Source of the DNA: Rubidibacter lacunae KORDI 51-2
GTDB taxonomy: Bacteria; Cyanobacteriota; Cyanobacteriia; Cyanobacteriales; Rubidibacteraceae
NCBI RefSeq assembly: GCF_000473895.1
Contig: NZ_ASSJ01000070.1
Span: forward strand, 62,001 to 126,000
Length of the DNA: 64,000 nucleotides
Reading direction: 5' to 3'
Below the pieces are notes generated by a model. The model made no database searches and had not been told where the DNA came from. It worked only from the letters and a program-made list of their open reading frames with translations. The position numbers were made by a program, and so were the translations under genes. The number at the start of each line of letters is the position of its first letter. The stretch's first letter is position 1. Of this stretch, positions 1 through 64,000 are shown piece after piece.

Positions 1-219
1 AAACCAGCGCTGGTACAGCGGTGCGGGAAACGTCGCGCCCGCCCCGTTGAGAAACACCGATTCGGCAACCGGCTCGGGCGAGGCCACGCTGGCTGACGGC
101 GACGACTCACTGGAACCAGGCGGAGCTGTCGGTGGAGCAAAGGGCTGGCAGGCAATGAATAGCCCCGCGATCGCCACCAGCATCCAGAAACGCGAACGTC
201 GAAAAAAATCTCGGTTCAT
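1..219 (-). CDS. pstS: PstS-like phosphate ABC transporter substrate-binding lipoprotein (5' fragment)
   Basis: Only the first 73 codons are inside the window; the gene continues beyond position 1. The product starts with a basic stretch and a hydrophobic segment ending in a lipobox-like LFIAC, so it is probably a lipoprotein anchored at Cys24. A low-complexity Pro/Ser/Ala linker follows, then GAGATFPAPLYQRWF, which is the hallmark N-terminal motif of mature PstS proteins that bind phosphate for the PstCAB importer. The ATG at 219 is preceded by GAGGTG at good spacing. The family call rests on one motif, but that motif is highly characteristic. No convincing Pho box was found upstream. Confidence 0.8.
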   Translation of the reverse strand, partial: MNRDFFRRSRFWMLVAIAGLFIACQPFAPPTAPPGSSESSPSASVASPEPVAESVFLNGAGATFPAPLYQRWF

Positions 220-942
220 CACTGCACCTCATAACTGCGCCGCTTGCTCGTTTCGATTCCCAAGTTATCGACGGTCGGGTGGCAGGTGTCAAGCAATGGC
301 GATCGCCCGAAGCTGTCTGACTTTTCCTATTATCTTTCTTGCGAGTTAAATTGGTAGGTCTTCGCGACGCTCGCAAGCCTTATCATCCCGTTGTGCGATC
401 TCAAAGCCTCAGCTTGCTTCGAATCGCTACAAACCTGGAAACCATTGCTGTGCGTTTGTCGAAGACTTTTCGGCAAAATTCAGGAAGCTGGACGTCAAAA
501 GCATACTTCGAACCTCAGCTCGAATTTTGCTAAGAGCACCGCTCGACCGGGACTGGTTAAGAACAGCGTGCTGGCCCCAATTTGAACAATGCTGACGAGA
601 GATGATGCAAACCATCCTGAGAAGCAGTTGATGCCAATTTGCAGCCGGTGCAGCGCTTCCTAGAGTTGATTTAAGTTTAGGCACACGAGATCGGTGAAAT
701 CCTAACTCGGTCGTGGCAGGGAAATCTGTATGCGGTTGCCCTGCTTAAAGCCGTCGGGTATTTCCGCAAGACTGCAAGCAATCAGTACACTGGATCGAGA
801 CACCGAGTCCGAGATCGACCCTCGAGATTGAGATCCGCACTGCCTTGGAGGACCGGAGATTCGGTGCCGACGCGGATGCTCGCCCCGACGAATAGCGGTC
901 GGGCAGTCGCCCCCAATCGGATCGTTCTAGGCAAGAACAGCG
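220..942. other. Divergent intergenic region, no gene recognised
   Basis: This 720-base stretch separates the leftward pstS fragment from the rightward CobO-like gene, so promoters for both should lie here. Reading frames in it are short and resemble nothing known. No B12-box sequence typical of cobalamin riboswitches was seen ahead of the adenosyltransferase gene, and no tRNA-like fold was found. Confidence 0.5.
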
Positions 943-2070
943 ATGACAGGCAGAACCGGTATCGGTATTCGCACGGCTCAGGTGCGCTCCGAACGCGCGG
1001 TCGGGCAGCTTCACGTTTACGATGGGGCCGGCAAAGGCAAATCACAGGCCGCCTTGGGCGTGGTGTTGCGAGCGATCGGTTTGGGCATTAACTCTGCCGA
1101 ACCTACCCGCGTATTGCTGCTGCGTTTCCTCAAGGGCCCCGGACGGACCTATGACGAGGATGCAGCGATCGCTGCTCTGCAACGCGGCTTCCCGCACTTG
1201 ATCGATCAGGTGCGGACGGGTCGCGCAGAATTTTTCGGCAAGGATGAAATCACTCGTTTTGACGAAATCGAAGCGCAGCGCGGGTGGGATATTGCCAAAG
1301 GCGCGATCGCCTCGGGTCTGTACTCGATTGTGGTGCTAGACGAACTCAATCCGGTGCTAGACCTAGGGCTGCTTCCAGTAGAGGAGGTTCTGCGCTCCCT
1401 TCGTCAGAAACCGGAGAGTCTGGAAGTCATTGCCACCGGACGCGGAGCTCCGCAAGCGCTCCTCGACCTCGCAGACTTGCATTCGGAGATGAAACCCCAT
1501 GCCACCAAGGATTGTGCCGTTGAAGGGATTGAAATCTACACTGGCGCGGGCAAAGGCAAGTCCACGAGCGCTCTCGGCAAAGCCTTACAGGCAATCGGGC
1601 GCGGCATCAGCAGTGACTGGTCTCACCGCGCGCTGGTCTTGCAATGGCTTAAGGGTGGCACCGGTTACACCGAAGACGCAGCGATCGCAGCACTCAAGCA
1701 AAGCTATCCCGAGTTGATCGACCACCAGCGCTGCGGTCGTGACGCGATCGTCTGGCGGGGCAAACAAGAAGAAATCGACTTCGTGGAAGCCGAGCGCGGG
1801 TGGGAAATTGCCAAAGCGGCGATCGCCTCGGGTGCCTACAAAACCATCATCCTCGACGAACTCAACCCGACGGTGGACCTCGAACTGCTGCCATCCGACG
1901 AGATCGCGCAAACGCTGCTGCGCAAGCCGCCAGCGACCGAAGTCATTATCACCGGACGCTGTACCACTCGCCCGTCCTACTTCGACATCGCCAGCGTGTA
2001 TTCCGAAATGGTCTGTCACAAGCATTACGCCGAGCGGGGCGTCGATCTCAAACGCGGTGTCGATTTCTAG
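943..2070 (+). CDS. Double-domain CobO/BtuR-like cob(I)alamin adenosyltransferase or related P-loop protein
   Basis: The 375-residue protein consists of two copies of a CobO-like P-loop domain. Copy 1 has GAGKGKS at residues 28-34 and copy 2 has GAGKGKS at 201-207. Each copy also carries the same later motifs: an ERGW or QRGW segment, an AKGAIASG or AKAAIASG helix, and a Walker B-like strand LDELNP. CobO/BtuR enzymes transfer adenosyl from ATP to corrinoid cobalt in B12 synthesis and are normally about 180-200 residues, so this is a tandem fusion. Both nucleotide sites look intact. Corrinoid adenosylation is inferred from the family; no other cobalamin gene is adjacent. The ATG at 943 is the first reasonable start, and the domain begins about 20 residues later. 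Confidence 0.8.
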   Translation: MTGRTGIGIRTAQVRSERAVGQLHVYDGAGKGKSQAALGVVLRAIGLGINSAEPTRVLLLRFLKGPGRTYDEDAAIAALQRGFPHLIDQVRTGRAEFFGKDEITRFDEIEAQRGWDIAKGAIASGLYSIVVLDELNPVLDLGLLPVEEVLRSLRQKPESLEVIATGRGAPQALLDLADLHSEMKPHATKDCAVEGIEIYTGAGKGKSTSALGKALQAIGRGISSDWSHRALVLQWLKGGTGYTEDAAIAALKQSYPELIDHQRCGRDAIVWRGKQEEIDFVEAERGWEIAKAAIASGAYKTIILDELNPTVDLELLPSDEIAQTLLRKPPATEVIITGRCTTRPSYFDIASVYSEMVCHKHYAERGVDLKRGVDF

Positions 2071-2284
2071 CAATCGCTCCCAGATTCACTAGCGCTCGGG
2101 TCCCAAACTGCTGAAACCGCACCCGAGTCAAGATAACTCTGCGAGTAATTCCGAACGATCCTGCCCTCTCTCCCAGTGACAGAACGTTACCAGAGGGGGA
2201 TAACCCTCAGCTTGGAGCGCTTACGAACGCCGAAATGGGGCAGAATCGGACAGTACTCAAACTTCGCGCTCGCGACACCCGCTA

Positions 2285-3202
2285 ATGGGGACTTACGACC
2301 GGGCTAGCGATCGCCCCGCTGCTGAAATCAACGACTTACGTGCAGTCGAACGGCTCTTGCAGAGCATGCTGCCTGCACCGGGCGACCGGGCCGAGCTGAT
2401 TGCTGAAGGCAACCGCCTTCATGTTTTCCTATTTGCGGACGACCCAACTGCCAACCCGAGTGCTAGCATTGCCCTCTTGCGAGAACAGCTAGCCCGGCGC
2501 TGCGAGCCCGAATCCAGCCGCGATCCTGCAGCGGATAGCAGCCGAACGTTCGAGTTCTTGCGCGTTTACGGCTACCGCCGCCGCGATACCACGCTGGCTT
2601 GGTTTCGGCAGATTCGACTACTCGATTTCCCGGACCCCTGCCAACTGGCAAACGTACGCCCCGCCTGCCCGGAAGATGGCGATGCGATTGTCGAAATTCA
2701 GCTAGCCGCCATCGCGGCCAGCACCGCCGACCATTATTGCCCGCAGCAGATAGAGGCACTCTGCGAAGATAAATCCCACCGCCGCGATTACGGCGAGTAC
2801 CTGTTCGTCGCCGAGCGGGATGGCACCGCGCTCGGCTTCGGCGCGCTGAACGGCCCGCGGAATACCATCCATGCCATTTACGTGCGTCCGGAATATTTCC
2901 GACAGGGGATCGGCTCGCAGTTGCTCGAACGCCTCGAAACCGAAGCTCTTCGGCGCGATCGCCCGGCACTGTACGTATGCTCTTCTCGCTATGCCGAACC
3001 GTTCTACCGCACGTGCGGCTTCCATAAAGTCGGAGATTTTGCTGCATCCGTGCGCCAAACCTCTATCCCCTGCATTGGCATGATTGCCGAGCTACTTCCC
3101 AAGCGCCAACCTCGCGAGCTCCTTGCCAAGCGACGCTGGCAGTTCGTGCGGCATGTGGGGTTGATTTTAGTGGCCATCCTGCTCGTTCACGTGCTGCTGT
3201 AA
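2285..3202 (+). CDS. GNAT-family N-acetyltransferase with N-terminal extension and C-terminal membrane anchor
   Basis: The protein has 305 residues. The acetyltransferase domain spans about residues 120-260. It includes the acetyl-CoA-binding region IYVRPEYFRQGIGSQLLERL, with the Q/RxxGxG/A signature, and the late FYRTCGFHKVG segment typical of GNAT enzymes. Residues 1-115 form an extension not recognised. The last 16 residues, including LILVAILLVHVLL, form a short hydrophobic segment that may tether the enzyme to a membrane. The substrate cannot be predicted. The 3' end overlaps the convergent glycosyltransferase gene by 16 bases, so the two transcripts are complementary at their ends. Confidence 0.8.
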   Translation: MGTYDRASDRPAAEINDLRAVERLLQSMLPAPGDRAELIAEGNRLHVFLFADDPTANPSASIALLREQLARRCEPESSRDPAADSSRTFEFLRVYGYRRRDTTLAWFRQIRLLDFPDPCQLANVRPACPEDGDAIVEIQLAAIAASTADHYCPQQIEALCEDKSHRRDYGEYLFVAERDGTALGFGALNGPRNTIHAIYVRPEYFRQGIGSQLLERLETEALRRDRPALYVCSSRYAEPFYRTCGFHKVGDFAASVRQTSIPCIGMIAELLPKRQPRELLAKRRWQFVRHVGLILVAILLVHVLL

Positions 3203-3921
3203 CGATCGCGCGCCAACCGAAGCTGCCGGGCGCGGATGCCGCAATACCAGCGTGCGAGTCGCGCGGGCGGGACGCCAAGGGCGCGTCCGGCGAGAATGGC
3301 TTGATTCAGCAACGTGGTGCGGACGATGCCAAACTCTTGCCAGCGCCGCCCGGAGGTCAGAACGCGCTGCGGCACGATCGCCACGCGCCCCTGCCTGCGC
3401 AACTGTCGGACTAGTTCGAGATCTTCCAATATTGGCAGCGGTGGAAATCCACCGAGAGCGCGGAAGTCGGCCGCCCGCAGAAATAGCGCCTGATCGCCGT
3501 AGGGAAGTTGCAGCCAGTGCGATCGCTGCCACACGCCCCATTCAATGCAGCGCAAGCCGATTCCTGGCGCGTCGATGCCGAGCTCGAATGCCCCTGCGAT
3601 CGCGTCGGACGGCACGAGCGCCGTGCGGACGCACGCTGCGTAGTCCTCTGGGAGGCACGTGTCGGCATGGAGGAATAGCAAAATTTCGCCGGCTGCCACC
3701 GCTGCTCCCGCGTTCATCTGCTGGGCGCGACCGGCCCGCCCATGAACGACCACCCGGACCCCCTGGGCGCGCGCGATCGCCACCGTCGCATCGGTGCTAC
3801 CGCCATCGGCAACGATGACTTCGATGCCCGCATTGGGAACGATTGCGCTGGCGAGCGTCTTTTCCAATCCGTCAGCTTCATTAAGGGCAGGGATGATAAC
3901 TGAGAGCGTCGCGCTTGCCAT
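3187..3921 (-). CDS. Family 2 glycosyltransferase (TIGR04283-like)
   Basis: This 244-residue protein starts with SVIIPALNEADGLEKTL, the nucleotide-sugar-binding N-terminus of GT-A family 2 glycosyltransferases. It continues with VIVADGGSTDAT and the metal-binding region LFLHADT, a DxD-like site reduced to HAD. The C-terminal region (GDQALFLRAADFRALGGFPPLPILEDLELVRQL) is typical of the subgroup often annotated as rSAM/selenodomain-associated transferase 2. No transmembrane segment is apparent, so it is probably cytosolic or peripheral. The acceptor is unknown. It converges on the GNAT gene with a 16-base overlap. Confidence 0.85.
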   Translation of the reverse strand: MASATLSVIIPALNEADGLEKTLASAIVPNAGIEVIVADGGSTDATVAIARAQGVRVVVHGRAGRAQQMNAGAAVAAGEILLFLHADTCLPEDYAACVRTALVPSDAIAGAFELGIDAPGIGLRCIEWGVWQRSHWLQLPYGDQALFLRAADFRALGGFPPLPILEDLELVRQLRRQGRVAIVPQRVLTSGRRWQEFGIVRTTLLNQAILAGRALGVPPARLARWYCGIRARQLRLARDRYSST

Positions 3922-4254
3922 TAGCCTACCTGCTTAACGTTCTGAATAAAGGTAAAGGCAAATCTTTGGGAAAGGATGAAAGATTGCCGAAATGTCACAA
4001 GCCGATCGAAAAACGCGGGATCTCAAGCTGCCAATCGAGAAGTATCTCGTCACCGCCTATAAACAAAACTCGCAGGTAGCAGATATTGTCGGCAAGCCGC
4101 CAGACGCCCGGCTCAAAAGCAACTGCTTAGGTTGCGGATCGATTGCAGAATGAACAGCTGCTGCGGTCGCAAGCAGACAATCGACGGCGGGCTTCTATAT
4201 CTCAACCAACTGCCTGCGTAAAATGGACACGCAAAGAACTAACTGCGATTTCCC
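3922..4254. other. Intergenic region upstream of the DUF3285-ybeY run
   Basis: This region lies between the divergent glycosyltransferase gene and the DUF3285 gene and must carry promoters for both. The only open frame of note is the 53-codon ORF at 3992-4153, listed separately. Confidence 0.4.
3992..4153 (+). CDS. Possible small hypothetical protein (53 aa)
   Basis: An ATG-initiated frame encodes 53 residues. The N-terminal half is charged (SQADRKTRD), followed by LKLPIEKYLVTAYKQ, and two cysteines lie near the end in CLGCG. A purine-rich AAAGGA lies about 15 bases upstream, which is farther than usual for a ribosome binding site. I do not recognise a family. It could be a real small protein, a remnant, or chance; the gene-like amino acid composition and position ahead of a gene run are the only support. 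Confidence 0.25.
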   Translation: MSQADRKTRDLKLPIEKYLVTAYKQNSQVADIVGKPPDARLKSNCLGCGSIAE

Positions 4255-4455
4255 GTGACCATCGAACCTCAAACCCCCACTGCAATGCCTGCAGGTGACA
4301 AGCCAGCACCACCAACCGCCGAACCGCCGCCGAGTTATGTCAAGCTTGCCATGCGCAACATGGTACGCAAGCGCGGCAAGTCCGTCTATCACTTCGTTCT
4401 CAGTACCATCGGACTGCTCGCCCTGTTCGTCGGGCTGTCCTATCTAACGCGCTGA
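4255..4455 (+). CDS. DUF3285 family small membrane protein
   Basis: This 66-residue protein has a Pro-rich N-terminus, then [18 protein letters not shown], and one C-terminal hydrophobic helix (about residues 46-62) ending in SYLTR. That arrangement matches the cyanobacterial DUF3285 family of unknown function. It starts at GTG 4255. It lies 11 bases ahead of ybeY and probably shares its transcript, in the order DUF3285-ybeY-dgkA-trpG. Confidence 0.85.
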
Positions 4456-4466
4456 GGCAGCACTGC

Positions 4467-5057
4467 ATGGACGCCTCTCCGCCAATGGCCGAACCGCCGA
4501 CTCTTTCGGTTGAAGTTTGCGTTCAAGTGACCGACGCGATCGCGGCGCTCGCAGATATCCCACGCGATTCCGAGCATTGGACGCAATGGATCGCTACCTG
4601 GCTGGCTGTCGCCCCCAAGATCCCCCCGAGCGGCACCGGCTACGAGCTCGCACTGCGCCTGTGCGACGATGCCGAGATCCAATACCTAAATGCCAATTAC
4701 CGCGATCGCGATCGCCCTACAGATGTCCTTGCCTTTGCCTCGCTGGAAACCGACATGCCGGACCCGACAGCCTTGGAACTCCCCGAGGCAAGTGCGGAAC
4801 CGCTGTATCTGGGTGACATCATCATTTCTGTAGAGACCGCGCGCCGCCAAGCTGCCGAACGCCATCATGCCCTGTCGCTCGAGCTTGTCTGGCTGGCAAC
4901 CCACGGACTGTTACACCTACTCGGCTGGGACCATCCCAGCGCTGATGCCCTCGCCGCTATGCTGGCGTGCCAGGAAATTATGTTAAGAAACTCTAATCAT
5001 TGGCAAAAAGAGCGCGCGTTGACCCTTGGGCATAGCGAGTTGGCGGACTATACTTAA
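4467..5057 (+). CDS. ybeY: Endoribonuclease YbeY (rRNA maturation factor)
   Basis: The 196-residue product carries the zinc-binding signature [11 protein letters not shown] (H-x3-H-x5-H) near residues 149-159. It also has the upstream [11 protein letters not shown] segment typical of YbeY/UPF0054. YbeY is a single-strand endoribonuclease needed for 16S rRNA 3'-end maturation and ribosome quality control. Length is normal apart from an N-terminal extension of about 25 residues. The next gene, dgkA, starts 25 bases after the stop, the classical ybeY-dgkA pairing. Confidence 0.95.
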
Positions 5058-5082
5058 CATGCACTTAACCCAGCCAGGAACT

Positions 5083-5601
5083 ATGAGCAACTTCAGCTCG
5101 ACCGCTCCCCGGAAGGGCAAGCTAGCGGCTGCCGAGGATTTTTCGCGCTACGTGCCGTCGGCATCTGTCGAAACCGAAGCCCCGCGTGGCGCCCGCGCTG
5201 AGCGCTCGGAACGCCGCCTTGCTTGGAAAGTTGCTCCCAATCTACTCGTCAGTTTTAGATATGCCTGGGCAGGCGTACACTACGCCTTTGTCACGCAGCG
5301 TAATTTCCGCATCCACTGCACGGTCGGCGTCCTAGCTCTTGCTCTGGGCGCTTTTTTGCAGGTCGGCACAGTAGAGTTGGCAGTTGTGGGGCTGACGGCC
5401 GCGCTGGTTATGGTGCTAGAGCTACTAAATACGGCCATTGAATCGGTCGTCGACCTGACCGTGCGACAGACCTATCACGAGCTGGCCAAGACTGCTAAAG
5501 ATTGCGCAGCAGGTGCAGTCCTGATCGCGGCGATCGCCTCAGTAGTGGTTGCCGGGCTGATTTTGCTACCGCCGCTAGCGACCCTGGTGCTTGGCAGTTA
5601 A
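5083..5601 (+). CDS. dgkA: Diacylglycerol kinase family integral membrane protein
   Basis: The C-terminal 120 residues match the DgkA fold of three membrane helices. Recognisable parts are [15 protein letters not shown], the catalytic/metal-binding [13 protein letters not shown], and the last helix after [10 protein letters not shown]. The family phosphorylates diacylglycerol or undecaprenol in the inner membrane. An N-terminal cytosolic extension of about 60 residues is typical of cyanobacterial forms. The frame is open from 5026, but ATG 5083 is preceded by CAGGAA at close spacing and does not overlap ybeY, so it is preferred. Confidence 0.9.
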
Positions 5602-5659
5602 TGCTTGCGCGGTCGAGCTAGGATCGTCAGGCGATCGGGTTGCCTGCGAGGATCGAGCT

Positions 5660-6283
5660 TTGATTATTGTTATCGACAACTACGACAGTTTTACCTACAA
5701 CTTAGTGCAATACCTCGGCGAACTTGGTACGGAGTTGCCCGTGGCCGATGACGTGCAGGTCTACCGCAACGACTGCCTCGGCCTCGACGACCTGAACCAG
5801 CAGCAACCCGATGGACTCATTATCTCGCCGGGACCGGGGCGTCCGGAGGATGCCGGAATCTCGATGGAGCTGATTCGCACCTGCGCGCCAACGCTACCGC
5901 TCCTCGGCGTCTGTTTGGGACACCAATGTATCGGTCAAGTATTCGGTGGTAAGGTCATCTCGGCTCCGACGCTCGTTCATGGCAAAACCTCGCCGATTTA
6001 CCACGATGAGACTGGCGTCTTCGCCGGGCTCGAGAATCCCTTTACGGCCACGCGCTATCACAGCCTGGTTGTCGAGCGCGAGTCATTGCCTGCGGTCCTG
6101 GAGGTTACGGCTTGGCTCGAGGACGGTACGATTATGGGGCTAAGCCACCGCCAGTTTCCCCACTTACAGGGCGTGCAGTTCCACCCGGAAAGTATCCTGA
6201 CTGCAGGCGGCAAACAATTGTTACGCAACTTCCTTGGTGCGATCGTGCCATCAGTCACTCCCTTGCGCTCGCCTGCCTTTTAA
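5660..6283 (+). CDS. trpG: Anthranilate/aminodeoxychorismate synthase glutamine amidotransferase subunit
   Basis: This class I glutamine amidotransferase begins [18 protein letters not shown]. It has the oxyanion region SPGPGRP, the nucleophile-cysteine motif GVCLGHQ and the catalytic histidine/glutamate motif FHPESI. It supplies ammonia from glutamine to TrpE (tryptophan) or PabB (folate); the sequence does not separate these. Open frame extends to 5591, overlapping dgkA, but TTG 5660 sits exactly at the family's conserved N-terminus and follows GCGAGGATC, so it is the likely start. It is the last gene of the DUF3285-ybeY-dgkA run. Confidence 0.9.
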
Positions 6284-6334
6284 GGATTTTGCTACTTAGG
6301 AGACTGCAGCCCGAGCAGTCCGCCGTCTGAGAGA

Positions 6335-7249
6335 ATGGACACGCAAACGCGAGGAGTCGGTAAGAAGCGCGAGATGAGACGACGAAAACTATTACGCTTA
6401 GCTGGAACGACAGCGATCGCGGCGGCGGCATCGACGTGGGTGTCCGGACGTGGTCCGGTCCGGGCACAGAGCGGCAGCGTGACCGTACGGTGGTTGGGGC
6501 ACACTTGCTTTTTGTTTGTCGGCGGCGGATTGAGAATTCTGGTCAATCCATTTCGGCAGATCGGCTGCACGGCTGGCTACGCAGTTCCAGCTGTCGATGC
6601 AGATTTAGTGCTGATCAGCAGCCAATTACTCGATGAAGGCGATGTCGGACAAGTGCCGGGTAACCCCCAAGTGCTGTTCGAGCCGGGTGCCTACACATTT
6701 CGCGGCTTGGAACTCCAAGGCATCGGCATTGCCCACGATCGCGAGGGCGGTCGGCGCTTCGGCACGAATGTAGCGTGGATGTGGGAGCAGGGCGGACTCA
6801 AGCTCCTGCACCTCGGCGGCGCTGCTGCCCCCATCGAGATCGAACAGAAAATCTTGATCGGCCGCCCGGATGTCGTCTTCCTACCCGTTGGTAATGGCAT
6901 CAAAGCCTACACGCCCTCCGAAGCCATAGCAGCATTGGAAACCCTGCGACCTCGCTTAGCAGTACCGACGCACTATCGTACGCAGGCAGCTGACGAAGCA
7001 AATTGCGATCTCCTTGCGTTGGACGAGTTTCTCGAACTCGTGGATGAAGTCAGTATCCGCCGCGCCGGCAGTAACGAGTTAACCTTATCGCCGGCCAGCT
7101 TGCCGGCTGATGGCACGGTCATTCAGATAATGGGCAATCCACCGTTCGTTCCGATTGCGAACCCGACCCCAACCGAGGCAGACCTTCCTGAAAAATCAGA
7201 TTCTGCGGGCGAACAAGCTACCCGCCCACAACGTCTGAGGCTGATGTGA
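6335..7249 (+). CDS. Tat-exported metallo-beta-lactamase-fold protein lacking the HxHxDH motif
   Basis: The 304-residue protein has a twin-arginine signal (RRRKLLRLAG then an Ala-rich core) with probable cleavage near VRAQS. The following domain resembles the UlaG-like MBL fold: VTVRWLGHTCFLF, ILVNPF, LLHLGGA, VVFLPVGNG and a final VPTHY. However, the position of the usual THxHxDH metal motif reads LISSQLLDEGD, so the canonical zinc ligands are missing. It may therefore be a non-catalytic member or use other ligands. ATG 6374, just before the RR motif, is an alternative start. A stem-loop follows the stop. Confidence 0.75.
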   Translation: MDTQTRGVGKKREMRRRKLLRLAGTTAIAAAASTWVSGRGPVRAQSGSVTVRWLGHTCFLFVGGGLRILVNPFRQIGCTAGYAVPAVDADLVLISSQLLDEGDVGQVPGNPQVLFEPGAYTFRGLELQGIGIAHDREGGRRFGTNVAWMWEQGGLKLLHLGGAAAPIEIEQKILIGRPDVVFLPVGNGIKAYTPSEAIAALETLRPRLAVPTHYRTQAADEANCDLLALDEFLELVDEVSIRRAGSNELTLSPASLPADGTVIQIMGNPPFVPIANPTPTEADLPEKSDSAGEQATRPQRLRLM

Positions 7250-7276
7250 ACTCCTAACTCCTACCTCTTTCGATCG

Positions 7277-7309
7277 CGCCAGCTCGGACATGGAGTGCCC
7301 GAGCTGGCG
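7277..7309 (+). terminator. Stem-loop, probable terminator of the MBL-fold gene
   Basis: CGCCAGCTCGG and CCGAGCTGGCG form a perfect 11-bp stem around an 11-base loop, 27 bases after the upstream stop codon. The trailing sequence TATTTCT is only weakly U-rich. Confidence 0.6.
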
Positions 7310-7458
7310 TATTTCTGGCGCAGCGTGTATTTACCCTTGTGCTGGCAACACCACCAAACCAAGTCTGAAGCTCACAACCAATGCCAGTTAATCGAACTCC
7401 CACTAAAGATCGCGCAATTGGCTAGGCAGGTTTTGATGCGGGCAAAGACGAAGCTAGG

Positions 7459-8853
7459 TTATGCGGTAACGCCGGTAGACAAGTGTTGCTTGATTTTGGC
7501 CCGGAACTCACTCTTCTGCTTTACACCGCGGACTTGGTCCAGGATTTCTTTGTCGCGGAAAAACTGCACCGTTGGCGTCCCGGTAACCATTGCATTCTCA
7601 GCAATGTCCGGATCGGCCGTGATGTCAATGGTGACAAAGTGAATTTGTCCGTCGAACTCGTCGACGACCTTATCCAAAATTGGCGTCAGCGTCTTGCAGG
7701 GACCGCAGCTGGGCGACACGTACTTCACGATCGTCAGTCGCTCGCTCTCGTGGAATAACTTGCGCAGCGCGTAGCCCCCGTAATGCCGAGTCTGGGTGGC
7801 ATCAAACGTTACTTCTGCCGCCTCTGCTGTTGCCTCCGGAGGGACATCGCTTTCACGAGCGTCCGGGTTGGTTGCATCCTGGTTTTGGTGAAACTCTCGC
7901 ACCAAACCGTTGGCTGAGAGATAGCGCTCTGCCAGAAGAGCTGCTTGACAGCCCGTTCCGGCAGCGGTGATGGCTTGGCGGTATTCGCGATCTTGAACGT
8001 CACCCGCAGCATAAACCCCTTCGACACTGGTCGCTACCGAGTCGGGTTGGGTGACAATATAGCCCACGGCGTCAAGATCGAGCTGGTCGTGGAACAATTC
8101 GGTGTTTGGCGTGTGACCGATCGCGTAGAACAGTCCTTTCGCCTCGATATTACTTTCCTCGCCCGTTTGCTTGTTACGAACGCGGATCCCGTTCATGTAA
8201 CCGCCGGCTTCTCCGTAGATGTCAATAGCTTCGGTATTCCAGTGAACGGTCACCTTAGGGTTGGTTAAAACGCGGTCTTGCATTGCCTTGCTTGCCCGTA
8301 AAGCATTGCGGCGCACTAACAGGTGGACGTGCGAGCCGTACTTTGTAAGGAACACGGCCTCCTCGACCGCCGAGTCACCGCCGCCAATAACGGCCAGTTC
8401 GACCCCTTGAAAAATCGGGGTTGCGCCATCGCAGATCGCACAGGCAGAGATGCCGCGGTTCCAAAACTCGCGCTCGCTGGGCAGCCCGAGGCGCTTGGCG
8501 GTCGCACCCGTAGCGATAACGATACTGTGGGCTCTGACTTCGCGCTCCTCAGACCGCACTACGAATGGACGCTGGCTGAGGTCGATGGACGTGACGTCTT
8601 CGGTGTGGCACTCCGTCCCCCATCGGATGGCTTGTGCCTTCATTCGCTGCATCAGCTCCGGTCCCGTCAATCCTTCAGGAAACCCGGGGAAGTTCTCGAC
8701 TTCGGTGGTAGTCATCAGCTGTCCGCCCGGCAATCCGCCTGCCTGCAATCCCTCAAACATCAGCGGCTTTAAGTTTGCTCGCGCGGCATAGATCGCAGCA
8801 GTGTACCCGGCTGGACCGGAACCGATGATGACTAGATTTTCTACATTCGACAT
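7459..8853 (-). CDS. trxB: NTRC-type NADPH-thioredoxin reductase with C-terminal thioredoxin domain
   Basis: The 464-residue protein is a fusion. Residues 1-310 form a thioredoxin reductase with the FAD site [10 protein letters not shown], the redox-active CAIC at 138-141, the NADPH site [10 protein letters not shown] and the late GVYAAGDV. After a linker of about 40 residues, residues 345-460 form a thioredoxin domain with the active site CGPC at 383-386. This layout is NTRC, known in plants and many cyanobacteria, which passes electrons from NADPH to 2-Cys peroxiredoxins and other targets. The active site CAIC is a small variant of the common CATC or CAVC. It is transcribed alone, leftward. 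Confidence 0.95.
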
Positions 8854-8958
8854 GGTGCTGTCCTATCCAAACTCATAACGACTACGCTTTAATCATTATA
8901 CTCACAGTTTTATCCCGAATGTAAAGGGGATGTTAAGGGCTTACCGCTCGTTTCTTGG

Positions 8959-8975
8959 CCGGGGAGTCGCCCCGG
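8959..8975. other. Short GC-rich stem-loop
   Basis: CCGGGG and CCCCGG flank a 5-base loop just downstream of the leftward 120-residue membrane protein. T-rich sequence follows only on the plus strand, where no gene precedes it, so terminator function is uncertain. Confidence 0.3.
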
Positions 8976-8985
8976 TTTGAGATTT

Positions 8986-9348
8986 TTATTCGCTCGACGA
9001 GGACGCGTCGAGGCGCTTGACAATCTGGCTCGCAATGCCGCTGGCGATCGCGCCGAGCATGAGAATCCCGATCGCGGGGGTGAATATTGGCTCCCAAAGT
9101 CGGTACCACAGGTCGAGCCCGAGGGGGATGTCAAGCGCGCGACCGACTAAGGCGATCGCCAGCCAGAAAAAGCTCACTAGGACCAAAAACAGATCCACCA
9201 TCAGCAGGCGATCGAGCCACTGTCTTAATTGCCCTCGAAGTTGCTCGTTCACAGTTTTTCTTTGCTCCTCGTTTATAGCTATTGACCCCAGCGGGGGCGC
9301 GGAAGTCTCCGCAAGGGGGTACTCGTCCCAGCTTGCAGCCGCGAGCAT
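8986..9348 (-). CDS. Small two-helix membrane protein, conserved-hypothetical type
   Basis: The 120-residue product has a soluble N-terminal 45 residues rich in charged amino acids. Two hydrophobic helices follow, at about residues 49-70 (LLMVDLFLVLVSFFWLAIALVG) and 88-108, joined by a loop rich in Trp and Pro. It ends in a Ser-rich tail. This resembles small cyanobacterial membrane proteins of unknown function, but I cannot name a family. It lies 132 bases upstream of the NTRC gene in the same direction, so co-transcription is possible. Confidence 0.6.
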   Translation of the reverse strand: MLAAASWDEYPLAETSAPPLGSIAINEEQRKTVNEQLRGQLRQWLDRLLMVDLFLVLVSFFWLAIALVGRALDIPLGLDLWYRLWEPIFTPAIGILMLGAIASGIASQIVKRLDASSSSE

Positions 9349-9705
9349 CTCCTGAATTTACTGTTCGATTCCATGGAAATCCCAGCCCAGCTCTCAGTGA
9401 TGTGACGGACGCGCAAGAAAAACGAAGCAGAGCCTAAACCGGCTAAGCGGTTAGCTGGCTACCAATTCTTTGCCCAATCGAAATATACAGACTCATCTCG
9501 GCGATATTACCTCACCGGTCAGGGGCTGCGCGAAACTCGCTCGACCAGCTCCTTGCGCAGAAGTGCCGGCGGTAGAGATGGCATTCGACCGCAAGTTATA
9601 TAGCATATCTACCTTTAGGCATTGCCATAACTTTACAGTTCGTTACATAATCGTTATAGAAGTTAATAAGACTCGTTTCAATGCCAATCAGGGAGGATAC
9701 CTAAG
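9349..9705. other. Intergenic region upstream of the tandem small membrane protein genes
   Basis: This divergent region has no gene-like frame. Its right end carries the promoter at 9632-9660 and the ribosome binding site GGGAGGA ahead of ATG 9706. Confidence 0.5.
9632..9660 (+). promoter_or_regulatory. Sigma70-type promoter of the tandem small membrane protein genes
   Basis: TTTACA at 9632-9637 and TATAGA at 9655-9660 are separated by exactly 17 bases, close to consensus -35 and -10 elements. Transcription would begin near 9667, giving a leader of about 40 bases before ATG 9706. Confidence 0.55.
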
Positions 9706-9936
9706 ATGCTGACTATCTTGATTTCACTATTTGTCATCGGATTTGTTGCGGTGGCGCTACTGGGTTCGCAAGCTTATTTCCGCGGCGAGCAGAGTAAGCC
9801 GATCCACGAGCGGAACTGGCGCTCTGATTCCTTCGAGCAGCTGTCTGAATCTTTGACAGGCGTAGGAATTAATTTCAACGACCGCGTCCCGGGATTCACG
9901 CTGGACACTTTCGCCAGCAACAATTTGCCTGGATAG
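9706..9936 (+). CDS. Small single-helix photosynthetic-membrane-type protein, copy A (Psb35-like?)
   Basis: The 76-residue protein has one N-terminal membrane helix (LISLFVIGFVAVALLG), then a conserved polar part with YFRGEQSKPIHERNWRS, and ends FTLDTFASNNLPG. The pattern of a short TM helix followed by GEQxKPIHxRNW reminds me of the small cyanobacterial PSII-associated protein Psb35 (Ssl2148 family), but I recall this only loosely. The gene is preceded by a strong ribosome binding site (GGGAGGA) and a good promoter. It is followed after 89 bases by a near-copy. Confidence 0.7.
   Translation: MLTILISLFVIGFVAVALLGSQAYFRGEQSKPIHERNWRSDSFEQLSESLTGVGINFNDRVPGFTLDTFASNNLPG
9760..9825 (+). repeat. 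66-bp core identical to 10080-10145
   Basis: This segment inside copy A is base-for-base identical to 10080-10145 inside copy B, while flanking codons differ. The 3' untranslated sequences after both stops are also recognisably similar, so the duplication included more than the coding region. Confidence 0.9.
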
Positions 9937-10025
9937 GCAGTCCCGTCCGAACTGTAAAACCCCGAATCGATACCTCGCAGTCGTTACCAAGTTTCGTTCA
10001 ACATCGTACAGAGAGGTTGTCTCAA

Positions 10026-10256
10026 ATGCTATCTGTCTTGATTGCCCTATTTGTTATCGGTTTCGTTGCGGCGGCGCTGCTGGGTTCGCAAGCTTATTTC
10101 CGCGGCGAGCAGAGTAAGCCGATCCACGAGCGGAACTGGCGCTCTAACTCCTTCGAGAAACTGTCTGAATCGCTTACGGGCAGCCAAATTAACTTCAACG
10201 AGCGCGTTCCGGCATTTACGCTAGACACCTACGCCAGCAACAATTTGCCGCGATAG
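10026..10256 (+). CDS. Small single-helix photosynthetic-membrane-type protein, copy B (Psb35-like?)
   Basis: This is a tandem paralogue of the gene at 9706-9936: 76 residues, 64 identical. Differences are mostly conservative (T/S, I/V, D/E, F/Y). ATG 10026 aligns exactly with the copy A start and is preceded by GAGAGG; an upstream in-frame TTG at 10017 would add three residues and is less likely. No separate promoter is evident, so it is probably read from the copy A promoter and ends at the terminator at 10300. Confidence 0.7.
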   Translation: MLSVLIALFVIGFVAAALLGSQAYFRGEQSKPIHERNWRSNSFEKLSESLTGSQINFNERVPAFTLDTYASNNLPR

Positions 10257-10299
10257 GCAGTCGCATCCGAACTGCAAAAATTTGACTCGATTCCTCGCT

Positions 10300-10331
10300 A
10301 AGAGCCGAACATTGATATGTACGGCTCTTTT
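10300..10331 (+). terminator. Rho-independent terminator after the tandem pair
   Basis: AAGAGCCG (10300-10307) pairs with CGGCTCTT (10322-10329) around a 14-base loop, followed by a short T run. It lies 44 bases after the second stop codon. Confidence 0.7.
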
Positions 10332-10516
10332 GCTATCGATATATGCTCGGGTCGCGCAGATTCCCCCTCTGCAAATCGGCTCCAGTTACCTACAGCGACC
10401 ATCCGCGTTCCGACAACGCTCGTCTAGCTCGTGCTGCATCGAACTCACGGTCTGATTTCTAACGTGCTACGGTGCGAGAGAATGAATTTGCTCGTTGATT
10501 TCAAACGGACGCGATC

Positions 10517-11152
10517 TTGCCGCGAACCTTTCTCCTGACATCATTTCGAAGCTGGTTGCCATACCAACATTCGACTGCATCCTATGACTTGCTCGCGTTT
10601 TTTCGTGCGCAGCCGCTTTTAGGCAAGCGTGTCTTTCTATGCCAACTGCCAGTAGGCACCGAGCGCGCTAGCAAACAAGCGATCGCCTGCATCCAGCAAG
10701 AATGCCCCGATGTCGTGCTTTGCTGTGGAATGGTGGAGTCGCGGGCATGCCTCGGACTCGAAACATTCGCTAGCGGAGTTAACTCTACGCTCTCGGTCGC
10801 GGCAAACCTAGCGCGATTGATGGTGGGACTACCATGATTACGCATTTGCGAAGATGCCGGTCGGTTTGTCTGTGAGGGGTTGTACTTCCAGATGTTGCAA
10901 TTTCTGCGGGATGCTAACCAACCCCTGCCTTGCGTCTTTGCTCACTTACCCTTACTTCCCGATCGCAACCGCAACGAGATCGTTGCCGACTTTGCCACAA
11001 TTGCTGCGCGACTCGTCGGCGTCCCGGCGTTGCCATTTTCGTTACCTAATGAGCCGCTGTCAGCGGCAAGCTCGTTTGGCGGATCGCACTGTGGCAGGGG
11101 GACGAATGCGATCGCGCCTGGAATGTCCGAGGAAGCCGTAGCACGTGAATAG
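10517..11152 (+). pseudogene. Peptidase C15 (pyroglutamyl peptidase)-like gene interrupted by one in-frame TGA
   Basis: A single reading frame runs from TTG 10517 to the stop at 11152 and is broken only by TGA at 10835-10837. The part before the TGA has LLTSF, LPVGTERA, DVVLCCGM and LGLET, where family members carry the catalytic Glu. The part after it has DAGRFVCEGLYF, where the catalytic Cys sits, and VFAHLPLL, where the catalytic His sits. So all three catalytic residues are preserved around the stop. Pyroglutamyl peptidases remove N-terminal pyroglutamate from peptides. Explanations are a recent nonsense mutation, a sequencing error, or readthrough. The TTG start is also weak, which hints at loss of function. 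Confidence 0.7.
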
Positions 11153-11163
11153 GAGCATGTAAT

Positions 11164-12258
11164 TTGAGGAGCGCGGGAACCAACCATCGAATGGGCTTCG
11201 CTGTCGCGATCGCGGGTTTGAGTTGGGCAATTGGAGCAGTGGGGGTGCGGGCGGAAACTCTCCGCGTCGGAGTCAATAACTTTCCGCCACTAGTCTTCCT
11301 TCGCGAAGAGGAAGCGGACGGCCCCGCTCCGATCGGCTTCAGCATCGATTTGTGGCACCAAGTGGCTCTCGAACTAGATGTTGATACTGAATTCGTTGCT
11401 TATCCGAACATCCACACGATGCTTGCCGATGTGGAGGTTGGGGAACTCGATGCCGCGATCGCGGGCATCACGATCACCGCCGAACGCGAGCAAGCAATCG
11501 ACTTCTCCCACAGTTTCTACGAATCCGGCTTGCAAATTCTCGTGCTCGACCGTGCCACACATCCGGTTGAGGCGTTCTTCGGATACATCTTCTCTTGGAC
11601 GACGCTACAGGCACTGGGGTTGGTTTTCGGTGTGGCGCTTGGAGCCGCCCACGTGCTTTGGCTTTGCGAGCGACGGACCGACCCGGATATGTTCCCATCG
11701 GGGTATTTACGCGGCATTTGGGAAGCGTTTTGGTGGTCGCTCGTAACGGCAACAACCGTGGGCTACGGTGACAAATATCCTCGCAGTGTTATCGGGCGCT
11801 TAGTGGCGATCGCGTGGATGTTCTCGGGGATTATGGTGTTTGCATACTTCACAGCAGCCGTCACTGCCAATCGCCTACAAAACCAAATTGACGGACCGGA
11901 AGACCTATACGGTCAGCGCGTTGCTGCAGTCCGGGGTACGACCTCGGCTGAATTCCTTGCCGGTCGCCCGGTCAAGATTGTTAATGCCAGCGATCCAGAG
12001 CAAGCTTACAACTTACTGCGTACAGAGGACGTTCGGGCTGTTGTTAACGATTCGCCAACGCTTCTGTACTTTGCATCCCAGAATCCGGAGTTTGCAGTTG
12101 TCGGCGATGTCTTCGAGCGCCAGCAATACGGCGTTGCCCTGCCAGAAGGTAGTTCGTACACCGAGTCGGTGAATCGGGTACTGTTGCGCCTTAGAGAAAG
12201 TGGCAAACTCCAGGCAATCGAGCGCCGGTGGTCATTGGGCAACGATCCCTCTAATTAG
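11164..12258 (+). CDS. GluR0-like glutamate-receptor potassium channel
   Basis: The 364-residue protein has a signal peptide (about residues 1-30) and a ligand-binding lobe S1 ([15 protein letters not shown] to [13 protein letters not shown]). A pore domain is inserted into the binding fold, with a membrane helix, a pore helix and the potassium selectivity filter TTVGYGD at 197-203, then a second helix ([14 protein letters not shown]). Lobe S2 follows, with [12 protein letters not shown] and a late YGVALPEGS. This is the architecture of GluR0 from Synechocystis: a glutamate-gated, potassium-selective ancestor-like iGluR lacking the third helix. The TTG at 11164 follows AGGAG at suitable spacing; ATG 11191 is an alternative. 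It is convergent with rsmD. Confidence 0.93.
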
Positions 12259-12330
12259 CAGAGTCTTTCTGGCGTGAGGGGCGACTGTTAATCAACAGAC
12301 GGTGCGACCCGGTTGCCCTTGCCCCCGGCA

Positions 12331-12882
12331 CTAAACCTCTACACAAGTATCGTCGCGACAGTAGAACGCGATCGCCGTGTTGCCGTAAGTTTTCTGTCGG
12401 CAGAGCTCTAATCCTTTCACTGCGATGGGAGTCCAGCGTTTGGGGTCGTACTCGGCTGCGAGTTCGCCCTCTGGGTCCAGCACACCAATGTCCGTGGCAG
12501 TCTTCAACACCTTGGCGTAAAGATCGCTGTTGTAAGGTGGGTCAAAATATATACAGTCAAACTGCTCGCCGCATAGAGTCGGAAGCACCAGGCGGATATC
12601 TCCACGCAGGAGCCGGAAGCGACTGTCATCAGCGACTTGCTGCCAGTTACGCCGCACGATGCGACACGCTCGTCCTGACTGCTCGATGCCGACTGCCAAT
12701 GCTGCACCGCGACATAGTGCCTCTGCACCCATCGAGCCGCTGCCTGCACACAAATCTAGCCAGCGACAGTCGGAAATGCGAGCCTGCCAAATATCGAACA
12801 CGGACGAACGCACGCGGCTGGCTGTCGGGCGCGTTGCCAATCCGGGTAGGGTTTCAATGCGACGGTTGCCGTAAATACGCAT
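12331..12882 (-). CDS. rsmD: 16S rRNA (guanine(966)-N(2))-methyltransferase RsmD
   Basis: The 183-residue protein begins MRIYGNRRIETLPG and continues RPTASRVRSSVFDIW, both typical of RsmD. The SAM-binding motif is LDLCAGSGSMGAEAL and the catalytic motif DPPY follows in FDCIYFDPPYNSDLY. RsmD methylates G966 of 16S rRNA during 30S assembly. Length and start match the family. It is transcribed leftward, convergent with the GluR0-like gene. Confidence 0.93.
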   Translation of the reverse strand: MRIYGNRRIETLPGLATRPTASRVRSSVFDIWQARISDCRWLDLCAGSGSMGAEALCRGAALAVGIEQSGRACRIVRRNWQQVADDSRFRLLRGDIRLVLPTLCGEQFDCIYFDPPYNSDLYAKVLKTATDIGVLDPEGELAAEYDPKRWTPIAVKGLELCRQKTYGNTAIAFYCRDDTCVEV

Positions 12883-13529
12883 GGCGAGACAAGTGAGCCG
12901 TCAAGCAGTATGGCGTTATTTTTACGCTAGCCCGACTGCTTAAGGATCTACAAGTAGTGGTGGGCCGTAGCTAAGTCAGGGCATGGCTTACAGGCTATTT
13001 TGGCTAACCCGGTTTTAGCTAACTCGATCGATTTGGAAATGTATTATCCCTGCCTCGGTTTCTCCTGACAATTTTTCCTTGCACCTTCTCCTTTGTCTCA
13101 GAAGCCGTTTGAAAAGCCGAGTTGCGCGAAATCGGGCACATGCATTGCGCAGAGGGACTAGGACTTTGGCGAGGTCCTATGGGTTTCCTCAAGGGACTCT
13201 GATACCCGGCTGAACCCTTTTAAACAGCCAATTATTGCCTGCCTCATTAACGAAACCAAGTAGCCAAGAGAACTAGGTCTTAGAAATGCTTGAGGTTGCA
13301 CAAAACGAGTCTGCCCATGCTGCGTTTCTATACATACCATCGGGTATTGTTCCATCGCCAGCTGCAAGAATAAGCATATTTATAAAGATTTTGGGCAGCT
13401 GACCAGACACAATTAATCGCCCCTGACGCAGTCACTATTCAGTTGTCTGCCATTCAGTTGCCTGCCATATGGTTGTCTGCCATTCGGTTGCAGGCGACTC
13501 GAAGGAAGGCGATCCTAAAGGGAGCATGT
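12883..13529. other. Intergenic region without a supported gene
   Basis: Between the rsmD start and the end of the J-domain gene no open frame has gene-like features; a 69-codon leftward frame at 13158-13367 shows no recognisable motif. The right end contains the 15-bp tandem repeats listed separately. Confidence 0.5.
13439..13498. repeat. Four imperfect 15-bp tandem repeats
   Basis: The units are TCAGTTGTCTGCCAT, TCAGTTGCCTGCCAT, ATGGTTGTCTGCCAT and a diverged TCGGTTGCAGGCGAC. They lie 30 bp beyond the 3' end of the leftward J-domain/pentapeptide gene, which itself ends in pentapeptide repeats of the same 15-bp period. They may be a decayed extension of that repeat array. Confidence 0.7.
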
Positions 13530-14927
13530 CTACTTGCCGCACACCTTCCCGTTGGGCAAGATCGCCCCAGTCAATTGCGCGCCGACGAGCTTGACCAATA
13601 CCCGCTCGCGCGTTCCCACGTTGGCCCCCGTGAAGTCAGCTCCTCGTAAGTCTGCACCGCTAAAATCAGCTCCGATCAAATTTGCGCCGCGTAAGTTAGC
13701 GTTGCGCAGATTCGCTTGCAACAGGTTGGCACGGAATAGATTGGCTCCTTCTAAGTTCGCCCCTTGCAAATCAGCGGTGTGCAAAAAAGCATCGCTGAGG
13801 TTAGCATCGCGCAGGTCGGCATCTCTAAAATCGCCACAAGATAGGTCTTGCTCGGTGAGATTGCGACCGCGCAGATCGGCACCGTTGCAGCTGGGATAGG
13901 GATGTAAGGGCCGCGATACGCAAGCCCGCGATCGCTGCCACGAAGCGGAATCGATTGAAGGCTCGTTAGAGCGTCCGTTTTGTTGAACGCCGTTCTGCCG
14001 AAAATCTTTCTGCTGAGGCGCTTTGGGAGGTTGAGAAGGCGATTTAGGAGGTTGATAATACGATGTCGGCTGATCCCACTCATTCCAATCCTGAGAGCTC
14101 GCGCGACCGGTTGGAGGGGGCGGTTGGTCATAGTAAGACCGAGCTGAAGTGCGCTTGCTGGGATTTTCAGCGGCGCGTCCATTGCAATACGGCGACTGCT
14201 GTTGGTAGTAAGACCGATCTGAGTTACGTTCTCCCGAGTTTTCTGCGTTACGACCGTTACGATATGGCGGTTGCTGCTGGGAGGAGGACTGAGTTGCAGA
14301 CCGATCGCCCTGGTTCTCGGCAGGGCGGCCGTTCCGTTGCGAAGGTTGCTGCTGATTGTAATAAGACTGAGACGACGCGGGACCGCTAGCGTGTTCCGCA
14401 GCACGAGTGTTGCGATACGGTGGTTGCTGTTGCTGGGAGTAAGACTGAGATGCAGCGCGTTCGCTAGCGTTTTCCGCACTACGACCGGCTTGATACGGCG
14501 GCGGCTGGTAGTAGGACTGAGCTGTCGTGCGATCGCCCGAGTTTTCAGCAGTGCGACCGTTACGATGTGGCGGTTGCTGTTGGGAGTAGGACTGGGCGGA
14601 GGTGCGCTCGTTAGCGTTTTCTGGGGTGCGGCCGTTGCGATGCGATGATTGTTGGTAATAGGACTGCGATGGCGTGCGATCGCTCTGGTATTGCTGCGCG
14701 CGGTTGGTCGAGCGGCGGACGCGTGGGCGATCGCCGTGAAGTTTGCGCAGGCAGTCGCGGGCGTGGTTGATTGCTTTTAGTTGCTCTTCTGCATCGCGGC
14801 GCTGCCGCTCGTCATGGGGAAATCGGTCGGGGTGTAACTCCAGTACCAAAGCCCGATAGGCGCGGTCGATCTCGGTCAGCGACGCACCGCGCCGCAATCC
14901 CAACAGCTTGTAATAGCCTTCAGTCAT
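13530..14927 (-). CDS. J-domain protein with 25-residue repeats and C-terminal pentapeptide repeats
   Basis: The product has about 465 residues from ATG 14927; an upstream in-frame start at 14969 adds 14 residues before the J domain. Residues 2-60 form a J domain (YYKLLGLRRGASLTEIDRAYR, with the HPD tripeptide in LHPDRF), which would stimulate an Hsp70. The middle contains seven tandem units of 25-26 residues built on NGRxAENxxxR followed by QSYYQQQPP, then a Pro/Gln-rich part. The C-terminal 110 residues are A(D/N)Lxx pentapeptide repeats forming a right-handed beta-helix. J-domain plus pentapeptide proteins occur in cyanobacteria, but their clients are unknown. The central array probably changes length between strains. 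Confidence 0.88.
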   Translation of the reverse strand: MTEGYYKLLGLRRGASLTEIDRAYRALVLELHPDRFPHDERQRRDAEEQLKAINHARDCLRKLHGDRPRVRRSTNRAQQYQSDRTPSQSYYQQSSHRNGRTPENANERTSAQSYSQQQPPHRNGRTAENSGDRTTAQSYYQPPPYQAGRSAENASERAASQSYSQQQQPPYRNTRAAEHASGPASSQSYYNQQQPSQRNGRPAENQGDRSATQSSSQQQPPYRNGRNAENSGERNSDRSYYQQQSPYCNGRAAENPSKRTSARSYYDQPPPPTGRASSQDWNEWDQPTSYYQPPKSPSQPPKAPQQKDFRQNGVQQNGRSNEPSIDSASWQRSRACVSRPLHPYPSCNGADLRGRNLTEQDLSCGDFRDADLRDANLSDAFLHTADLQGANLEGANLFRANLLQANLRNANLRGANLIGADFSGADLRGADFTGANVGTRERVLVKLVGAQLTGAILPNGKVCGK

Positions 14928-15481
14928 AGCCGCGATCGCGTGTAGAAAGCTACATGATAGGACAGCCATCGACCCTAGCTACCTGTCCGGTTGAAACTCG
15001 CAATCGAACTTGACAAGAATCTGTACGAATGTTCGTTCTGCGCGCGCCGGGCGCTGGCATGTAAGTGAGTGCAGAAACCATACTTCGGAAGTGTCAGAAG
15101 TCCCAAGTCCGAAACAGTTCAAGCCCCTACTCTTCCCTAGGGTTTAACAGAAATCCTGTCGATCCTTGTACCCGCTCGCCTTAAATGCCAAGGATGGGAC
15201 GATCGCCTTCTCCGAACAACGACTTTCGCACCTCCAGATAGCAGCTCAATAGTTGAGAGTTCTCGATCGGTAGCTAGGACGGCTCCCCCTTTTTTCTATT
15301 CCCGTGCCTTGGTATTCATCCCCGCATCGCCATTCCTGGCGTCCTAAGCAAATGGGTGAAAAGGGATCGCTCTTGAGGCAGACGCGATCGCTAAGAAAAG
15401 CTTCAGAACAATCGCGATCGCGCCAACGGCCGTCTAGGCTGGACGCAGATTCACTGCAGAATTGCCAGCTACTTTGCCGCG
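14928..15481. other. Divergent intergenic region, nothing recognised
   Basis: This stretch separates the leftward J-domain gene from the rightward isochorismatase gene. It contains HIP1 octamers and short frames only. No promoter close to consensus, RNA gene or repeat array was found. Confidence 0.4.
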
Positions 15482-16261
15482 ATGACGTCGTTACGCACGC
15501 TTGGAACGCCCCCCAATGCTTGGACGGTCGACGTGTCGAGCGCCGACCTCACGCGTCCGCCGCTAACGCCCCACACCATCGAGCTGGTGGCGGACACGAA
15601 GCGCCTGCGCTTGGATTTAGCGAAAACGGCACTACTCGCGATTGATATGCAGAACGATTTCTGCCACCCCGACGGCTGGCTGGCACATATCGGGGTTGAC
15701 ATTGCCCCTGCTCGCAAACCGATCGCACCGCTGCAAAAACTCCTGCCGCACCTGCGAGCGCAGGACGTCCCGATTATTTGGCTCAACTGGGGAAACCGCC
15801 CGGACTTGCTTAATATCGGAGCCGCAACCCGACACGTCTACAACCCCACCGGCGAGGGAATTGGTCTCGGCGATCCACTGCCCAAACGCCGCGCCCCCGT
15901 GTTAACCGCCGGCAGTTGGGCCGCTGCGATCGTCGACGAACTGCAACCACCGCCAACCGATATTCGCGTCGACAAATATCGCATGAGCGGTTTCTGGGAC
16001 ACGCCTCTCAACAGCATTCTGCGCAACCTCGGCCGGACGACATTGCTCTTTGCCGGCGTTAACGCCGACCAATGCGTGCTCGTCACGTTGCAAGATGCCA
16101 ACTTCCTCGGCTACGACTGCATTTTCTTGGCCGATTGCAGTGCCACGACTTCACCGGAGTTCTGCTGGCAGGCAACGCAATACAACATCAACCAATGCTT
16201 TGGCTTCGTCAGCGATTCGCAGCGGTTATCCGAGGCGATCGCAACTGCTAAGCTTGCCTAA
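15482..16261 (+). CDS. Isochorismatase-family cysteine hydrolase
   Basis: The 259-residue protein has the family's catalytic triad in the expected order: Asp55 in LLAIDMQNDF, Lys165 in VDKYRMSGFWDTPL and Cys198 in GVNADQCVL. The cis-peptide-containing GVNADQC segment is typical. These enzymes hydrolyse amides such as nicotinamide, biuret or ureidoacrylate, or isochorismate; the substrate is not predictable here. The N-terminal 45 residues are an extension upstream of the domain. The next gene, a cupin protein, follows after 90 bases and may act in the same pathway. Confidence 0.88.
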   Translation: MTSLRTLGTPPNAWTVDVSSADLTRPPLTPHTIELVADTKRLRLDLAKTALLAIDMQNDFCHPDGWLAHIGVDIAPARKPIAPLQKLLPHLRAQDVPIIWLNWGNRPDLLNIGAATRHVYNPTGEGIGLGDPLPKRRAPVLTAGSWAAAIVDELQPPPTDIRVDKYRMSGFWDTPLNSILRNLGRTTLLFAGVNADQCVLVTLQDANFLGYDCIFLADCSATTSPEFCWQATQYNINQCFGFVSDSQRLSEAIATAKLA

Positions 16262-16351
16262 ATTCTGCATAAATTCCGAATAAACTCTACACAAATCTAG
16301 AGCCTCAATTAAAACCTAAATTGCTATCAAGACGAGAGTAAAGCATACGCC

Positions 16352-16843
16352 ATGAACCACACGAAAATTGCTTCTGCTCGTGCCCCCGCTAGCTACGAAC
16401 GCTGCACCCTTGCCGTACATCGCACCAGCCGCGACTACCAAGCATTTCGCATCAGTCCGGACGACAGCAATCGGCTGGCGATCGTTTTCGAACCGGCAAA
16501 TGCCCATGCTTCAGTGACCGTTTGCGTTGAAATCTTCGATCCCGGCGGTCGAACGCCACCCAACCGCCACTTCCAAGCGATCGAGATGTTTTTCGTCCTG
16601 AAAGGCGAAGGTATCGCCATGTGCGACGGAAAAGCCGTGCCCTTGGGAGCTGGACACAGTATCCTCGTCCCGCCTACCGGTCTGCATCAACTGATCAACA
16701 CCGGTCCGGGACGCCTATACGCACTGTGTATTATGGTCCCTAACGAAGACTTTGCCGAGCTGATTCGCAGTGGGATTCCGGCCGAACTCGACGAGGAAGA
16801 CTTACGAGTTCTTGGGCGCTGCGACGTGCCGATCGCTTGCTAA
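16352..16843 (+). CDS. Cupin-domain protein
   Basis: The 163-residue product has a single cupin beta-barrel at about residues 60-140. Motif 1 reads [21 protein letters not shown], with H73 and E77 as possible metal ligands. Motif 2 reads [11 protein letters not shown] with a further His. Small cupins of this kind bind a metal and act as enzymes or sensors. It follows the isochorismatase gene in the same direction, suggesting a shared small-molecule function. Its stop overlaps open frame of dnaE, but the real dnaE start is 130 bases later. Confidence 0.85.
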
Positions 16844-16974
16844 ATGCTTCCGATGCGCCTGTCTGCAACCTCGAGATCGCTGTTATCCGAATGAGTCCCG
16901 CAGCGCTCGATCTCGCCGGTTGCTGGATCGTCTCGCCCCAGATCGTTTCATACAATAAGCCAACTCCGAACGCA

Positions 16975-19674
16975 ATGTCCTTTGTCGGCCTGCATATCCA
17001 CAGCGACTACAGCCTGCTTGATGGCGCGTCGCAACTTCCTGCCTTGATCGATCGCGCAGTCGAACTCGGAATGCCTGCCATTGCTTTAACCGACCACGGC
17101 GTGATGTATGGGGCGATCGAGCTCATGAAGCTGTGCAACAGCAAAGGCATCAAGCCAATTGTCGGCAACGAGATGTACGTCATCAATGCCGATAGCATCG
17201 AGCAGAAAGGCCGCTTCCGACGCTATCACCAGGTCGTCCTTGCCAAGAATCTGAAGGGTTATAAGAACTTGGTCAAGCTGACGACTAAGTCTCACCTTAA
17301 AGGAATGCAGGGCAAAGGCATTTTCTCGCGTCCCTGCGTCAACAAGCCGTTGCTCGAGGAATATCGCGAAGGTTTGATCGTCACAAGCGGTTGTCTCGGC
17401 GGCGAAGTGCCACAACGTCTGCTGGCGGGCGATACAGTCGGCGCGCGGGAAGTGGCAAGTTGGTACAAACAGCGCTTCGGCGACGATTACTACCTCGAAA
17501 TTCAAGATCACGGCTCGTCCGAGGATCGGATCGTCAATGTTGGGATTGCCGCGATCGCTCGCGAGTTGGAGATCGAGATCGTCGCAACCAACGACTCCCA
17601 CTTCATCTCCTGCAACGACGTCGAAGCTCACGACGCACTGATTTGCATTCAAACCGGCAAGCTCGTCACCGACGACAAACGCTTGCGATATAGCGGTACG
17701 GAATACCTCAAATCTGCTGACGAAATGCGGCAATTGTTCCGCGACCATTTACCCGACGAGATCGTTAACGAGGCGATCGCCAACACCCTAAAAGTTGCCG
17801 AAAAGGTCCAACGATACAACCTTTTCGGCGAGCCGCGCATTCCCGACTTTCCCGTACCCAGCAGTCATACCCCCGATAGCTACCTCGAAGAATTGTCTTG
17901 GCAGGGATTGTTGGCACGCATGAACTGCCGCACGGCAAGCGAAATCGACACTAGCTACAAAGATCGGTTGGAGCGCGAGCTCAAAATCATTCAACAAATG
18001 GGGTTCTCGACGTACTTTCTGGTCGTCTGGGATTACATCAAATATGCACGCGATCGTGCAATTCCTGTCGGACCGGGGCGCGGTTCGGCAGCAGGGTCTC
18101 TAGTGGCTTACGTTTTACAGATTACGAACATCGACCCCGTCCACCACGGTCTGTTGTTCGAGCGCTTCCTCAATCCCGAACGCAAGTCGATGCCCGATAT
18201 CGACACCGACTTTTGCATCGACCGCCGCGATGAAGTGATCGACTACGTCAGCAAACGATACGGTGCCGAACGCGTCGCGCAGATCATTACCTTCAACCGC
18301 CTGACTTCAAAGGCCGTGCTCAAAGATGTCGCGCGCGTACTCGATGTTCCATACGCCGAGTCGGATCGCATGGCCAAGATGATTCCGGTGTCGCGCGGGA
18401 AACCCGCGCCGCTCAAAACGATGATTTCTCCGCAAACTCCGGAGCCGGAATTCAAACAACGTTATGAAGAGAAACCGCACGTTCGGCGCTGGGTAGATAT
18501 GGCCATTCGCATTGAAGGAACGAACAAAACCTTCGGCGTCCATGCAGCGGGTGTAGTGATTTCTGCCGAACCGTTAGACGAGATCGTACCGCTGCAGCTC
18601 AACAACGACGGTACGGCGATCACGCAATATTACATGGAAGATCTCGAAGCCCTCGGTCTCCTAAAAATGGACTTTCTGGGCTTGCGAAACCTAACAACCA
18701 TTCAGCGCTCGGCGGATCTAATCGAACAAAACCAAGGTATCAAGCTCGATCTAGACGAGCTGCCATTGAGCGAACGTAAAGCTCGCGAGATCTTAGCGAA
18801 GGGCGAACTCAAGAAGCACAAACTTCCGGCCGACATCGGAAAAACCTACAGCGCAATTTCCGGCGGTCAACTTGACGGCGTGTTTCAACTAGAATCTTCT
18901 GGCATGCTCAAGGTCGTGCAAGATCTTAAGCCCTCATGTCTGGAAGATCTATCCTCGATCTTGGCACTCTACCGCCCGGGGCCGTTGGACGCCGGACTAA
19001 TTCCCAAGTTCATCGATCGCAAGCACGGTCGCGAGCAAGTTCGCTACGAACACGAACTCCTCGAACCGATTCTGCAAGAAACCTATGCCGTGATGATCTA
19101 TCAAGAACAAATCATGCGGATTGCCCAAGATCTTGCAGGATATTCGCTCGGGCAGGCAGATTTGCTGCGAAGAGCGATGGGAAAAAAGAAAATCAAGGAG
19201 ATGGAAAAGCACCGCGAAAGTTTTGTCGCGGGATCGATGCAGAATGGCGTTAGCGAAGCGATCGCGCGACGCCTGTTCGAACAAATGGTCTTGTTTGCGG
19301 AATATTGCCTCAGCTACGACACCGAGGTCCTAACAGTTGAATACGGACCGCTGGCGATCGGTACGATCGTTTCGGAGCGCCTTGCTTGCACGGTGTATAC
19401 CGTCGATCGCAGCGGATTCTTGTATGCCCAAGCGATCTCTCAATGGCACGAGCGCGGCCGGCAAGACGTTTTCGAGTACGCGCTGGATAACGGGATGACA
19501 ATTCGCGCGACCAAAGACCACAAACTCATGACTGCAGACGGTCAGATGGTGGCTATCGACGACATCTTCACGCAGGGATTAACCCTCAAGGCGATCGACA
19601 CCGCCGCATTCGATCGAGCAGTCGCTGCAGCAGCAACTAGTATGGCAGGACCTACTTTGACGGAGCCTTTGTAA
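16975..19674 (+). CDS. dnaE: DNA polymerase III alpha subunit, N-terminal part, with split-intein N-half
   Basis: From ATG 16975 ([18 protein letters not shown], the conserved PHP-domain start) the protein has 899 residues. Residues 1-777 are the DnaE N-extein: the PHP domain, then the polymerase palm with [14 protein letters not shown] and [12 protein letters not shown], which carries catalytic Asp residues. It stops in the middle of the polymerase at LFAEY and continues into the intein N-half. In cyanobacteria the remainder of DnaE is encoded by a distant gene carrying intein-C, and protein trans-splicing joins them. The C-terminal gene is not in this window. The frame is open back to 16837, overlapping the cupin gene, but that extension does not resemble DnaE. 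Confidence 0.97.
19306..19671 (+). other. DnaE split intein, N-terminal half (Int-N)
   Basis: This 122-residue segment starts at Cys778, the nucleophile of the first splicing step, in [14 protein letters not shown] (block A). Block B appears as [12 protein letters not shown] with the TxxH residues that activate the N-scissile bond. The half ends after an Ala-rich tail ([12 protein letters not shown]) that is longer than the 102-residue Npu form and close to the length of the Ssp form. The local extein sequence at the junction is AEY, as in other cyanobacterial DnaE inteins. Confidence 0.95.
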
Positions 19675-19742
19675 ACGAGCAGGCGGCAAGGCTACCCCCG
19701 TGTCAGGTCCAAGCAAGCTCCAAGGGCAATTGCCTGGGGAAA

Positions 19743-20260
19743 CTACTCTCTCCACTGTGAATCGATCAACCGACTTCCTTTTCCGTCGGCTGCAAAGGTG
19801 TTTACGATCGCTTCGCCATCGGATTGGGGCGCGGCAGATCGCAAGACGGCGGGCAATTCCGCACCGTAGAGCCCGCGCTTGATATGCTCTGGTGTTTCAG
19901 GAAACAACAAAACAATGGGTATCCCTGCTCGGCGGTTTCGCGAAAGCTGTGCCGATATGAAATCGGCATCACCCACTCCCAATGGCGATCGAACCGCACC
20001 CTCAGCTGCCTTTACCGCGTCAGGAGCGAAAAGAATCCCTCTCCCGTTCGGTGGAGAAGAACTCCATCATCAACGTCAAGTTTCACTTGCCACTCCGGGT
20101 AGCAGATCAAAATCGCAACATCACACGGCAGCTGCACAGCTGCTCTTTGCTCCCCCGACAGTCCGACAGCCTTAGCCTCTATTCGGACCCGCGCCAGCGG
20201 TAGGGGCAATGAGATCGGGCTCTGGACGATCAACGCAAGCTGGGGAGCGATTCAAGGTAG
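19743..20260 (-). pseudogene. Frameshifted and 5'-truncated remnant of an unknown protein gene
   Basis: Two leftward frames read as one protein if a frameshift near 20015-20030 is allowed. The upstream part (to about 20020) reads VRIEAKAVGLSGEQRAAVQ, then DVAILICYPEWQVKLDVDDG. After a one-base slip the text continues APDAVKAAEGAVRSPLGVGD, then GIPIVLLFPETPEHIKRGLYG, down to the stop at 19743. The joined text has normal globular composition, whereas the opposite-strand frames do not. An in-frame stop just upstream (around 20254) and the nearby palindrome cut off the N-terminus. I do not recognise the family. A sequencing error could explain the frameshift but not the missing 5' end. Confidence 0.4.
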
Positions 20261-20262
20261 GG

Positions 20263-20304
20263 GCGATCTCGCTGCAGCAGCTCGAGCTGCTGCAGCGAGA
20301 TCGC
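20263..20304. repeat. 42-bp perfect palindrome
   Basis: The sequence from GCGATCTCGC to GCGAGATCGC is its own reverse complement over all 42 bases, centred on CTCGAG between 20283 and 20284 with no spacer. It lies 65 bases beyond the 3' end of the leftward pilC. It could extrude as a cruciform, or act as a strong RNA hairpin at the end of the pil transcript. No T run follows on either strand. Confidence 0.9.
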
Positions 20305-20368
20305 TTTACTCCGGTAGGAACGCATCGTGGTGAGACGTTTTGACAGGAATAACTGGCGTCGCATGCCA

Positions 20369-21589
20369 CTACCCGATGGCATCAAAGACCTTGAACATCG
20401 GCATGTACATCGAGACCAAGATGACACCAACCAGGCATGCTACAACCACAATCATGACGGGTTCCAGAATGCTGGTCAGCGCTTTAACGGCCTGCTCGAC
20501 TTCTTGCTCGTAGAATTCCGCCACCTTCATTAGCATGGCGTCCACTTCACCCGTTTCCTCGCCAATGCTGATCATGGCAGTGGCGAGGGGTGGGAAAACG
20601 CGCTCGCGGATCAGCGCCGTACTGATCATGCCGCCTTTCTCGACTTCTCTCGATGTTGCCTCGATTGAGTTGGCAACCACTTGGTTGCCTGAGGTATCTT
20701 TAACAATCTCCAAACTCGTCAGGATCGGTACGCCCGATCGCGTTAGAGTTCCGAAGACGCGGCAGAAACGGGCCACAGCAGACTTCTGATTGAGATCGCC
20801 CAAAACCGGAATCTTAAGGAGCAGCATGTCGATCTGCAGGCGGCCGGCCGGCGTCTTGTAATACTGCCGGATCAAAAGCACGATCGCGATTGCTACACCC
20901 ACTACCAATGCAGCTCTCCAACTGCGCAAGACATCGCTAACTTGCAGCATCAGGCGAGTGATGAGCGGTAGCTCTACGCCGAGGTCTTCGAAGATCTCTC
21001 CGAAAATCGGAATCAAAAAGATTGCCATCCCAAAGAACACTGCTACCGCGAAGAGCATGACCGCCACTGGGTAAGCCATCGCAGCTTTGATTTGCCCTTG
21101 TAGGCGAGCCAAATCTTCCAGCAACTTGGCTAAGCGATCGAGCACTTCGTCGAGCACGCCACCCGTTTCACCAGCTTCGATCATGCTGACATAGAGGCGA
21201 TCGAAACACTGCGGCTGTTTCCCCATCGCTTCGGAAAGATTGATCCCTTGCTGCACGTCTCGATCGATCGCCGCAATGGACTTGCGCAATTTCGGATTGC
21301 GCGTCTGTTCGCCCAACACCGCCAAACCCCGCGTAATGCCAACTCCAGCATCAACGAGCGCCGAGAACTGACGCGAGAATATTGCTTTATCCTTAACACC
21401 AACCCCAGACAGGCGCTCTTCAATGGCGGACAGGTCCAGGTTCATGTTGATACTCGCTCGCTTCGCCTGTCCGACGCGCGCGTACTTGCTCAGCAGCATG
21501 CGCTGCGCTTGAGCGGGAGAAGGAGCCACAACTTTCTCTTTCAGCCGCTTCCCGGATGCATCTAGAACGTCGACAACAAACGTCGGCAT
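20369..21589 (-). CDS. pilC: Type IV pilus inner-membrane platform protein PilC
   Basis: The 406-residue protein is a GspF/PilC-type platform. It has two GspF domains, with FSRQFSALVDAGVGITRGLAVL and FCRVFGTLTRSGVPILTSLEIV as the matching repeats. Membrane helices occur near residues 170-205, 220-245 and at the C-terminus (VMIVVVACLVGVILVSMYMPMF). PilC couples the PilB and PilT ATPases to pilin assembly and retraction. It is the last gene of the leftward pilB-pilT-pilC run, 92 bases after pilT. Confidence 0.95.
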   Translation of the reverse strand: MPTFVVDVLDASGKRLKEKVVAPSPAQAQRMLLSKYARVGQAKRASINMNLDLSAIEERLSGVGVKDKAIFSRQFSALVDAGVGITRGLAVLGEQTRNPKLRKSIAAIDRDVQQGINLSEAMGKQPQCFDRLYVSMIEAGETGGVLDEVLDRLAKLLEDLARLQGQIKAAMAYPVAVMLFAVAVFFGMAIFLIPIFGEIFEDLGVELPLITRLMLQVSDVLRSWRAALVVGVAIAIVLLIRQYYKTPAGRLQIDMLLLKIPVLGDLNQKSAVARFCRVFGTLTRSGVPILTSLEIVKDTSGNQVVANSIEATSREVEKGGMISTALIRERVFPPLATAMISIGEETGEVDAMLMKVAEFYEQEVEQAVKALTSILEPVMIVVVACLVGVILVSMYMPMFKVFDAIG

Positions 21590-21681
21590 GATTCACCTCG
21601 CTTTACCTGCTGGGTTGAAGAACGGACGGTACGCAGCTTACTGCAGGGCTGGTTCGAACCGCTCGTAGTCGAAATCTAAAA

Positions 21682-22791
21682 TTAACGTCTGGCCGCAACG
21701 CGCTTGCCCGTGGTTGCGCCAGCAGAAACCAAGCGCTGCAACTCGTCCGGTCGCGAGCTCTTGGACACTGCCTCCTCAAACGAGATTGTATTGCTATTGA
21801 CCAAGTTTGAGAGCGCTTGCTCCATCGTTTGCATGCCTAAACGCATTCCGGTCTGAATCGCCGAGTAAATCTGCGGGGTCTTTCCTTCGCGGACGAGGTT
21901 GGCAATTGCGGGCGTGACGATCATGAGCTCTTGTGCCAGCGCGCGTCCGAACTCACTGGGCTTCGGATCGGCCTTTTTAGCCAACGTTTGGCAGAAAACA
22001 GCGATCAACGAGTTGGAGAGCTGCGCGCGAATCTGTGCCTGCTGCCCAGCCGGAAACACGTCCACCATGCGGTCCACGGTACTAGCCGCCGAACTGGTGT
22101 GCAAAGTTCCAAGTACGAGGTGACCGGTTTCTGCTGCCGAAACTGCCAATGCGATGGTCTCGAGGTCGCGTAGCTCGCCCACGAGGATGATGTCAGGATC
22201 TTCACGCAATGCTGCCCTCAAGGCATCGGCAAAGGACTTTGTATCTTCACCTTTTTGACGCTGGTGGAAGAGACTCTTTTGATTCTCGAAGACATACTCG
22301 ATTGGGTCTTCAACCGTGAGGATGTGCTCCGACCGAGTGCGGTTGATCGAGTCAAGAATAGCTGCCAGTGTCGTCGTCTTACCGGAACCGGTCGGTCCGG
22401 TAACCAAAATCAACCCACGCGGTCGCGACGCCATGTCTCGAATGACATTCGGCAGGCCGAGTTTCTCAAATGTAGGAATTTTCGAAGTCAGCGCGCGCAG
22501 ACAAGCTGCATACGCACCGCGTTCCTTATAAACGTTGACGCGGAAGCGTGCCAATCCCTTTACCCCGTAGGAACAATCGAGCTCCCAATGCTGCTCGAGG
22601 TGCTTGCGCTGGGTGTTGTTGAGCATGCTAAAGATCAACCGCTGCGTCTCTTGAGGCGAAAGCTCGCGTTCGTCGATCGGTCCGAGCTTGCCACTGACGC
22701 GGAAGTAAATTGGTGCATCCGCCTGGATGTGCATGTCCGAGCCACCGAGCTCGACAAGTTTCTCCATCAGGTCTTCGATCATCAACTCCAT
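21682..22791 (-). CDS. pilT: Twitching motility retraction ATPase PilT
   Basis: The 369-residue AAA-like ATPase has Walker A GPTGSGKTTTLAAI, an Asp box around ILTVEDPIEYVF, Walker B DIILVGELRDLETI and the His box ETGHLVLGTLHT. It also has the PilT marker sequence ending AIRAQLSNSL or a close form (IRAQLSNSLIAV). Length is normal for PilT. The enzyme powers pilus retraction, needed for twitching and often for DNA uptake. The N-terminus MELMIEDLMEKLVELGGSDMH is family-typical. Spacing to pilB is 102 bases. Confidence 0.96.
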   Translation of the reverse strand: MELMIEDLMEKLVELGGSDMHIQADAPIYFRVSGKLGPIDERELSPQETQRLIFSMLNNTQRKHLEQHWELDCSYGVKGLARFRVNVYKERGAYAACLRALTSKIPTFEKLGLPNVIRDMASRPRGLILVTGPTGSGKTTTLAAILDSINRTRSEHILTVEDPIEYVFENQKSLFHQRQKGEDTKSFADALRAALREDPDIILVGELRDLETIALAVSAAETGHLVLGTLHTSSAASTVDRMVDVFPAGQQAQIRAQLSNSLIAVFCQTLAKKADPKPSEFGRALAQELMIVTPAIANLVREGKTPQIYSAIQTGMRLGMQTMEQALSNLVNSNTISFEEAVSKSSRPDELQRLVSAGATTGKRVAARR

Positions 22792-22893
22792 GGGGATGTC
22801 CTCCGTGCGGGCGATCGCATTGGGTTACTGTTGGCTGCGAAGTCGTCATACAGAAGTATTCGGGCTCAAGTATTCGGGCTCAGGCTGAACGCA

Positions 22894-25017
22894 TTAATCT
22901 TGGAAGCGCGGTGTCAGGCAGTAAGGACAATCAAGCCAATCCGGCTGCAGTTCTGCTTTGCAGGTTTTGCATGTTAACGAACTCTTGCGCTTGGCTTTGA
23001 GTTCCGCTTCCAGTCCCGAGTCGGTAAATGTTACGCGCTCGACTTCTTCGAACGTAGTGTACCCGTCCCGCACGAGATTGAGACTATATGCCAGCAGCGT
23101 GTTCATCCCTTCCTCGACCGCCGCTTCCTTAATACGTTCGGTGGGCGCGCCCTCTGTGATGAGTGCCTGCAAGCGCTCGGTATTCCGCATGACTTCGTAG
23201 ACACCAACGCGACCCTTGTACCCCGAACCGTTGCATTTCTCGCAGAGTATGCCGCTTTTACGTGCTTCTTCAGCATCGTCTGCAGTCAATTTGTTGGCTC
23301 GGTAGAAGGTAATATCCCCCTCGTTAGCTGCTGACAGACCGAAACGCGCCAGCTCTGACTTGTCTGGGTGGTAAGGTATGCGGCATTCCGAGCAAACGCG
23401 ACGCATCAAGCGCTGTGCGAGGATACCGATGAGCGAACCCGAGATCATGAAGGGTTCTACGCCCATTTCATCCAAGCGAGCGATCGCGCCAGCCGCGTCG
23501 TTCGTGTGCAACGTCGTCAAAACCAAGTGACCTGTCAGCGCAGCTTCAATAGCAGTCTGCGCCGTCTCTCGGTCGCGAGTCTCACCCACTAAGATGATGT
23601 CCGGATCCTGCCGCAAGAAAGAGCGCAAGATCGAGGCGAAATCCATTCCTTTTTGCCGGAGTACCTGCACCTGCGTGATGCCCGGTAGCGAGTATTCAAT
23701 TGGGTCTTCTGCCGTATTAATATTAATTCCCGGATCGTTCCGTTCGGCCAAAATCGAATACAGCGTCGTAGATTTACCCGAACCCGTGGGTCCCGTCACG
23801 AGAATCAGTCCGAACGGCCGCCGTGCCATCTCGCGCACGAGCTCGAGCGAGTCATCATCGGTAATGAGTTTGTCCAAACCGAGCTGCGTGGCACTATTGT
23901 CCAGAATCCGCAGAACGATTTTCTCGCCGAAGCGCGACGGAATTGTGCTGACGCGAAAGTCGACGTTGCGGCGCTTGAATTTGCGGCGAATTCGTCCGTC
24001 TTGGGGCACCCGTCGTTCGGCGATGTCCAGGTCGGCCATAATCTTAAATCGCGCCGCCACAGCAGGAGCAATCTTCGGCGGCAGGGGATCGAAAGATTGC
24101 TGCAACACCCCATCTTTGCGGAAGCGGATGCGCAAGTATTTCTCTTGCGGTTCGATATGGATGTCCGACGAACCTTCCTGGATTGCCTTGATCAAAATCA
24201 TGTTCACGAGGTTGATGACCGGTGCGCCTTTTGCCTCGGTAAGGGCAGAAGTTAGGTCGTCATCCAACTCATCTCCAGCTTCTTCAGGGCCGAGGTCGAA
24301 GTCGCCCAGTCCGGAGAGATCGACGAAGTCCACTTCGACGTCGTCTTGGTCGCCCTCGTCGTCGTCACGTTGGATCTGCTGGTTTTGCAACTCCTGAACG
24401 AGGCGAGCAAGCGGATCGTCCTGCAGGTCGTGCTTTAGTTTCTGCTGCTGCTTTTGCTGCTTTTGCTTCTTTTGCTGCGCGTCGAGATAGGGCTGAATAT
24501 TGTATTGGAAGTCTTCTAAAGCCATCACCAAGCGCTGCATCTTGATGCCCTTAGGACGCAACATCAGGTTGAGATCGTCTTGAGCTGCCAAGTTGTCAGG
24601 CTCAACCATGGCGACGACCAGCGTTGGGGGGTCTTCGTATCGAGCTAAGGGCAACACCTTGTGACGACGACAGATATCGATCGGAACGAGATCGTTGACC
24701 AGTGCACCGACCTTGTCGTGATCGACTTGGTCGATCTCGGGGTCGAGGGACTCGACGCCGAAAAGAATCTTCAGTTCGAAGAGATGGTGGCGTTTGTATT
24801 GCCGCAGCAGCTCGGGCGGCAATTCGCGACCCATCATCTCTGCTAACACCTGCGTCAGCGGCTCGCCAGTCTCCTGAACCCTCGTTCGGGCTTCTTGAAG
24901 CTGCCGAACATCGTTGACGAATTCAGCCTGAATTAACTTATTCTCAAATGGGGAGTAGTCTTTCCTTGACGCGACCAGCGCGCGCGACCGCTTCTTTGCG
25001 GAAAATGAGCTATTCAT
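22894..25017 (-). CDS. pilB: Type IV pilus assembly ATPase PilB (GspE family) with C-terminal Cys motif
   Basis: The 707-residue extension ATPase contains an N-terminal MshEN-like region, a Gln/Lys-rich stretch near residues 180-200 and an acidic stretch near 220-260. The ATPase core follows, with Walker A GPTGSGKSTTLYS, DPDIILVGETRDRET and LTTLHTNDA. The zinc tetracysteine module is split as CSEC and CEKC. Beyond the usual end there is a short tail with two more Cys pairs, CKTC and CPYC, which look like a zinc ribbon. The gene leads the pilB-pilT-pilC run and is divergent from grpE. Confidence 0.95.
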   Translation of the reverse strand: MNSSFSAKKRSRALVASRKDYSPFENKLIQAEFVNDVRQLQEARTRVQETGEPLTQVLAEMMGRELPPELLRQYKRHHLFELKILFGVESLDPEIDQVDHDKVGALVNDLVPIDICRRHKVLPLARYEDPPTLVVAMVEPDNLAAQDDLNLMLRPKGIKMQRLVMALEDFQYNIQPYLDAQQKKQKQQKQQQKLKHDLQDDPLARLVQELQNQQIQRDDDEGDQDDVEVDFVDLSGLGDFDLGPEEAGDELDDDLTSALTEAKGAPVINLVNMILIKAIQEGSSDIHIEPQEKYLRIRFRKDGVLQQSFDPLPPKIAPAVAARFKIMADLDIAERRVPQDGRIRRKFKRRNVDFRVSTIPSRFGEKIVLRILDNSATQLGLDKLITDDDSLELVREMARRPFGLILVTGPTGSGKSTTLYSILAERNDPGININTAEDPIEYSLPGITQVQVLRQKGMDFASILRSFLRQDPDIILVGETRDRETAQTAIEAALTGHLVLTTLHTNDAAGAIARLDEMGVEPFMISGSLIGILAQRLMRRVCSECRIPYHPDKSELARFGLSAANEGDITFYRANKLTADDAEEARKSGILCEKCNGSGYKGRVGVYEVMRNTERLQALITEGAPTERIKEAAVEEGMNTLLAYSLNLVRDGYTTFEEVERVTFTDSGLEAELKAKRKSSLTCKTCKAELQPDWLDCPYCLTPRFQD

Positions 25018-25465
25018 GGCTGGAAGACTTACCTTGCTTGTAGAACCATTACGAGCTGCTATTCACGGATAAAGCGAAGCTTCACATCGGCATACCCGAG
25101 CGGCCAGCTGCAACATATTACATATTTTTAGTTCGCTTTTTCAGATTGCCAGCGCGGTAACACTGCCCCACCGATTTCCCCTCACATAGGAGTTACGCGT
25201 TATCATCGCGACACTCGACACACCTGGTTTGCACGGAGCTTTAGACAAAACTTATTTGCTACAGATTATGGCACTCTGTCAACAAAGGTAGCAAGTGACG
25301 AAAGACACAGTTGCCTCCGGGAAAGTCGGGGTATGGTTACGGTTAGTGCAACAGTCGACTTGCCCACGGGCAGCGGATCGTCGGCAGCAAGAGCGGTATG
25401 ATCGAATCTAGCAATCTGTTGTAGTTGCTGTCTTATTTCACTGATAGCCATCGAAACCCGACTGC
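25018..25465. other. Divergent intergenic region between pilB and grpE
   Basis: Promoters for the pil run and for the grpE-dnaK-dnaJ cluster should lie here. I looked for a CIRCE operator (TTAGCACTC-N9-GAGTGCTAA) and found none. No RNA gene or gene-like frame was seen. Confidence 0.5.
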
Positions 25466-26281
25466 ATGCACCGGCTAGAAACGCTTATGACTGACGAGTT
25501 GAACACGCCTACCCATTTACCCAGCGACTTTCCTGCCGATGAGGCGCACGAGCCCGACTCCGATAACGTCGTTGTCGAAGCGCTTGAAGAACTTCCGGAG
25601 GAATTGGATGAGGAGCAGGTTCTTGCCGAAGCACTTTCGGCTGGCTCCTCGGCAATAGAAGATGAATTCGAGAAAGAGGCGCGAGGACGAAACGAGCCGA
25701 ATGTAGCGGTTGCAGACGCAGACGCTGGCATCGGATCGCTCGCAGAACTCGAGCAACTGCGCGCGCAAGTCGAACAGGAATCTCAACAGCGCAATGCACT
25801 GCACGCGCAGGCACTTCGCATCGCAGCCGATTTTGAGAACTTCCGCAAGCGGACTCAAAAAGAGCGCGAAGAGCTCGATAGACAGGTCAAAATCAATATT
25901 ATCAACGAGTTGCTGCCAGTAATCGATAATTTCGAGCGCGCGCGTGCCCAAATCAAGCCCCAAACAGATGGGGAGATGTCCATTCATAAGAGCTACCAGA
26001 GCGTTTACAAACAGCTTGTCGATGGTCTCAAGCGTATGGGCGTATCGCCGATGCGTTCCGAAGGTCAAGAATTCGATCCGACCTATCACGAAGCTGTAAT
26101 GCGCGAGCCAACAGACGAATACGCTGAAGGAGTCGTAATCGAGCAGCTTGTACGCGGATATTTGCTCGGAGAGCGCGTTTTGCGGCATGCTCTCGTCAAA
26201 GTTGCTGTGGCTCCGGAGCCCGTGATAGGCTCAGAAACGGAGCCCGTGGATGAAGCCAGCCCTTCAGAAGAAGGGTCTTAG
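25466..26281 (+). CDS. grpE: Nucleotide exchange factor GrpE
   Basis: The 271-residue protein has a long acidic, probably disordered N-terminus (about 75 residues rich in Glu and Asp). A coiled-coil segment follows ([35 protein letters not shown]) and then the GrpE beta domain with [17 protein letters not shown]. GrpE releases ADP from DnaK. Either ATG 25466 or ATG 25487 may be the start; neither has a strong ribosome binding site. It is followed after 124 bases by dnaK. Confidence 0.95.
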
Positions 26282-26405
26282 GGCTTGCTTGCCACGAGCG
26301 GCACGCCTTATGAAAATAAAAAGGCATTAGAGCATTTCGCTCCTCAGCACTGCCGCTCGAAAAAAGATTGCTCGCAACTGCGTATTTGTTATTTCGTCCC
26401 AGATT

Positions 26406-28499
26406 ATGAGCAAGGTCATCGGTATCGACTTAGGGACTACAAATAGCTGCGTTGCTGTTTTGGAGGGAGGCCAGCCCTCCGTCATCCAAAGCAGTGAAGG
26501 CGGGCGAACAACCCCCAGCATTGTCGGTTTTGGCAGGGGCGGCGAACGGTTGGTCGGACAGTTAGCAAAACGACAAACTGTCACGAACGCTGCTAACACG
26601 ATCTACAGCATCAAACGCTTCATCGGTCGCCGCTGGGACGATACTGTGGACGAGCGATCGCGCGTGCCCTACGGCTGCGTGAAGGGGCGCGACGGGACGG
26701 TCGATGTCGATATCCGTGGGCGGACGCTGACTCCGCAGGAGATATCGGCAATGATCTTGCAGAAATTGAGGGCAGATGCCGAGCAGTTCCTCGGCGAGCC
26801 GGTCGCGCAAGCAGTTATTACCGTTCCGGCTTACTTTACCGATGCCCAGCGACAAGCTACCAAAGATGCTGGGACGATCGCCGGGTTAGAGGTGCTGCGG
26901 ATCGTCAACGAACCCACGGCCGCAGCACTGGCCTACGGTTTGGACAAGCAAGACCGCGATCAGACGGTGCTAGTCTTCGACCTCGGCGGCGGGACCTTCG
27001 ACGTATCTATTTTGCAGCTCGGTGACGGTGTATTTGAGGTTAAAGCCACTGCCGGGAACAATCATCTAGGCGGTGACGATTTCGACGACGCGATCGTACG
27101 CTGGATGCTAGAGGATTTCAAGCAGCAGGAGGGGGTCGATCTCAGCGACGACAAAATGGCCTTACAACGCCTGCGCGAGGCAGCTGAGCGCGCCAAGATC
27201 GAACTATCGACGCGAATCACTACTTCGATTAACTTGCCCTTCATTACAGCATTTATTAAATCTGCTGGCGACGGCGGCCCCAAGCATCTCAAAATGGACC
27301 TGACGCGGTCCAAGTTTGAAGAGCTAACGTCCGAATTGATTGCCGCTACGATCGCGCCAGTCAATCAGGCACTAAATGATTGCGACCTGCACCCCGAGCA
27401 GGTAGATCGGATTATTTTGGTTGGCGGTTCGACGCGCATTCCGGCCGTGAGCGGGGCAATTCGGAAGTTTTTTGGCAATAAAGAACCCGACCGCTCGGTA
27501 AACCCCGATGAGGCCGTGGCTCTTGGTGCGGCAATTCAGGCCGGTGTATTGGGTAATGAGGTAGAGAATTTGTTGCTGCTGGACGTGACCCCACTGTCGA
27601 TGGGGATCGAGACCCTCGGCGAGGTGTTCACCAAAATCATCGAGCGCAATACTACAATCCCTACGAGCAAGTCACAGGTTTTTTCAACCGCAACGGACGG
27701 GCAAACCACCGTGGAGATCCACGCCTTGCAAGGCGATCGCCCGCTTGCGAAGGACAACAAAAGTTTGGGGAAGTTTTTGCTGGCAGGAATTCCTGCCGCA
27801 CCGCGCGGGGTACCTCAGATCGAAGTGAGCTTCGAGATCGATGTCAATGGCATTCTTCAGGTTTCCGCTCAAGATCGCGGAACGGGTCGGGAGCAGAGCA
27901 TCCGCATTTCCGGGACGGGCGGGTTAAATCAAGCTGAAATCGATCGCATGCGCGAAGAAGCAGAAACCTTTGCGGAGGAAGATCGCCGCCGGATGGTCCT
28001 TATCGACCTTCGCAGTCAGGCCGACAGTCTTTTCTACAGCCATGACTCGACGCTGAGGGAAAACAGCGAGATGATCCGACCGCATTTGCGCGAGCGGGCC
28101 GACGAGCAGCGAGCCGAGTTGCAGGAAATGGTGGCCCTCGACATTCCGCAACAAAGCGTGGCCCAGTTCTCGGCCGCGCTTGAGGCGTATCGCCAGGCGG
28201 TGTTAGCCTTGGGCGTCGATCTATACAGTCAGGCTGGTGCGGATATAGATCGCGAATTCGAGACGATGGACAATCGCCCGACAGAAAAGCCGCGGACGGC
28301 CAGCAGCAAAGTCTCAACGGGCGTTAAGTCCAGAGATGCCGACCGCTCCAGCCAAGAACTCGACGAAGTCTTCGGCACGCTCGACGACACGGTTGATGAG
28401 GGACTGCTCGCGGACACCTTCAGCACTCAACCCTCCCAACAGCCACTCGGTACTCTCGACGAGGGGAAGCTAACGACCGACTACGAGGCTATCGAATAG
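26406..28499 (+). CDS. dnaK: Hsp70 chaperone DnaK (DnaK1-like paralogue)
   Basis: The 697-residue protein has the Hsp70 signatures [28 protein letters not shown] and [13 protein letters not shown], plus the substrate-binding domain with [14 protein letters not shown]. Cyanobacteria carry several DnaK paralogues. The length near 690 residues, and the position directly after grpE as in Synechocystis, point to the DnaK1 type rather than the shorter essential DnaK2. The C-terminal tail is Ser/Asp-rich and lacks the EEVD-like or ENKD-like end. dnaJ follows after 106 bases. Confidence 0.95.
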
Positions 28500-28605
28500 A
28501 TACCGTCCTGTCCCTGTCATTAGCTTCGCTGCGGCACAATGAGAACGGCTGCAGTACTTTCCATCCCGTCCACTTCATCTCGAGCACAGACGACCCCTAC
28601 TTTAT

Positions 28606-29754
28606 ATGGCTGCTGACTATTACGAAATGCTCGGCGTCGCGCGCGACGCCAGTAAAGACGAGATCAAGCGGGCGTTTCGCGAGTTAGCGCGGCGCTATCA
28701 TCCCGATGTAAACAAGGATTCTGGCGCGGAGGAGCGCTTCAAGGAAATCAATCGTGCCTATGAAGTCCTGTCCGAGCCAGAGATGCGAGCGCGCTACGAT
28801 CGCTTCGGCGAAGCCGGAGTGTCCGGGGCAGCTGGTGCGAGCGGCTTCCAGGATATGGGCGACGTGGGCGGGTTTGCCGACTTGTTCGAGACCATTTTCA
28901 GTGGCTTCGGCGGGATGGGAACCGCGGCGGGTGGAGGCAGCTCGACGCGACGGCGGTCGAGTCAAGTCCGCGGCGACGACTTGCGTCTAGACTTGCGCTT
29001 GGAATTCCGCGAAGCGGTCTTTGGCGGCGAGAAGGAAATTCGCATTCCGCACATGGAAAACTGCGAGACCTGCAAGGGATCCGGCGCCAAACCGGGGACC
29101 AGCGCCTCTACTTGTTCGACCTGTAACGGGACCGGCCAAGTGCGGCGCGCGACCCGAACGCCCTTCGGGAGCTTTGCTCAGGTAGCGACGTGCCCGAACT
29201 GCAACGGAGAAGGGCGCGTCATTGAGGAAAAATGCGAGACTTGCAATGGGGTCGGTCGCCGTCAGGTGCGCAAGAAATTGAAAGTGACCATTCCGGCGGG
29301 TGTCGATAATGGCACCCGCTTGCGCGTCGCTGGTGAAGGCGATGCCGGGCTGCGCGGCGGTCCGTCCGGCGACCTGTATGTGTTTCTCAACATTGCCGAG
29401 GACGCCGAGTTCGAGCGCGACGGCACCGATATCCATTCCGAACTGCGCGTTAGCTACCTACAAGCAATTCTGGGCTGCCACAACGAGGTCAAAACAGTCG
29501 ATGGACCGGAGGAGCTGGCGATTCCTCCGGGAACGCAGCCGGGAACGGTATTGCGATTGGAAGGCAAGGGTGTTCCCAAACTTGGCAACAGCGTCAGTCG
29601 CGGCGACCATCTAATCACCGTGCAGGTCGAAATACCAACGCGGCTCGAGCGCGAAGAGCGCGAAGCTCTGGAAAAACTCGCTTACCAGAAAGGCGAAAAT
29701 GTTGGTAAGGGACGCGAAGGCGGGTTATTCGGCGGTATTTTTCGCGGTCACTAG
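28606..29754 (+). CDS. dnaJ: Hsp40 co-chaperone DnaJ (type I)
   Basis: The 382-residue product has all four parts of a type I J-protein: the J domain with HPD in [10 protein letters not shown], a Gly/Phe-rich region (about residues 75-120), and four zinc-finger CxxCxGxG-type motifs ([32 protein letters not shown]). The C-terminal beta domains come last ([25 protein letters not shown]). It delivers clients to the DnaK encoded just upstream. The sulfurtransferase-like gene follows 39 bases after the stop. Confidence 0.96.
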
Positions 29755-29793
29755 CCATCAACGATCGTGCGATCGCCCTACAGTCCCGGCGCT

Positions 29794-30057
29794 ATGAACA
29801 ACTCCTCTGCAGCATCATTGCCGACCCCCGACGACCGGCTCGACTTGCGCGGCACGCCCTGCCCGCTCAATTTCGTGCGGACGAAACTGCGCCTGCAAAA
29901 GCTGCCGCCAGGTCAGCTGCTAGAAGTGTGGCTCGACCCGGGCGACCCCATCGAGCAAGTTCCCGACAGCCTGCATGCTGCGGGTTATCCGGTTGCAGCT
30001 ATTGTTAACTGCGGCAACTACTTCGCGTTGCAAGTACGACAGTCGACAGCAGTATGA
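29794..30057 (+). CDS. TusA/SirA-like sulfur carrier family protein
   Basis: The product (about 87 residues from ATG 29794; an upstream GTG 29767 adds nine) has the TusA core LDLRGTPCPLNFVRTKLRL, with the conserved Cys, and then LLEVWLDPGDPIEQVPDSL. TusA proteins carry persulfide sulfur for tRNA thiolation and cofactor synthesis. The canonical CPxP here reads CPLN, which is a variant motif. Its TGA overlaps the ATG of rsgA as ATGA, implying translational coupling. Confidence 0.85.
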   Translation: MNNSSAASLPTPDDRLDLRGTPCPLNFVRTKLRLQKLPPGQLLEVWLDPGDPIEQVPDSLHAAGYPVAAIVNCGNYFALQVRQSTAV

Positions 30058-31169
30058 GTGCGCCACCAGAACTGACCCTGGGTGCAACGGTAGCGGAGTG
30101 GCGCGGCACAGTGGTCGCAACGCAGGCTAACTTCTATCGCGTGCGCTTAGACGGCAGTGCGGCAGTATCGCTGCCGGTCAGAGCAGAGTCGGAGCGACCG
30201 CGCGAGTTATTGTGTACTCGCCGCGCGCGATTGAAAAAGCTCGGGCAGCGGGTTATAGCCGGAGATCGCGTGACCGTGGAGGAACCCGATTGGACGGACG
30301 GTCGCGGCGCGATCGCGTCCGTCTTGCCGCGCCGCACGGAACTGAGTCGCCCGCCCGTTGCCAATGCCGACGTATTGTTATTGATGTTTGCGCTAGCAGC
30401 TCCACCACCAGATGCGTGGCAGCTCAGTCGGTTTCTGACCTGCGGTGAGACGACAGGACTGGAGCTCTGTTTGTGCTTAAATAAGTGCGACTTGGTTGCC
30501 GCGGCAGAGCAACAAGCTTGGCGCGAGCGGCTGCGCGCCTGGGGCTACGATCCACTCTTCGTCAGCATCAGAGCTGGTGACGGGTTGGAAGCAGTCCGCG
30601 CTCGTCTAGCCGGGAAGATCGGCATCCTAGCCGGTCCTTCGGGCGTGGGTAAATCGAGCGCGATCGCCCGTCTGGTGCCATCAGCACAGCTGCGCATCGG
30701 ATCGGTGTCCGGCAAACTAGAGCGCGGTCGCCACACAACGCGCCACGTCGAACTGTTCGAACTGCCGGGTGGCGGACTGCTCGCCGATACGCCCGGATTC
30801 AATCAACCAGTTCTCGACTGTCCGCCGCAGAGGGTGGTGCAGTTGTTTCCCGAAGCGCGCGCGTTCCTGCGCCAGGGAAACTGCCAGTTCGGCAACTGCC
30901 TGCACCGGGACGAGCCGCACTGTGTCGTCCGCGGGGAGTGGGAACGCTACGAGCACTATTTGCGCTTCCTCGACGAGGCGGTCGAACGGGCAGCCGCGCG
31001 GCGAGACACACCCGATACCGAGATAAACCTCAAGCTCAAAACTGGCTCGGCCGGTCAACGGGAGTACGAACCAAAGCTCGAAAGCAAAAAGTACCGCCGC
31101 ACCTCGCGTCGCCAGCGACATCAGAGCCTACAGGATCTTATAGCCGAAGCCGAAGTCGAGGAGTTATAG
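30054..31169 (+). CDS. rsgA: Ribosome small-subunit-dependent GTPase RsgA (YjeQ)
   Basis: The 371-residue protein has the circularly permuted GTPase order: an OB-fold N-terminus, then NKCD (G4), GPSGVGKSS (G1), the RHTTRH switch and DTPGF (G3). The C-terminal zinc-knuckle CQFGNCLHRDEPHC follows. RsgA checks late 30S assembly. A basic tail of about 40 residues (KKYRRTSRRQRHQ) extends past the usual end. It overlaps the TusA-like gene by four bases. Confidence 0.95.
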   Translation: MSAPPELTLGATVAEWRGTVVATQANFYRVRLDGSAAVSLPVRAESERPRELLCTRRARLKKLGQRVIAGDRVTVEEPDWTDGRGAIASVLPRRTELSRPPVANADVLLLMFALAAPPPDAWQLSRFLTCGETTGLELCLCLNKCDLVAAAEQQAWRERLRAWGYDPLFVSIRAGDGLEAVRARLAGKIGILAGPSGVGKSSAIARLVPSAQLRIGSVSGKLERGRHTTRHVELFELPGGGLLADTPGFNQPVLDCPPQRVVQLFPEARAFLRQGNCQFGNCLHRDEPHCVVRGEWERYEHYLRFLDEAVERAAARRDTPDTEINLKLKTGSAGQREYEPKLESKKYRRTSRRQRHQSLQDLIAEAEVEEL

Positions 31170-31376
31170 CCGAGCCGGAAGCGATCGCATCAACCAGTGC
31201 CGCGATCGATCGTGGTGGGGAGTATGCACCCCGCCGAGGAACTTTGCAGGCGATCGGGCTCTCCCAAAACTCGTTCTGCTGCAAACCGCAGCGTGCTGTT
31301 CGACCTATCGTCCGACAATTGTGCCGACGTGACCACAACTACAAATCACGCTTACAAACGCTCGCTAACCGGTCTC

Positions 31377-32216
31377 ATGCGGTGGTCCGAGCTATCGAAA
31401 CTTTCCCGCTGGTTTCTGGCAACTGGGCTGGGAATCGTCGCTGCTTTTGCCGCCATTGCCGTGCTAGTGCCGCTATTGGCTGGGTGGGGCTGGATTCAAG
31501 ATCCGACCGAAGCTCTTAGCAATCCAATTAATGCTGCCCCAAGCACTGCCCATTGGTTCGGGACAACGCGCCAAGGCTACGACGTATTTGCACGAACGCT
31601 GTTCGGGGCGCGGGCAGCGCTGCGCGTAGTAGCAGCAGCAACAATTCTGAGTGCGTTCGCGGGCGTACCGCTCGGGTTGCTGGCGGGTTATCTCGGCGGG
31701 CGACTCGACAAGTTCTTGCTGTTCTTGATGGACACGATCTATACGCTACCGGGGTTGTTGCTATCAATTACTCTGGCGTTCGTCGTCGGGCGCGGCGTGC
31801 TTAATGCGGCGATCGCCGTCAGCATATCGTACGTACCGCAGTATTTCCGGGTGGTGCGCAACCATACCGTCAGCGTTAAGACCGAGTTGTTTGTAGAAGC
31901 AGCGCGCGCTCTTGGTGCCAGTCCGTCGCGAGTCCTGTCACGCTATCTATTCGGCAACGTGGTGCAAAGCGTGCCGGTACTGTTCGCGCTGAATGCCGCC
32001 GACGCGATCCTGATTCTCAGCAGCCTCGGGTTTCTCGGTTTGGGGTTGCCTGAAGACGTTCCCGAATGGGGCTACGCGCTTAAGGAAGCCCTGGATGCGC
32101 TGCCGACAGGGGTGTGGTGGGCGGCATTCTTTCCCGGTTTGGCGATCGCGTTGCTAGCAGTCGGGATGGCACTCCTCGGCGAAGGCTTGGGCGAGTTATT
32201 TCACGAGCGCCATTAA
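31377..32216 (+). CDS. Peptide-type ABC transporter permease (DppC/OppC family)
   Basis: The 279-residue protein from ATG 31377 has an N-terminal membrane helix and a periplasmic segment with HWFGTTRQGYDVFARTLFGAR, the signature of DppC/OppC. Five more helices follow. The cytoplasmic EAA loop reads EAARALGASPSRVLSRYLF and would contact the ATPase. The end has LPEDVPEWGYALKEAL, typical for the family. The frame is open to GTG 31197 and GTG 31329, but the extra residues do not look like the family. The partner permease, ATPases and binding protein are not in this window. The gene starts about 200 bases after rsgA. Confidence 0.88.
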   Translation: MRWSELSKLSRWFLATGLGIVAAFAAIAVLVPLLAGWGWIQDPTEALSNPINAAPSTAHWFGTTRQGYDVFARTLFGARAALRVVAAATILSAFAGVPLGLLAGYLGGRLDKFLLFLMDTIYTLPGLLLSITLAFVVGRGVLNAAIAVSISYVPQYFRVVRNHTVSVKTELFVEAARALGASPSRVLSRYLFGNVVQSVPVLFALNAADAILILSSLGFLGLGLPEDVPEWGYALKEALDALPTGVWWAAFFPGLAIALLAVGMALLGEGLGELFHERH

Positions 32217-32495
32217 GCAATTACAACGAGTCGGGTAAGACGAGCCGATAGAATGCGTCTAGAATTCGGGTCACTGAGACAGCGCTGCAAGTGCAATGGC
32301 CAATCTATCCTTTTAGCGCTTGAGGAGACGGTTCGGACTTTTCGAGCCCGAACGAACGGGCGTCGAGACTTACCCAGTGGAAATCGTCTGAACTCTCTCT
32401 TCCTTTCTAAACCATCACAAAATTACCACTCGCCGCCTGCGCGATCGCCAAACCCAAGCCAGACAATACATCAGCAGGAAACCTCCAAACTGGCA

Positions 32496-32762
32496 TTAAC
32501 TTGAATACTGCCTCAGGAGGCGGGAAATGTGCGAGTCGCTCGCTCGTGGCGACGGACGCGGCAGGGGGTGCTCGATGCCCTCGCGATCGCAGCAGAGCAC
32601 GGGGATTTCGTATTGGTAAACCTCAAACCATTCCGCGCGGGTCGTGATGTCGCGCATCTCGAGTTCGAAGTCCAGATCTCCGACACCAGCCAAGCGTTCG
32701 AGCTTTTCCTGCAGCCCTTCACATAGGTGGCAGCCGGGTTTGGAGTACAAAATCAATTTCAT
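32496..32762 (-). CDS. Glutaredoxin-like protein (DUF836 type)
   Basis: The 88-residue protein starts MKLILYSKPGCHLCEGLQEKL, giving a thioredoxin-fold start with the redox pair CHLC at 11-14. It continues with EMRDITTRAEWFEVYQYEIPVLC, including the cis-Pro loop IPVL. Members of this group are small glutaredoxin-like proteins of unclear partner. It sits 90 bases downstream of the kinase-GUN4 gene on the same strand. Confidence 0.88.
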   Translation of the reverse strand: MKLILYSKPGCHLCEGLQEKLERLAGVGDLDFELEMRDITTRAEWFEVYQYEIPVLCCDREGIEHPLPRPSPRASDSHISRLLRQYSS

Positions 32763-32851
32763 GGCTGCTGTTTTCTTTGCCGCCCTTGCTTTGGAATCAG
32801 ACCAGATGCGATTGCACGCCCTCCCGATCTTAGATCGTTGAATGACCGCCG

Positions 32852-34378
32852 TCAGGCTCGTTTGCTGTCCCTAGGTGCCGGCGATGCTCCCAAGCCGCAA
32901 GCATCGAGGCGACGAAATAGTCGACGTAAGCCCCATACAGCCGAGCCGTACCACCAGCGAATGGCTGGCAAATGACCGAGCGGCGCGCCTGCATCGTAAG
33001 TTAAGTGCTGGTGGGGGAGCCACGCGCCAGACCGGAACCACCCCAATCGATCGCCGAATTTGTAGTACGTCGGCTCGTACAAGTCCTGCCAAATCCGCAG
33101 CTGTACGCTGAAGCCAAAGCGATCGCCGGAATGCTCCGCCCACAGCTCGTCGATCGCGCGCAGTTCCACACAGGGGAAGAGGTCGATCTCTTCCCCTTCT
33201 AGCCAAGTTCGCCGCACGGCTTTCCCCGCCTCTAACAGCAGTCGGTGCGTTTCCTCGTTAGCCCGATGCCAGTTGCCAGCCTCCAGGGCCGCGCTCAACG
33301 GCGTGCAATCGATGGCCAGCAATGCCGGCTCGGATTCGATCGCGTCGAAGCGTAAGTCAAAGCCTAAAGCATCCACGGTATCGAAGACAAACGTCGAATC
33401 TGACGACTCGACCGGTTCCTCAGGCACGGCATTGGGGGCGGCTGGCTGGGCCGCTGGAGCAACGGTCGCGGGCTCCGGTGTCGGTTCCGGTTGCGCGAAC
33501 TGCGGGGCATAGGGATAGAGCTGCCGCAAGTCATCGAGCACGGCACGTGCGTTGGGATAGCGCTTGCTAATCGCTTCTGCCAGCATCCTGTTGAGGACGA
33601 ACTCCAGCTGTCGCGAGATCGGACGATTTAGATAGCCTTGCCAAACCCAAGTAGCAGCATCGTGACTGTAAAGGTCGAAGGGCGGCACACCCGTTAGCAG
33701 ATAAATGCAGGTAACGCCAAGACCGTAGACGTCGCTAGCCAAGGTGGCCCGACCGCGCATCTGTTCCGGCGCGACATACTCTGCCGATCCGATGGACGTG
33801 CCTGCTTGCATCAAGGACCCTTCAGTCAAGATTTTTGCCGCTCCGAAATCAACGAGGGCAATCCGCCCGTCCCGATCGCGGATCAAGTTTTCGGGTTTGA
33901 TATCGCGGTGAATGACTTGCCGGTCGTGGATGTAACTCAAGACCGGCAACACCTGACCGAGCAAGTCAAGTAAATCTGACTCACGCGCGCGCACGATGCG
34001 GACGAGCCAGTTTGCTAAATTCTCGCCCTCGACCCAAGCCTGCACCAAGTATTGATACTCACCTTCGGCAAATGTATCGTAAAGTTCGGGGATTTGAGGG
34101 TGAGCGCCCAAGCCTGCCAAAAACCGAATCTCTTTAGCAAAAAGTGCCGTTGCTAACTCCCGCCGTTCTCCCAATAGCGATTGCGGAAAACACTGTTTGA
34201 CGACGCAAGCCCGTTCTGGTTTGACGCCAATATCGACCGCCAAAAACGTCCGCCCGAATCCACCTTCGCCCAACACCCGAACAATGCGATAGCGTCCGGC
34301 AAGCAGCCGCTCGAGGAAATCCGCCGCGCGAACGTGTCGTGAATCAAATAAGGGTTTTAGCCCCTCGGCATCGGTCAT
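32852..34378 (-). CDS. Serine/threonine protein kinase with C-terminal GUN4 domain
   Basis: The 508-residue protein is a fusion. Residues 29-290 form a Hanks-type kinase with the Gly loop LGEGGFGRTF (36-45), Lys61, the catalytic HRDIKPEN (HRD 157-159), DFG (177-179) and a C-lobe SAEYVAPEQM, so it should be active. A Pro/Ala-rich linker (about 300-335) leads to a GUN4 domain at about 355-495, marked by LRAIDELWAEHSGDRFGFSVQ and KFGDRLGW. GUN4 domains bind protoporphyrin IX and Mg-protoporphyrin and activate Mg-chelatase. Kinase-GUN4 fusions are known in cyanobacteria, but their signals are unclear. chlH lies 4.5 kb downstream on the other strand. Confidence 0.93.
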   Translation of the reverse strand: MTDAEGLKPLFDSRHVRAADFLERLLAGRYRIVRVLGEGGFGRTFLAVDIGVKPERACVVKQCFPQSLLGERRELATALFAKEIRFLAGLGAHPQIPELYDTFAEGEYQYLVQAWVEGENLANWLVRIVRARESDLLDLLGQVLPVLSYIHDRQVIHRDIKPENLIRDRDGRIALVDFGAAKILTEGSLMQAGTSIGSAEYVAPEQMRGRATLASDVYGLGVTCIYLLTGVPPFDLYSHDAATWVWQGYLNRPISRQLEFVLNRMLAEAISKRYPNARAVLDDLRQLYPYAPQFAQPEPTPEPATVAPAAQPAAPNAVPEEPVESSDSTFVFDTVDALGFDLRFDAIESEPALLAIDCTPLSAALEAGNWHRANEETHRLLLEAGKAVRRTWLEGEEIDLFPCVELRAIDELWAEHSGDRFGFSVQLRIWQDLYEPTYYKFGDRLGWFRSGAWLPHQHLTYDAGAPLGHLPAIRWWYGSAVWGLRRLFRRLDACGLGASPAPRDSKRA

Positions 34379-34623
34379 TACATGCCTGCACTCTCTACCG
34401 GGAAACCGCCTTTCGCACCAAAAAGCAACAGAAATTTACAGAGATTCACACGAATTCGTAATAGTTTGCTAGTTGGACCAGTGCGGTTACCTGACTGGAA
34501 AAACGAACGCCAGCCTCCGCGCAAATTATGAAACTTAAGTAAGGATTTGCTATGTTCGCGCCTGCGGGACTGCTGCGCTAGTTAAGCTAAAGATACGCAT
34601 CAATACAGCATTCATCTCTATAC

Positions 34624-35139
34624 ATGATGACGGCAGCAATTCAACGCAACCAAAACATTGGAAGCTGGCAAGCACTACTCCTTTTGATTCTTGGACTCTG
34701 GCTTGGCGGTAGTTTGATGCTCGATTTGTTGGTAGTCCCTTGCCTCGCGACAGAAGGCATGATGGAAGCAACGGGTTTTGCCAGCGTAGGGTACGCTCTG
34801 TTCGGGACGTTCAATCATGTCGAGCTGGTCGCAGCCGCAGCAGTTTTGACCGTTATCTGGGCACTGCACCGGCAATCTGCACCGCAAACCAGCTCGCTAG
34901 CAATTGCGTCAGTCCTTTTGGGCTGCGTGCTGCTTAGCACCTACATTCTGACGCCGCAGATGAGCGCTACAGCTATGTCCCTCGACTGGTTTGCAACCGA
35001 TCCCTCCATGCCTGCGGCAATGGTGCCCTTGCATTGGGGATACTGGTCGGCAGAAATCGTGAAGCTTCTCGGCGGTGCCTTTTTACTGGGTCGCTACTGC
35101 CAGGCGATCGCCAGTCCGGTCCGGACGGCAACGTCTTAA
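34624..35139 (+). CDS. DUF4149-like four-helix membrane protein
   Basis: The 171-residue protein has four hydrophobic helices, near residues 15-40, 50-80, 90-110 and 135-155. The start includes LWLGGSLMLDLLVVPCLATEGMM and FASVGYALFGTFNHVELV, which resemble the DUF4149/TMEM205-like group. The function is unknown. Two adjacent ATG codons (34624, 34627) could start it. It stands alone and ends at a strong terminator. Confidence 0.7.
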   Translation: MMTAAIQRNQNIGSWQALLLLILGLWLGGSLMLDLLVVPCLATEGMMEATGFASVGYALFGTFNHVELVAAAAVLTVIWALHRQSAPQTSSLAIASVLLGCVLLSTYILTPQMSATAMSLDWFATDPSMPAAMVPLHWGYWSAEIVKLLGGAFLLGRYCQAIASPVRTATS

Positions 35140-35618
35140 CCGCTTACTCCTGAGGTCAATCCATACCGGCCCGTTACGCTCCTTCTGTGCAAGGAGCGTT
35201 TTTTTATTCCCAGTTTTACCCCGATTGTTTCACCAACACCCTATACCAACACTAGGAAGTACTGTGACAGTTGAAAGCCTGAATTCCTCCCTCCTCAAGC
35301 CTGGATTGTTCGCGAAGATTTTGACGAAGCCTCAAACCCTTGCTCTGACTAGGCTCCAATCTACGTGTATAGGAACGCACTGTCAATGAGCGAAAAAGTC
35401 TGCAAGCGCTGCAGGGCAATAAATTTAGCGTCTCCTCATCAGAGTTCATGAATAACTCAGGCTAGGGATTTTTCGCTCAATCTGTTGTAAGCATTGGGCA
35501 TATTGGTCTTTCCAGTCAGCTCCGATCCATGATGGAAGGGACTGATATGACATCCTGAAAAGTCTGATTGCTAGAGGAAAAGCAGAATTCGACTGCAGGA
35601 ACTTGCGTCTGAAATCGC
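35140..35618. other. Convergent intergenic region containing a terminator
   Basis: Apart from the terminator at 35176-35206 no gene, RNA or repeat is recognised here. The sequence is somewhat more AT-rich than its neighbours and the short frames have no known motif. Confidence 0.4.
35176..35206 (+). terminator. Rho-independent terminator
   Basis: ACGCTCCTT (35176-35184) pairs perfectly with AAGGAGCGT (35191-35199) around a six-base loop and is followed by seven T residues. It ends the DUF4149-like transcript. Confidence 0.92.
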
Positions 35619-38393
35619 TCAGAAGCGGAATGGAATGGTCAGACCGACCCCGACGGCCAGGTCCTTATCACGCACGCGTAGGTTGTGAAAAGTGGAGCCG
35701 CCGACGCGGTTGGTGAGATAAAACTCCAGCAGCCATGGTGCAGTGGCATCGGCTGGCGAGTTGCCGAAGAAGGTGGAAATATCCCAACGCAGGCCCAACG
35801 AGTATGGAACTTGGTTGCCGAGCCGATTGCCATCAAACCCGTTGCCCAGATCGGTAAAGTTTGCTCCCACTTCAGCGATCAAGTCGAGATTGCGCGCAAC
35901 TGGGTAGGAGCCGCCTAAGTTGAAACCGGCAATATCCGCCCCACCCTGCTGCACGAAAGCAACAATGGGCGTGAACCAGACTGCAGCGTCGTTGGCAAAC
36001 TGATAGTGCAGCGGCAGCGAAAGTGTCGCGATGTATAGCTGCCCTTCATCGAAATCGTCTTGATTGATGAGGAACCCTGGAATGCTTTTGCTGAGTCCGC
36101 GGTCGTCAAATTCGTCGCGGTTGTTGTTGAAGAAGTTGACGAACGGCTCGTTGGTAATACCGAGGGTCAGCGCGAGGCTAGCAGTGAGTGGGTCGCCAGC
36201 CTGTTGGTCGAGAACGCGCAATTTGCCGCTGATGCCTTGTTCGGATTCGTCAACCTCCCCGGAAATAAGGTCGAGATAAATCCCGACTTCGAGGTCGCGA
36301 ACGGGTGTGTAGCGCAGTGCTGTCAGGAAGCCTTGACTGCCGCCTCCCAAATTAATTGCAAACTGACCGCTCGGCAAGACGCTGCCGTCGAAGAAGGCAA
36401 AACCGCCATTGCGTGGATCCGTGGGATCTTCAGGAGTGCTATCGAAACTATCGGAGTAACGTCGATTTCCAGCGAAGAAGCTGGGCAGAAAGGTTAGGTT
36501 CGCCCCAACCGCAGCATATTCTTTATCTGCTGTTAGCGATAGCGGGCCGGTTGTGCCGAGGGTATTGGTTGCATATAGGTCGAGTGCAACGTTCGGATTA
36601 ACCAAATAGCGCAATCCAGCATTAAAAGCAATTGTCTTTGAGGGGTCGCCCGAATCGCGATCGATCGCGTTATTGCCGGTTACCGGCACGAATGCATCGG
36701 CAAACAACAGAATACTGCGATTGACGCGGAACGACGTGGCACCAACAACACCGAAAGTGGTTCCGAACTCTTCATCCGAATCCGGTGGTTGGTGCAGGTG
36801 CATGGCATTTTCGCTCGGGAAAAACGCCACCGTCGGCGAGACGGTCAGCCGCCAACGATCGCGATCTCCCAGGCGTGCTGTTAGAGGAAACTGCAGCGAT
36901 GGCACGACCGACTCGTCCGTGCGCTCCTCAACCGTGAAGCCGCGACTATTGGTGAATCGGATGGGGCGACTGCCAAAGGACACGGCTAGCACGCCACCGA
37001 GCGCGAGCGACTCATCGCTGTTATCCCAAATCCGGTACTGTGTTTCGACAGTAAGTTCCTGGAATTCCGAAAAGAAAAAGTTGCTTTCGTCGGGATCGCG
37101 GATCGCGCGAAACTCGCCCTGATCGCCGGGAGATGCGGTATCGAGTCGCTGAAACTCCAGATTGAGCTCGAAATCATCGATGACGCCCCAGGTGAAGCCA
37201 AAGTTGGGATAGGCTGGCGTTCCGCTAACGACATCGTCAGGTATGACAAAGAGGCGGTTGCGAACGTTGAAGGAGAAGTCGCCGCGAGCGTACTGCTCGG
37301 CAGTTGGCTGACCGGGAGCTTGATAGAGCGGGCTAGCTGCCGCGGGATCGACTCCCTCGCGGGACTCGGCCGCGAGGGAGTCGATCGCTGCTGCTTCTGC
37401 AGCCGCTGCTTCAGCCGCGCTCTCGCGTTCGGCGGCCTCCGCTTCTTGCCGCGCCGCCGGAGTCAGGGCAATGGGCTCGCGGACGCGATCGGCACGGACG
37501 AGGCCGATCGCGGAGTTACGCATCACCACATCCCAATCGGGCGAATCGGGCGCGACGCTGAGGTCGAACTGAACGGCGCTTCCCCCGGCGGCTGTCGCAG
37601 TTAACGTTCGATAGGAAACGCGTCCGACGCCGAGAGCGGTGAGGTCGATCGACTCAGCCGGTGGGAACCCGGGTGCCAGCTTTACCCCGCGTAATTCCAA
37701 GCGCACGCGGGTGCGGTCGGGCGATCGCCACGCGCGTGCTTCCGCCACTTCCCCCTCGACGACGAGCGTCATGCCGTTCTCTTCCACGCGCCAATCACGC
37801 AAGAGTGCTGATTGCAACGCTGTTGGGGGAGGGACGAAGGGAACCTGCCCGGTTTCTTCGGCGGCGATCGCCTCGCGGATCGGTTCGGTTGCCGGTTGAG
37901 ACTGCTGTTGACGAGGGATGGATCCGCGCCTGCCATCTTTGCGGATGAGTGCGATCCCGCGCTCGGTTGTTATTACGTTCCAATCGGGCGAATCGGGCGC
38001 GACGCCGAAGTCGATCTGTACGGCACTGCCAGCAACAACCAGGGTTCGGTAGGAAACGCGGCTGACGCCGAGAGCTCTCAAGTCGATCCTCTCGGCAGGG
38101 GTGAAACCCGCAGCTAATTCCGTACCGCGAAGCTCTAGTCGCATGCGGGTGCGGTCGGGCGATCGCCACGAACGCGCTTCCATCACCTGGCCATCAACGA
38201 CAAAAAAAACGCCGTCTTCATCGACCTGCATGGCACGCAAAACGGCTAGCTGGGTTGCGACCTCAGCAGTAACGGGGCCTTCGCTTTCATTAGCCCGAGC
38301 AAGTTCTGGTGCACTCGCTAGTGGTAGCCCGGCTGCCAGCACTAGCAAAATTGCTCGCGCCATCGACATTCCGTCCATTGCTATCTCGCTCAC
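35619..38393 (-). CDS. Outer-membrane beta-barrel protein with two N-terminal AMIN domains
   Basis: The 924-residue protein has a signal peptide (RAILLVLAAGLPLASA). Two homologous AMIN-like domains follow, at about residues 45-155 and 195-300; each contains WRSPDRTRxRLELRG and ALGVxRVSYRTL followed by VAPDSPDW. An Ala/Glu-rich helical linker (310-350) leads to roughly 550 residues of alternating strands ending in GLTIPFRF, with the terminal Phe typical of outer-membrane barrels. AMIN domains bind peptidoglycan, so the protein may link the wall to the outer membrane. The barrel's transport role, if any, is unknown. It is transcribed leftward, divergent from chlH. Confidence 0.85.
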   Translation of the reverse strand: MSEIAMDGMSMARAILLVLAAGLPLASAPELARANESEGPVTAEVATQLAVLRAMQVDEDGVFFVVDGQVMEARSWRSPDRTRMRLELRGTELAAGFTPAERIDLRALGVSRVSYRTLVVAGSAVQIDFGVAPDSPDWNVITTERGIALIRKDGRRGSIPRQQQSQPATEPIREAIAAEETGQVPFVPPPTALQSALLRDWRVEENGMTLVVEGEVAEARAWRSPDRTRVRLELRGVKLAPGFPPAESIDLTALGVGRVSYRTLTATAAGGSAVQFDLSVAPDSPDWDVVMRNSAIGLVRADRVREPIALTPAARQEAEAAERESAAEAAAAEAAAIDSLAAESREGVDPAAASPLYQAPGQPTAEQYARGDFSFNVRNRLFVIPDDVVSGTPAYPNFGFTWGVIDDFELNLEFQRLDTASPGDQGEFRAIRDPDESNFFFSEFQELTVETQYRIWDNSDESLALGGVLAVSFGSRPIRFTNSRGFTVEERTDESVVPSLQFPLTARLGDRDRWRLTVSPTVAFFPSENAMHLHQPPDSDEEFGTTFGVVGATSFRVNRSILLFADAFVPVTGNNAIDRDSGDPSKTIAFNAGLRYLVNPNVALDLYATNTLGTTGPLSLTADKEYAAVGANLTFLPSFFAGNRRYSDSFDSTPEDPTDPRNGGFAFFDGSVLPSGQFAINLGGGSQGFLTALRYTPVRDLEVGIYLDLISGEVDESEQGISGKLRVLDQQAGDPLTASLALTLGITNEPFVNFFNNNRDEFDDRGLSKSIPGFLINQDDFDEGQLYIATLSLPLHYQFANDAAVWFTPIVAFVQQGGADIAGFNLGGSYPVARNLDLIAEVGANFTDLGNGFDGNRLGNQVPYSLGLRWDISTFFGNSPADATAPWLLEFYLTNRVGGSTFHNLRVRDKDLAVGVGLTIPFRF

Positions 38394-38892
38394 ACCAAAA
38401 GTCCTAGTACAACAGCATATCAGAGACGCAAGCAGGCTTAGTCACCCCGAACGATGCCCAAAAAGATCTAGGCGAAAGGTCATGTGGAGAATTTGCAAAG
38501 AAAAATTAACATTTAGTGAGTAAATGATTATGTTGCTTCGTAATAAATGTAAAAAAATGTCTCGCTCAATTTGTCAATTTGTTTCGCTTGATGGCAGTTT
38601 CGTCAAGGGTTAGCGCCTTGTTTGATACAAAACACAAGTGTGCCATGCGGGCATGCGAACGCGTCCAGTGGATTCATCCCGATCGATAGCCAAGTTTGCA
38701 AAATGCAAGCCTTTGAGCTTTTCGAGACACTGCGATCGCAAGTTGCATGTCGTTTAGTGTTTGCTCGCCCTGACCGAACTGGGACCGTCCGCTGTCGCCT
38801 TGCTTTTACGGAGCGTGCCGCGGGGATCGAGCCGCTGGCCTCGCTGTGTTCGCCAGTCTCTTCCCGTCCCGAGCTAAGGAGTTAAACGTTAA
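38394..38892. other. Divergent intergenic region upstream of chlH
   Basis: This 500-base region serves both the leftward AMIN-barrel gene and chlH. It is AT-rich around 38500-38600, a likely promoter zone, with a possible TTAACA-N17-TATGTT pair near 38508-38536 that I consider weak. AAGGAG occurs 11-12 bases ahead of the chlH start. No gene was seen. Confidence 0.4.
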
Positions 38893-41800
38893 ATGTTCAC
38901 TCGCGTCAAGTCCACCATCCGCCACATTGCCCCCAGCGATCTGCAGGGACGCAGCCTCGTCAAGGTGGTCTATGTCGTGCTCGAACCGCAATACCAAAGC
39001 GCGCTCTCGGCTGCCGTTTGCTCTATAAATGCCTCGCATCCTCATCTCGCATTCGACATTCGCGGTTATTTAATCGAGGAGCTGCGCGATCCAGGAAACT
39101 ATGACGATTTCCAGAGCGCGGTCGCCGAGGCTAACCTGTTCATCGCCTCATTAATTTTCATCGAAGACCTCGCCGAAAAGGTTGTAGCTACCGTGCAACC
39201 GCACCGCGATCGCCTGGACGCAGCGGTGGTGTTCCCCTCGATGCCGCAAGTGATGCGCCTCAACAAACTCGGGAGCTTTTCGATGGCACAGCTCGGGCAG
39301 AGCAAGAGTGCGCTCGCCCAATTTATGCGCAAACGCAAGGAAAAGAATGGCAGCTCGTTTGAAGAGGGCATGCTCAAGCTCTTGCAAACGCTGCCGAAGG
39401 TGCTGAAGTACTTGCCGATCGACAAGGCCCAGGACGCCCGCAACTTCATGCTCTCTTTTCAATATTGGCTGGGCGGTTCTCCGGATAACCTGGGGAACTT
39501 CCTACTGATGTTGGCAGACAAGTACGTCCTGCCGAGCGATCGCAGCAATCGCGCTGCCAAGGGTGCAGCTGGCACAACCGTCGATTACGCCGATCCGGTC
39601 GTCTACCCGGATATGGGCATCTGGCATCCGCTCGCGCCGACGATGTTTGAAGACATCAAGGTTTACCTGGATTGGTACCAGAAGCGTTCGGACATCCGCG
39701 ATGAGTTGAAAGATCCGCTGGCACCCTGCATCGGCTTGGTCCTGCAGCGCACGCACCTGATCACCGGCGACGACGCACACTATGTGGCTATGGTCTCTGA
39801 ATTCGAGTCCATGGGCGCGCGGGTGCTGCCAGTGTTTGCTGGCGGACTGGATTTCTCCAAGCCGGTCGATACATACTTCTATGACACGGCGGCTAAGGGT
39901 GTCGAACCGATCGCGATTGTCGATGCGGTCGTCTCGCTTACGGGCTTTGCTTTGGTCGGCGGTCCCGCCCGTCAAGATCATCCCAAGGCGGTTGCCGCGC
40001 TCCAGCGCCTGAACCGACCCTACATGGTGGCGCTGCCGCTCGTGTTTCAAACTACTGAGGAATGGGAAGATAGCGAACTGGGCTTGCACCCGGTGCAGGT
40101 GGCGCTCCAGATTGCTATTCCCGAATTGGATGGCGCGATCGAGCCGATCGTGCTCTCCGGTCGCGACGGCGCTACCGGCAAAGCGATCGCGCTGCAGGAC
40201 CGCGTCGAAGCCGTGGCCGGACGGGCGCTGAAGTGGGCGCAACTGCGTCGCAAGCCCAAGTGCCAGAAGAAGGTCGCCATTACTGTTTTCAGCTTTCCGC
40301 CCGACAAAGGTAACGTCGGCACGGCCGCATACCTGGACGTGTTCGGCAGTATTTACGAGGTGCTGAAAGGACTGCGCGACAACGGCTACGACGTCTGTGA
40401 CTTGCCCGAGTCACCCGCCGCGCTGATGCAAGCCGTAATTCACGACGCGCAGGCGCAGTATGCCAGCCCGGAGCTGAACGTTGCCTATCGGATGTCCGTC
40501 CCCGAATACGAACGTCTGACACCTTATGCCGAGCGCCTGCAAGAGAACTGGGGACCCCCGCCAGGGGAACTCAATACCGACGGCGAGCATTTACTGGTCT
40601 ACGGTCAGCATTTCGGCAACGTCTTCATCGGGGTTCAACCCACCTTTGGCTATGAGGGCGATCCGATGCGCCTGCTGTTCTCCCGATCGGCCTCGCCGCA
40701 CCATGGCTTCGCAGCCTACTACACTTACTTGGAGCAAATCTGGCAAGCAGACGCCGTCTTGCACTTCGGAACCCACGGGTCGCTGGAGTTCATGCCCGGC
40801 AAACAGATGGGTATGTCCGGCGAGTGCTACCCGGATAACCTGATCGGTTCGACACCTAACATCTACTACTACGCCGCCAACAATCCCAGTGAAGCCACGA
40901 TCGCCAAGCGCCGCAGCTATGCCGAAACGATCTCGTATCTGACGCCGCCTGCGGAAAATGCCGGACTTTACAAGGGTTTGCAGGAACTGAACGAACTGGT
41001 CGGCTCGTACCAAACCTTGAAAGACTCCGGACGGGGGGTGCAAATTGTCGACGCGATCGCCGATAAGTGCCGCTTGGTGAACCTCGATCGCGACATCGAG
41101 CTGCCCGCGGGAGATGCTAAAGATCTCAGTCGCGAAGACCGCGACGCGCTCGTCGGCAAGGTCTACAAGCAGCTGATGGAAATTTCCTCGCGGCTGCTGC
41201 CTTGCGGCCTGCACGTCATCGGCCGGCCGCCGTCGGCGGAAGAGGCGATCGCCACGCTGGTCAACATTGCCAGTCTAGATCGCGAGGAAGAAGGCATCAT
41301 TGCCTTGCCGCGAGCGATCGCAGACAGCTTAGATCGCGACATCGAAGAGATCTACCGCAACAACAACCTCGGGGTCCTCGCCGACGTGCAGCTTCTGCGC
41401 GAGATTGGCGATGCAGCCCAAGCCGCAATCGGCGCGATGGTTAGCGCTCAAGCCGACGACGACGGTCGCGTGTCCCGCGTAGCCAAACTCAACTTCTTCG
41501 GCCGGGGCAAGACAGAACCTTGGCTGACCGCCCTCCAGGCGTGCGGTTTCGATCGCGTCGAGCGTGAGGCGATCGCGCCGCTGTTCGAGTACCTGGAGTT
41601 TTGCCTCGAGCAAATCGTTGCCGACAACGAACTCGGCGGATTGCTGTGTGCGCTGGAAGGCGAATATGTATTGCCCGGACCCGGCGGCGACCCGATTCGC
41701 AACCCGAACGTATTGCCCACCGGCAAGAACATCCACGCCCTCGATCCGCAGTCGATTCCGACTGCGGCCGCGGTGAAGTCCGCGAAGATCGTGGTCGATC

Positions 41801-42909
41801 GCCTGCTGGACCGGCACCGCGATGCCAACGACGGCGCGTATCCGGAGACAATCGCTTCAGTGCTCTGGGGAACGGACAACATCAAGACCTACGGCGAGTC
41901 CCTGGCACAGGTTCTCTGGTTTGTCGGTGTCAAGCCCGTGCCGGACGCACTCGGTCGCGTCAACAAAGTGGAGCTGATTTCTCTCGAAGAGCTGGGTCGC
42001 CCGCGCGTGGACGTAGTCGTCAACTGCTCCGGCGTCTTCCGCGACCTTTTCGTGAACCAGATGGCGTTGCTCGATCGGGCTGTGAAGATGGCTGCAGAAG
42101 CCGACGAACCCCCAGAGCTGAACTACGTGCGCAAGCACGCCCAGCAGCAGGCTGAGGAAATGGGCGTCAATATCCGCGAAGCAGCAACGCGCGTGTTCTC
42201 CAACGCCTCCGGTTCCTACGCCTCGAATGTCAACTTAGCCGTGGAAAACAGTTCTTGGGAAAACGAGTCCGAGCTGCAGGAAATGTACCTCAAGCGCAAG
42301 TCCTTTGCCTTTTCTGCCGACAACCCCGGCATGATGGAGCAGAACCGCGGGCTGTTCGAGTCAGCTCTGAAAACTGCCGACGCGACATTCCAAAACTTGG
42401 ATTCCTCTGAAATTAGCCTCAGCGACGTATCGCACTATTTTGACTCCGACCCTACCAAAGTCGTGCAGGGCTTGCGCGGCGACAGTGCCAAACCGGCTGC
42501 TTACATCGCCGATACGACGACAGCAAATGCTCAAGTGCGATCTCTTTCAGAAACCGTGCGCCTGGATGCCCGCACCAAATTGCTCAATCCCAAGTGGTAT
42601 GAAGGGATGCTGAACCACGGCTATGAGGGGGTGCGCGAGCTATCGAAGCGCTTGGTGAACACGATGGGTTGGTCCGCTACGGCCGACGCGGTCGATAATT
42701 GGGTGTACGAGGACGCCAACGACACCTTCGTTGCCGACGATGCTATGCGCGATCGCCTGATGAACCTCAACCCGCACTCGTTCCGTCGGATAGTGACGAC
42801 GCTACTGGAAGCCAACGGACGCGGTTACTGGGATACTAGCGATGACAACCTCGATCGCCTGCGGGAGCTATACCAGCAGATTGAAGATCGCATCGAAGGT
42901 GTCGAGTAG
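38893..42909 (+). CDS. chlH: Magnesium chelatase large subunit ChlH
   Basis: The 1338-residue protein has the length and motifs of ChlH/BchH: an N-terminal domain starting [18 protein letters not shown], then the CobN/Mg-chelatase core with [24 protein letters not shown] and [33 protein letters not shown]. ChlH binds protoporphyrin IX and is the catalytic subunit that inserts Mg with ChlI and ChlD, the first committed step of chlorophyll synthesis. GUN4 stimulates it; a kinase-GUN4 fusion is encoded nearby. A hairpin follows 70 bases after the stop. Confidence 0.98.
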
Positions 42910-43323
42910 ATGAGGGAACTCTCTGTCGAGATTGAGGCGTGTTGAGACCGAAGTCGACGAGATCGATATAACGTTGCACGAGAGGCGCGAGCAATCGCGC
43001 CTCTCGGATTTAATGCGGGATCCTGTCGGAGCATCGAATCATCTCGCTCGCAATATTGGTCGCGCCAAAGCAAGGGTCATTTTCCTGGGCGATCGTGTCA
43101 TAGTCACACGCTAGTCTCGTCTGCAATCGGGATCGCCTCGGTGCTAGGAAAGTGCAAAAAAATGTCTGTGTTTCGACCGATTTAGGGCTTCAACGATCTA
43201 ACGTGCTTGAACATACCTATCTGTTCTCAACAAGTCCCGATTGAGCCCGCTTATTGTGAAAACCTAGACGAGCTTGCGAGTATGCGATTGCATTACTTGC
43301 TTACACAAAAAACCTGACACCCC
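42910..43323. other. Convergent intergenic region between chlH and padR
   Basis: It holds the hairpin at 42979-43006 close to the chlH end. The remainder is without a recognised gene. Confidence 0.4.
42979..43006 (+). terminator. 12-bp perfect hairpin with GCAA loop downstream of chlH
   Basis: CGAGAGGCGCGA pairs perfectly with TCGCGCCTCTCG around GCAA, a GNRA tetraloop. It starts 70 bases after the chlH stop. The following GATTTAAT is only weakly T-rich, so it could be a terminator or an mRNA 3'-end stabiliser. Confidence 0.7.
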
Positions 43324-43728
43324 TTAATTCGTCTCTCTTCCAAGGCCGATGGCATATTTCTTTGGTTCACAACCGGTGTGTTCCGAGATGTAAGACTGCC
43401 AAAGGCATGCGAGTTCTTCGGCACGCTGGCGGGCACCCGGGCAGATCTGATACATTCGCCGCGGACGTCCGCGCCCGACAAGCTTCTTCCAGTACCCGGA
43501 GATCGTGCCAGATTCTTCAAGAAACTTCAGTGCTCCGTAGAGTACCGTGTCGGAGAGGCGATATCCCGGTGTTGTTCGCTCCAGAAGCTCGATCAGTTCG
43601 GTACCGTAAGACTCACCACGCAGCAGAACATCTAACACGTAACATACGGCCAACTCTCTGTTTAGATATGTAGGTGGTGGGCAGTGAAAGAAACGGTAAA
43701 TGTCCTCGAAGTCCATTGTCTGGTTCAT
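43324..43728 (-). CDS. PadR-family transcriptional regulator
   Basis: The 134-residue protein contains a PadR winged helix: AVCYVLDVLLRGESYGTELIELLE, then LSDTVLYGALKFLEESGTISGYW, and the wing GRGRPRRMYQI. The N-terminus (FEDIYRFFHCPPPTYLNREL) is typical of a cyanobacterial subgroup. PadR proteins are usually repressors responding to stress or small molecules. It is convergent with chlH. An inverted repeat lies 34 bases upstream of its start, which may be its own operator. Confidence 0.88.
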   Translation of the reverse strand: MNQTMDFEDIYRFFHCPPPTYLNRELAVCYVLDVLLRGESYGTELIELLERTTPGYRLSDTVLYGALKFLEESGTISGYWKKLVGRGRPRRMYQICPGARQRAEELACLWQSYISEHTGCEPKKYAIGLGRETN

Positions 43729-44080
43729 GAAACTTTCTAGTTAACAGCGAGTCGCACGAGTAACAAACGATTGTTCAGATGAGTTTGGTTTCTTTTTTAC
43801 CATAGCCGCGTTTACCAGAAGATAGCAGACGTAGCGGCCTACAGCAAATCGACGCTTCCATCAATTGCCCGTGGTTTCAAGAAATACTCGTAACAAGCTT
43901 AATTGTGGTATTATTATATGGATTTTGTCTGTTGATGAAATCCAGAAGCGATCGCGATGTTCGTCACTGCATGTTATGGATCGAGCACACCACCCTTTGG
44001 GAGCACCCCCTCACGATCCACGCAGCGAATAAGCTCAGTGACTAGAATAGGGGGGTCGATTTTTGCTTCGCGCTCGCGCC
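43729..44080. other. Divergent intergenic region between padR and the DUF3611 gene
   Basis: The region is AT-rich around 43900-43925 and contains the inverted repeat at 43762-43775. No gene or RNA was recognised. Confidence 0.4.
43762..43775. promoter_or_regulatory. Candidate operator AACAA-N4-TTGTT
   Basis: AACAA and TTGTT form an inverted repeat with a 4-base spacer, 34 bases upstream of the padR start codon. Its position suits autoregulation, but such a short repeat can occur by chance. Confidence 0.25.
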
Positions 44081-44656
44081 ATGTTTGAACCGAGAGTGCA
44101 GAATGCTCTACCGCCGGCCGTTCAGAAGGCGTCGTCGTCATTGAGATGGGCGGGACGGATCGGACTGTGGGTGCAAGCGGTGCTGGGCGTGGTGTCAGCT
44201 TCGACCTTGGTGATTTTGGCAGCGTTTTCGCCCGAGTTTTCGGATGCCGAGGGCGGTAATCCCGGGGCAGCTGCAGCCATCTTCTTTGCGCTGGGCGGTG
44301 TTGCCGCACTAGCGATCGCGACTTACATGAGTTTTCGGTATACGCGCCTCTCGGGAATGCTGTTGTTTGCCGAGCCGGGAGATCGTCCGAGTCGCGGGCG
44401 AGTAATCGGGCTGCTGCAGTTTGGAGCGATCGTGAATTTGGTCGGCCTGTTGCTCACTGTTTTGGGCGCACAGGCGATCGTCGGCATAGTGCTCATCAAA
44501 TCACTGACGCAGCCCCAGCTTGTCATCGGTGCCGATCCAAAGCAGTTCGTAAACTCGGCTGACTTGCTAATCATTCAGTCAAATGTCAATACAATTGCCG
44601 CGCATTCGGTCGGACTGGCAACCGAGCTATGGTCGATCGCCCGGATGACTCGGTAG
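44081..44656 (+). CDS. DUF3611 family membrane protein
   Basis: The protein of about 191 residues (from ATG 44081; TTG 44063 is also in frame) has four hydrophobic helices: LWVQAVLGVVSASTLVILAA, AAAIFFALGGVAALAIATYMSF, LLQFGAIVNLVGLLLTVLGAQAIVGIVL and a weaker last one. The start reads ALPPAVQKASSSLRWAGRIGLWVQ and the end ADLLIIQSNVNTIAAHSVGL. This matches DUF3611, found in cyanobacteria and chloroplasts, of unknown function. It precedes serS by about 96 bases. Confidence 0.85.
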   Translation: MFEPRVQNALPPAVQKASSSLRWAGRIGLWVQAVLGVVSASTLVILAAFSPEFSDAEGGNPGAAAAIFFALGGVAALAIATYMSFRYTRLSGMLLFAEPGDRPSRGRVIGLLQFGAIVNLVGLLLTVLGAQAIVGIVLIKSLTQPQLVIGADPKQFVNSADLLIIQSNVNTIAAHSVGLATELWSIARMTR

Positions 44657-44752
44657 TTCGGCAGCGGATCGCACTGAAGGCACGCAACGGATTATCCTTA
44701 CAGACGGAACAGACGTAGTAGACGGAATTCGCTCTGGGAGGACCGCCGATTC

Positions 44753-46036
44753 GTGCTCGACCTGAAATCGATCCGAGACAATCCAGATCGCGCGCGGGAG
44801 TACTTGAACCGCCGCGGGCCGGGGTACGACTTGCAGCCGCTGCTCGATCTCACCGCAGAGGTACAGCAATTGGAAACTGCTCGTTCTCAGCTGCAGGCCC
44901 GCAGTAACGAGATTGGGAAAGCCGTCGGGCAAAAGATTCAGAGTGGCAGCGATCCAAAAGGGGCGGAGATCGCGGCTATGAAAGATGAGGGTAATTTCCT
45001 CAAGGCACAAATCGGCGGCATGGATCCGCAAGTCAAGGCGCTGGAGGAGCAGCTGCGCGATCGCTTATTGCAGCTGCCGAACTTACCAGATAAGTCTACC
45101 CCGGTCGGCAAAGACGAAACCGAGAATGTGGAGGTACGGCGCTGGGGCAACGAGTATTTACCCGATCCATCGGCAGCATCGTTGCCCCATTGGGAGATCG
45201 GCCGAAAACTGGGGATTTTGGATACCGAGCGCGCGGTGAAAGTGGCCCAAAGCCGCTTTGTCAGTCTGGTCGGGGCTGGAGCAGCTCTCGAACGAGCCTT
45301 GATCAACTTTATGCTCGATCGCCAGATTGCAGCCGGATATGTGGAGGTGATCCCACCGGTGCTGATCAACAGTGCCGCGCTGACGGGAACGGGACAGTTG
45401 CCGAAATTCGCGGAGGAAAGCTTTCAATGTCGCGATGACGATCTGTGGCTTGCACCGACAGCGGAGGTCCCAGTTACGAACTTGTACCGCGAGGAGATCC
45501 TCAATGCAGCGCAGTTGCCGATCCGTCACTGTGCCTATACGCCCTGCTTCCGACGAGAAGCTGGCAGCTATGGTAAAGACACGAAGGGGCTGATCCGCTT
45601 ACACCAGTTCAATAAGGTGGAGTTGGTTAAACTCGTGCATCCGGAAACATCTGCGACGGAGCACGAGACCTTGGTGCACGATGCGGAAGCGATTCTGCAG
45701 GCTCTGAAGTTACCGTATCGGGTCTTAGAGCTGTGCTCGGGCGACTTGGGCTTTTCGGCAGCAAAGTGCTTCGACCTGGAAGTGTGGTTGCCGTCGTCGG
45801 GATCGTATCGGGAGATTTCGAGCTGCTCTAACTTTAAGGATTTTCAGGCGCGGCGCGCGCGCATTCGCTTCAAGGAGCCCGGTAAGAAGGGGACCCAGTT
45901 CGTCCATACGCTCAATGGATCGGGACTGGCGATCGGACGGACGATGGCTGCAGTGTTGGAGAATTACCAGCGCGCGGATGGAACGGTCGCAGTGCCGGAG
46001 GTGCTGCAACCGTATCTGGGACGGGAGACGCTCTAA
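44753..46036 (+). CDS. serS: Seryl-tRNA synthetase
   Basis: The 427-residue class II synthetase has the N-terminal coiled-coil arm ([28 protein letters not shown]). Motif 2 reads [21 protein letters not shown] and motif 3 reads [19 protein letters not shown]. It attaches serine to tRNA-Ser. GTG 44753 is the start, eight or so bases after GGGAGGA. Length is normal. The gene converges on pyrD with a gap of about 50 bases. Confidence 0.97.
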
Positions 46037-46088
46037 CGATCGCGCTCCGAGACGCGCTGACCGGCAACGGGAGATCGTCGTCCCGAAG

Positions 46089-47225
46089 CTAGGTCGATTG
46101 TGTGCCCACAGCGGCGGCAATTGTATCGAAGTCGCTTGTCTCCAGCCGTTCCGACAGCCCGCCGAGCACCCGGCGTGCCTGCCAGGGACCTTCGTAAATC
46201 CAGCCGGTATAAACCTGCAGCAAACTTGCACCTGCAAGGATCTTTTCCCACGCATCCTCAGCAGTGAAGATACCGCCAACGCCAACGATCGGCAGCGTGC
46301 CCTTGGTTTGTTGGTAGATGAAGCGGACAACCTCCGTTGCTCGATTTCGTAACGGCTGACCGCTAATGCCGCCGGCTTCGTCGTCGACGGATTTGCCCGT
46401 GGCGGTCAGAACCCTGGTCTGCAGGTTATCGCGGCGGACGGTCGTATTTGTTGCAACGATTCCGGCTAACCGGTAAGTCCTTGCCAACTCCAGCACTTCG
46501 GCGATCGCGTCATCGCTCAGATCGGGAGCTATTTTTACCAGCAGGGGTTTAGCGACTTGGTTTTCCTGCTGAACGGCATCGAGCACGCGCGCGAGTTGGG
46601 TGGCATCTTGCAACGTTCGCAACCCCGGCGTATTTGGCGAACTGACGTTGATGACGAAGTAGTCGCCTAGCGATCGCAGCTGCCGGAAACTGGCGGCGTA
46701 GTCCCCTGCTGCGGCCGCCAGCGGCGTAATCTTCGACTTGCCGAGGTTGATGCCTAAGGGAATTGACGGGGAGTCGGGGCGAAACTGCTTTAGGCGCTCG
46801 GCGAGTGCGGCGCAACCGCGATTATTAAAGCCCATGCGGTTGAGGGCCGCGCGATCGCTGGGGAGACGAAACAAGCGGGGTTTTGGATTGCCGGGTTGCG
46901 GGTGCTGGGTCACAGTACCGAGTTCGGCGAACCCGAAGCCAAAGGCGTGCCAGATCCCGGGCGCAATGCCATTTTTGTCGAACCCTGCCGCTAGCCCAAA
47001 TGGATTGGGGAACTGCAATCCCCACAGGGTTTGGGTAAGGCGCTCGTCGCGGTAGCCGAAGGTCCGTTCTAATTGCTCGATTGACCAGCGACCGATGACG
47101 CGATCGTGGTGGCGTTGCAGACGATCGAGCACCTCGAAGCTGCAGTTGTGCAGCCACTCGGGGTCAACCTTGATGCCCGAAAACAAAATCGGCCGTAGCA
47201 AAGACGTATAGAGATCCACTGGCAA
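46089..47225 (-). CDS. pyrD: Dihydroorotate dehydrogenase (quinone), class 2
   Basis: The 378-residue enzyme has the class 2 N-terminal membrane-associating helices (LYTSLLRPILFSGIKVDPE). FMN-binding and catalytic segments follow: PNPFGLAAGFDKNG, FVINVSSPNTPGLR with the catalytic Ser of class 2, and late GISGQPLR and LPIVGVGGIFTAEDA. It oxidises dihydroorotate to orotate in pyrimidine synthesis, passing electrons to quinone. The length is typical of cyanobacterial forms. Confidence 0.96.
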   Translation of the reverse strand: MPVDLYTSLLRPILFSGIKVDPEWLHNCSFEVLDRLQRHHDRVIGRWSIEQLERTFGYRDERLTQTLWGLQFPNPFGLAAGFDKNGIAPGIWHAFGFGFAELGTVTQHPQPGNPKPRLFRLPSDRAALNRMGFNNRGCAALAERLKQFRPDSPSIPLGINLGKSKITPLAAAAGDYAASFRQLRSLGDYFVINVSSPNTPGLRTLQDATQLARVLDAVQQENQVAKPLLVKIAPDLSDDAIAEVLELARTYRLAGIVATNTTVRRDNLQTRVLTATGKSVDDEAGGISGQPLRNRATEVVRFIYQQTKGTLPIVGVGGIFTAEDAWEKILAGASLLQVYTGWIYEGPWQARRVLGGLSERLETSDFDTIAAAVGTQST

Positions 47226-47477
47226 CGATCCACTAAAAGTTCACCGCACTCGGGTTACCATCCGGAGTGTCCCCGACCCGAACGACGGCTCGGCAGAGGG
47301 CGTCAGTTCGCTTCCAGTATGCGGCGATCGCACCGGGAAGATCTCTACACCCCATCCGGAAACCAAAATCTCCCTTAAGCTTCTCTGCGCGAGGCGTTGG
47401 CTCGCCTATGCTCCACGCAGGTGGCTGCGGGCAGATGGACTGTAAACCGATATCGATCCGGCAAGGAAGGTAGCGTG

Positions 47478-48908
47478 ATGCGATCGGCTAGGCAACAGGG
47501 TATACGCACGCGCATTCCCCCGTGGAGCAAGCGCATCCTCGCGCTTGGAGCTGTCTGCATAGCGATCGTCGCAATCCTAGTAACTCAACCGCACTGGGCG
47601 GTGCGCCCGCTCGCTCCGTTCATTTGCCCGAGCGCGATCTACGCCTTCGAGACCGATACCCCCGCGATCGCCCTGACCATTGACGACACGCCTAACGCCG
47701 ATCCAGCAATCACTACAGCGATTTTGGACTTGCTCGCTGCCGAGCACGTCCGCGCGACGTTTTTCGTAATTGCCGATAACATCACCCCTGCCAACCGCCC
47801 GCTCCTCAAGCGCATGGCGACCGAGCATGAGATCGGCAACCACCTTGCTACCGACAACCGCAGCATCGCCCTTGGATCGGCGGCATTTGCTGCCGAAGTC
47901 GAACGGTTCGAAGTTGGTCTAGCCAATTTAAGCCACCCTCGCTGGCTGCGCCCGGGCGGCGGCTTCTGCGATCGGGTCATGGCTGAAATTGCCCGCGATC
48001 GCGGCTACGAGCTCGCCCTTGCCTCCGTTTGGCCTTACGACACCTTCGGTTTACTGTCCCAACGCCGCTGGTTTCCGGCGTTCGCAACCTGGCAACTGGG
48101 GTGGGGCGATCGCTCGGGCGCGATTCTCGTCCTTCATGACGGAGGCAAGCGCGGCGCTCAAACGCTAGCAGTGCTGAAGCAGGTACTCGCACAATTTGAG
48201 GATAATTACCGCTTCGTCACGCTTTCCGACCTCGCTGCGGCAAGTAACAGCAAGGTTGAAGTCGCCACCGAACCCCTTCCCAACTGGTTGGAATTTTACT
48301 ACCGCCGTCTTCTACTAGGGGTCATTACCCCTCCACCGAGCTCGGCGTGGCGCGGGCTGGTCCTTTTCGTTTGGTTGCCCGCCGCGGGCGTCTGGCTGTG
48401 GCTCGGGTTTCGCTCGGGATGGCTGACTGTCGAACTTGCCATTCCTAGAGGCCGCGGGCTTTCCAGCATTGGGTTTTTTCTCTGGACGCCGATCCGCGTT
48501 TTCTTCGTACCGTCCTTTGCTGAGGAATGCCTGATGCGCGGGCTGTTGCTTCCCAGTGCTGCCGAACTCGCTAACGGCGCGATCGCCGCACCGACTGCCG
48601 CGCAACTGTTCGCCCAATGCCTTGGCAGCCTGGCAATTTATGTCTTTTCCCATCCGCTAGTTGGAGCTCTCATCGATCGATTGAGTCGCAACCCGGATTC
48701 AAATTACGGCGCGACGTTCCGGCAGCCCGTCTTCCTCGTATCCGTGGCGGTGCTCGGGAGCGCAAGCACGGTTACTTTTCTCGAAACCCATTCGCTCTGG
48801 CCGCCAGTGCTGATTCACGCACTCGTCGTTTCTATCTGGCTGCTTTTTCTCGGCGGCGATCGACAACTTAATGGCAAGCCTCGGTTCAAGCAAGTGCGAT
48901 CGATTTAG
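47478..48908 (+). CDS. NodB-type polysaccharide deacetylase fused to a CPBP-like membrane protease domain
   Basis: From ATG 47478 (AAGGAAGG seven bases upstream) the protein has 476 residues; the frame is open to 47397. After an N-terminal membrane helix (about 19-36) comes a NodB domain with TIDDTPN (67-73), HEIGNHLATD (117-126), RPGGG and LVLHDGG. The usual third metal ligand, the second His of NHxxxH, is Asp126 here. After about residue 290 come several membrane helices with EECLMR (349-354), matching the EExxxR motif of CPBP/Abi proteases, then VFSHPL and a late LIHALVV. The fusion suggests a cell-wall enzyme tied to intramembrane processing; that is inference. Confidence 0.82.
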   Translation: MRSARQQGIRTRIPPWSKRILALGAVCIAIVAILVTQPHWAVRPLAPFICPSAIYAFETDTPAIALTIDDTPNADPAITTAILDLLAAEHVRATFFVIADNITPANRPLLKRMATEHEIGNHLATDNRSIALGSAAFAAEVERFEVGLANLSHPRWLRPGGGFCDRVMAEIARDRGYELALASVWPYDTFGLLSQRRWFPAFATWQLGWGDRSGAILVLHDGGKRGAQTLAVLKQVLAQFEDNYRFVTLSDLAAASNSKVEVATEPLPNWLEFYYRRLLLGVITPPPSSAWRGLVLFVWLPAAGVWLWLGFRSGWLTVELAIPRGRGLSSIGFFLWTPIRVFFVPSFAEECLMRGLLLPSAAELANGAIAAPTAAQLFAQCLGSLAIYVFSHPLVGALIDRLSRNPDSNYGATFRQPVFLVSVAVLGSASTVTFLETHSLWPPVLIHALVVSIWLLFLGGDRQLNGKPRFKQVRSI

Positions 48909-49151
48909 TCGCCGCATCAGACTGTGCATTAGACTGCGCGCGGAAACCGTCTACACAAGACATAATTCAGCAACCGGTTGCATCTCTTCCAAATCGATCT
49001 TTTTACCGATTGACTGCCGTTACCTTGAAAGCTAGGGCAGTGGTTGGAAAACAATTGATTAGGCTAAAGTGGTAATGACTATGACTATCAACCATCCTTA
49101 ACCCAGGTTGCGAACCGGTGGCAAACGCCAGCGACATTTCAACATCCCGAT
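48909..49151. other. Short intergenic region upstream of the Fur-family gene
   Basis: The region holds the presumptive fur promoter. A TTGGAA-N15-TAAAGT pair near 49045-49071 is possible but weak. TAATGACTATGACTATC at 49073-49089 contains two ATGACT copies that could belong to an operator. Confidence 0.3.
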
Positions 49152-49646
49152 ATGGATAACGCCCGCCCATCCTCCCAAAGTAAAACCGTTCCGGAGCTCG
49201 GCCGCCAGCCGATTCGCACTTTTGAAGCCGCGATCGACCGCTGTCGGGAGTTGGGAATGCGTCTGAGCCGCCAGCGGCGGTCGATCTTGGAGCTATTGTG
49301 GCAAACTGAGGAGCACTTATCGGCCCGCAGTATTTACGATCGCCTCAACCAGCAGGGTCAAGATATCGGACACACGTCGGTTTACCAAAATCTCGAAGCA
49401 CTGTCTAGTCACGGCATTATCGAATGCGTCGAGCGTTGTGACGGTCGCCTCTACGGACACGTCAGCGATGCTCACAGCCACGTCAACTGCACGACCACCG
49501 GTCAGATTTATGACGTCAACGTCGAGTTACCCGCCGAGCTAATCCGCCAAGTCGAAGCACAAACCGGCGTAAAAATTTCCGAGTATCGCGTCGACTTCTA
49601 CGGCAGTACCGTACAAGCAATTGCACCTGACGGCTCCACCCGATAG
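49152..49646 (+). CDS. Fur-family regulator, FurC/PerR-like
   Basis: The 164-residue protein has a Fur winged helix (FEAAIDRCRELGMRLSRQRRSILELLW, then HLSARSIYDRLNQ and TSVYQNLEALSSHGII). The dimerisation part contains HVSDAHSHVNC. The structural zinc site of most Fur proteins, two CxxC pairs, is absent; only isolated cysteines occur. In its N-terminal helix and YQNLEALSS segment it resembles what I recall of Anabaena FurC (PerR), a peroxide-responsive regulator. The assignment among Fur, Zur and PerR is therefore moderate. Confidence 0.82.
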   Translation: MDNARPSSQSKTVPELGRQPIRTFEAAIDRCRELGMRLSRQRRSILELLWQTEEHLSARSIYDRLNQQGQDIGHTSVYQNLEALSSHGIIECVERCDGRLYGHVSDAHSHVNCTTTGQIYDVNVELPAELIRQVEAQTGVKISEYRVDFYGSTVQAIAPDGSTR

Positions 49647-49710
49647 CGCTTGCCTCCGCACCTGCCTCAGTCCGGTTGAGCGAGCAATTGGCATTTGTTT
49701 ACCCAAAGCT

Positions 49711-49750
49711 AGGAGAACCCGTTGCCCGCAGTGCTTTGAAGAGTTCTCCT
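49711..49750. terminator. Stem-loop between the Fur-family gene and the convergent desaturase gene
   Basis: AGGAGAAC (49711-49718) pairs with GTTCTCCT (49743-49750) around a 24-base loop, followed on the plus strand by ATTTGTTTT. It lies 65 bases after the fur stop and touches the desaturase stop codon, so it could end both transcripts. Confidence 0.55.
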
Positions 49751-50798
49751 ATTTGTTTTCGCGATCGCGCAGTCGGAGTTCGACCTCGGCAACGCGCACG
49801 AGACGCTGGCTTTCTGCATCCCACAATCCGAGATGGGCGCAGCTTGCGAAGCTCTCTCGCAGGGAAATGTGACGGACGTTGCGCAGCTCGGCATGCGCAG
49901 CAAAGCATTTCGCGATCCGATAATTGGGCACGCGGCTGCAGGCGTGATGAATGTGGTGGATGTTGTTGTAGAGCGCGCACCACTCTAACACCTGCGGGAG
50001 CGCATAGTACGAGCAGCTTTCCAGGCACGCCGTTGCATAATCCCAACGTTCCGATGGCTGCAGAGACGTGTCTTCATATACGTGCTGGATATAAAAGATC
50101 CAGACGCCCGCCGCTGACGTGAAAACAACAATTGGCAACTGCACGAGTAGGAAACTTTGAACGCCCACGATCGCTATCATCATCGCCCACAGCAACGCAA
50201 TCGCGAGGTTAGTGTTGCGGACGTTTCGGCGCTCTTTCAACCAATCGCGCGGGATGTGGTAGGTCAGACGTTGGAGCACGAGAAACTTTATTGTGGAGCC
50301 GAGCCCGAACATGATAAAGGGGTTTTGGTATAGCCGATAGCGCCATCGCGCGCCCGTGGTCATGCGCTCGTATTCGGCAACTGTTTTAATCGTGATGTAC
50401 CCCATCTCTCGATAGTCGAGGTTGCTGACATGGGCGTGGTGGTAGGCGTGAGATCGCTTCCAGTAGTGATAGGGCGTGATCGTCAGGACGCTACAAACCA
50501 AACCCAGCGTTTCGTTCGCGATCTTCGAGCGAAAAAATGAGTTGTGTCCGCAGTCGTGCTGGATGCCGAAAACGCGTAACAAACAACCCGATGCAGCAAT
50601 CGTATAGAGCAGAGTTAGCCCGTATGCCAGTGGGAACGTCAAGCGCAAGCTGGCGATGGCGAGCAGCCAAAATACTGCAAATGGTAATAGGGTGTTGGCA
50701 ACTTGCAGCCAAGCGGCCCGATCGTCTGGCTGTCCGTAGGTAGCAAGGAGCGCGCCAATCTCGCGTTGAACTTCAGGAATAGCGGTGGTGCCAGTCAT
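49749..50798 (-). CDS. Membrane fatty acid desaturase (DesA-like)
   Basis: The protein has 349 residues from ATG 50798 (MTGTTAIPEVQREIGALLA); the frame is open to 50864, but the extra residues are encoded by the homopolymer tract and look artificial. It has the three His boxes of acyl-lipid desaturases: HDCGHNSFF, HAYHHAHV and HHIHH in NNIHHIHHACSRVPNYRI. Hydrophobic helices flank them. The enzyme would introduce a double bond into membrane lipid acyl chains using a di-iron centre and ferredoxin. The position of the double bond cannot be told. The C-terminal tail is longer than needed. Confidence 0.9.
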   Translation of the reverse strand: MTGTTAIPEVQREIGALLATYGQPDDRAAWLQVANTLLPFAVFWLLAIASLRLTFPLAYGLTLLYTIAASGCLLRVFGIQHDCGHNSFFRSKIANETLGLVCSVLTITPYHYWKRSHAYHHAHVSNLDYREMGYITIKTVAEYERMTTGARWRYRLYQNPFIMFGLGSTIKFLVLQRLTYHIPRDWLKERRNVRNTNLAIALLWAMMIAIVGVQSFLLVQLPIVVFTSAAGVWIFYIQHVYEDTSLQPSERWDYATACLESCSYYALPQVLEWCALYNNIHHIHHACSRVPNYRIAKCFAAHAELRNVRHISLRESFASCAHLGLWDAESQRLVRVAEVELRLRDRENK

Positions 50799-50810
50799 CG
50801 TCTCGGGGAT

Positions 50811-50822
50811 GGGGGGGGGGGG
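50811..50822. repeat. 12-base G/C homopolymer tract ahead of the desaturase start
   Basis: Twelve consecutive G on the plus strand (C on the coding strand) end 13 bases upstream of ATG 50798. Homopolymers of this length slip readily during replication and could change leader structure, or the frame if an upstream start is used. Confidence 0.85.
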
Positions 50823-50976
50823 CAGCAGCAGTCGAGCTGGGTGGAGATCGCACGACCTTAACATTACTTAACATACCACCCAGAAATCTCCTCTAGGGCA
50901 GCCGCTGCAAGCAATCGCTGCAAGGGTATGATGAGGTCGCCCTTGGTGTTATCTCAAGAAGTACGCGATCGCTGCG

Positions 50977-51762
50977 ATGTTTTTGTTTCTATCAAAGCTG
51001 TTGCCGCTATTCGTGTATCCGGTGGGTCTGGCCTGCGTGCTCTTGGGAACCACCCTGCTGCTTGCGTGGTTCAAGTCGCGTTGGCTGCCGGTACCGGTTG
51101 CGCTGGCACTGGTGGTGTTATTGCTGGGCGGCAATACATGGGTTAGCACGGCGTTGGTGCGTTCCCTGGAATGGCAATACGAGCCGCTGCTCGAACCCCC
51201 CATTGTCGACGCGATCGTGGTGCTGGGCGGCGCGCTCAAGGGGAGTCCCGTGCCAGGGACTAGTTACGATCTGACCGATCGCAGCGATCGCATCTTGTAC
51301 GGCGCGCAGCTTTATCGAGCGGGCAGAGCTCCAACGATCGTCGTCTCTGGCGGCAGGATTGCATGGCGTGGCAATTCGATTCCGGAGTCGCACGATATTG
51401 TGGCTTTATTGAGTGCGTTGGGCGTGCCCACGAGTGCTGTCATCGAGGAGCCCGAATCCCTTAATACCCACGACAATGCTGTTTATACGGGTCGTATACT
51501 CGAAGCTCGTAACATCGAGCGCGTGCTGCTGGTGACCTCTGCCGCACATATGCCGCGCGCCGTCGGCACATTTCGCAAGCAGGGCATCGATGTCATTCCC
51601 GCGCCGACGGACTTCAACGTCGATCGATCGCCGTTGCCACCGGCAAGTCTTCGCGAAGCATTGCTGGCAACGCTACCCGATGCAACATACCTGGCTGCAA
51701 CCACAGGGGCGATGAAAGAATACTTAGGGGCAATTATCTACCGGTTGCTCGGTTGGTTGTAG
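50977..51762 (+). CDS. YdcF/ElyC-like DUF218 membrane protein
   Basis: The 261-residue protein has two N-terminal membrane helices (FLFLSKLLPLFVYPVGLACVLLG and PVPVALALVVLLLGG). A DUF218 domain follows, with DAIVVLGGAL, TIVVSGG, EEPESLNTHDNA and VLLVTSAAHMPRA. ElyC of this family affects envelope and peptidoglycan precursor metabolism in E. coli; others are of unknown function. It is divergent from the desaturase gene, so the homopolymer also lies in its upstream region. Confidence 0.88.
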   Translation: MFLFLSKLLPLFVYPVGLACVLLGTTLLLAWFKSRWLPVPVALALVVLLLGGNTWVSTALVRSLEWQYEPLLEPPIVDAIVVLGGALKGSPVPGTSYDLTDRSDRILYGAQLYRAGRAPTIVVSGGRIAWRGNSIPESHDIVALLSALGVPTSAVIEEPESLNTHDNAVYTGRILEARNIERVLLVTSAAHMPRAVGTFRKQGIDVIPAPTDFNVDRSPLPPASLREALLATLPDATYLAATTGAMKEYLGAIIYRLLGWL

Positions 51763-52115
51763 CGGTGGCGATCGCGTTAGTTCGGGAACGCAAACAGGGC
51801 GGTCTTTTCTATGGAAGAGCTTATAGAGAGCAGGACTTACGCAAAGCCATCACGAATGATGGATTGTCGTTTGAGTTGCTCGTTTCGGTGGTCGGGTAGC
51901 AAACCTTACTTCAGCTGATACACCGTTTGCCCAGTTCAATCAACAATCTCCTTCAACCGCACCCATCCAGCAGGGCGCAAGCAATACTGAATATGTTTTC
52001 TTATGTTTCTGTTCTTTGCTAGCGTCAATCGCGGCTAAAACACCGACTCAAGATTTCGCCAATCGCTCCTTGCTCGCTCCATCGGCATACATTAGCTAAT
52101 CCCAATTACCAAAAT
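51763..52115. other. Intergenic region with an IS-end-like sequence
   Basis: CAGGACTTACGCAAAG near 51833-51848 resembles a sequence often seen at the ends of cyanobacterial insertion sequences. No transposase frame or second end is visible, so it may be a remnant or coincidence. Nothing else is recognised. Confidence 0.3.
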
Positions 52116-53009
52116 TCACCCCCCATCGCTTGTAACTGCGGTCGGTGTGTCGTAATAGAGCGTAGTACTGGAATCATGCAGCGCTGACTGGGTGCGGCAG
52201 CCGGCAACACCATCGGCAACCAAGCCGCGGTCGCTTTGAAACGCCTCGACTGCCTCCTGTGTCCCCAAACCGTAGATACCGTCGGGTCGATCTTTGAGGT
52301 AACCCAAGGTTTGCAGTCGGTTTTGCAAGGTTGCTACAGACTCCCCACGACTGCCGCGTCGGAGCAACTTGTTGCAAATAAAGCGCGCGGTTTCGGCGCG
52401 ATCGCCTTCGTCGAGTACTACTACTGCCGGAGTTTCTGGAACGTCTGCTATGGAAGGCAAGGTTTGCTTTATGCGCTTGACACCCAAGAAACCAGCAGAA
52501 AAACACGCAATGGCAACCCCGACGTAGCCCAGACTCCAAGGCCAAGTTCTTTCAGTTGCGGGAGCGCTCATGCCAGCTCCACGCTTGGAGACGCGCTTCG
52601 ATTCGTTACGCGGGTAATACTGACCGCTCGGCGTACGCCCCAAGGTTTTGGGATCGTTCACCAAGATATGCCCCCTCTGTCGGAAACGCTCAAACCAATA
52701 CCACTCGCGCAGAGCCAGTTGGCGATCGCTAGATTTGGGTAGCAACTCCAGCACGGAAACCTTGGCGCGACCGATGTCGATAATGATGCTCGATCGGCAC
52801 GCGGAGTTGTTGAGATGTTGGCGAAGGCGCTGGCGGATATTATCGCTCAACCCGATATAGCTCACCCGCCCGCGATAAATCCGGTAAATGCCACGTGCGG
52901 CGGGAAGCGCTTCAAGATCGATCGCCATGGGTGTTTGAGAAGGTGCTGTGACTTCAAGGACTCCAACTGCATGTTGCCGGATAGAGCCCGAGCTGGGTTC
53001 AGCTGACAT
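52116..53009 (-). CDS. GIY-YIG nuclease domain fused through a membrane segment to a peptidoglycan-binding domain
   Basis: The frame encodes 297 residues from ATG 53009 (a TTG at 53018 adds three; ATG 52928 is also possible). Numbering from 53018, the N-terminal domain has GIY at 43-45, YIG at 54-56, Arg residues at 62-66, Glu at 105 and 110, and Asn121, which matches the full set of GIY-YIG catalytic positions. One hydrophobic helix spans about 159-180. Residues 218-280 form a PG_binding_1 domain (LLRRGSRGESVATLQNRLQTLGYL, then FQSDRGLVADGVAG). The predicted topology puts the nuclease inside and the wall-binding domain outside. I know of no described system with this design. Confidence 0.85.
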   Translation of the reverse strand: MSAEPSSGSIRQHAVGVLEVTAPSQTPMAIDLEALPAARGIYRIYRGRVSYIGLSDNIRQRLRQHLNNSACRSSIIIDIGRAKVSVLELLPKSSDRQLALREWYWFERFRQRGHILVNDPKTLGRTPSGQYYPRNESKRVSKRGAGMSAPATERTWPWSLGYVGVAIACFSAGFLGVKRIKQTLPSIADVPETPAVVVLDEGDRAETARFICNKLLRRGSRGESVATLQNRLQTLGYLKDRPDGIYGLGTQEAVEAFQSDRGLVADGVAGCRTQSALHDSSTTLYYDTPTAVTSDGG

Positions 53010-53396
53010 TAACGACAATTCAGTACCGGCACGAGGGCCCTGCCTGCAAAACTCGTCTACCGAAGCGGACGCTTCACTCAGATCGAGATCGAGAAACGCC
53101 AGCGGAGTCTTGTTTCCAGATTACGTCAAACCCGTCTTTACACACCAAATCTAGAGCGGGACTCATCCAGCGCCAGCCTCGAGACCGATCGGTGCAGGTT
53201 TATTGTGGGGACGGCACAAGCGAGCTCCCCCCGATAGAAAATGGGTCGCTTCAGATTGGGTCGGGGGGAAGACCATGCAGTTAGCAACACAAGGCGATTG
53301 ACAACATAAGTTCCGCCGGTCCGATCCACAACAGTGAGGGTTTCAAAGCAAAACACCCCCTCATCAACTGTTTTCCCACTTTGTGCCCCTTGTCAG
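53010..53396. other. Intergenic region upstream of the GIY-YIG gene
   Basis: The region holds a 72-codon leftward frame (53138-53356, GTG start, beginning FCFETLTVVDRTGGTYVV) that could be a small gene but has no recognised motif or clear ribosome binding site. Nothing else was found. Confidence 0.3.
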
Positions 53397-54446
53397 TCAA
53401 CTCCGCCACTTGAGCACTTGCGTTTTCACTGGGTTTACGAAGGGACGCTGTTCGGCGATCGCGCGATTGTGTTCGGCTTTAATCTGGAAGTACCAACGGG
53501 CTTGGGTATCGGCATCTTTAACTAACAGTAAAGCCGGATCGAACTTGAGCCTGGTTTGCTGATCGATCAACATCTGACGATCTTGTTGGAGGAACGCACG
53601 CGTCAGCGGCAACAAGATTGGTTTGAGCAGACCGAACCAAGGAATTGTGGTGTAAAACAGGGTCGTTACTTCTGTTTCCTCCTCCGAGATCGGGGTAATC
53701 GTTGTTAGGTTGCAAATATGGTTTTGCTGCGTAATGACTTGCTCGACACGAATCCCCGGAAGCTGGAAATCGATCTCTACTTCTGGTTCTCGACCGGCGA
53801 TTTGGTAGACGAGATTGTTGCGTTGCAAGCGATGGCGGCGCATCGTAAAACCGCGAGGTCTAGGATCGAACGTCTTTACTTCATCAGCCAAGGTCGGGTC
53901 CGCACGCCACCACCATGATCGGTGTACGAACGGAACGTGTGCGGGGTCCATGAGACCGACAACAGCATGATCCACCGCACAGGGAAACCGCATGACGGCT
54001 AAAGCTTGAAATGAGCGATCGCCAAAGTGTGGGACTTGAGGCGCTGGCATCTCTGGGATTGCCTCGCCCTTAGCGGAAGATGGCATGTAAATCCAGATAT
54101 TGCCCTGAGTTTCTCTAACCGGATACGCGCGAACTCGGAAGCGCTGCAAGTCAGTGTCCTGGTCCTCAAGGAGTGCTGGAATTGCCGTGCATCGTCCTTG
54201 CGGATCGAAGCGCCAGCCGTGATAGCAACATTCGATTTCCAGACCGGTGAAGCGACCTTTACTGAGAGGAACGGCGCGATGAGGACAGATATCGCGGAGG
54301 GCAAAAGCCTTGCCCGCGCGATCGCGTCCGAAGAGAATAGGTTCGTTGAGGAGGGTTTTAGCTAGAGTTTTGCCCGATCTTAATTGGTGGCTCGGTAGAG
54401 CGTAGTACCACAGGTCTCGCAGGAATGGTTGGTTCTTTTTCTCCAT
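53397..54446 (-). CDS. Rieske non-haem iron oxygenase (pheophorbide a oxygenase-like group)
   Basis: The 349-residue enzyme has a Rieske [2Fe-2S] site CPHRAVPLSKGR then CCYHGWRFD. The mononuclear iron site is DHAVVGLMDPAHVPFVH, and a later Asp may complete it. Rieske oxygenases of this size in cyanobacteria belong to a group related to plant pheophorbide a oxygenase and ring-hydroxylating alpha subunits; the substrate is not clear from sequence. No partner reductase is adjacent, though a ferredoxin is encoded about 1 kb away. The start ATG 54446 gives MEKKNQPFLRDLWYYALPS, a good family N-terminus. Confidence 0.9.
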   Translation of the reverse strand: MEKKNQPFLRDLWYYALPSHQLRSGKTLAKTLLNEPILFGRDRAGKAFALRDICPHRAVPLSKGRFTGLEIECCYHGWRFDPQGRCTAIPALLEDQDTDLQRFRVRAYPVRETQGNIWIYMPSSAKGEAIPEMPAPQVPHFGDRSFQALAVMRFPCAVDHAVVGLMDPAHVPFVHRSWWWRADPTLADEVKTFDPRPRGFTMRRHRLQRNNLVYQIAGREPEVEIDFQLPGIRVEQVITQQNHICNLTTITPISEEETEVTTLFYTTIPWFGLLKPILLPLTRAFLQQDRQMLIDQQTRLKFDPALLLVKDADTQARWYFQIKAEHNRAIAEQRPFVNPVKTQVLKWRS

Positions 54447-54930
54447 GTACGCTGACGCTCTCTGAAGAGGAAATAATAGTTCAACCGTCTTTCGACGAAC
54501 AAATAGCTGCGTTCGTGGTCTGCCCCACCCGTGACTAGGAGATGTAGTGTATAAACGAGCTCTTTAAAAAATTCAGTCGTTGCGATCTCTTCCCTGACGC
54601 GATCCTCCCTGACTTGGATGTGGGGCATTTTCAACTGGTGTTCGATCTGCCCTCTAACAATTTCCCTTAATAAAAATACGCTTTCCCTTATTAAAATACG
54701 CTTTGCAGGTGGTTGAGATTGTTGAGCTGGGGCACGGATTTGCGCGTGCAGTGCATGTTCCTGTGCTGGAAGATGGATTTTCGCACCCTTCAGGTTGGAT
54801 TATAAAGGTGCCCTGCCCTATAAACCCAAAACCATCGATCTGGTTCGAGACGTGCGGCGACTGCCCTTAGCGACGCTTTTAGGCATACCAGCCCGAAGCG
54901 CGCCCCGAAACCTTCTTCAGCTTCGTTAGC
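54447..54930. other. Region with a direct repeat and possible gene fragments
   Basis: Two near-copies of TTTCCCTTAATAAAAATACGC lie at 54661-54681 and 54682-54701. From there a rightward frame of about 70 codons (including VVEIVELGHGFARAVHVPV and WIIKVPCPINPKPSIWF) reaches a stop near 54870. A second frame opens at once and runs into the 54931 ORF. The pattern suggests a decayed gene, but the family is unknown. Confidence 0.3.
54661..54704. repeat. Two tandem 20-21 bp direct repeats
   Basis: TTTCCCTTAATAAAAATACGC is followed directly by TTTCCCTTATTAAAATACGC; the two differ by one base change and one length difference. Confidence 0.75.
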
Positions 54931-55512
54931 TTGCAAAACAACAATTTTCTGATAAACGGGACGTTCCTACCCTATTTATTAAAGCGAATACCCTTGCACG
55001 CTCATTATTTTGAGGTGCAGGATTATGAGGTGCAAGCGATCGCCAACGGCATCCAGGGAGCGGTGATTCCCCGCCAGGGGGACGAGTTTGGCTACGTCGC
55101 CGTGCTGTGGGGCGGAACGATGACGGCTGGCGATCGCAAGCGGCTCGAGCAATGGCAGCCAGACAATCCGACGGATACCGGCGTCTTCTCAATACCCATT
55201 CGATTGAGCCCCGTGCCGTCATCAGATCGCTTTACGCGCGGTGTCTACTGCGAAAGCCTTCATCCAGCTTTGGAGCAGCCGCCGCTCTCGAGCCCCCTGC
55301 GATCGCTCCCCATATCGGCCCGAGATTTACCCTGTCCGGGTGGCTACGTGTTTTCACTAGGATCGTTCGTTAATTGCGATCGGCAGGCTAGCTGTCAAAC
55401 TGCCTTGTGTAGAGAAAACACCATTGAATTGAGCGGAAGTGCAATATTTTTCCGTGCTGAGTTCGCACCAAACCAAACCGGCAGAGAATGCCTGCAGATT
55501 AGAAAAAATTGA
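54931..55512 (+). CDS. Hypothetical protein, possibly part of a degraded gene
   Basis: A frame of 193 residues starts at TTG 54931. The first part (LHAHYFEVQDYEVQAIANGIQGAVIPRQGDEFGYVAVLWGG, about residues 22-62) has the composition of a folded protein. The later part, with many Pro, Ser and scattered Cys residues, looks less so. I do not recognise a family. The frame is open upstream to a stop at 54880, with similar-looking text, and there is no good ribosome binding site. It ends ten bases from the convergent ferredoxin gene. Confidence 0.3.
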   Translation: MQNNNFLINGTFLPYLLKRIPLHAHYFEVQDYEVQAIANGIQGAVIPRQGDEFGYVAVLWGGTMTAGDRKRLEQWQPDNPTDTGVFSIPIRLSPVPSSDRFTRGVYCESLHPALEQPPLSSPLRSLPISARDLPCPGGYVFSLGSFVNCDRQASCQTALCRENTIELSGSAIFFRAEFAPNQTGRECLQIRKN

Positions 55513-55521
55513 GATCGTGGA

Positions 55522-56022
55522 TTAGGTTGCCTCCATACGGCGGCGTCGTTTGCGTTGCTGTTTGCGGCCCCACTCCTGTTGCCTGTGTGCCAGGGTACCG
55601 GAATTGGCTGGAAAACCGACCGTACGTAAGACCTGGTGCTCGCGCTCGGCTTCCAGATAGCCCAGTTCGGTGTAATCCACCCAGTGGATGCAGTCAACCG
55701 GGCAGGTATCGATCGCCTCTTGCACCAATGCATCCGGGTCGCCGTCCTGCCGAATGGCTCGGGCCCGCCCGTAGTCGGGCTGAATGTAAAACGTATTTGG
55801 AGCTGTATGGGCGCAGTGCCGACAGCCAATACACGTGAGCTCGTCTACATAGACGCCCTTCTGACGGTGCTCGCCGCCAAGCTCCGGCTCAAACCCCGAA
55901 CGCTCGTGCAGATCGCGGAAAATGCCGCCTAGTTCGGGCTCTAATCCCGTGCGTTCCTCCGTCGAGTTGGTTTGCAATGCAAATACTAAGTCGGTGGGTG
56001 TCTCCGAGGCACCATCAGCCAT
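55522..56022 (-). CDS. [4Fe-4S] ferredoxin of the Ycf35 cluster
   Basis: The 166-residue protein has a ferredoxin core at about residues 50-120. The cluster ligands read CIGCRHC and then CPVDC, enough for one [4Fe-4S] cluster, followed by IHWVDYTEL. The N-terminal 50 residues are a polar extension and the C-terminus is basic (RKQQRKRRRR). This ferredoxin type is found in cyanobacteria next to DUF1257 genes. Its ATG directly follows the ycf35 stop, so the two are translated together. Confidence 0.9.
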   Translation of the reverse strand: MADGASETPTDLVFALQTNSTEERTGLEPELGGIFRDLHERSGFEPELGGEHRQKGVYVDELTCIGCRHCAHTAPNTFYIQPDYGRARAIRQDGDPDALVQEAIDTCPVDCIHWVDYTELGYLEAEREHQVLRTVGFPANSGTLAHRQQEWGRKQQRKRRRRMEAT

Positions 56023-56409
56023 TTAAGCACCCCAACGCTGGACGACTAGGCGGACCGAACCGTCTTCGCATTGCTGCTGCTCGGCAACTTGGAATCCCTG
56101 CTTGCTAGTCTCGTTCAGCACCGTCTGCAGGGCGTAGCGCTGCGTTACGCGGTTGAGGAAACCGTTAATCGACCAGGGCTGCTGCCAATACTGCAGGTCA
56201 GCAACCAGCTCGTACTCCTGTCCATTCCAGCGAAAACCAATGTCAAACTGGTTTGCCTGCGCGATGGCGAGATCCGCTACCTGGGTTTGTCCCTGGTAAC
56301 CGCGCACTTGTTGCGGACCGGCTTTCCATTCAATGCCAAGATCGGTTAGCGCCGTTTGCAATGCCGACAGGTTGCGAATCTGAGTTTTGATTTGGCTGAA
56401 GTGAGACAT
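56023..56409 (-). CDS. ycf35: DUF1257 family protein (Ycf35-like)
   Basis: The 128-residue protein begins SHFSQIKTQIRNLSALQTAL and contains GIEWKAG, FDIGFRWNGQEYELVADLQYWQQPWSINGFLNRVTQRYA and ends in LVVQRW. This matches DUF1257, found in cyanobacteria and red-algal plastids as Ycf35. The biochemical role is unknown. It lies in the leftward run DUF2997-ycf35-ferredoxin, an association also seen in other cyanobacteria. Confidence 0.92.
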   Translation of the reverse strand: MSHFSQIKTQIRNLSALQTALTDLGIEWKAGPQQVRGYQGQTQVADLAIAQANQFDIGFRWNGQEYELVADLQYWQQPWSINGFLNRVTQRYALQTVLNETSKQGFQVAEQQQCEDGSVRLVVQRWGA

Positions 56410-56498
56410 GACGTGCCCTGACTACCTTGGTGAAAACTAAATGCGCGTAAACTTTACGCAAACCCAGTACAACAAACGATACTAAAACGCGAGCAAGT

Positions 56499-56711
56499 TC
56501 ACCACGTCCGCGCCTGGGCGCTAACGCTGGGGCTTGCCGGCTGTTCGGCCCGGGTATAATAATCGCTTGTTTGCTCCTGAGCGACGACGCGACCGAGCTG
56601 AGCTTCAATCGCAGCGGTCACTTCAGAACAGGACGCGCCTACGATACCTGTCACTTTTTCCCGCACTCGGCCGTCGGGATAAATCGTAAATTCCAGCGTT
56701 TCTATCGCCAT
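56499..56711 (-). CDS. DUF2997 family small protein
   Basis: The 70-residue protein starts at ATG 56711 after GGGAGTAAAA; the frame is open to 56828, but the added part is unlike the family. The text AIETLEFTIYPDGRVREKVTGIVGASCSEVTAAIEAQLG is typical of DUF2997, a small conserved protein of unknown function that accompanies ycf35. It is the first gene of the leftward run, 89 bases before ycf35. Confidence 0.88.
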   Translation of the reverse strand: MAIETLEFTIYPDGRVREKVTGIVGASCSEVTAAIEAQLGRVVAQEQTSDYYTRAEQPASPSVSAQARTW

Positions 56712-56974
56712 TTTTACTCCCGCGACGCCCACGACCGCGCGATCGCCGCAATATTCGTTTGTGAAGAATCGAGACTCTGCTCGATTTTTGATTAAGTTTC
56801 GCGTAACTTCACGCTGCCCGTCAAGCACGGACCGGCTAGAAACGCGGAGCGCTTAACAAACTGAGACAATAGAGATTCGTTGCCGGTTGGGTGTGGCGCA
56901 TAGAACCGGCAACGGAAGCTGCAGCGATACCGGATAATGAAACCTGCTTGTTTGCAATGGTGGATGTTCTGAAC

Positions 56975-57958
56975 ATGGACGCGATCGCGATAGGGATTCT
57001 CGGATTTGGCGGTTTGGGGCAGGCAGCCGCGCGGCTGTTGAATCAAAAGCAGGAGCTGCGATGGGTTGCTGCTGCCGATCGAGCGGGATATGCATACGAT
57101 CCCAAGGGACTCGATACCGACGTTTGTATTGCGGCGACGCGCGAGCGCGGTTCTCTAGGTTCGGTGCCGGAGGTCGGCGCAAGTGCAGCCGATAGTATTG
57201 CCGCCTTGCGCGATCGCGCCCGCGTTGACGGATATTTCTTGGCCCTGCCGAATCTCCCCAATACCTTTATGGCTGACGTGGCGCGGGGCTTTATCGCTTC
57301 AGGCTGGCGCGGCGTCATGGTGGATGCCCTCAAGCGCACGAGTGCGGTCGAGCAGTTGCTGGAGTTGCGCGCCGACCTGGAGGCCGCAGGCATCACTTAC
57401 TTAACTGGATGCGGCGCGACGCCCGGTTTGCTTACGGCTGCTGCGGCGATCGCGGCCCAGAGTTACGCTGAAATCCACAACGTGTGCATTACTTTCGGCG
57501 TCGGCATTGCCAACTGGGATGCCTACCGCGCCACGATCCGCGAAGACATCGCCCACATGCCCGGCTATAACGTCGAGCGCGCTCGCACCATGAGCGATGC
57601 CGAGGTCGAAGCACTCCTCGATGCCACCGATGGCGTCATCAAACTCGAAAATATGGAACATGCTGACGACATTATGCTCGAGCTGGCTGGCGTGTGCCCG
57701 CGCGATCGCGTGACGGTCGGCGGCATTGTCGATACGCGCAATCCGCAGAAGCCGCTTAGCACAAACGTGCAAGTGACCGGACGCACGTTCGAGGGCAAGA
57801 TTTCGACGCACACCTTCACACTCGGCGACGAAACTAGCATGGCAGCCAACGTCTGCGGACCGGCATTTGGCTACCTTAAAGCAGCCGTCGCCCTGCACCG
57901 ACGCGGCTGGTATGGACTGCACACCGCTGCCGATATTATGCCGCGATTCGCCCGCTAG
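56975..57958 (+). CDS. Saccharopine dehydrogenase-like oxidoreductase
   Basis: The product has 327 residues from ATG 56975 ([22 protein letters not shown]); the frame is open to 56891, giving 28 more residues that do not look like the family. The N-terminal Rossmann fold has GFGGLGQA. Later segments include [33 protein letters not shown] and [19 protein letters not shown]. This is a conserved cyanobacterial group annotated only as saccharopine dehydrogenase-like; the substrate is unknown. It stands alone between divergent DUF2997 and convergent L,D-transpeptidase genes. Confidence 0.85.
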
Positions 57959-58022
57959 AACCCTGCAAACACTGCGGCCAAGCACCCGCAACGACTGCAC
58001 GATCTAAGCTGGTGTCGATCGC

Positions 58023-58616
58023 CTACGGCTTGACAATGACTGGCGTTCCCACCTCTACTTGCTCGAATAACGCCGCCACGTCGGCATTGCGCATGCGAAC
58101 GCAACCGTGGGAGACAGGTTGTCCGATCAAGCTTTCATTCGGCGTGCCGTGGAAGCCAATGGAGTCGGTTCCGTCCGTCCAAAATCCGATCCAGCGCCGC
58201 CCGAGCGGATTGCCATCGCCTGGTGGGACGACTTCGCCCGTCCAGGGGTGCTCCCATGCTGGATCGACGAGCATCTGGCGCACCTCAAATTCGCCGGTCG
58301 GTGTTTCCCAGCCGTCCTTGCCGATTGCGATTGGATAACTCGCCTCCAATTCTTCGTGGCGGTAAAGATACACCCGACGATCGCTCAGGCGAATCACTAG
58401 GTGCACTGCCGGCGTGACCGCCGGGAGATATGCATCCGGTTCGCGCAAACCCGGCAGCGATAGGTCCTGCAACCAGTCGGCTGCTGTTGCTACCTCAATG
58501 TCCGCGATCGGTCCCGGTGTTGCAGCAAAGGCAGGCAATGACATTCCCAGGAAGGCGATCGCGCCGGTCAACCCGCATCTGCACAGCATGGCATCGATTT
58601 TCATAGCCTTATCCAT
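58023..58616 (-). CDS. L,D-transpeptidase (YkuD family)
   Basis: The 197-residue protein has a signal peptide (CGLTGAIAFLGMSLPAFAA, cleavage after AFA). The YkuD domain follows, with VIRLSDRRVYLYR, YPIAIGKDGWETPTGEF and the catalytic stretch HGTPNESLIGQPVSHGCVRM, containing the SHGC nucleophile. These enzymes form 3-3 cross-links in peptidoglycan or attach proteins to it, in the periplasm. The start may be ATG 58616 or 58604. Confidence 0.93.
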   Translation of the reverse strand: MDKAMKIDAMLCRCGLTGAIAFLGMSLPAFAATPGPIADIEVATAADWLQDLSLPGLREPDAYLPAVTPAVHLVIRLSDRRVYLYRHEELEASYPIAIGKDGWETPTGEFEVRQMLVDPAWEHPWTGEVVPPGDGNPLGRRWIGFWTDGTDSIGFHGTPNESLIGQPVSHGCVRMRNADVAALFEQVEVGTPVIVKP

Positions 58617-58766
58617 ACAACCTTATCTCAATTGACATAGACATTCCGTCAGGCATTTAGGGTCGCGAGCGCCAGCATTTTTCCCAATAACAATACAAAA
58701 ATCCCTCAACAAATTGCCTTAACAAATTGCCACGCGAACTGACATCGAAGCGAGAACAAAAAACAC

Positions 58767-58798
58767 TTAAAAGGGGCAACGCCTGCTGCGCTGCCCCT
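58767..58798 (-). terminator. Rho-independent terminator of the small secreted protein gene
   Basis: On the minus strand AGGGGCA and TGCCCCT form a 7-bp stem around a 13-base loop, followed by TTTT and then a further T run. It lies about 50 bases beyond the stop at 58845. Confidence 0.75.
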
Positions 58799-58844
58799 CT
58801 GGCTCACAGCACAGGGCAGCGAGCGATCGCGACGAAATTAACAA

Positions 58845-59339
58845 TTACCAGAGCGCGCGCACGGGTTCGGGAGCAGCAGCCGGTGCCGGTTCGACGACCG
58901 TAGGGGTAGGCTCAAACGTCTCAACAGTTGGGCTCGTCGACCAGAGCTCGGCGTAGAGAGCTTCGCGGCTGGCGAGGTACAAGGCATTTGCCTCTTCATA
59001 TGTAATCGCCACCACGTCCGTGCCGGTTTCGTCGCTGTAAACTGCTTCAAAAGAGCAGTAGTAGCGCTCGCCTGGAATCACAGCGCTGGGGCTTTCGGTA
59101 TAGAAAAGTTCGTAAGTCTCGTTGTGGCTGCGCGCAACCACCACCATGTAACCCGGCAGTATCGACGCCTTCTCGACCTTTACGATCGTGCAACGACCGC
59201 CGTCAAAATTAGCACCGTCGAAACGTGCTGCGAGCAACATCGAGTTGCTCATAACCGGCTCGCCCACAGCGGGGGCACCCGCTAGGCTCAGGCTAACAGC
59301 TAGCGCAGAGCCGGCAATAGCGGCAATAGATTTCAGCAT
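58845..59339 (-). CDS. Small secreted protein of unknown function
   Basis: The 164-residue protein begins at ATG 59339, 11 bases after AGGAGG. It has a clear signal peptide (LKSIAAIAGSALAVSLSLAGAPAVG). The mature part contains FDGGRCTIVKVEKASILPGYMVVVARSHNETYELFY, two cysteines that could form a disulfide, and a C-terminal Pro/Ala/Glu-rich tail. No family is recognised. The strong ribosome binding site, clear terminator and standalone layout suggest good expression as an exported protein. Confidence 0.75.
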   Translation of the reverse strand: MLKSIAAIAGSALAVSLSLAGAPAVGEPVMSNSMLLAARFDGANFDGGRCTIVKVEKASILPGYMVVVARSHNETYELFYTESPSAVIPGERYYCSFEAVYSDETGTDVVAITYEEANALYLASREALYAELWSTSPTVETFEPTPTVVEPAPAAAPEPVRALW

Positions 59340-59956
59340 GTTCTGCAATCCTCCTAGGAGTTGAGTTTCCGATCGTCGATTTAAACTCGGTCCACTTAAA
59401 CATCGGTCAACAACCTGCCACCTTCAAGTCCTCAGAATGTCGTGTAAAATCGTCGATCGCCACCGAACATGCGGAAATCATGACGTTTTTGCTCGATTCT
59501 GAATTGGATTCATCAGAATACTAGCATTATTATTTGACTGAGGGAACCCACGATCCCTATTTCATCGTCTGTAACTCTTCAAAAAACCTTCAAAAAATGA
59601 GCTCGGATTCGGGTCGGGCAGTTCGACCGCGATGATGAGGGGCAGGGGAGTGAGATCCCCCTTTTCCGATCGCTTCCGCTCGCAACGCCGACATGAGTAT
59701 CCACTCAAGCGCAATTCGGAGAAAGGGTATCACCGGAGGCGGTTCTGGTTGCGTGTCGTCGCAACCGTTCGCAACTCTCGGGCTCATTCACTAGAAAAGC
59801 TCATTCACTAAGAAATCCTTAAAGTTTCTTGAGGATATTGCTGGTGGCAGACGAACAGCCTTTCCAAAGGTTGAGACTGCTCGCTCCTCGGTCTCGGGGG
59901 TTCCTAACTTGTCAGCATCCACACCTGCCTGCTTGCCATCCGAGCAGGCAATTTGC
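59340..59956. other. Intergenic region, nothing recognised besides a stem-loop near lepB
   Basis: The region contains the promoter area for the small secreted protein and the stem-loop next to the lepB end (59927-59949). Leftward frames here overlap lepB in another frame and show no motif. Confidence 0.4.
59927..59949 (-). terminator. Stem-loop at the lepB end
   Basis: GCCTGCT and AGCAGGC form a 7-bp stem with a 9-base loop, starting seven bases after the lepB stop. There is no T run, so termination is only possible. Confidence 0.4.
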
Positions 59957-60553
59957 CTAGGAGCCCAGCCGCACGCGAATCGGACCGATTCGACTTGGCG
60001 GCCAGAAACGGAATACCGCCCGTCCGAGCGCATGGTCTGCTGGTAAGAATCCCCAAATATGGGAGTCGCGGCTATTATTGCGGTTATCGCCCATGACAAA
60101 CAAGCTTTCCGGGGGCACGACAACCGGTCCGAGCGGATAAGCAGGAGGCTCGGCAATGTAGGCAGATTCGTCTAGCGGGCGACCGTCCAAGAAAACCCTG
60201 CCGTTGCGGACGCGCAGGCGATCGCCCTCGATGGCAACTACGCGCTTGATAAAAGCTTGGTCGCTTTCATACCCCTGTTGCTGTAAGAGTGGCGGGGGGG
60301 TAAACACGACGATCTCTCCCCGGCGCGGCGGTCGGAAGCGGTAAGAAACTTTCTCGATCACCAGGCGATCGCCAACTTCCAAGGTTGGCAACATCGATTC
60401 GGATGGAATGAAGCGCGGCTCGGCAATAAAGGTGCGGATTAACAACGCCAGCACTAAAGCGATCGCGAGCGTCTGAATGTTTTCGCGGAGTGCCCCGCGC
60501 GGGGATTTTGGAGCGGGTGGCGGGCCTTCAGATGGGCGATCCTTGGCAGTCAT
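59957..60553 (-). CDS. lepB: Signal peptidase I
   Basis: The 198-residue enzyme from ATG 60553 (MTAKDRPSEGPP; the frame is open to 60607) has one N-terminal membrane helix (LAIALVLALLIRTFI). The catalytic serine lies in PSESMLPTL and the catalytic lysine in FIKRVVAIEGD. The late box VMGDNRNNSRDSHIWG is also present. It removes signal peptides from exported proteins; several exported proteins are encoded in this window. Confidence 0.95.
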   Translation of the reverse strand: MTAKDRPSEGPPPAPKSPRGALRENIQTLAIALVLALLIRTFIAEPRFIPSESMLPTLEVGDRLVIEKVSYRFRPPRRGEIVVFTPPPLLQQQGYESDQAFIKRVVAIEGDRLRVRNGRVFLDGRPLDESAYIAEPPAYPLGPVVVPPESLFVMGDNRNNSRDSHIWGFLPADHALGRAVFRFWPPSRIGPIRVRLGS

Positions 60554-60653
60554 GCGAGTGCGAAACCGGAGAGAAACGCGGAAAGTCGTGCAGGTCGGTG
60601 CGCGCAAGCGTCGGCAGGCTTTGAGGTGGATTCCAGTTTAGTTGGATGCCAGC

Positions 60654-61535
60654 TTAAGCAGATGCCGGCGAGCGGCTGACAATGCCCGACCATTGTACGG
60701 CTTTCTTGCGAGTACGCCGATAGGAGAAAAAGCGCTCCGGTTCCTGGTAAGTACAGTGGGGTGCAATGGCAATCCGCTCGGGCGGCAGCCCGAGTTGTAG
60801 TAGCTGCAAGGCATTAATGCGCCGTACGTCGAGGCGGGCTTTGTTGGGCTGCGAGTCCGGTAAGACGGGCGGGTCTGGGAGCGCGCGCAGCACGGTTAGC
60901 AGGGCAGCCGTCGCACTAGATAACTCTGGAAAGAGACTCGCGCCAACTTCGGCGGCAACGGATGTATCGACCTGATAAACTGCCCCCGCGATTGCCGGAC
61001 CCATGGCCACCCGCAGGTCATCGAGACGGCTGCCTGCAGCAAGGAAGCGCGCGATCGCGCACGGAAGGATGCGTCGAGCCGTTCCGCGCCATCCAGCGTG
61101 CACGGCAGCCGCGCGCCCGGAATTAATATCCGTCACGAGTGCCGGCGTACAATCGGCACTTGCCGTCCACATCGATTGCTGTGGGCGATCGCTCAGCGTG
61201 CCATCGGCAGCAGGTAATGCATCAGCGCCAGTTGACTCGTTCGGACGTACCCCAATTTCTGTAGGAGTCAGAATGCTATTGCCGTGAACCTGACGCGTGT
61301 GATACGCCGGAACCCCCGGATGTAGCAGGGCTGCGAGAGAGGCAGGCGAGCGACCTTCGGCGTGATGGGTGAAGAACCCGTGATCGAATCCGTCCAGCAA
61401 ACTGCAGGTCAGGTATGGCACATCTGCAACCTCGCGCCAGTACCAGCGGATATCGAGAGCGGCGGGGGTGGAAATGGCAGTGGGAAGGACCACGGGAACT
61501 CCTGAAGTTGCCTGGAGGACTGCGGTTGCTGACAT
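60654..61535 (-). CDS. pgeF: Peptidoglycan editing factor PgeF / multicopper polyphenol oxidase (YfiH family)
   Basis: The 293-residue protein has the YfiH/LACC1 metal-site motifs: HTRQVHGN, the ADC in TASADCTPALV, AAVHAGWRGTARRI and the final APHCTYQEPERFFSYRR. Family members are purine nucleoside phosphorylases/deaminases, and PgeF prevents wrong amino acids entering peptidoglycan precursors. All Cys and His ligands appear present. It lies leftward, divergent from birA by 34 bases. Confidence 0.92.
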   Translation of the reverse strand: MSATAVLQATSGVPVVLPTAISTPAALDIRWYWREVADVPYLTCSLLDGFDHGFFTHHAEGRSPASLAALLHPGVPAYHTRQVHGNSILTPTEIGVRPNESTGADALPAADGTLSDRPQQSMWTASADCTPALVTDINSGRAAAVHAGWRGTARRILPCAIARFLAAGSRLDDLRVAMGPAIAGAVYQVDTSVAAEVGASLFPELSSATAALLTVLRALPDPPVLPDSQPNKARLDVRRINALQLLQLGLPPERIAIAPHCTYQEPERFFSYRRTRKKAVQWSGIVSRSPASA

Positions 61536-61569
61536 GGTAGTCTACAGCGGTGGCAAGCGGTAGGAGCGC

Positions 61570-62418
61570 GTGCGGGATATCAGCGTCGGGGATGCAGATC
61601 GATTGGAGCCCTTGAGAGCGACTTCTGGAACGTCGCTCGAGGGTTTTGCCGGGGCATCAGTCGAGGTGCTGTTCGGTGGCGACGAGCGCCTTCGATTGTA
61701 TCGATACGGAACAGTCGCTTCGACCAATCGAACGCTATGGGCTTTGCTGGATGCAGGAGAGTCACTCCCGGCGGCTGTTGTCGCCACCGCTCAAACTGCT
61801 GGACGCGGACAGCGCGGGCGGACCTGGCACTCGCACCCCGGCGGGCTGTATCTATCGGTTGCGATTGCCCCGCAATTGCCCCTCCGCGAGCGCTTCATGC
61901 TGACTGCAAGCAGTGCTTGGGGGATCGCGTCGGCATTGCGCGATCTCGGCATACCCGCCACGATCAAGTGGCCGAACGACCTGGTGCTCGACGGGCGCAA
62001 ACTCGGCGGCATTCTTTGCGAAACGCGCGTTCGCACCGACACGATCGCCGTGGCAGTTATCGGCGTCGGTGTTAACTGGTGCAACCCAACGCCGGCCACG
62101 GGGATCGATCTCAGCTCGTACCTTGCCGGTTGCGGCAGTCGGGCGGTTGCCTCCCTCGACGATCTAACTCATCTGACCGGCGCGGGCGTGCTAGCAGGTT
62201 GGGCCCGCTACAGTGAGGTCGGACTAGAAATCGCACTTGCCGACTATACGCAACTGTGCAGCAGCCTCGGTCGCTCGACCGTCGTGGACGGTCGCATCGG
62301 CAAGGTCGTCGGCGTAATGCCAACGGGAGAACTCCGCATCCAATATGGTGATGGGACGAGTCATTGCCTAAAGGAAGTACGGCGATCGCCCGGTACAATC
62401 GGTCTCGGTTACGATTAA
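61570..62418 (+). CDS. birA: Biotin--[acetyl-CoA carboxylase] ligase
   Basis: The 282-residue protein has the biotin ligase core: ATAQTAGRGQRGRTWHSHPGGLYLS, IKWPNDLVLDGRKLGGILCE and the late C-terminal SH3-like domain. There is no N-terminal helix-turn-helix, so it is a ligase only, not the biotin repressor type. It biotinylates the carboxyl carrier protein AccB. GTG 61570 is the start; the first 40 residues are an extension. Confidence 0.93.
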   Translation: MRDISVGDADRLEPLRATSGTSLEGFAGASVEVLFGGDERLRLYRYGTVASTNRTLWALLDAGESLPAAVVATAQTAGRGQRGRTWHSHPGGLYLSVAIAPQLPLRERFMLTASSAWGIASALRDLGIPATIKWPNDLVLDGRKLGGILCETRVRTDTIAVAVIGVGVNWCNPTPATGIDLSSYLAGCGSRAVASLDDLTHLTGAGVLAGWARYSEVGLEIALADYTQLCSSLGRSTVVDGRIGKVVGVMPTGELRIQYGDGTSHCLKEVRRSPGTIGLGYD

Positions 62419-62552
62419 CACAGCTAGCCGGGTTATAATCCTCCGCGCTCATGCGTCTGGTGGTCGGCAGCAGAATACCGGCCGGACGGTCGCTCGGGTT
62501 CGTTCGTATGTCAATCGCCATCCCTACAAGAGCTTTTGCAGACAAGGCAGTT

Positions 62553-64000
62553 ATGACTTCGCAACCTTTGCATTGGTCCGCGTCGGTCCCGGCCCGCCGT
62601 TGGTTCTTGCGCAGCTTCATTTGGCTCGGCGGGGCCGGTCTCGGTCTCCTCAGCGACAGTGTCGGGATCGCTCAATCTGCTCTAGCACCAGCCTCGAGTG
62701 CAACCGAGGCGTTCCAGACTGCCGTTGTAGTTTCGACGCCAGCCCCCGAGTCATTGCTGCCCGATATCAGACCGGCGATCGCCACGGTCGGAACCTCCGC
62801 AAGCGACTTGCACGGAACGTCTGGCTGGGCGATCGCGCAGTCATTGCCCGTGACGAATAGCGACGAAGTATCGCTGCCGGACCTGCCGCCATTGGTTCCA
62901 GCTGAGCAAAAGGGCGCTGTTGCAGTCGAGCGAGATGCAACGCAGGAGGACTCGAACAGCGCGATTGCCTCGCCGCCCCTACCCGCCGACGCCCCCGAGG
63001 TGACCGCAACGGTCGAAGTAACCGTACAGATTCCCAATGCCGTCAGTTTGCCACCATTGGAGCCGATTGCACCGCCGCGCCATTCCTTACCCGCACAATA
63101 CGAAACGCTTAGGCAGCCACCCGCAACAACCGTAGCCGATGCCCCGGCTGCCGAGGACGGCAAAAACCGCCTTGTCGATCCGGTTCCCTACAGCATCGGC
63201 ACTACAACTGCCTCTGCACCGACCGTGCGCTTGCGCAATCGCACCACCGGTTGTGAAACCGTCGTCCAGGGAGAAGAGGTAACCCTCAGCTGCGACCCAA
63301 CCCGCGCGGGCGCATCGGGATTCTCCCCGGAATTGCCACCGCCCCCGGCGTTGCCATCGATCGCCGACCTCGGGCCGGCTGCATCGGGCACTGCAATTGC
63401 TAACGTACCCTTACCGGAAGCAATTGCCTTGCCGTCGGACTTGCCGCCGCCGCCCCATGTTGCTGCCGAACTCGAAGCACTGCAATTGCCCGGCAACGGG
63501 GATACGGAACTACTGTTTCCTCTGCTGACAGCGGGGTCGCTGAGCTCTAGTTATGGCTGGCGCATTCACCCGATTTTCCATGTGCGCCACTTCCATACCG
63601 GTGCGGACTTGGCTGCGCCCTTCGGTACGCCCGTGGTTGCGGCCTACTCCGGTCGCGTAGAGACAGCTGCCGTCAACTCTGGATACGGTTTGCTGGTAAC
63701 GTTGCGTCATGCCGACAATGCTCAGGAGTCGCGTTACGGGCACCTCAGCTCGGCTTACGTGCGACCAGGCGAATGGGTCGAGCAAGGGCAAGTAATCGGC
63801 CGCGTGGGCAGCTCTGGGAATTCTACCGGACCGCACCTGCATTTTGAGTGGCGCATTCGCAAAGACGGACGTTGGGTGGCGGTCGATCCGGGCGCACAGT
63901 TGCTGGCTGCCGCTCGGGGGATCTTCATCGATCCGTTGGCGCTGCCCGAGCCGCGATTGCTGGTTGCAAGCGACCTCGTGACAGGTGCTAGCCAAACCAT
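62553..64000 (+). CDS. M23 (LytM-type) peptidase with long Pro-rich linker, 5' part
   Basis: The gene continues past position 64000. From ATG 62553 (AAGG five bases upstream; ATG 62508 is in frame too) the protein starts with a signal sequence containing RRWFLRSFIWLGGAG, which could be Tat- or Sec-type. About 260 residues of Pro/Ala-rich, low-complexity linker follow, with one cysteine pair. The M23 domain then shows SSSYGWRIHP, HFHTGADLAAPFGTPV, SGYGLLVTLRH and HLHFEWR, giving the zinc ligands HxxxD and HxH. It would cut peptidoglycan peptides in the periplasm. The missing end may carry further domains. Confidence 0.9.
   Translation, partial: MTSQPLHWSASVPARRWFLRSFIWLGGAGLGLLSDSVGIAQSALAPASSATEAFQTAVVVSTPAPESLLPDIRPAIATVGTSASDLHGTSGWAIAQSLPVTNSDEVSLPDLPPLVPAEQKGAVAVERDATQEDSNSAIASPPLPADAPEVTATVEVTVQIPNAVSLPPLEPIAPPRHSLPAQYETLRQPPATTVADAPAAEDGKNRLVDPVPYSIGTTTASAPTVRLRNRTTGCETVVQGEEVTLSCDPTRAGASGFSPELPPPPALPSIADLGPAASGTAIANVPLPEAIALPSDLPPPPHVAAELEALQLPGNGDTELLFPLLTAGSLSSSYGWRIHPIFHVRHFHTGADLAAPFGTPVVAAYSGRVETAAVNSGYGLLVTLRHADNAQESRYGHLSSAYVRPGEWVEQGQVIGRVGSSGNSTGPHLHFEWRIRKDGRWVAVDPGAQLLAAARGIFIDPLALPEPRLLVASDLVTGASQT

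Follow-up and report, generated by a model that had tools for sequence, protein, structure and literature searches.

In the window, by which we mean the whole stretch of 64,000 nucleotides analysed here, a minus-strand open reading frame at 52116-53018 extends for 300 amino acids from a TTG at 53018, and three codons inside it lies an ATG at 53009, which a sequence-only reading of this DNA had taken as the start. However, six homologues begin with MINWK, and their methionine aligns with a further ATG of the window frame at position 52928. Since the homologues start at the equivalent methionine, the likely product is a protein of 270 amino acids, and the residues of the fusion protein are numbered here from the methionine at 52928. 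By eye, no clear ribosome-binding site was seen upstream of TTG 53018, ATG 53009 or ATG 52928. The gene and its parts are as follows.

52116-52928, minus strand: gene for the GIY-YIG / membrane helix / PG-binding protein, 270 amino acids, with the most likely start as given by the homologues
52611-52928, minus strand: GIY-YIG nuclease domain, residues 1-106 (Pfam match 13-84), from Pfam and alignment
52479-52535, minus strand: single predicted membrane helix, residues 132-150, from Kyte-Doolittle hydropathy with a 19-residue window
52377-52478, minus strand: variable linker from the helix to Cys185, residues 151-184, from alignment
52374-52376, minus strand: Cys185, first of the pair flanking the wall-binding domain, a cysteine in 7 of 7 fusion proteins
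52179-52349, minus strand: PG_binding_1 domain, residues 194-250, from Pfam
52197-52199, minus strand: Cys244, second of the pair and putative disulfide partner of Cys185, a cysteine in 7 of 7 fusion proteins

That one protein combines a GIY-YIG domain, a single membrane helix and a PG_binding_1 domain, as the sequence-only reading had proposed, was confirmed by Pfam and hydropathy analysis. The window protein matched the GIY-YIG family PF01541 with an E-value of 1e-6 (29.4 bits against a cut-off of 22.6) and the PG_binding_1 family PF01471 with an E-value of 4.6e-17 (62.4 bits against a cut-off of 23), and both families exceeded these cut-offs in all seven proteins carrying the fusion, at 26.6-29.4 and 62.4-71.8 bits, respectively. 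In the window's own genome the fusion's domain was the only PF01471 match reported at E<=0.001, and its closest relatives by sequence in the PDB were an ErfK/YbiS protein (4lpq) and a spore cortex-lytic enzyme (6tci). Alignment of the seven fusion proteins revealed that Y15, Y24, R34, E75 and N91 are invariant, matching the list of tyrosine, tyrosine, arginine, glutamate and asparagine that we take to be the catalytic residues of GIY-YIG nucleases, so the claim that all expected catalytic positions are present (GIY, YIG, Arg, Glu, Asn) held throughout. Equally invariant were C44-R45-S46 and the run V90-N91-D92-P93-K94-T95-L96-G97, and the Pfam GIY-YIG match stops short of N91. Two observations had been named beforehand as speaking against the reading, namely homologues lacking the fused PG-binding domain and a catalytic arginine or glutamate that is not conserved; in all seven proteins the domain was above its cut-off and both residues were invariant.

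AlphaFold models of the fusion, built from 3 sequences, reached a mean pLDDT of only 34 and 40 and were too poor for a fold search. When a profile of the nuclease half was compared with the PDB, three matches were returned, of which the sole GIY-YIG structure was chloroplast GRXS16 (2lwf) with a non-significant E-value of 0.15, and a Pfam search of the seven members matched no DNA-binding family or DNA-recognition domain. Among 27 GIY-YIG sequences aligned with hhalign, the nearest were four cyanobacterial proteins (L099, L102, L105 and L106) and the UvrC N-domain, with probabilities of 71-91% over 38-68 residues of the domain only; these share a related nuclease domain with the fusion, but no PG-binding domain was detected in the L099, L102, L105 and L106 loci. 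Together with L103 and L104 they are cyanobacterial GIY-YIG proteins of about 180-290 amino acids, and L106 presumably resembles the N-domain of plant GRXS16. Hydropathy analysis of 30 GIY-YIG loci found two segments above a KD of 2 (L037 and L063), a weak result as frames were picked by overlap alone, and one of these segments lies in a frame that is possibly not GIY-YIG while the other is upstream of the likely start.

To our knowledge, the plastid proteins GRXS16, NFU1 and GRX6 have no membrane helix or wall domain. Like the fusion, chloroplast GRXS16 and algal NFU1 and GRX6 join a small GIY-YIG domain to another domain, but in the plastid proteins the partners are redox or iron-sulfur domains, and on algal NFU1 and GRX6 the GIY-YIG domain has no known function according to the part of PMC8003979 available. 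Such domains, as well as the identity of the sole GIY-YIG match in the PDB, raised the possibility that the GIY-YIG half of the fusion acts as a DNA- or protein-binding tether to the wall and not as a nuclease, comparable to the plastid GIY-YIG domains that have no known function. We regard this as improbable, since the five catalytic positions invariant in all seven proteins would be unneeded for binding only.

The sequence-only reading had also placed a single helix in the membrane, and hydropathy bore this out, as the window protein contains one hydrophobic segment at residues 132-150 with a mean KD of 1.77 (1.04 for the next best window) and each of the other fusion proteins likewise has one hydrophobic helix. 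A signal sequence is absent from the N-terminus, where the six homologues open with the nuclease domain and have their GIY motif at residues 12-14. Net positive charge is greater before the helix than after it in five of the seven proteins, equal in L003 and reversed in L006, a distribution that is consistent with a predicted N-inside topology. Cys185 and Cys244 flank the wall domain in all seven carriers. We compared them with 35 other distinct PG-binding domains from the fetched loci, of which 27 align at the Cys244 position and 8 do not, and none of the 27 has a cysteine there; the Cys185 position is aligned in none of the 35. Since the pair is kept in every carrier and the second cysteine is absent from all 27 others, this suggests that the wall domain resides in an oxidising compartment, and the simplest reading would be a disulfide between Cys185 and Cys244 outside the cytoplasm, in the periplasm, with the nuclease on the cytoplasmic side.

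The sequence-only reading had proposed a search for this architecture across the cyanobacteria. Within the family of the window organism, the whole fusion is present in 7 of 9 genomes, namely the window genome and all six genomes of one other genus, with one fusion per carrier; the carrier organisms are, we presume, salt-tolerant. In the remaining two family genomes (G001 and G003) the best matches are PG-binding proteins without GIY-YIG, and no fusion remnant was found, the G003 match ending near a contig edge. In a phylum-wide draw, 10 of 386 genomes matched the nuclease-half profile at E<=0.001; five are carriers and the other five matches lie in open frames of 558-631 amino acids, the size of UvrC. 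In an order-wide draw, 179 of 388 genomes matched at E<=1, of which seven are the carriers and the next best has an E-value of 5.4e-4, and among eight of the weaker matches that were translated there were one UvrC and six other GIY-YIG proteins, the eighth (L096) having been read in a wrong frame. No further fusion was seen among these 386 and 388 genomes, nor was a PG-binding domain detected in the GIY-YIG loci fetched outside the carriers. Because the two draws overlap, the first pass scored the best 12 or fewer candidates per genome, and a sample of the weak matches was examined, a very diverged fusion could escape these searches. A scan of an 84,980-species collection with two short peptide patterns returned two loci, both already known carriers, and is not exhaustive, as it recovered only two of the seven. 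Thus, in the searches made, the fusion is seen in one family only.

We also considered whether the gene could be a mobile element or a homing endonuclease. In viral contigs, 59 pattern stretches yielded no confirmed relative, and at 80% coverage of the whole protein none of 90 plasmid records and none of 561 phage records matched; among the plasmid and phage matches listed (20 and 5, respectively), all align to the PG-binding end. With the nuclease domain alone and an E-value limit of 10, nine phage records (best E 0.3) and six plasmid records (E 7 or worse) were returned. As no viral relative was confirmed and no phage or plasmid record covers 80% of the protein, this origin was rejected.

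In the 15 pairs formed by the six carriers other than the window, the nuclease half has a mean identity of 88%, against 85% for phytoene synthase (PSY), 89% for phytoene desaturase (PDS) and 65% for the PG-binding half. In comparisons with the window, the mean for the nuclease half falls to 61%, lower than the 71% of the synthase and the 78% of the desaturase, and the helix and linker region at residues 107-184 is only 14-26% identical between the homologues and the window protein. In the same 15 pairs, dN of the nuclease half is 0.04-0.13 and dS is 0.8-2.8 in 13 pairs and saturated in two, while in all six comparisons with the window protein dS is saturated for both domains. In every pair with a computable dS, dN stays under dS for each of the two domains, and by this measure both domains are under constraint. 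With both domains above their cut-offs in all seven carriers and dN below dS wherever it could be computed, the fusion is more than a chance event. The wall half and the linker diverge faster than the nuclease half, and this, together with the restriction to one family in the searches made, would fit a fusion particular to this lineage, the wall domain doing no more than placing an ordinary nuclease, for example one of general DNA repair or turnover, with no special role in entry or division. Against this explanation, which we find rather unlikely, stand the retention of the wall domain and of both flanking cysteines in all seven carriers and a wall-domain dN below dS wherever dS is defined.

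Distances between the fusion proteins track those of PDS and PSY with r=0.97 over 21 pairs and r=0.82 over the 15 pairs without the window. The tree of the fusion gene is poorly resolved (support 24-90), and in an unrooted tree of PDS and PSY the window genome groups, with a support of 100, with the non-carriers G001 and G003 and not with the other six carriers. Since these trees allow both loss and transfer, either the gene was present in the ancestor and lost from G001 and G003, or it was acquired by transfer.

Among the seven carriers the fusion gene occupies three different neighbourhoods. In five of them a phytoene desaturase-synthase pair on the same strand precedes it by 34-168 bases. 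Its neighbours in G008 are trkH/trkA-like and phzF-like genes, whereas in the window a DUF218 gene stands on one side and a Rieske oxygenase gene on the other. The desaturase-synthase pair is present in all nine family genomes, so its company looks positional; in G008 and in the window genome the pair is elsewhere, and we therefore rejected a functional operon with the two enzymes and treated the proximity as one of position and not of function. Near the fusion in G004, a mechanosensitive channel gene is broken into two open reading frames (L029:10858-12448), while in G005, G006 and G007 it forms a single one. A Pfam scan of 18 neighbouring open reading frames recognised no defence, competence or division genes, and there is no partner gene that accompanies the fusion in every carrier. 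When two fusion proteins and three neighbours were submitted to PADLOC, the matches were weak and partial only, the best being UzuA with an E-value of 0.0071 in the G002 protein and 0.012 in that of the window. In polymorphic toxins an N-terminal export domain precedes a C-terminal nuclease toxin and an immunity gene follows downstream; here the nuclease sits at the N-terminus with no signal before it, and a downstream immunity-like gene is not common to all carriers, hence we rejected this class. The pilB-, pilT- and pilC-like genes, which the earlier reading had noted in the window without a direct link to the fusion, stand in a row at 20369-25017 on the minus strand (two T2SSE and one T2SSF) about 27 kb away, and we likewise saw no link.

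The presence of one fusion in each of seven of the nine family genomes, with conservation similar to that of PDS and PSY and distances that track both, raised the possibility of a core housekeeping nuclease of the envelope, which would resolve or trim chromosomal DNA at the membrane or septum, or process transformation DNA. For the last of these roles a ComEC-type Competence domain is at hand in all nine genomes. However, because it is also found in both genomes without the fusion, competence fails to explain the presence of the fusion, and the domain, which counts neither for nor against a competence role, was set aside as uninformative. Furthermore, the absence of the fusion from G001 and G003 indicates that some family members manage without it, and the 18 neighbouring open reading frames scanned contain no division or competence gene. 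We consider a housekeeping role possible, though not probable. It fits the single-copy, tightly conserved pattern nearly as well as does a role in cutting entering DNA.

The closest precedent that we found is SNIPE (Saxton et al. 2026, PMC13190303), an inner-membrane GIY-YIG nuclease with a cytoplasmic nuclease domain that, in the part of the report available, cuts phage DNA during injection, is toxic when it lacks its membrane helix, and requires its predicted catalytic glutamate for defence. Its DUF4041 domain promotes DNA binding and binds the phage tape-measure protein, and one or two helices are predicted in 66% of 474 SNIPE homologues, whose named N-terminal regions include FtsB, PilO, PspB, P22 tail needle, DivIVA, a secretion ATPase and PH; no peptidoglycan-binding domain is among them in the main-text section (PMC13190303). 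The fusion shares with SNIPE the GIY-YIG domain, a single membrane helix (by hydropathy in the fusion) and a cytoplasmic nuclease (predicted for the fusion). However, SNIPE has its helix near the N-terminus, DUF4041 in the middle and the nuclease near the C-terminus, whereas in the fusion the order is reversed and the anchor, C-terminal to the nuclease, ends in a peptidoglycan-binding domain. DUF4041 gave no match in the seven fusion members at E<=10, nor in the six homologues at E<=1; a search of the genomes for it found 0 of 9 in the family and likewise 0 of 14 in the control, and was thus uninformative. Since the fusion proteins lack DUF4041, we rejected membership in SNIPE.

Peptidoglycan contact has been described as part of the proposed injection sensing by Zorya, as far as the consulted part of a review goes (PMC12904381). 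Like the proposed fusion protein, ZorAB extends across the envelope, touches peptidoglycan and directs nuclease activity to where DNA is injected, but it is a multi-protein assembly that has a rotary motor and whose effectors are separate (PMC12904381). The fusion is one protein with no motor. In the accessible main text of PMC3482391, peptidoglycan-binding domains are mentioned and GIY-YIG is not, and in the parts of the open-licence literature covered by our search no published description of a GIY-YIG / peptidoglycan-binding fusion was found. The proposal of an undescribed system is partly supported; 'system' is too strong a word for a single gene without a partner conserved in all carriers, and SNIPE provides a precedent for a membrane-bound GIY-YIG nuclease (PMC13190303). 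We regard the fusion as a membrane-anchored GIY-YIG nuclease in which the type of anchor is new and the order of the domains is reversed.

Because the fusion is genuine and conserved, has its full catalytic set by sequence and is predicted to cross the membrane, it is best read as a nuclease placed at the envelope, in line with the sequence-only reading. We tentatively favour a single-pass, envelope-held nuclease that cuts DNA at the interface of membrane and wall, most likely DNA entering the cell. In this mechanism the N-terminal GIY-YIG endonuclease of a single-pass inner-membrane protein would lie on the cytoplasmic face, and the C-terminal, disulfide-stabilised PG_binding_1 domain would reach through a flexible linker into the periplasm and hold on to the wall. 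A minimal nuclease anchored both at the inner membrane face and at the wall would be kept off the nucleoid and the chromosome, and it would cut DNA appearing at the interface, for instance phage DNA during injection or DNA arriving by another route, in the manner of SNIPE, whose anchor differs. Because no DNA-recognition domain was found, its specificity would probably come from place. What the sequences show directly is the fusion with its conservation, its complete set of catalytic residues and the constraint on both domains; topology, disulfide, wall binding and nuclease activity are what we infer, and the substrate, entering DNA rather than the chromosome, is the least certain part. A more specific version, in which the PG-binding domain would sense or mark membrane-wall contact at phage injection or DNA uptake and the nuclease would cut the crossing DNA, giving single-gene, core-genome immunity at the entry site, appears doubtful to us.

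Several observations count against the entering-DNA reading. With PDS- and PSY-like conservation, tracking distances, one copy per carrier genome and no defence-like gene among the 18 neighbouring frames scanned, the gene looks more like a core gene than one in an arms race. Further points against the reading are the weak PADLOC matches, the failure of the charge rule in two of the seven proteins, the lack of a match to DUF4041 or another DNA-binding family, the poor AlphaFold models and the end of the Pfam GIY-YIG match before N91. If cutting of entering DNA is the true role, the fusion would represent a nuclease made both safe and specific by a wall tether, in one gene and without a recognised DNA- or phage-recognition domain, and the recently reported entry-site nucleases SNIPE and Zorya would be joined by one that is anchored in the wall and inherited vertically instead of being mobile. 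If the role is chromosomal instead, the fusion would be a new physical link between the wall and DNA.

Elsewhere in the window, we noted a 924-amino-acid open reading frame at 35619-38393 (minus strand) with no Pfam match at E<=0.001, a fusion of a protein kinase domain with a GUN4 domain at 32852-34378 (minus strand), and a single open reading frame at 47397-48908 (plus strand) that combines a polysaccharide deacetylase domain with an Rce1-like CAAX membrane protease domain.
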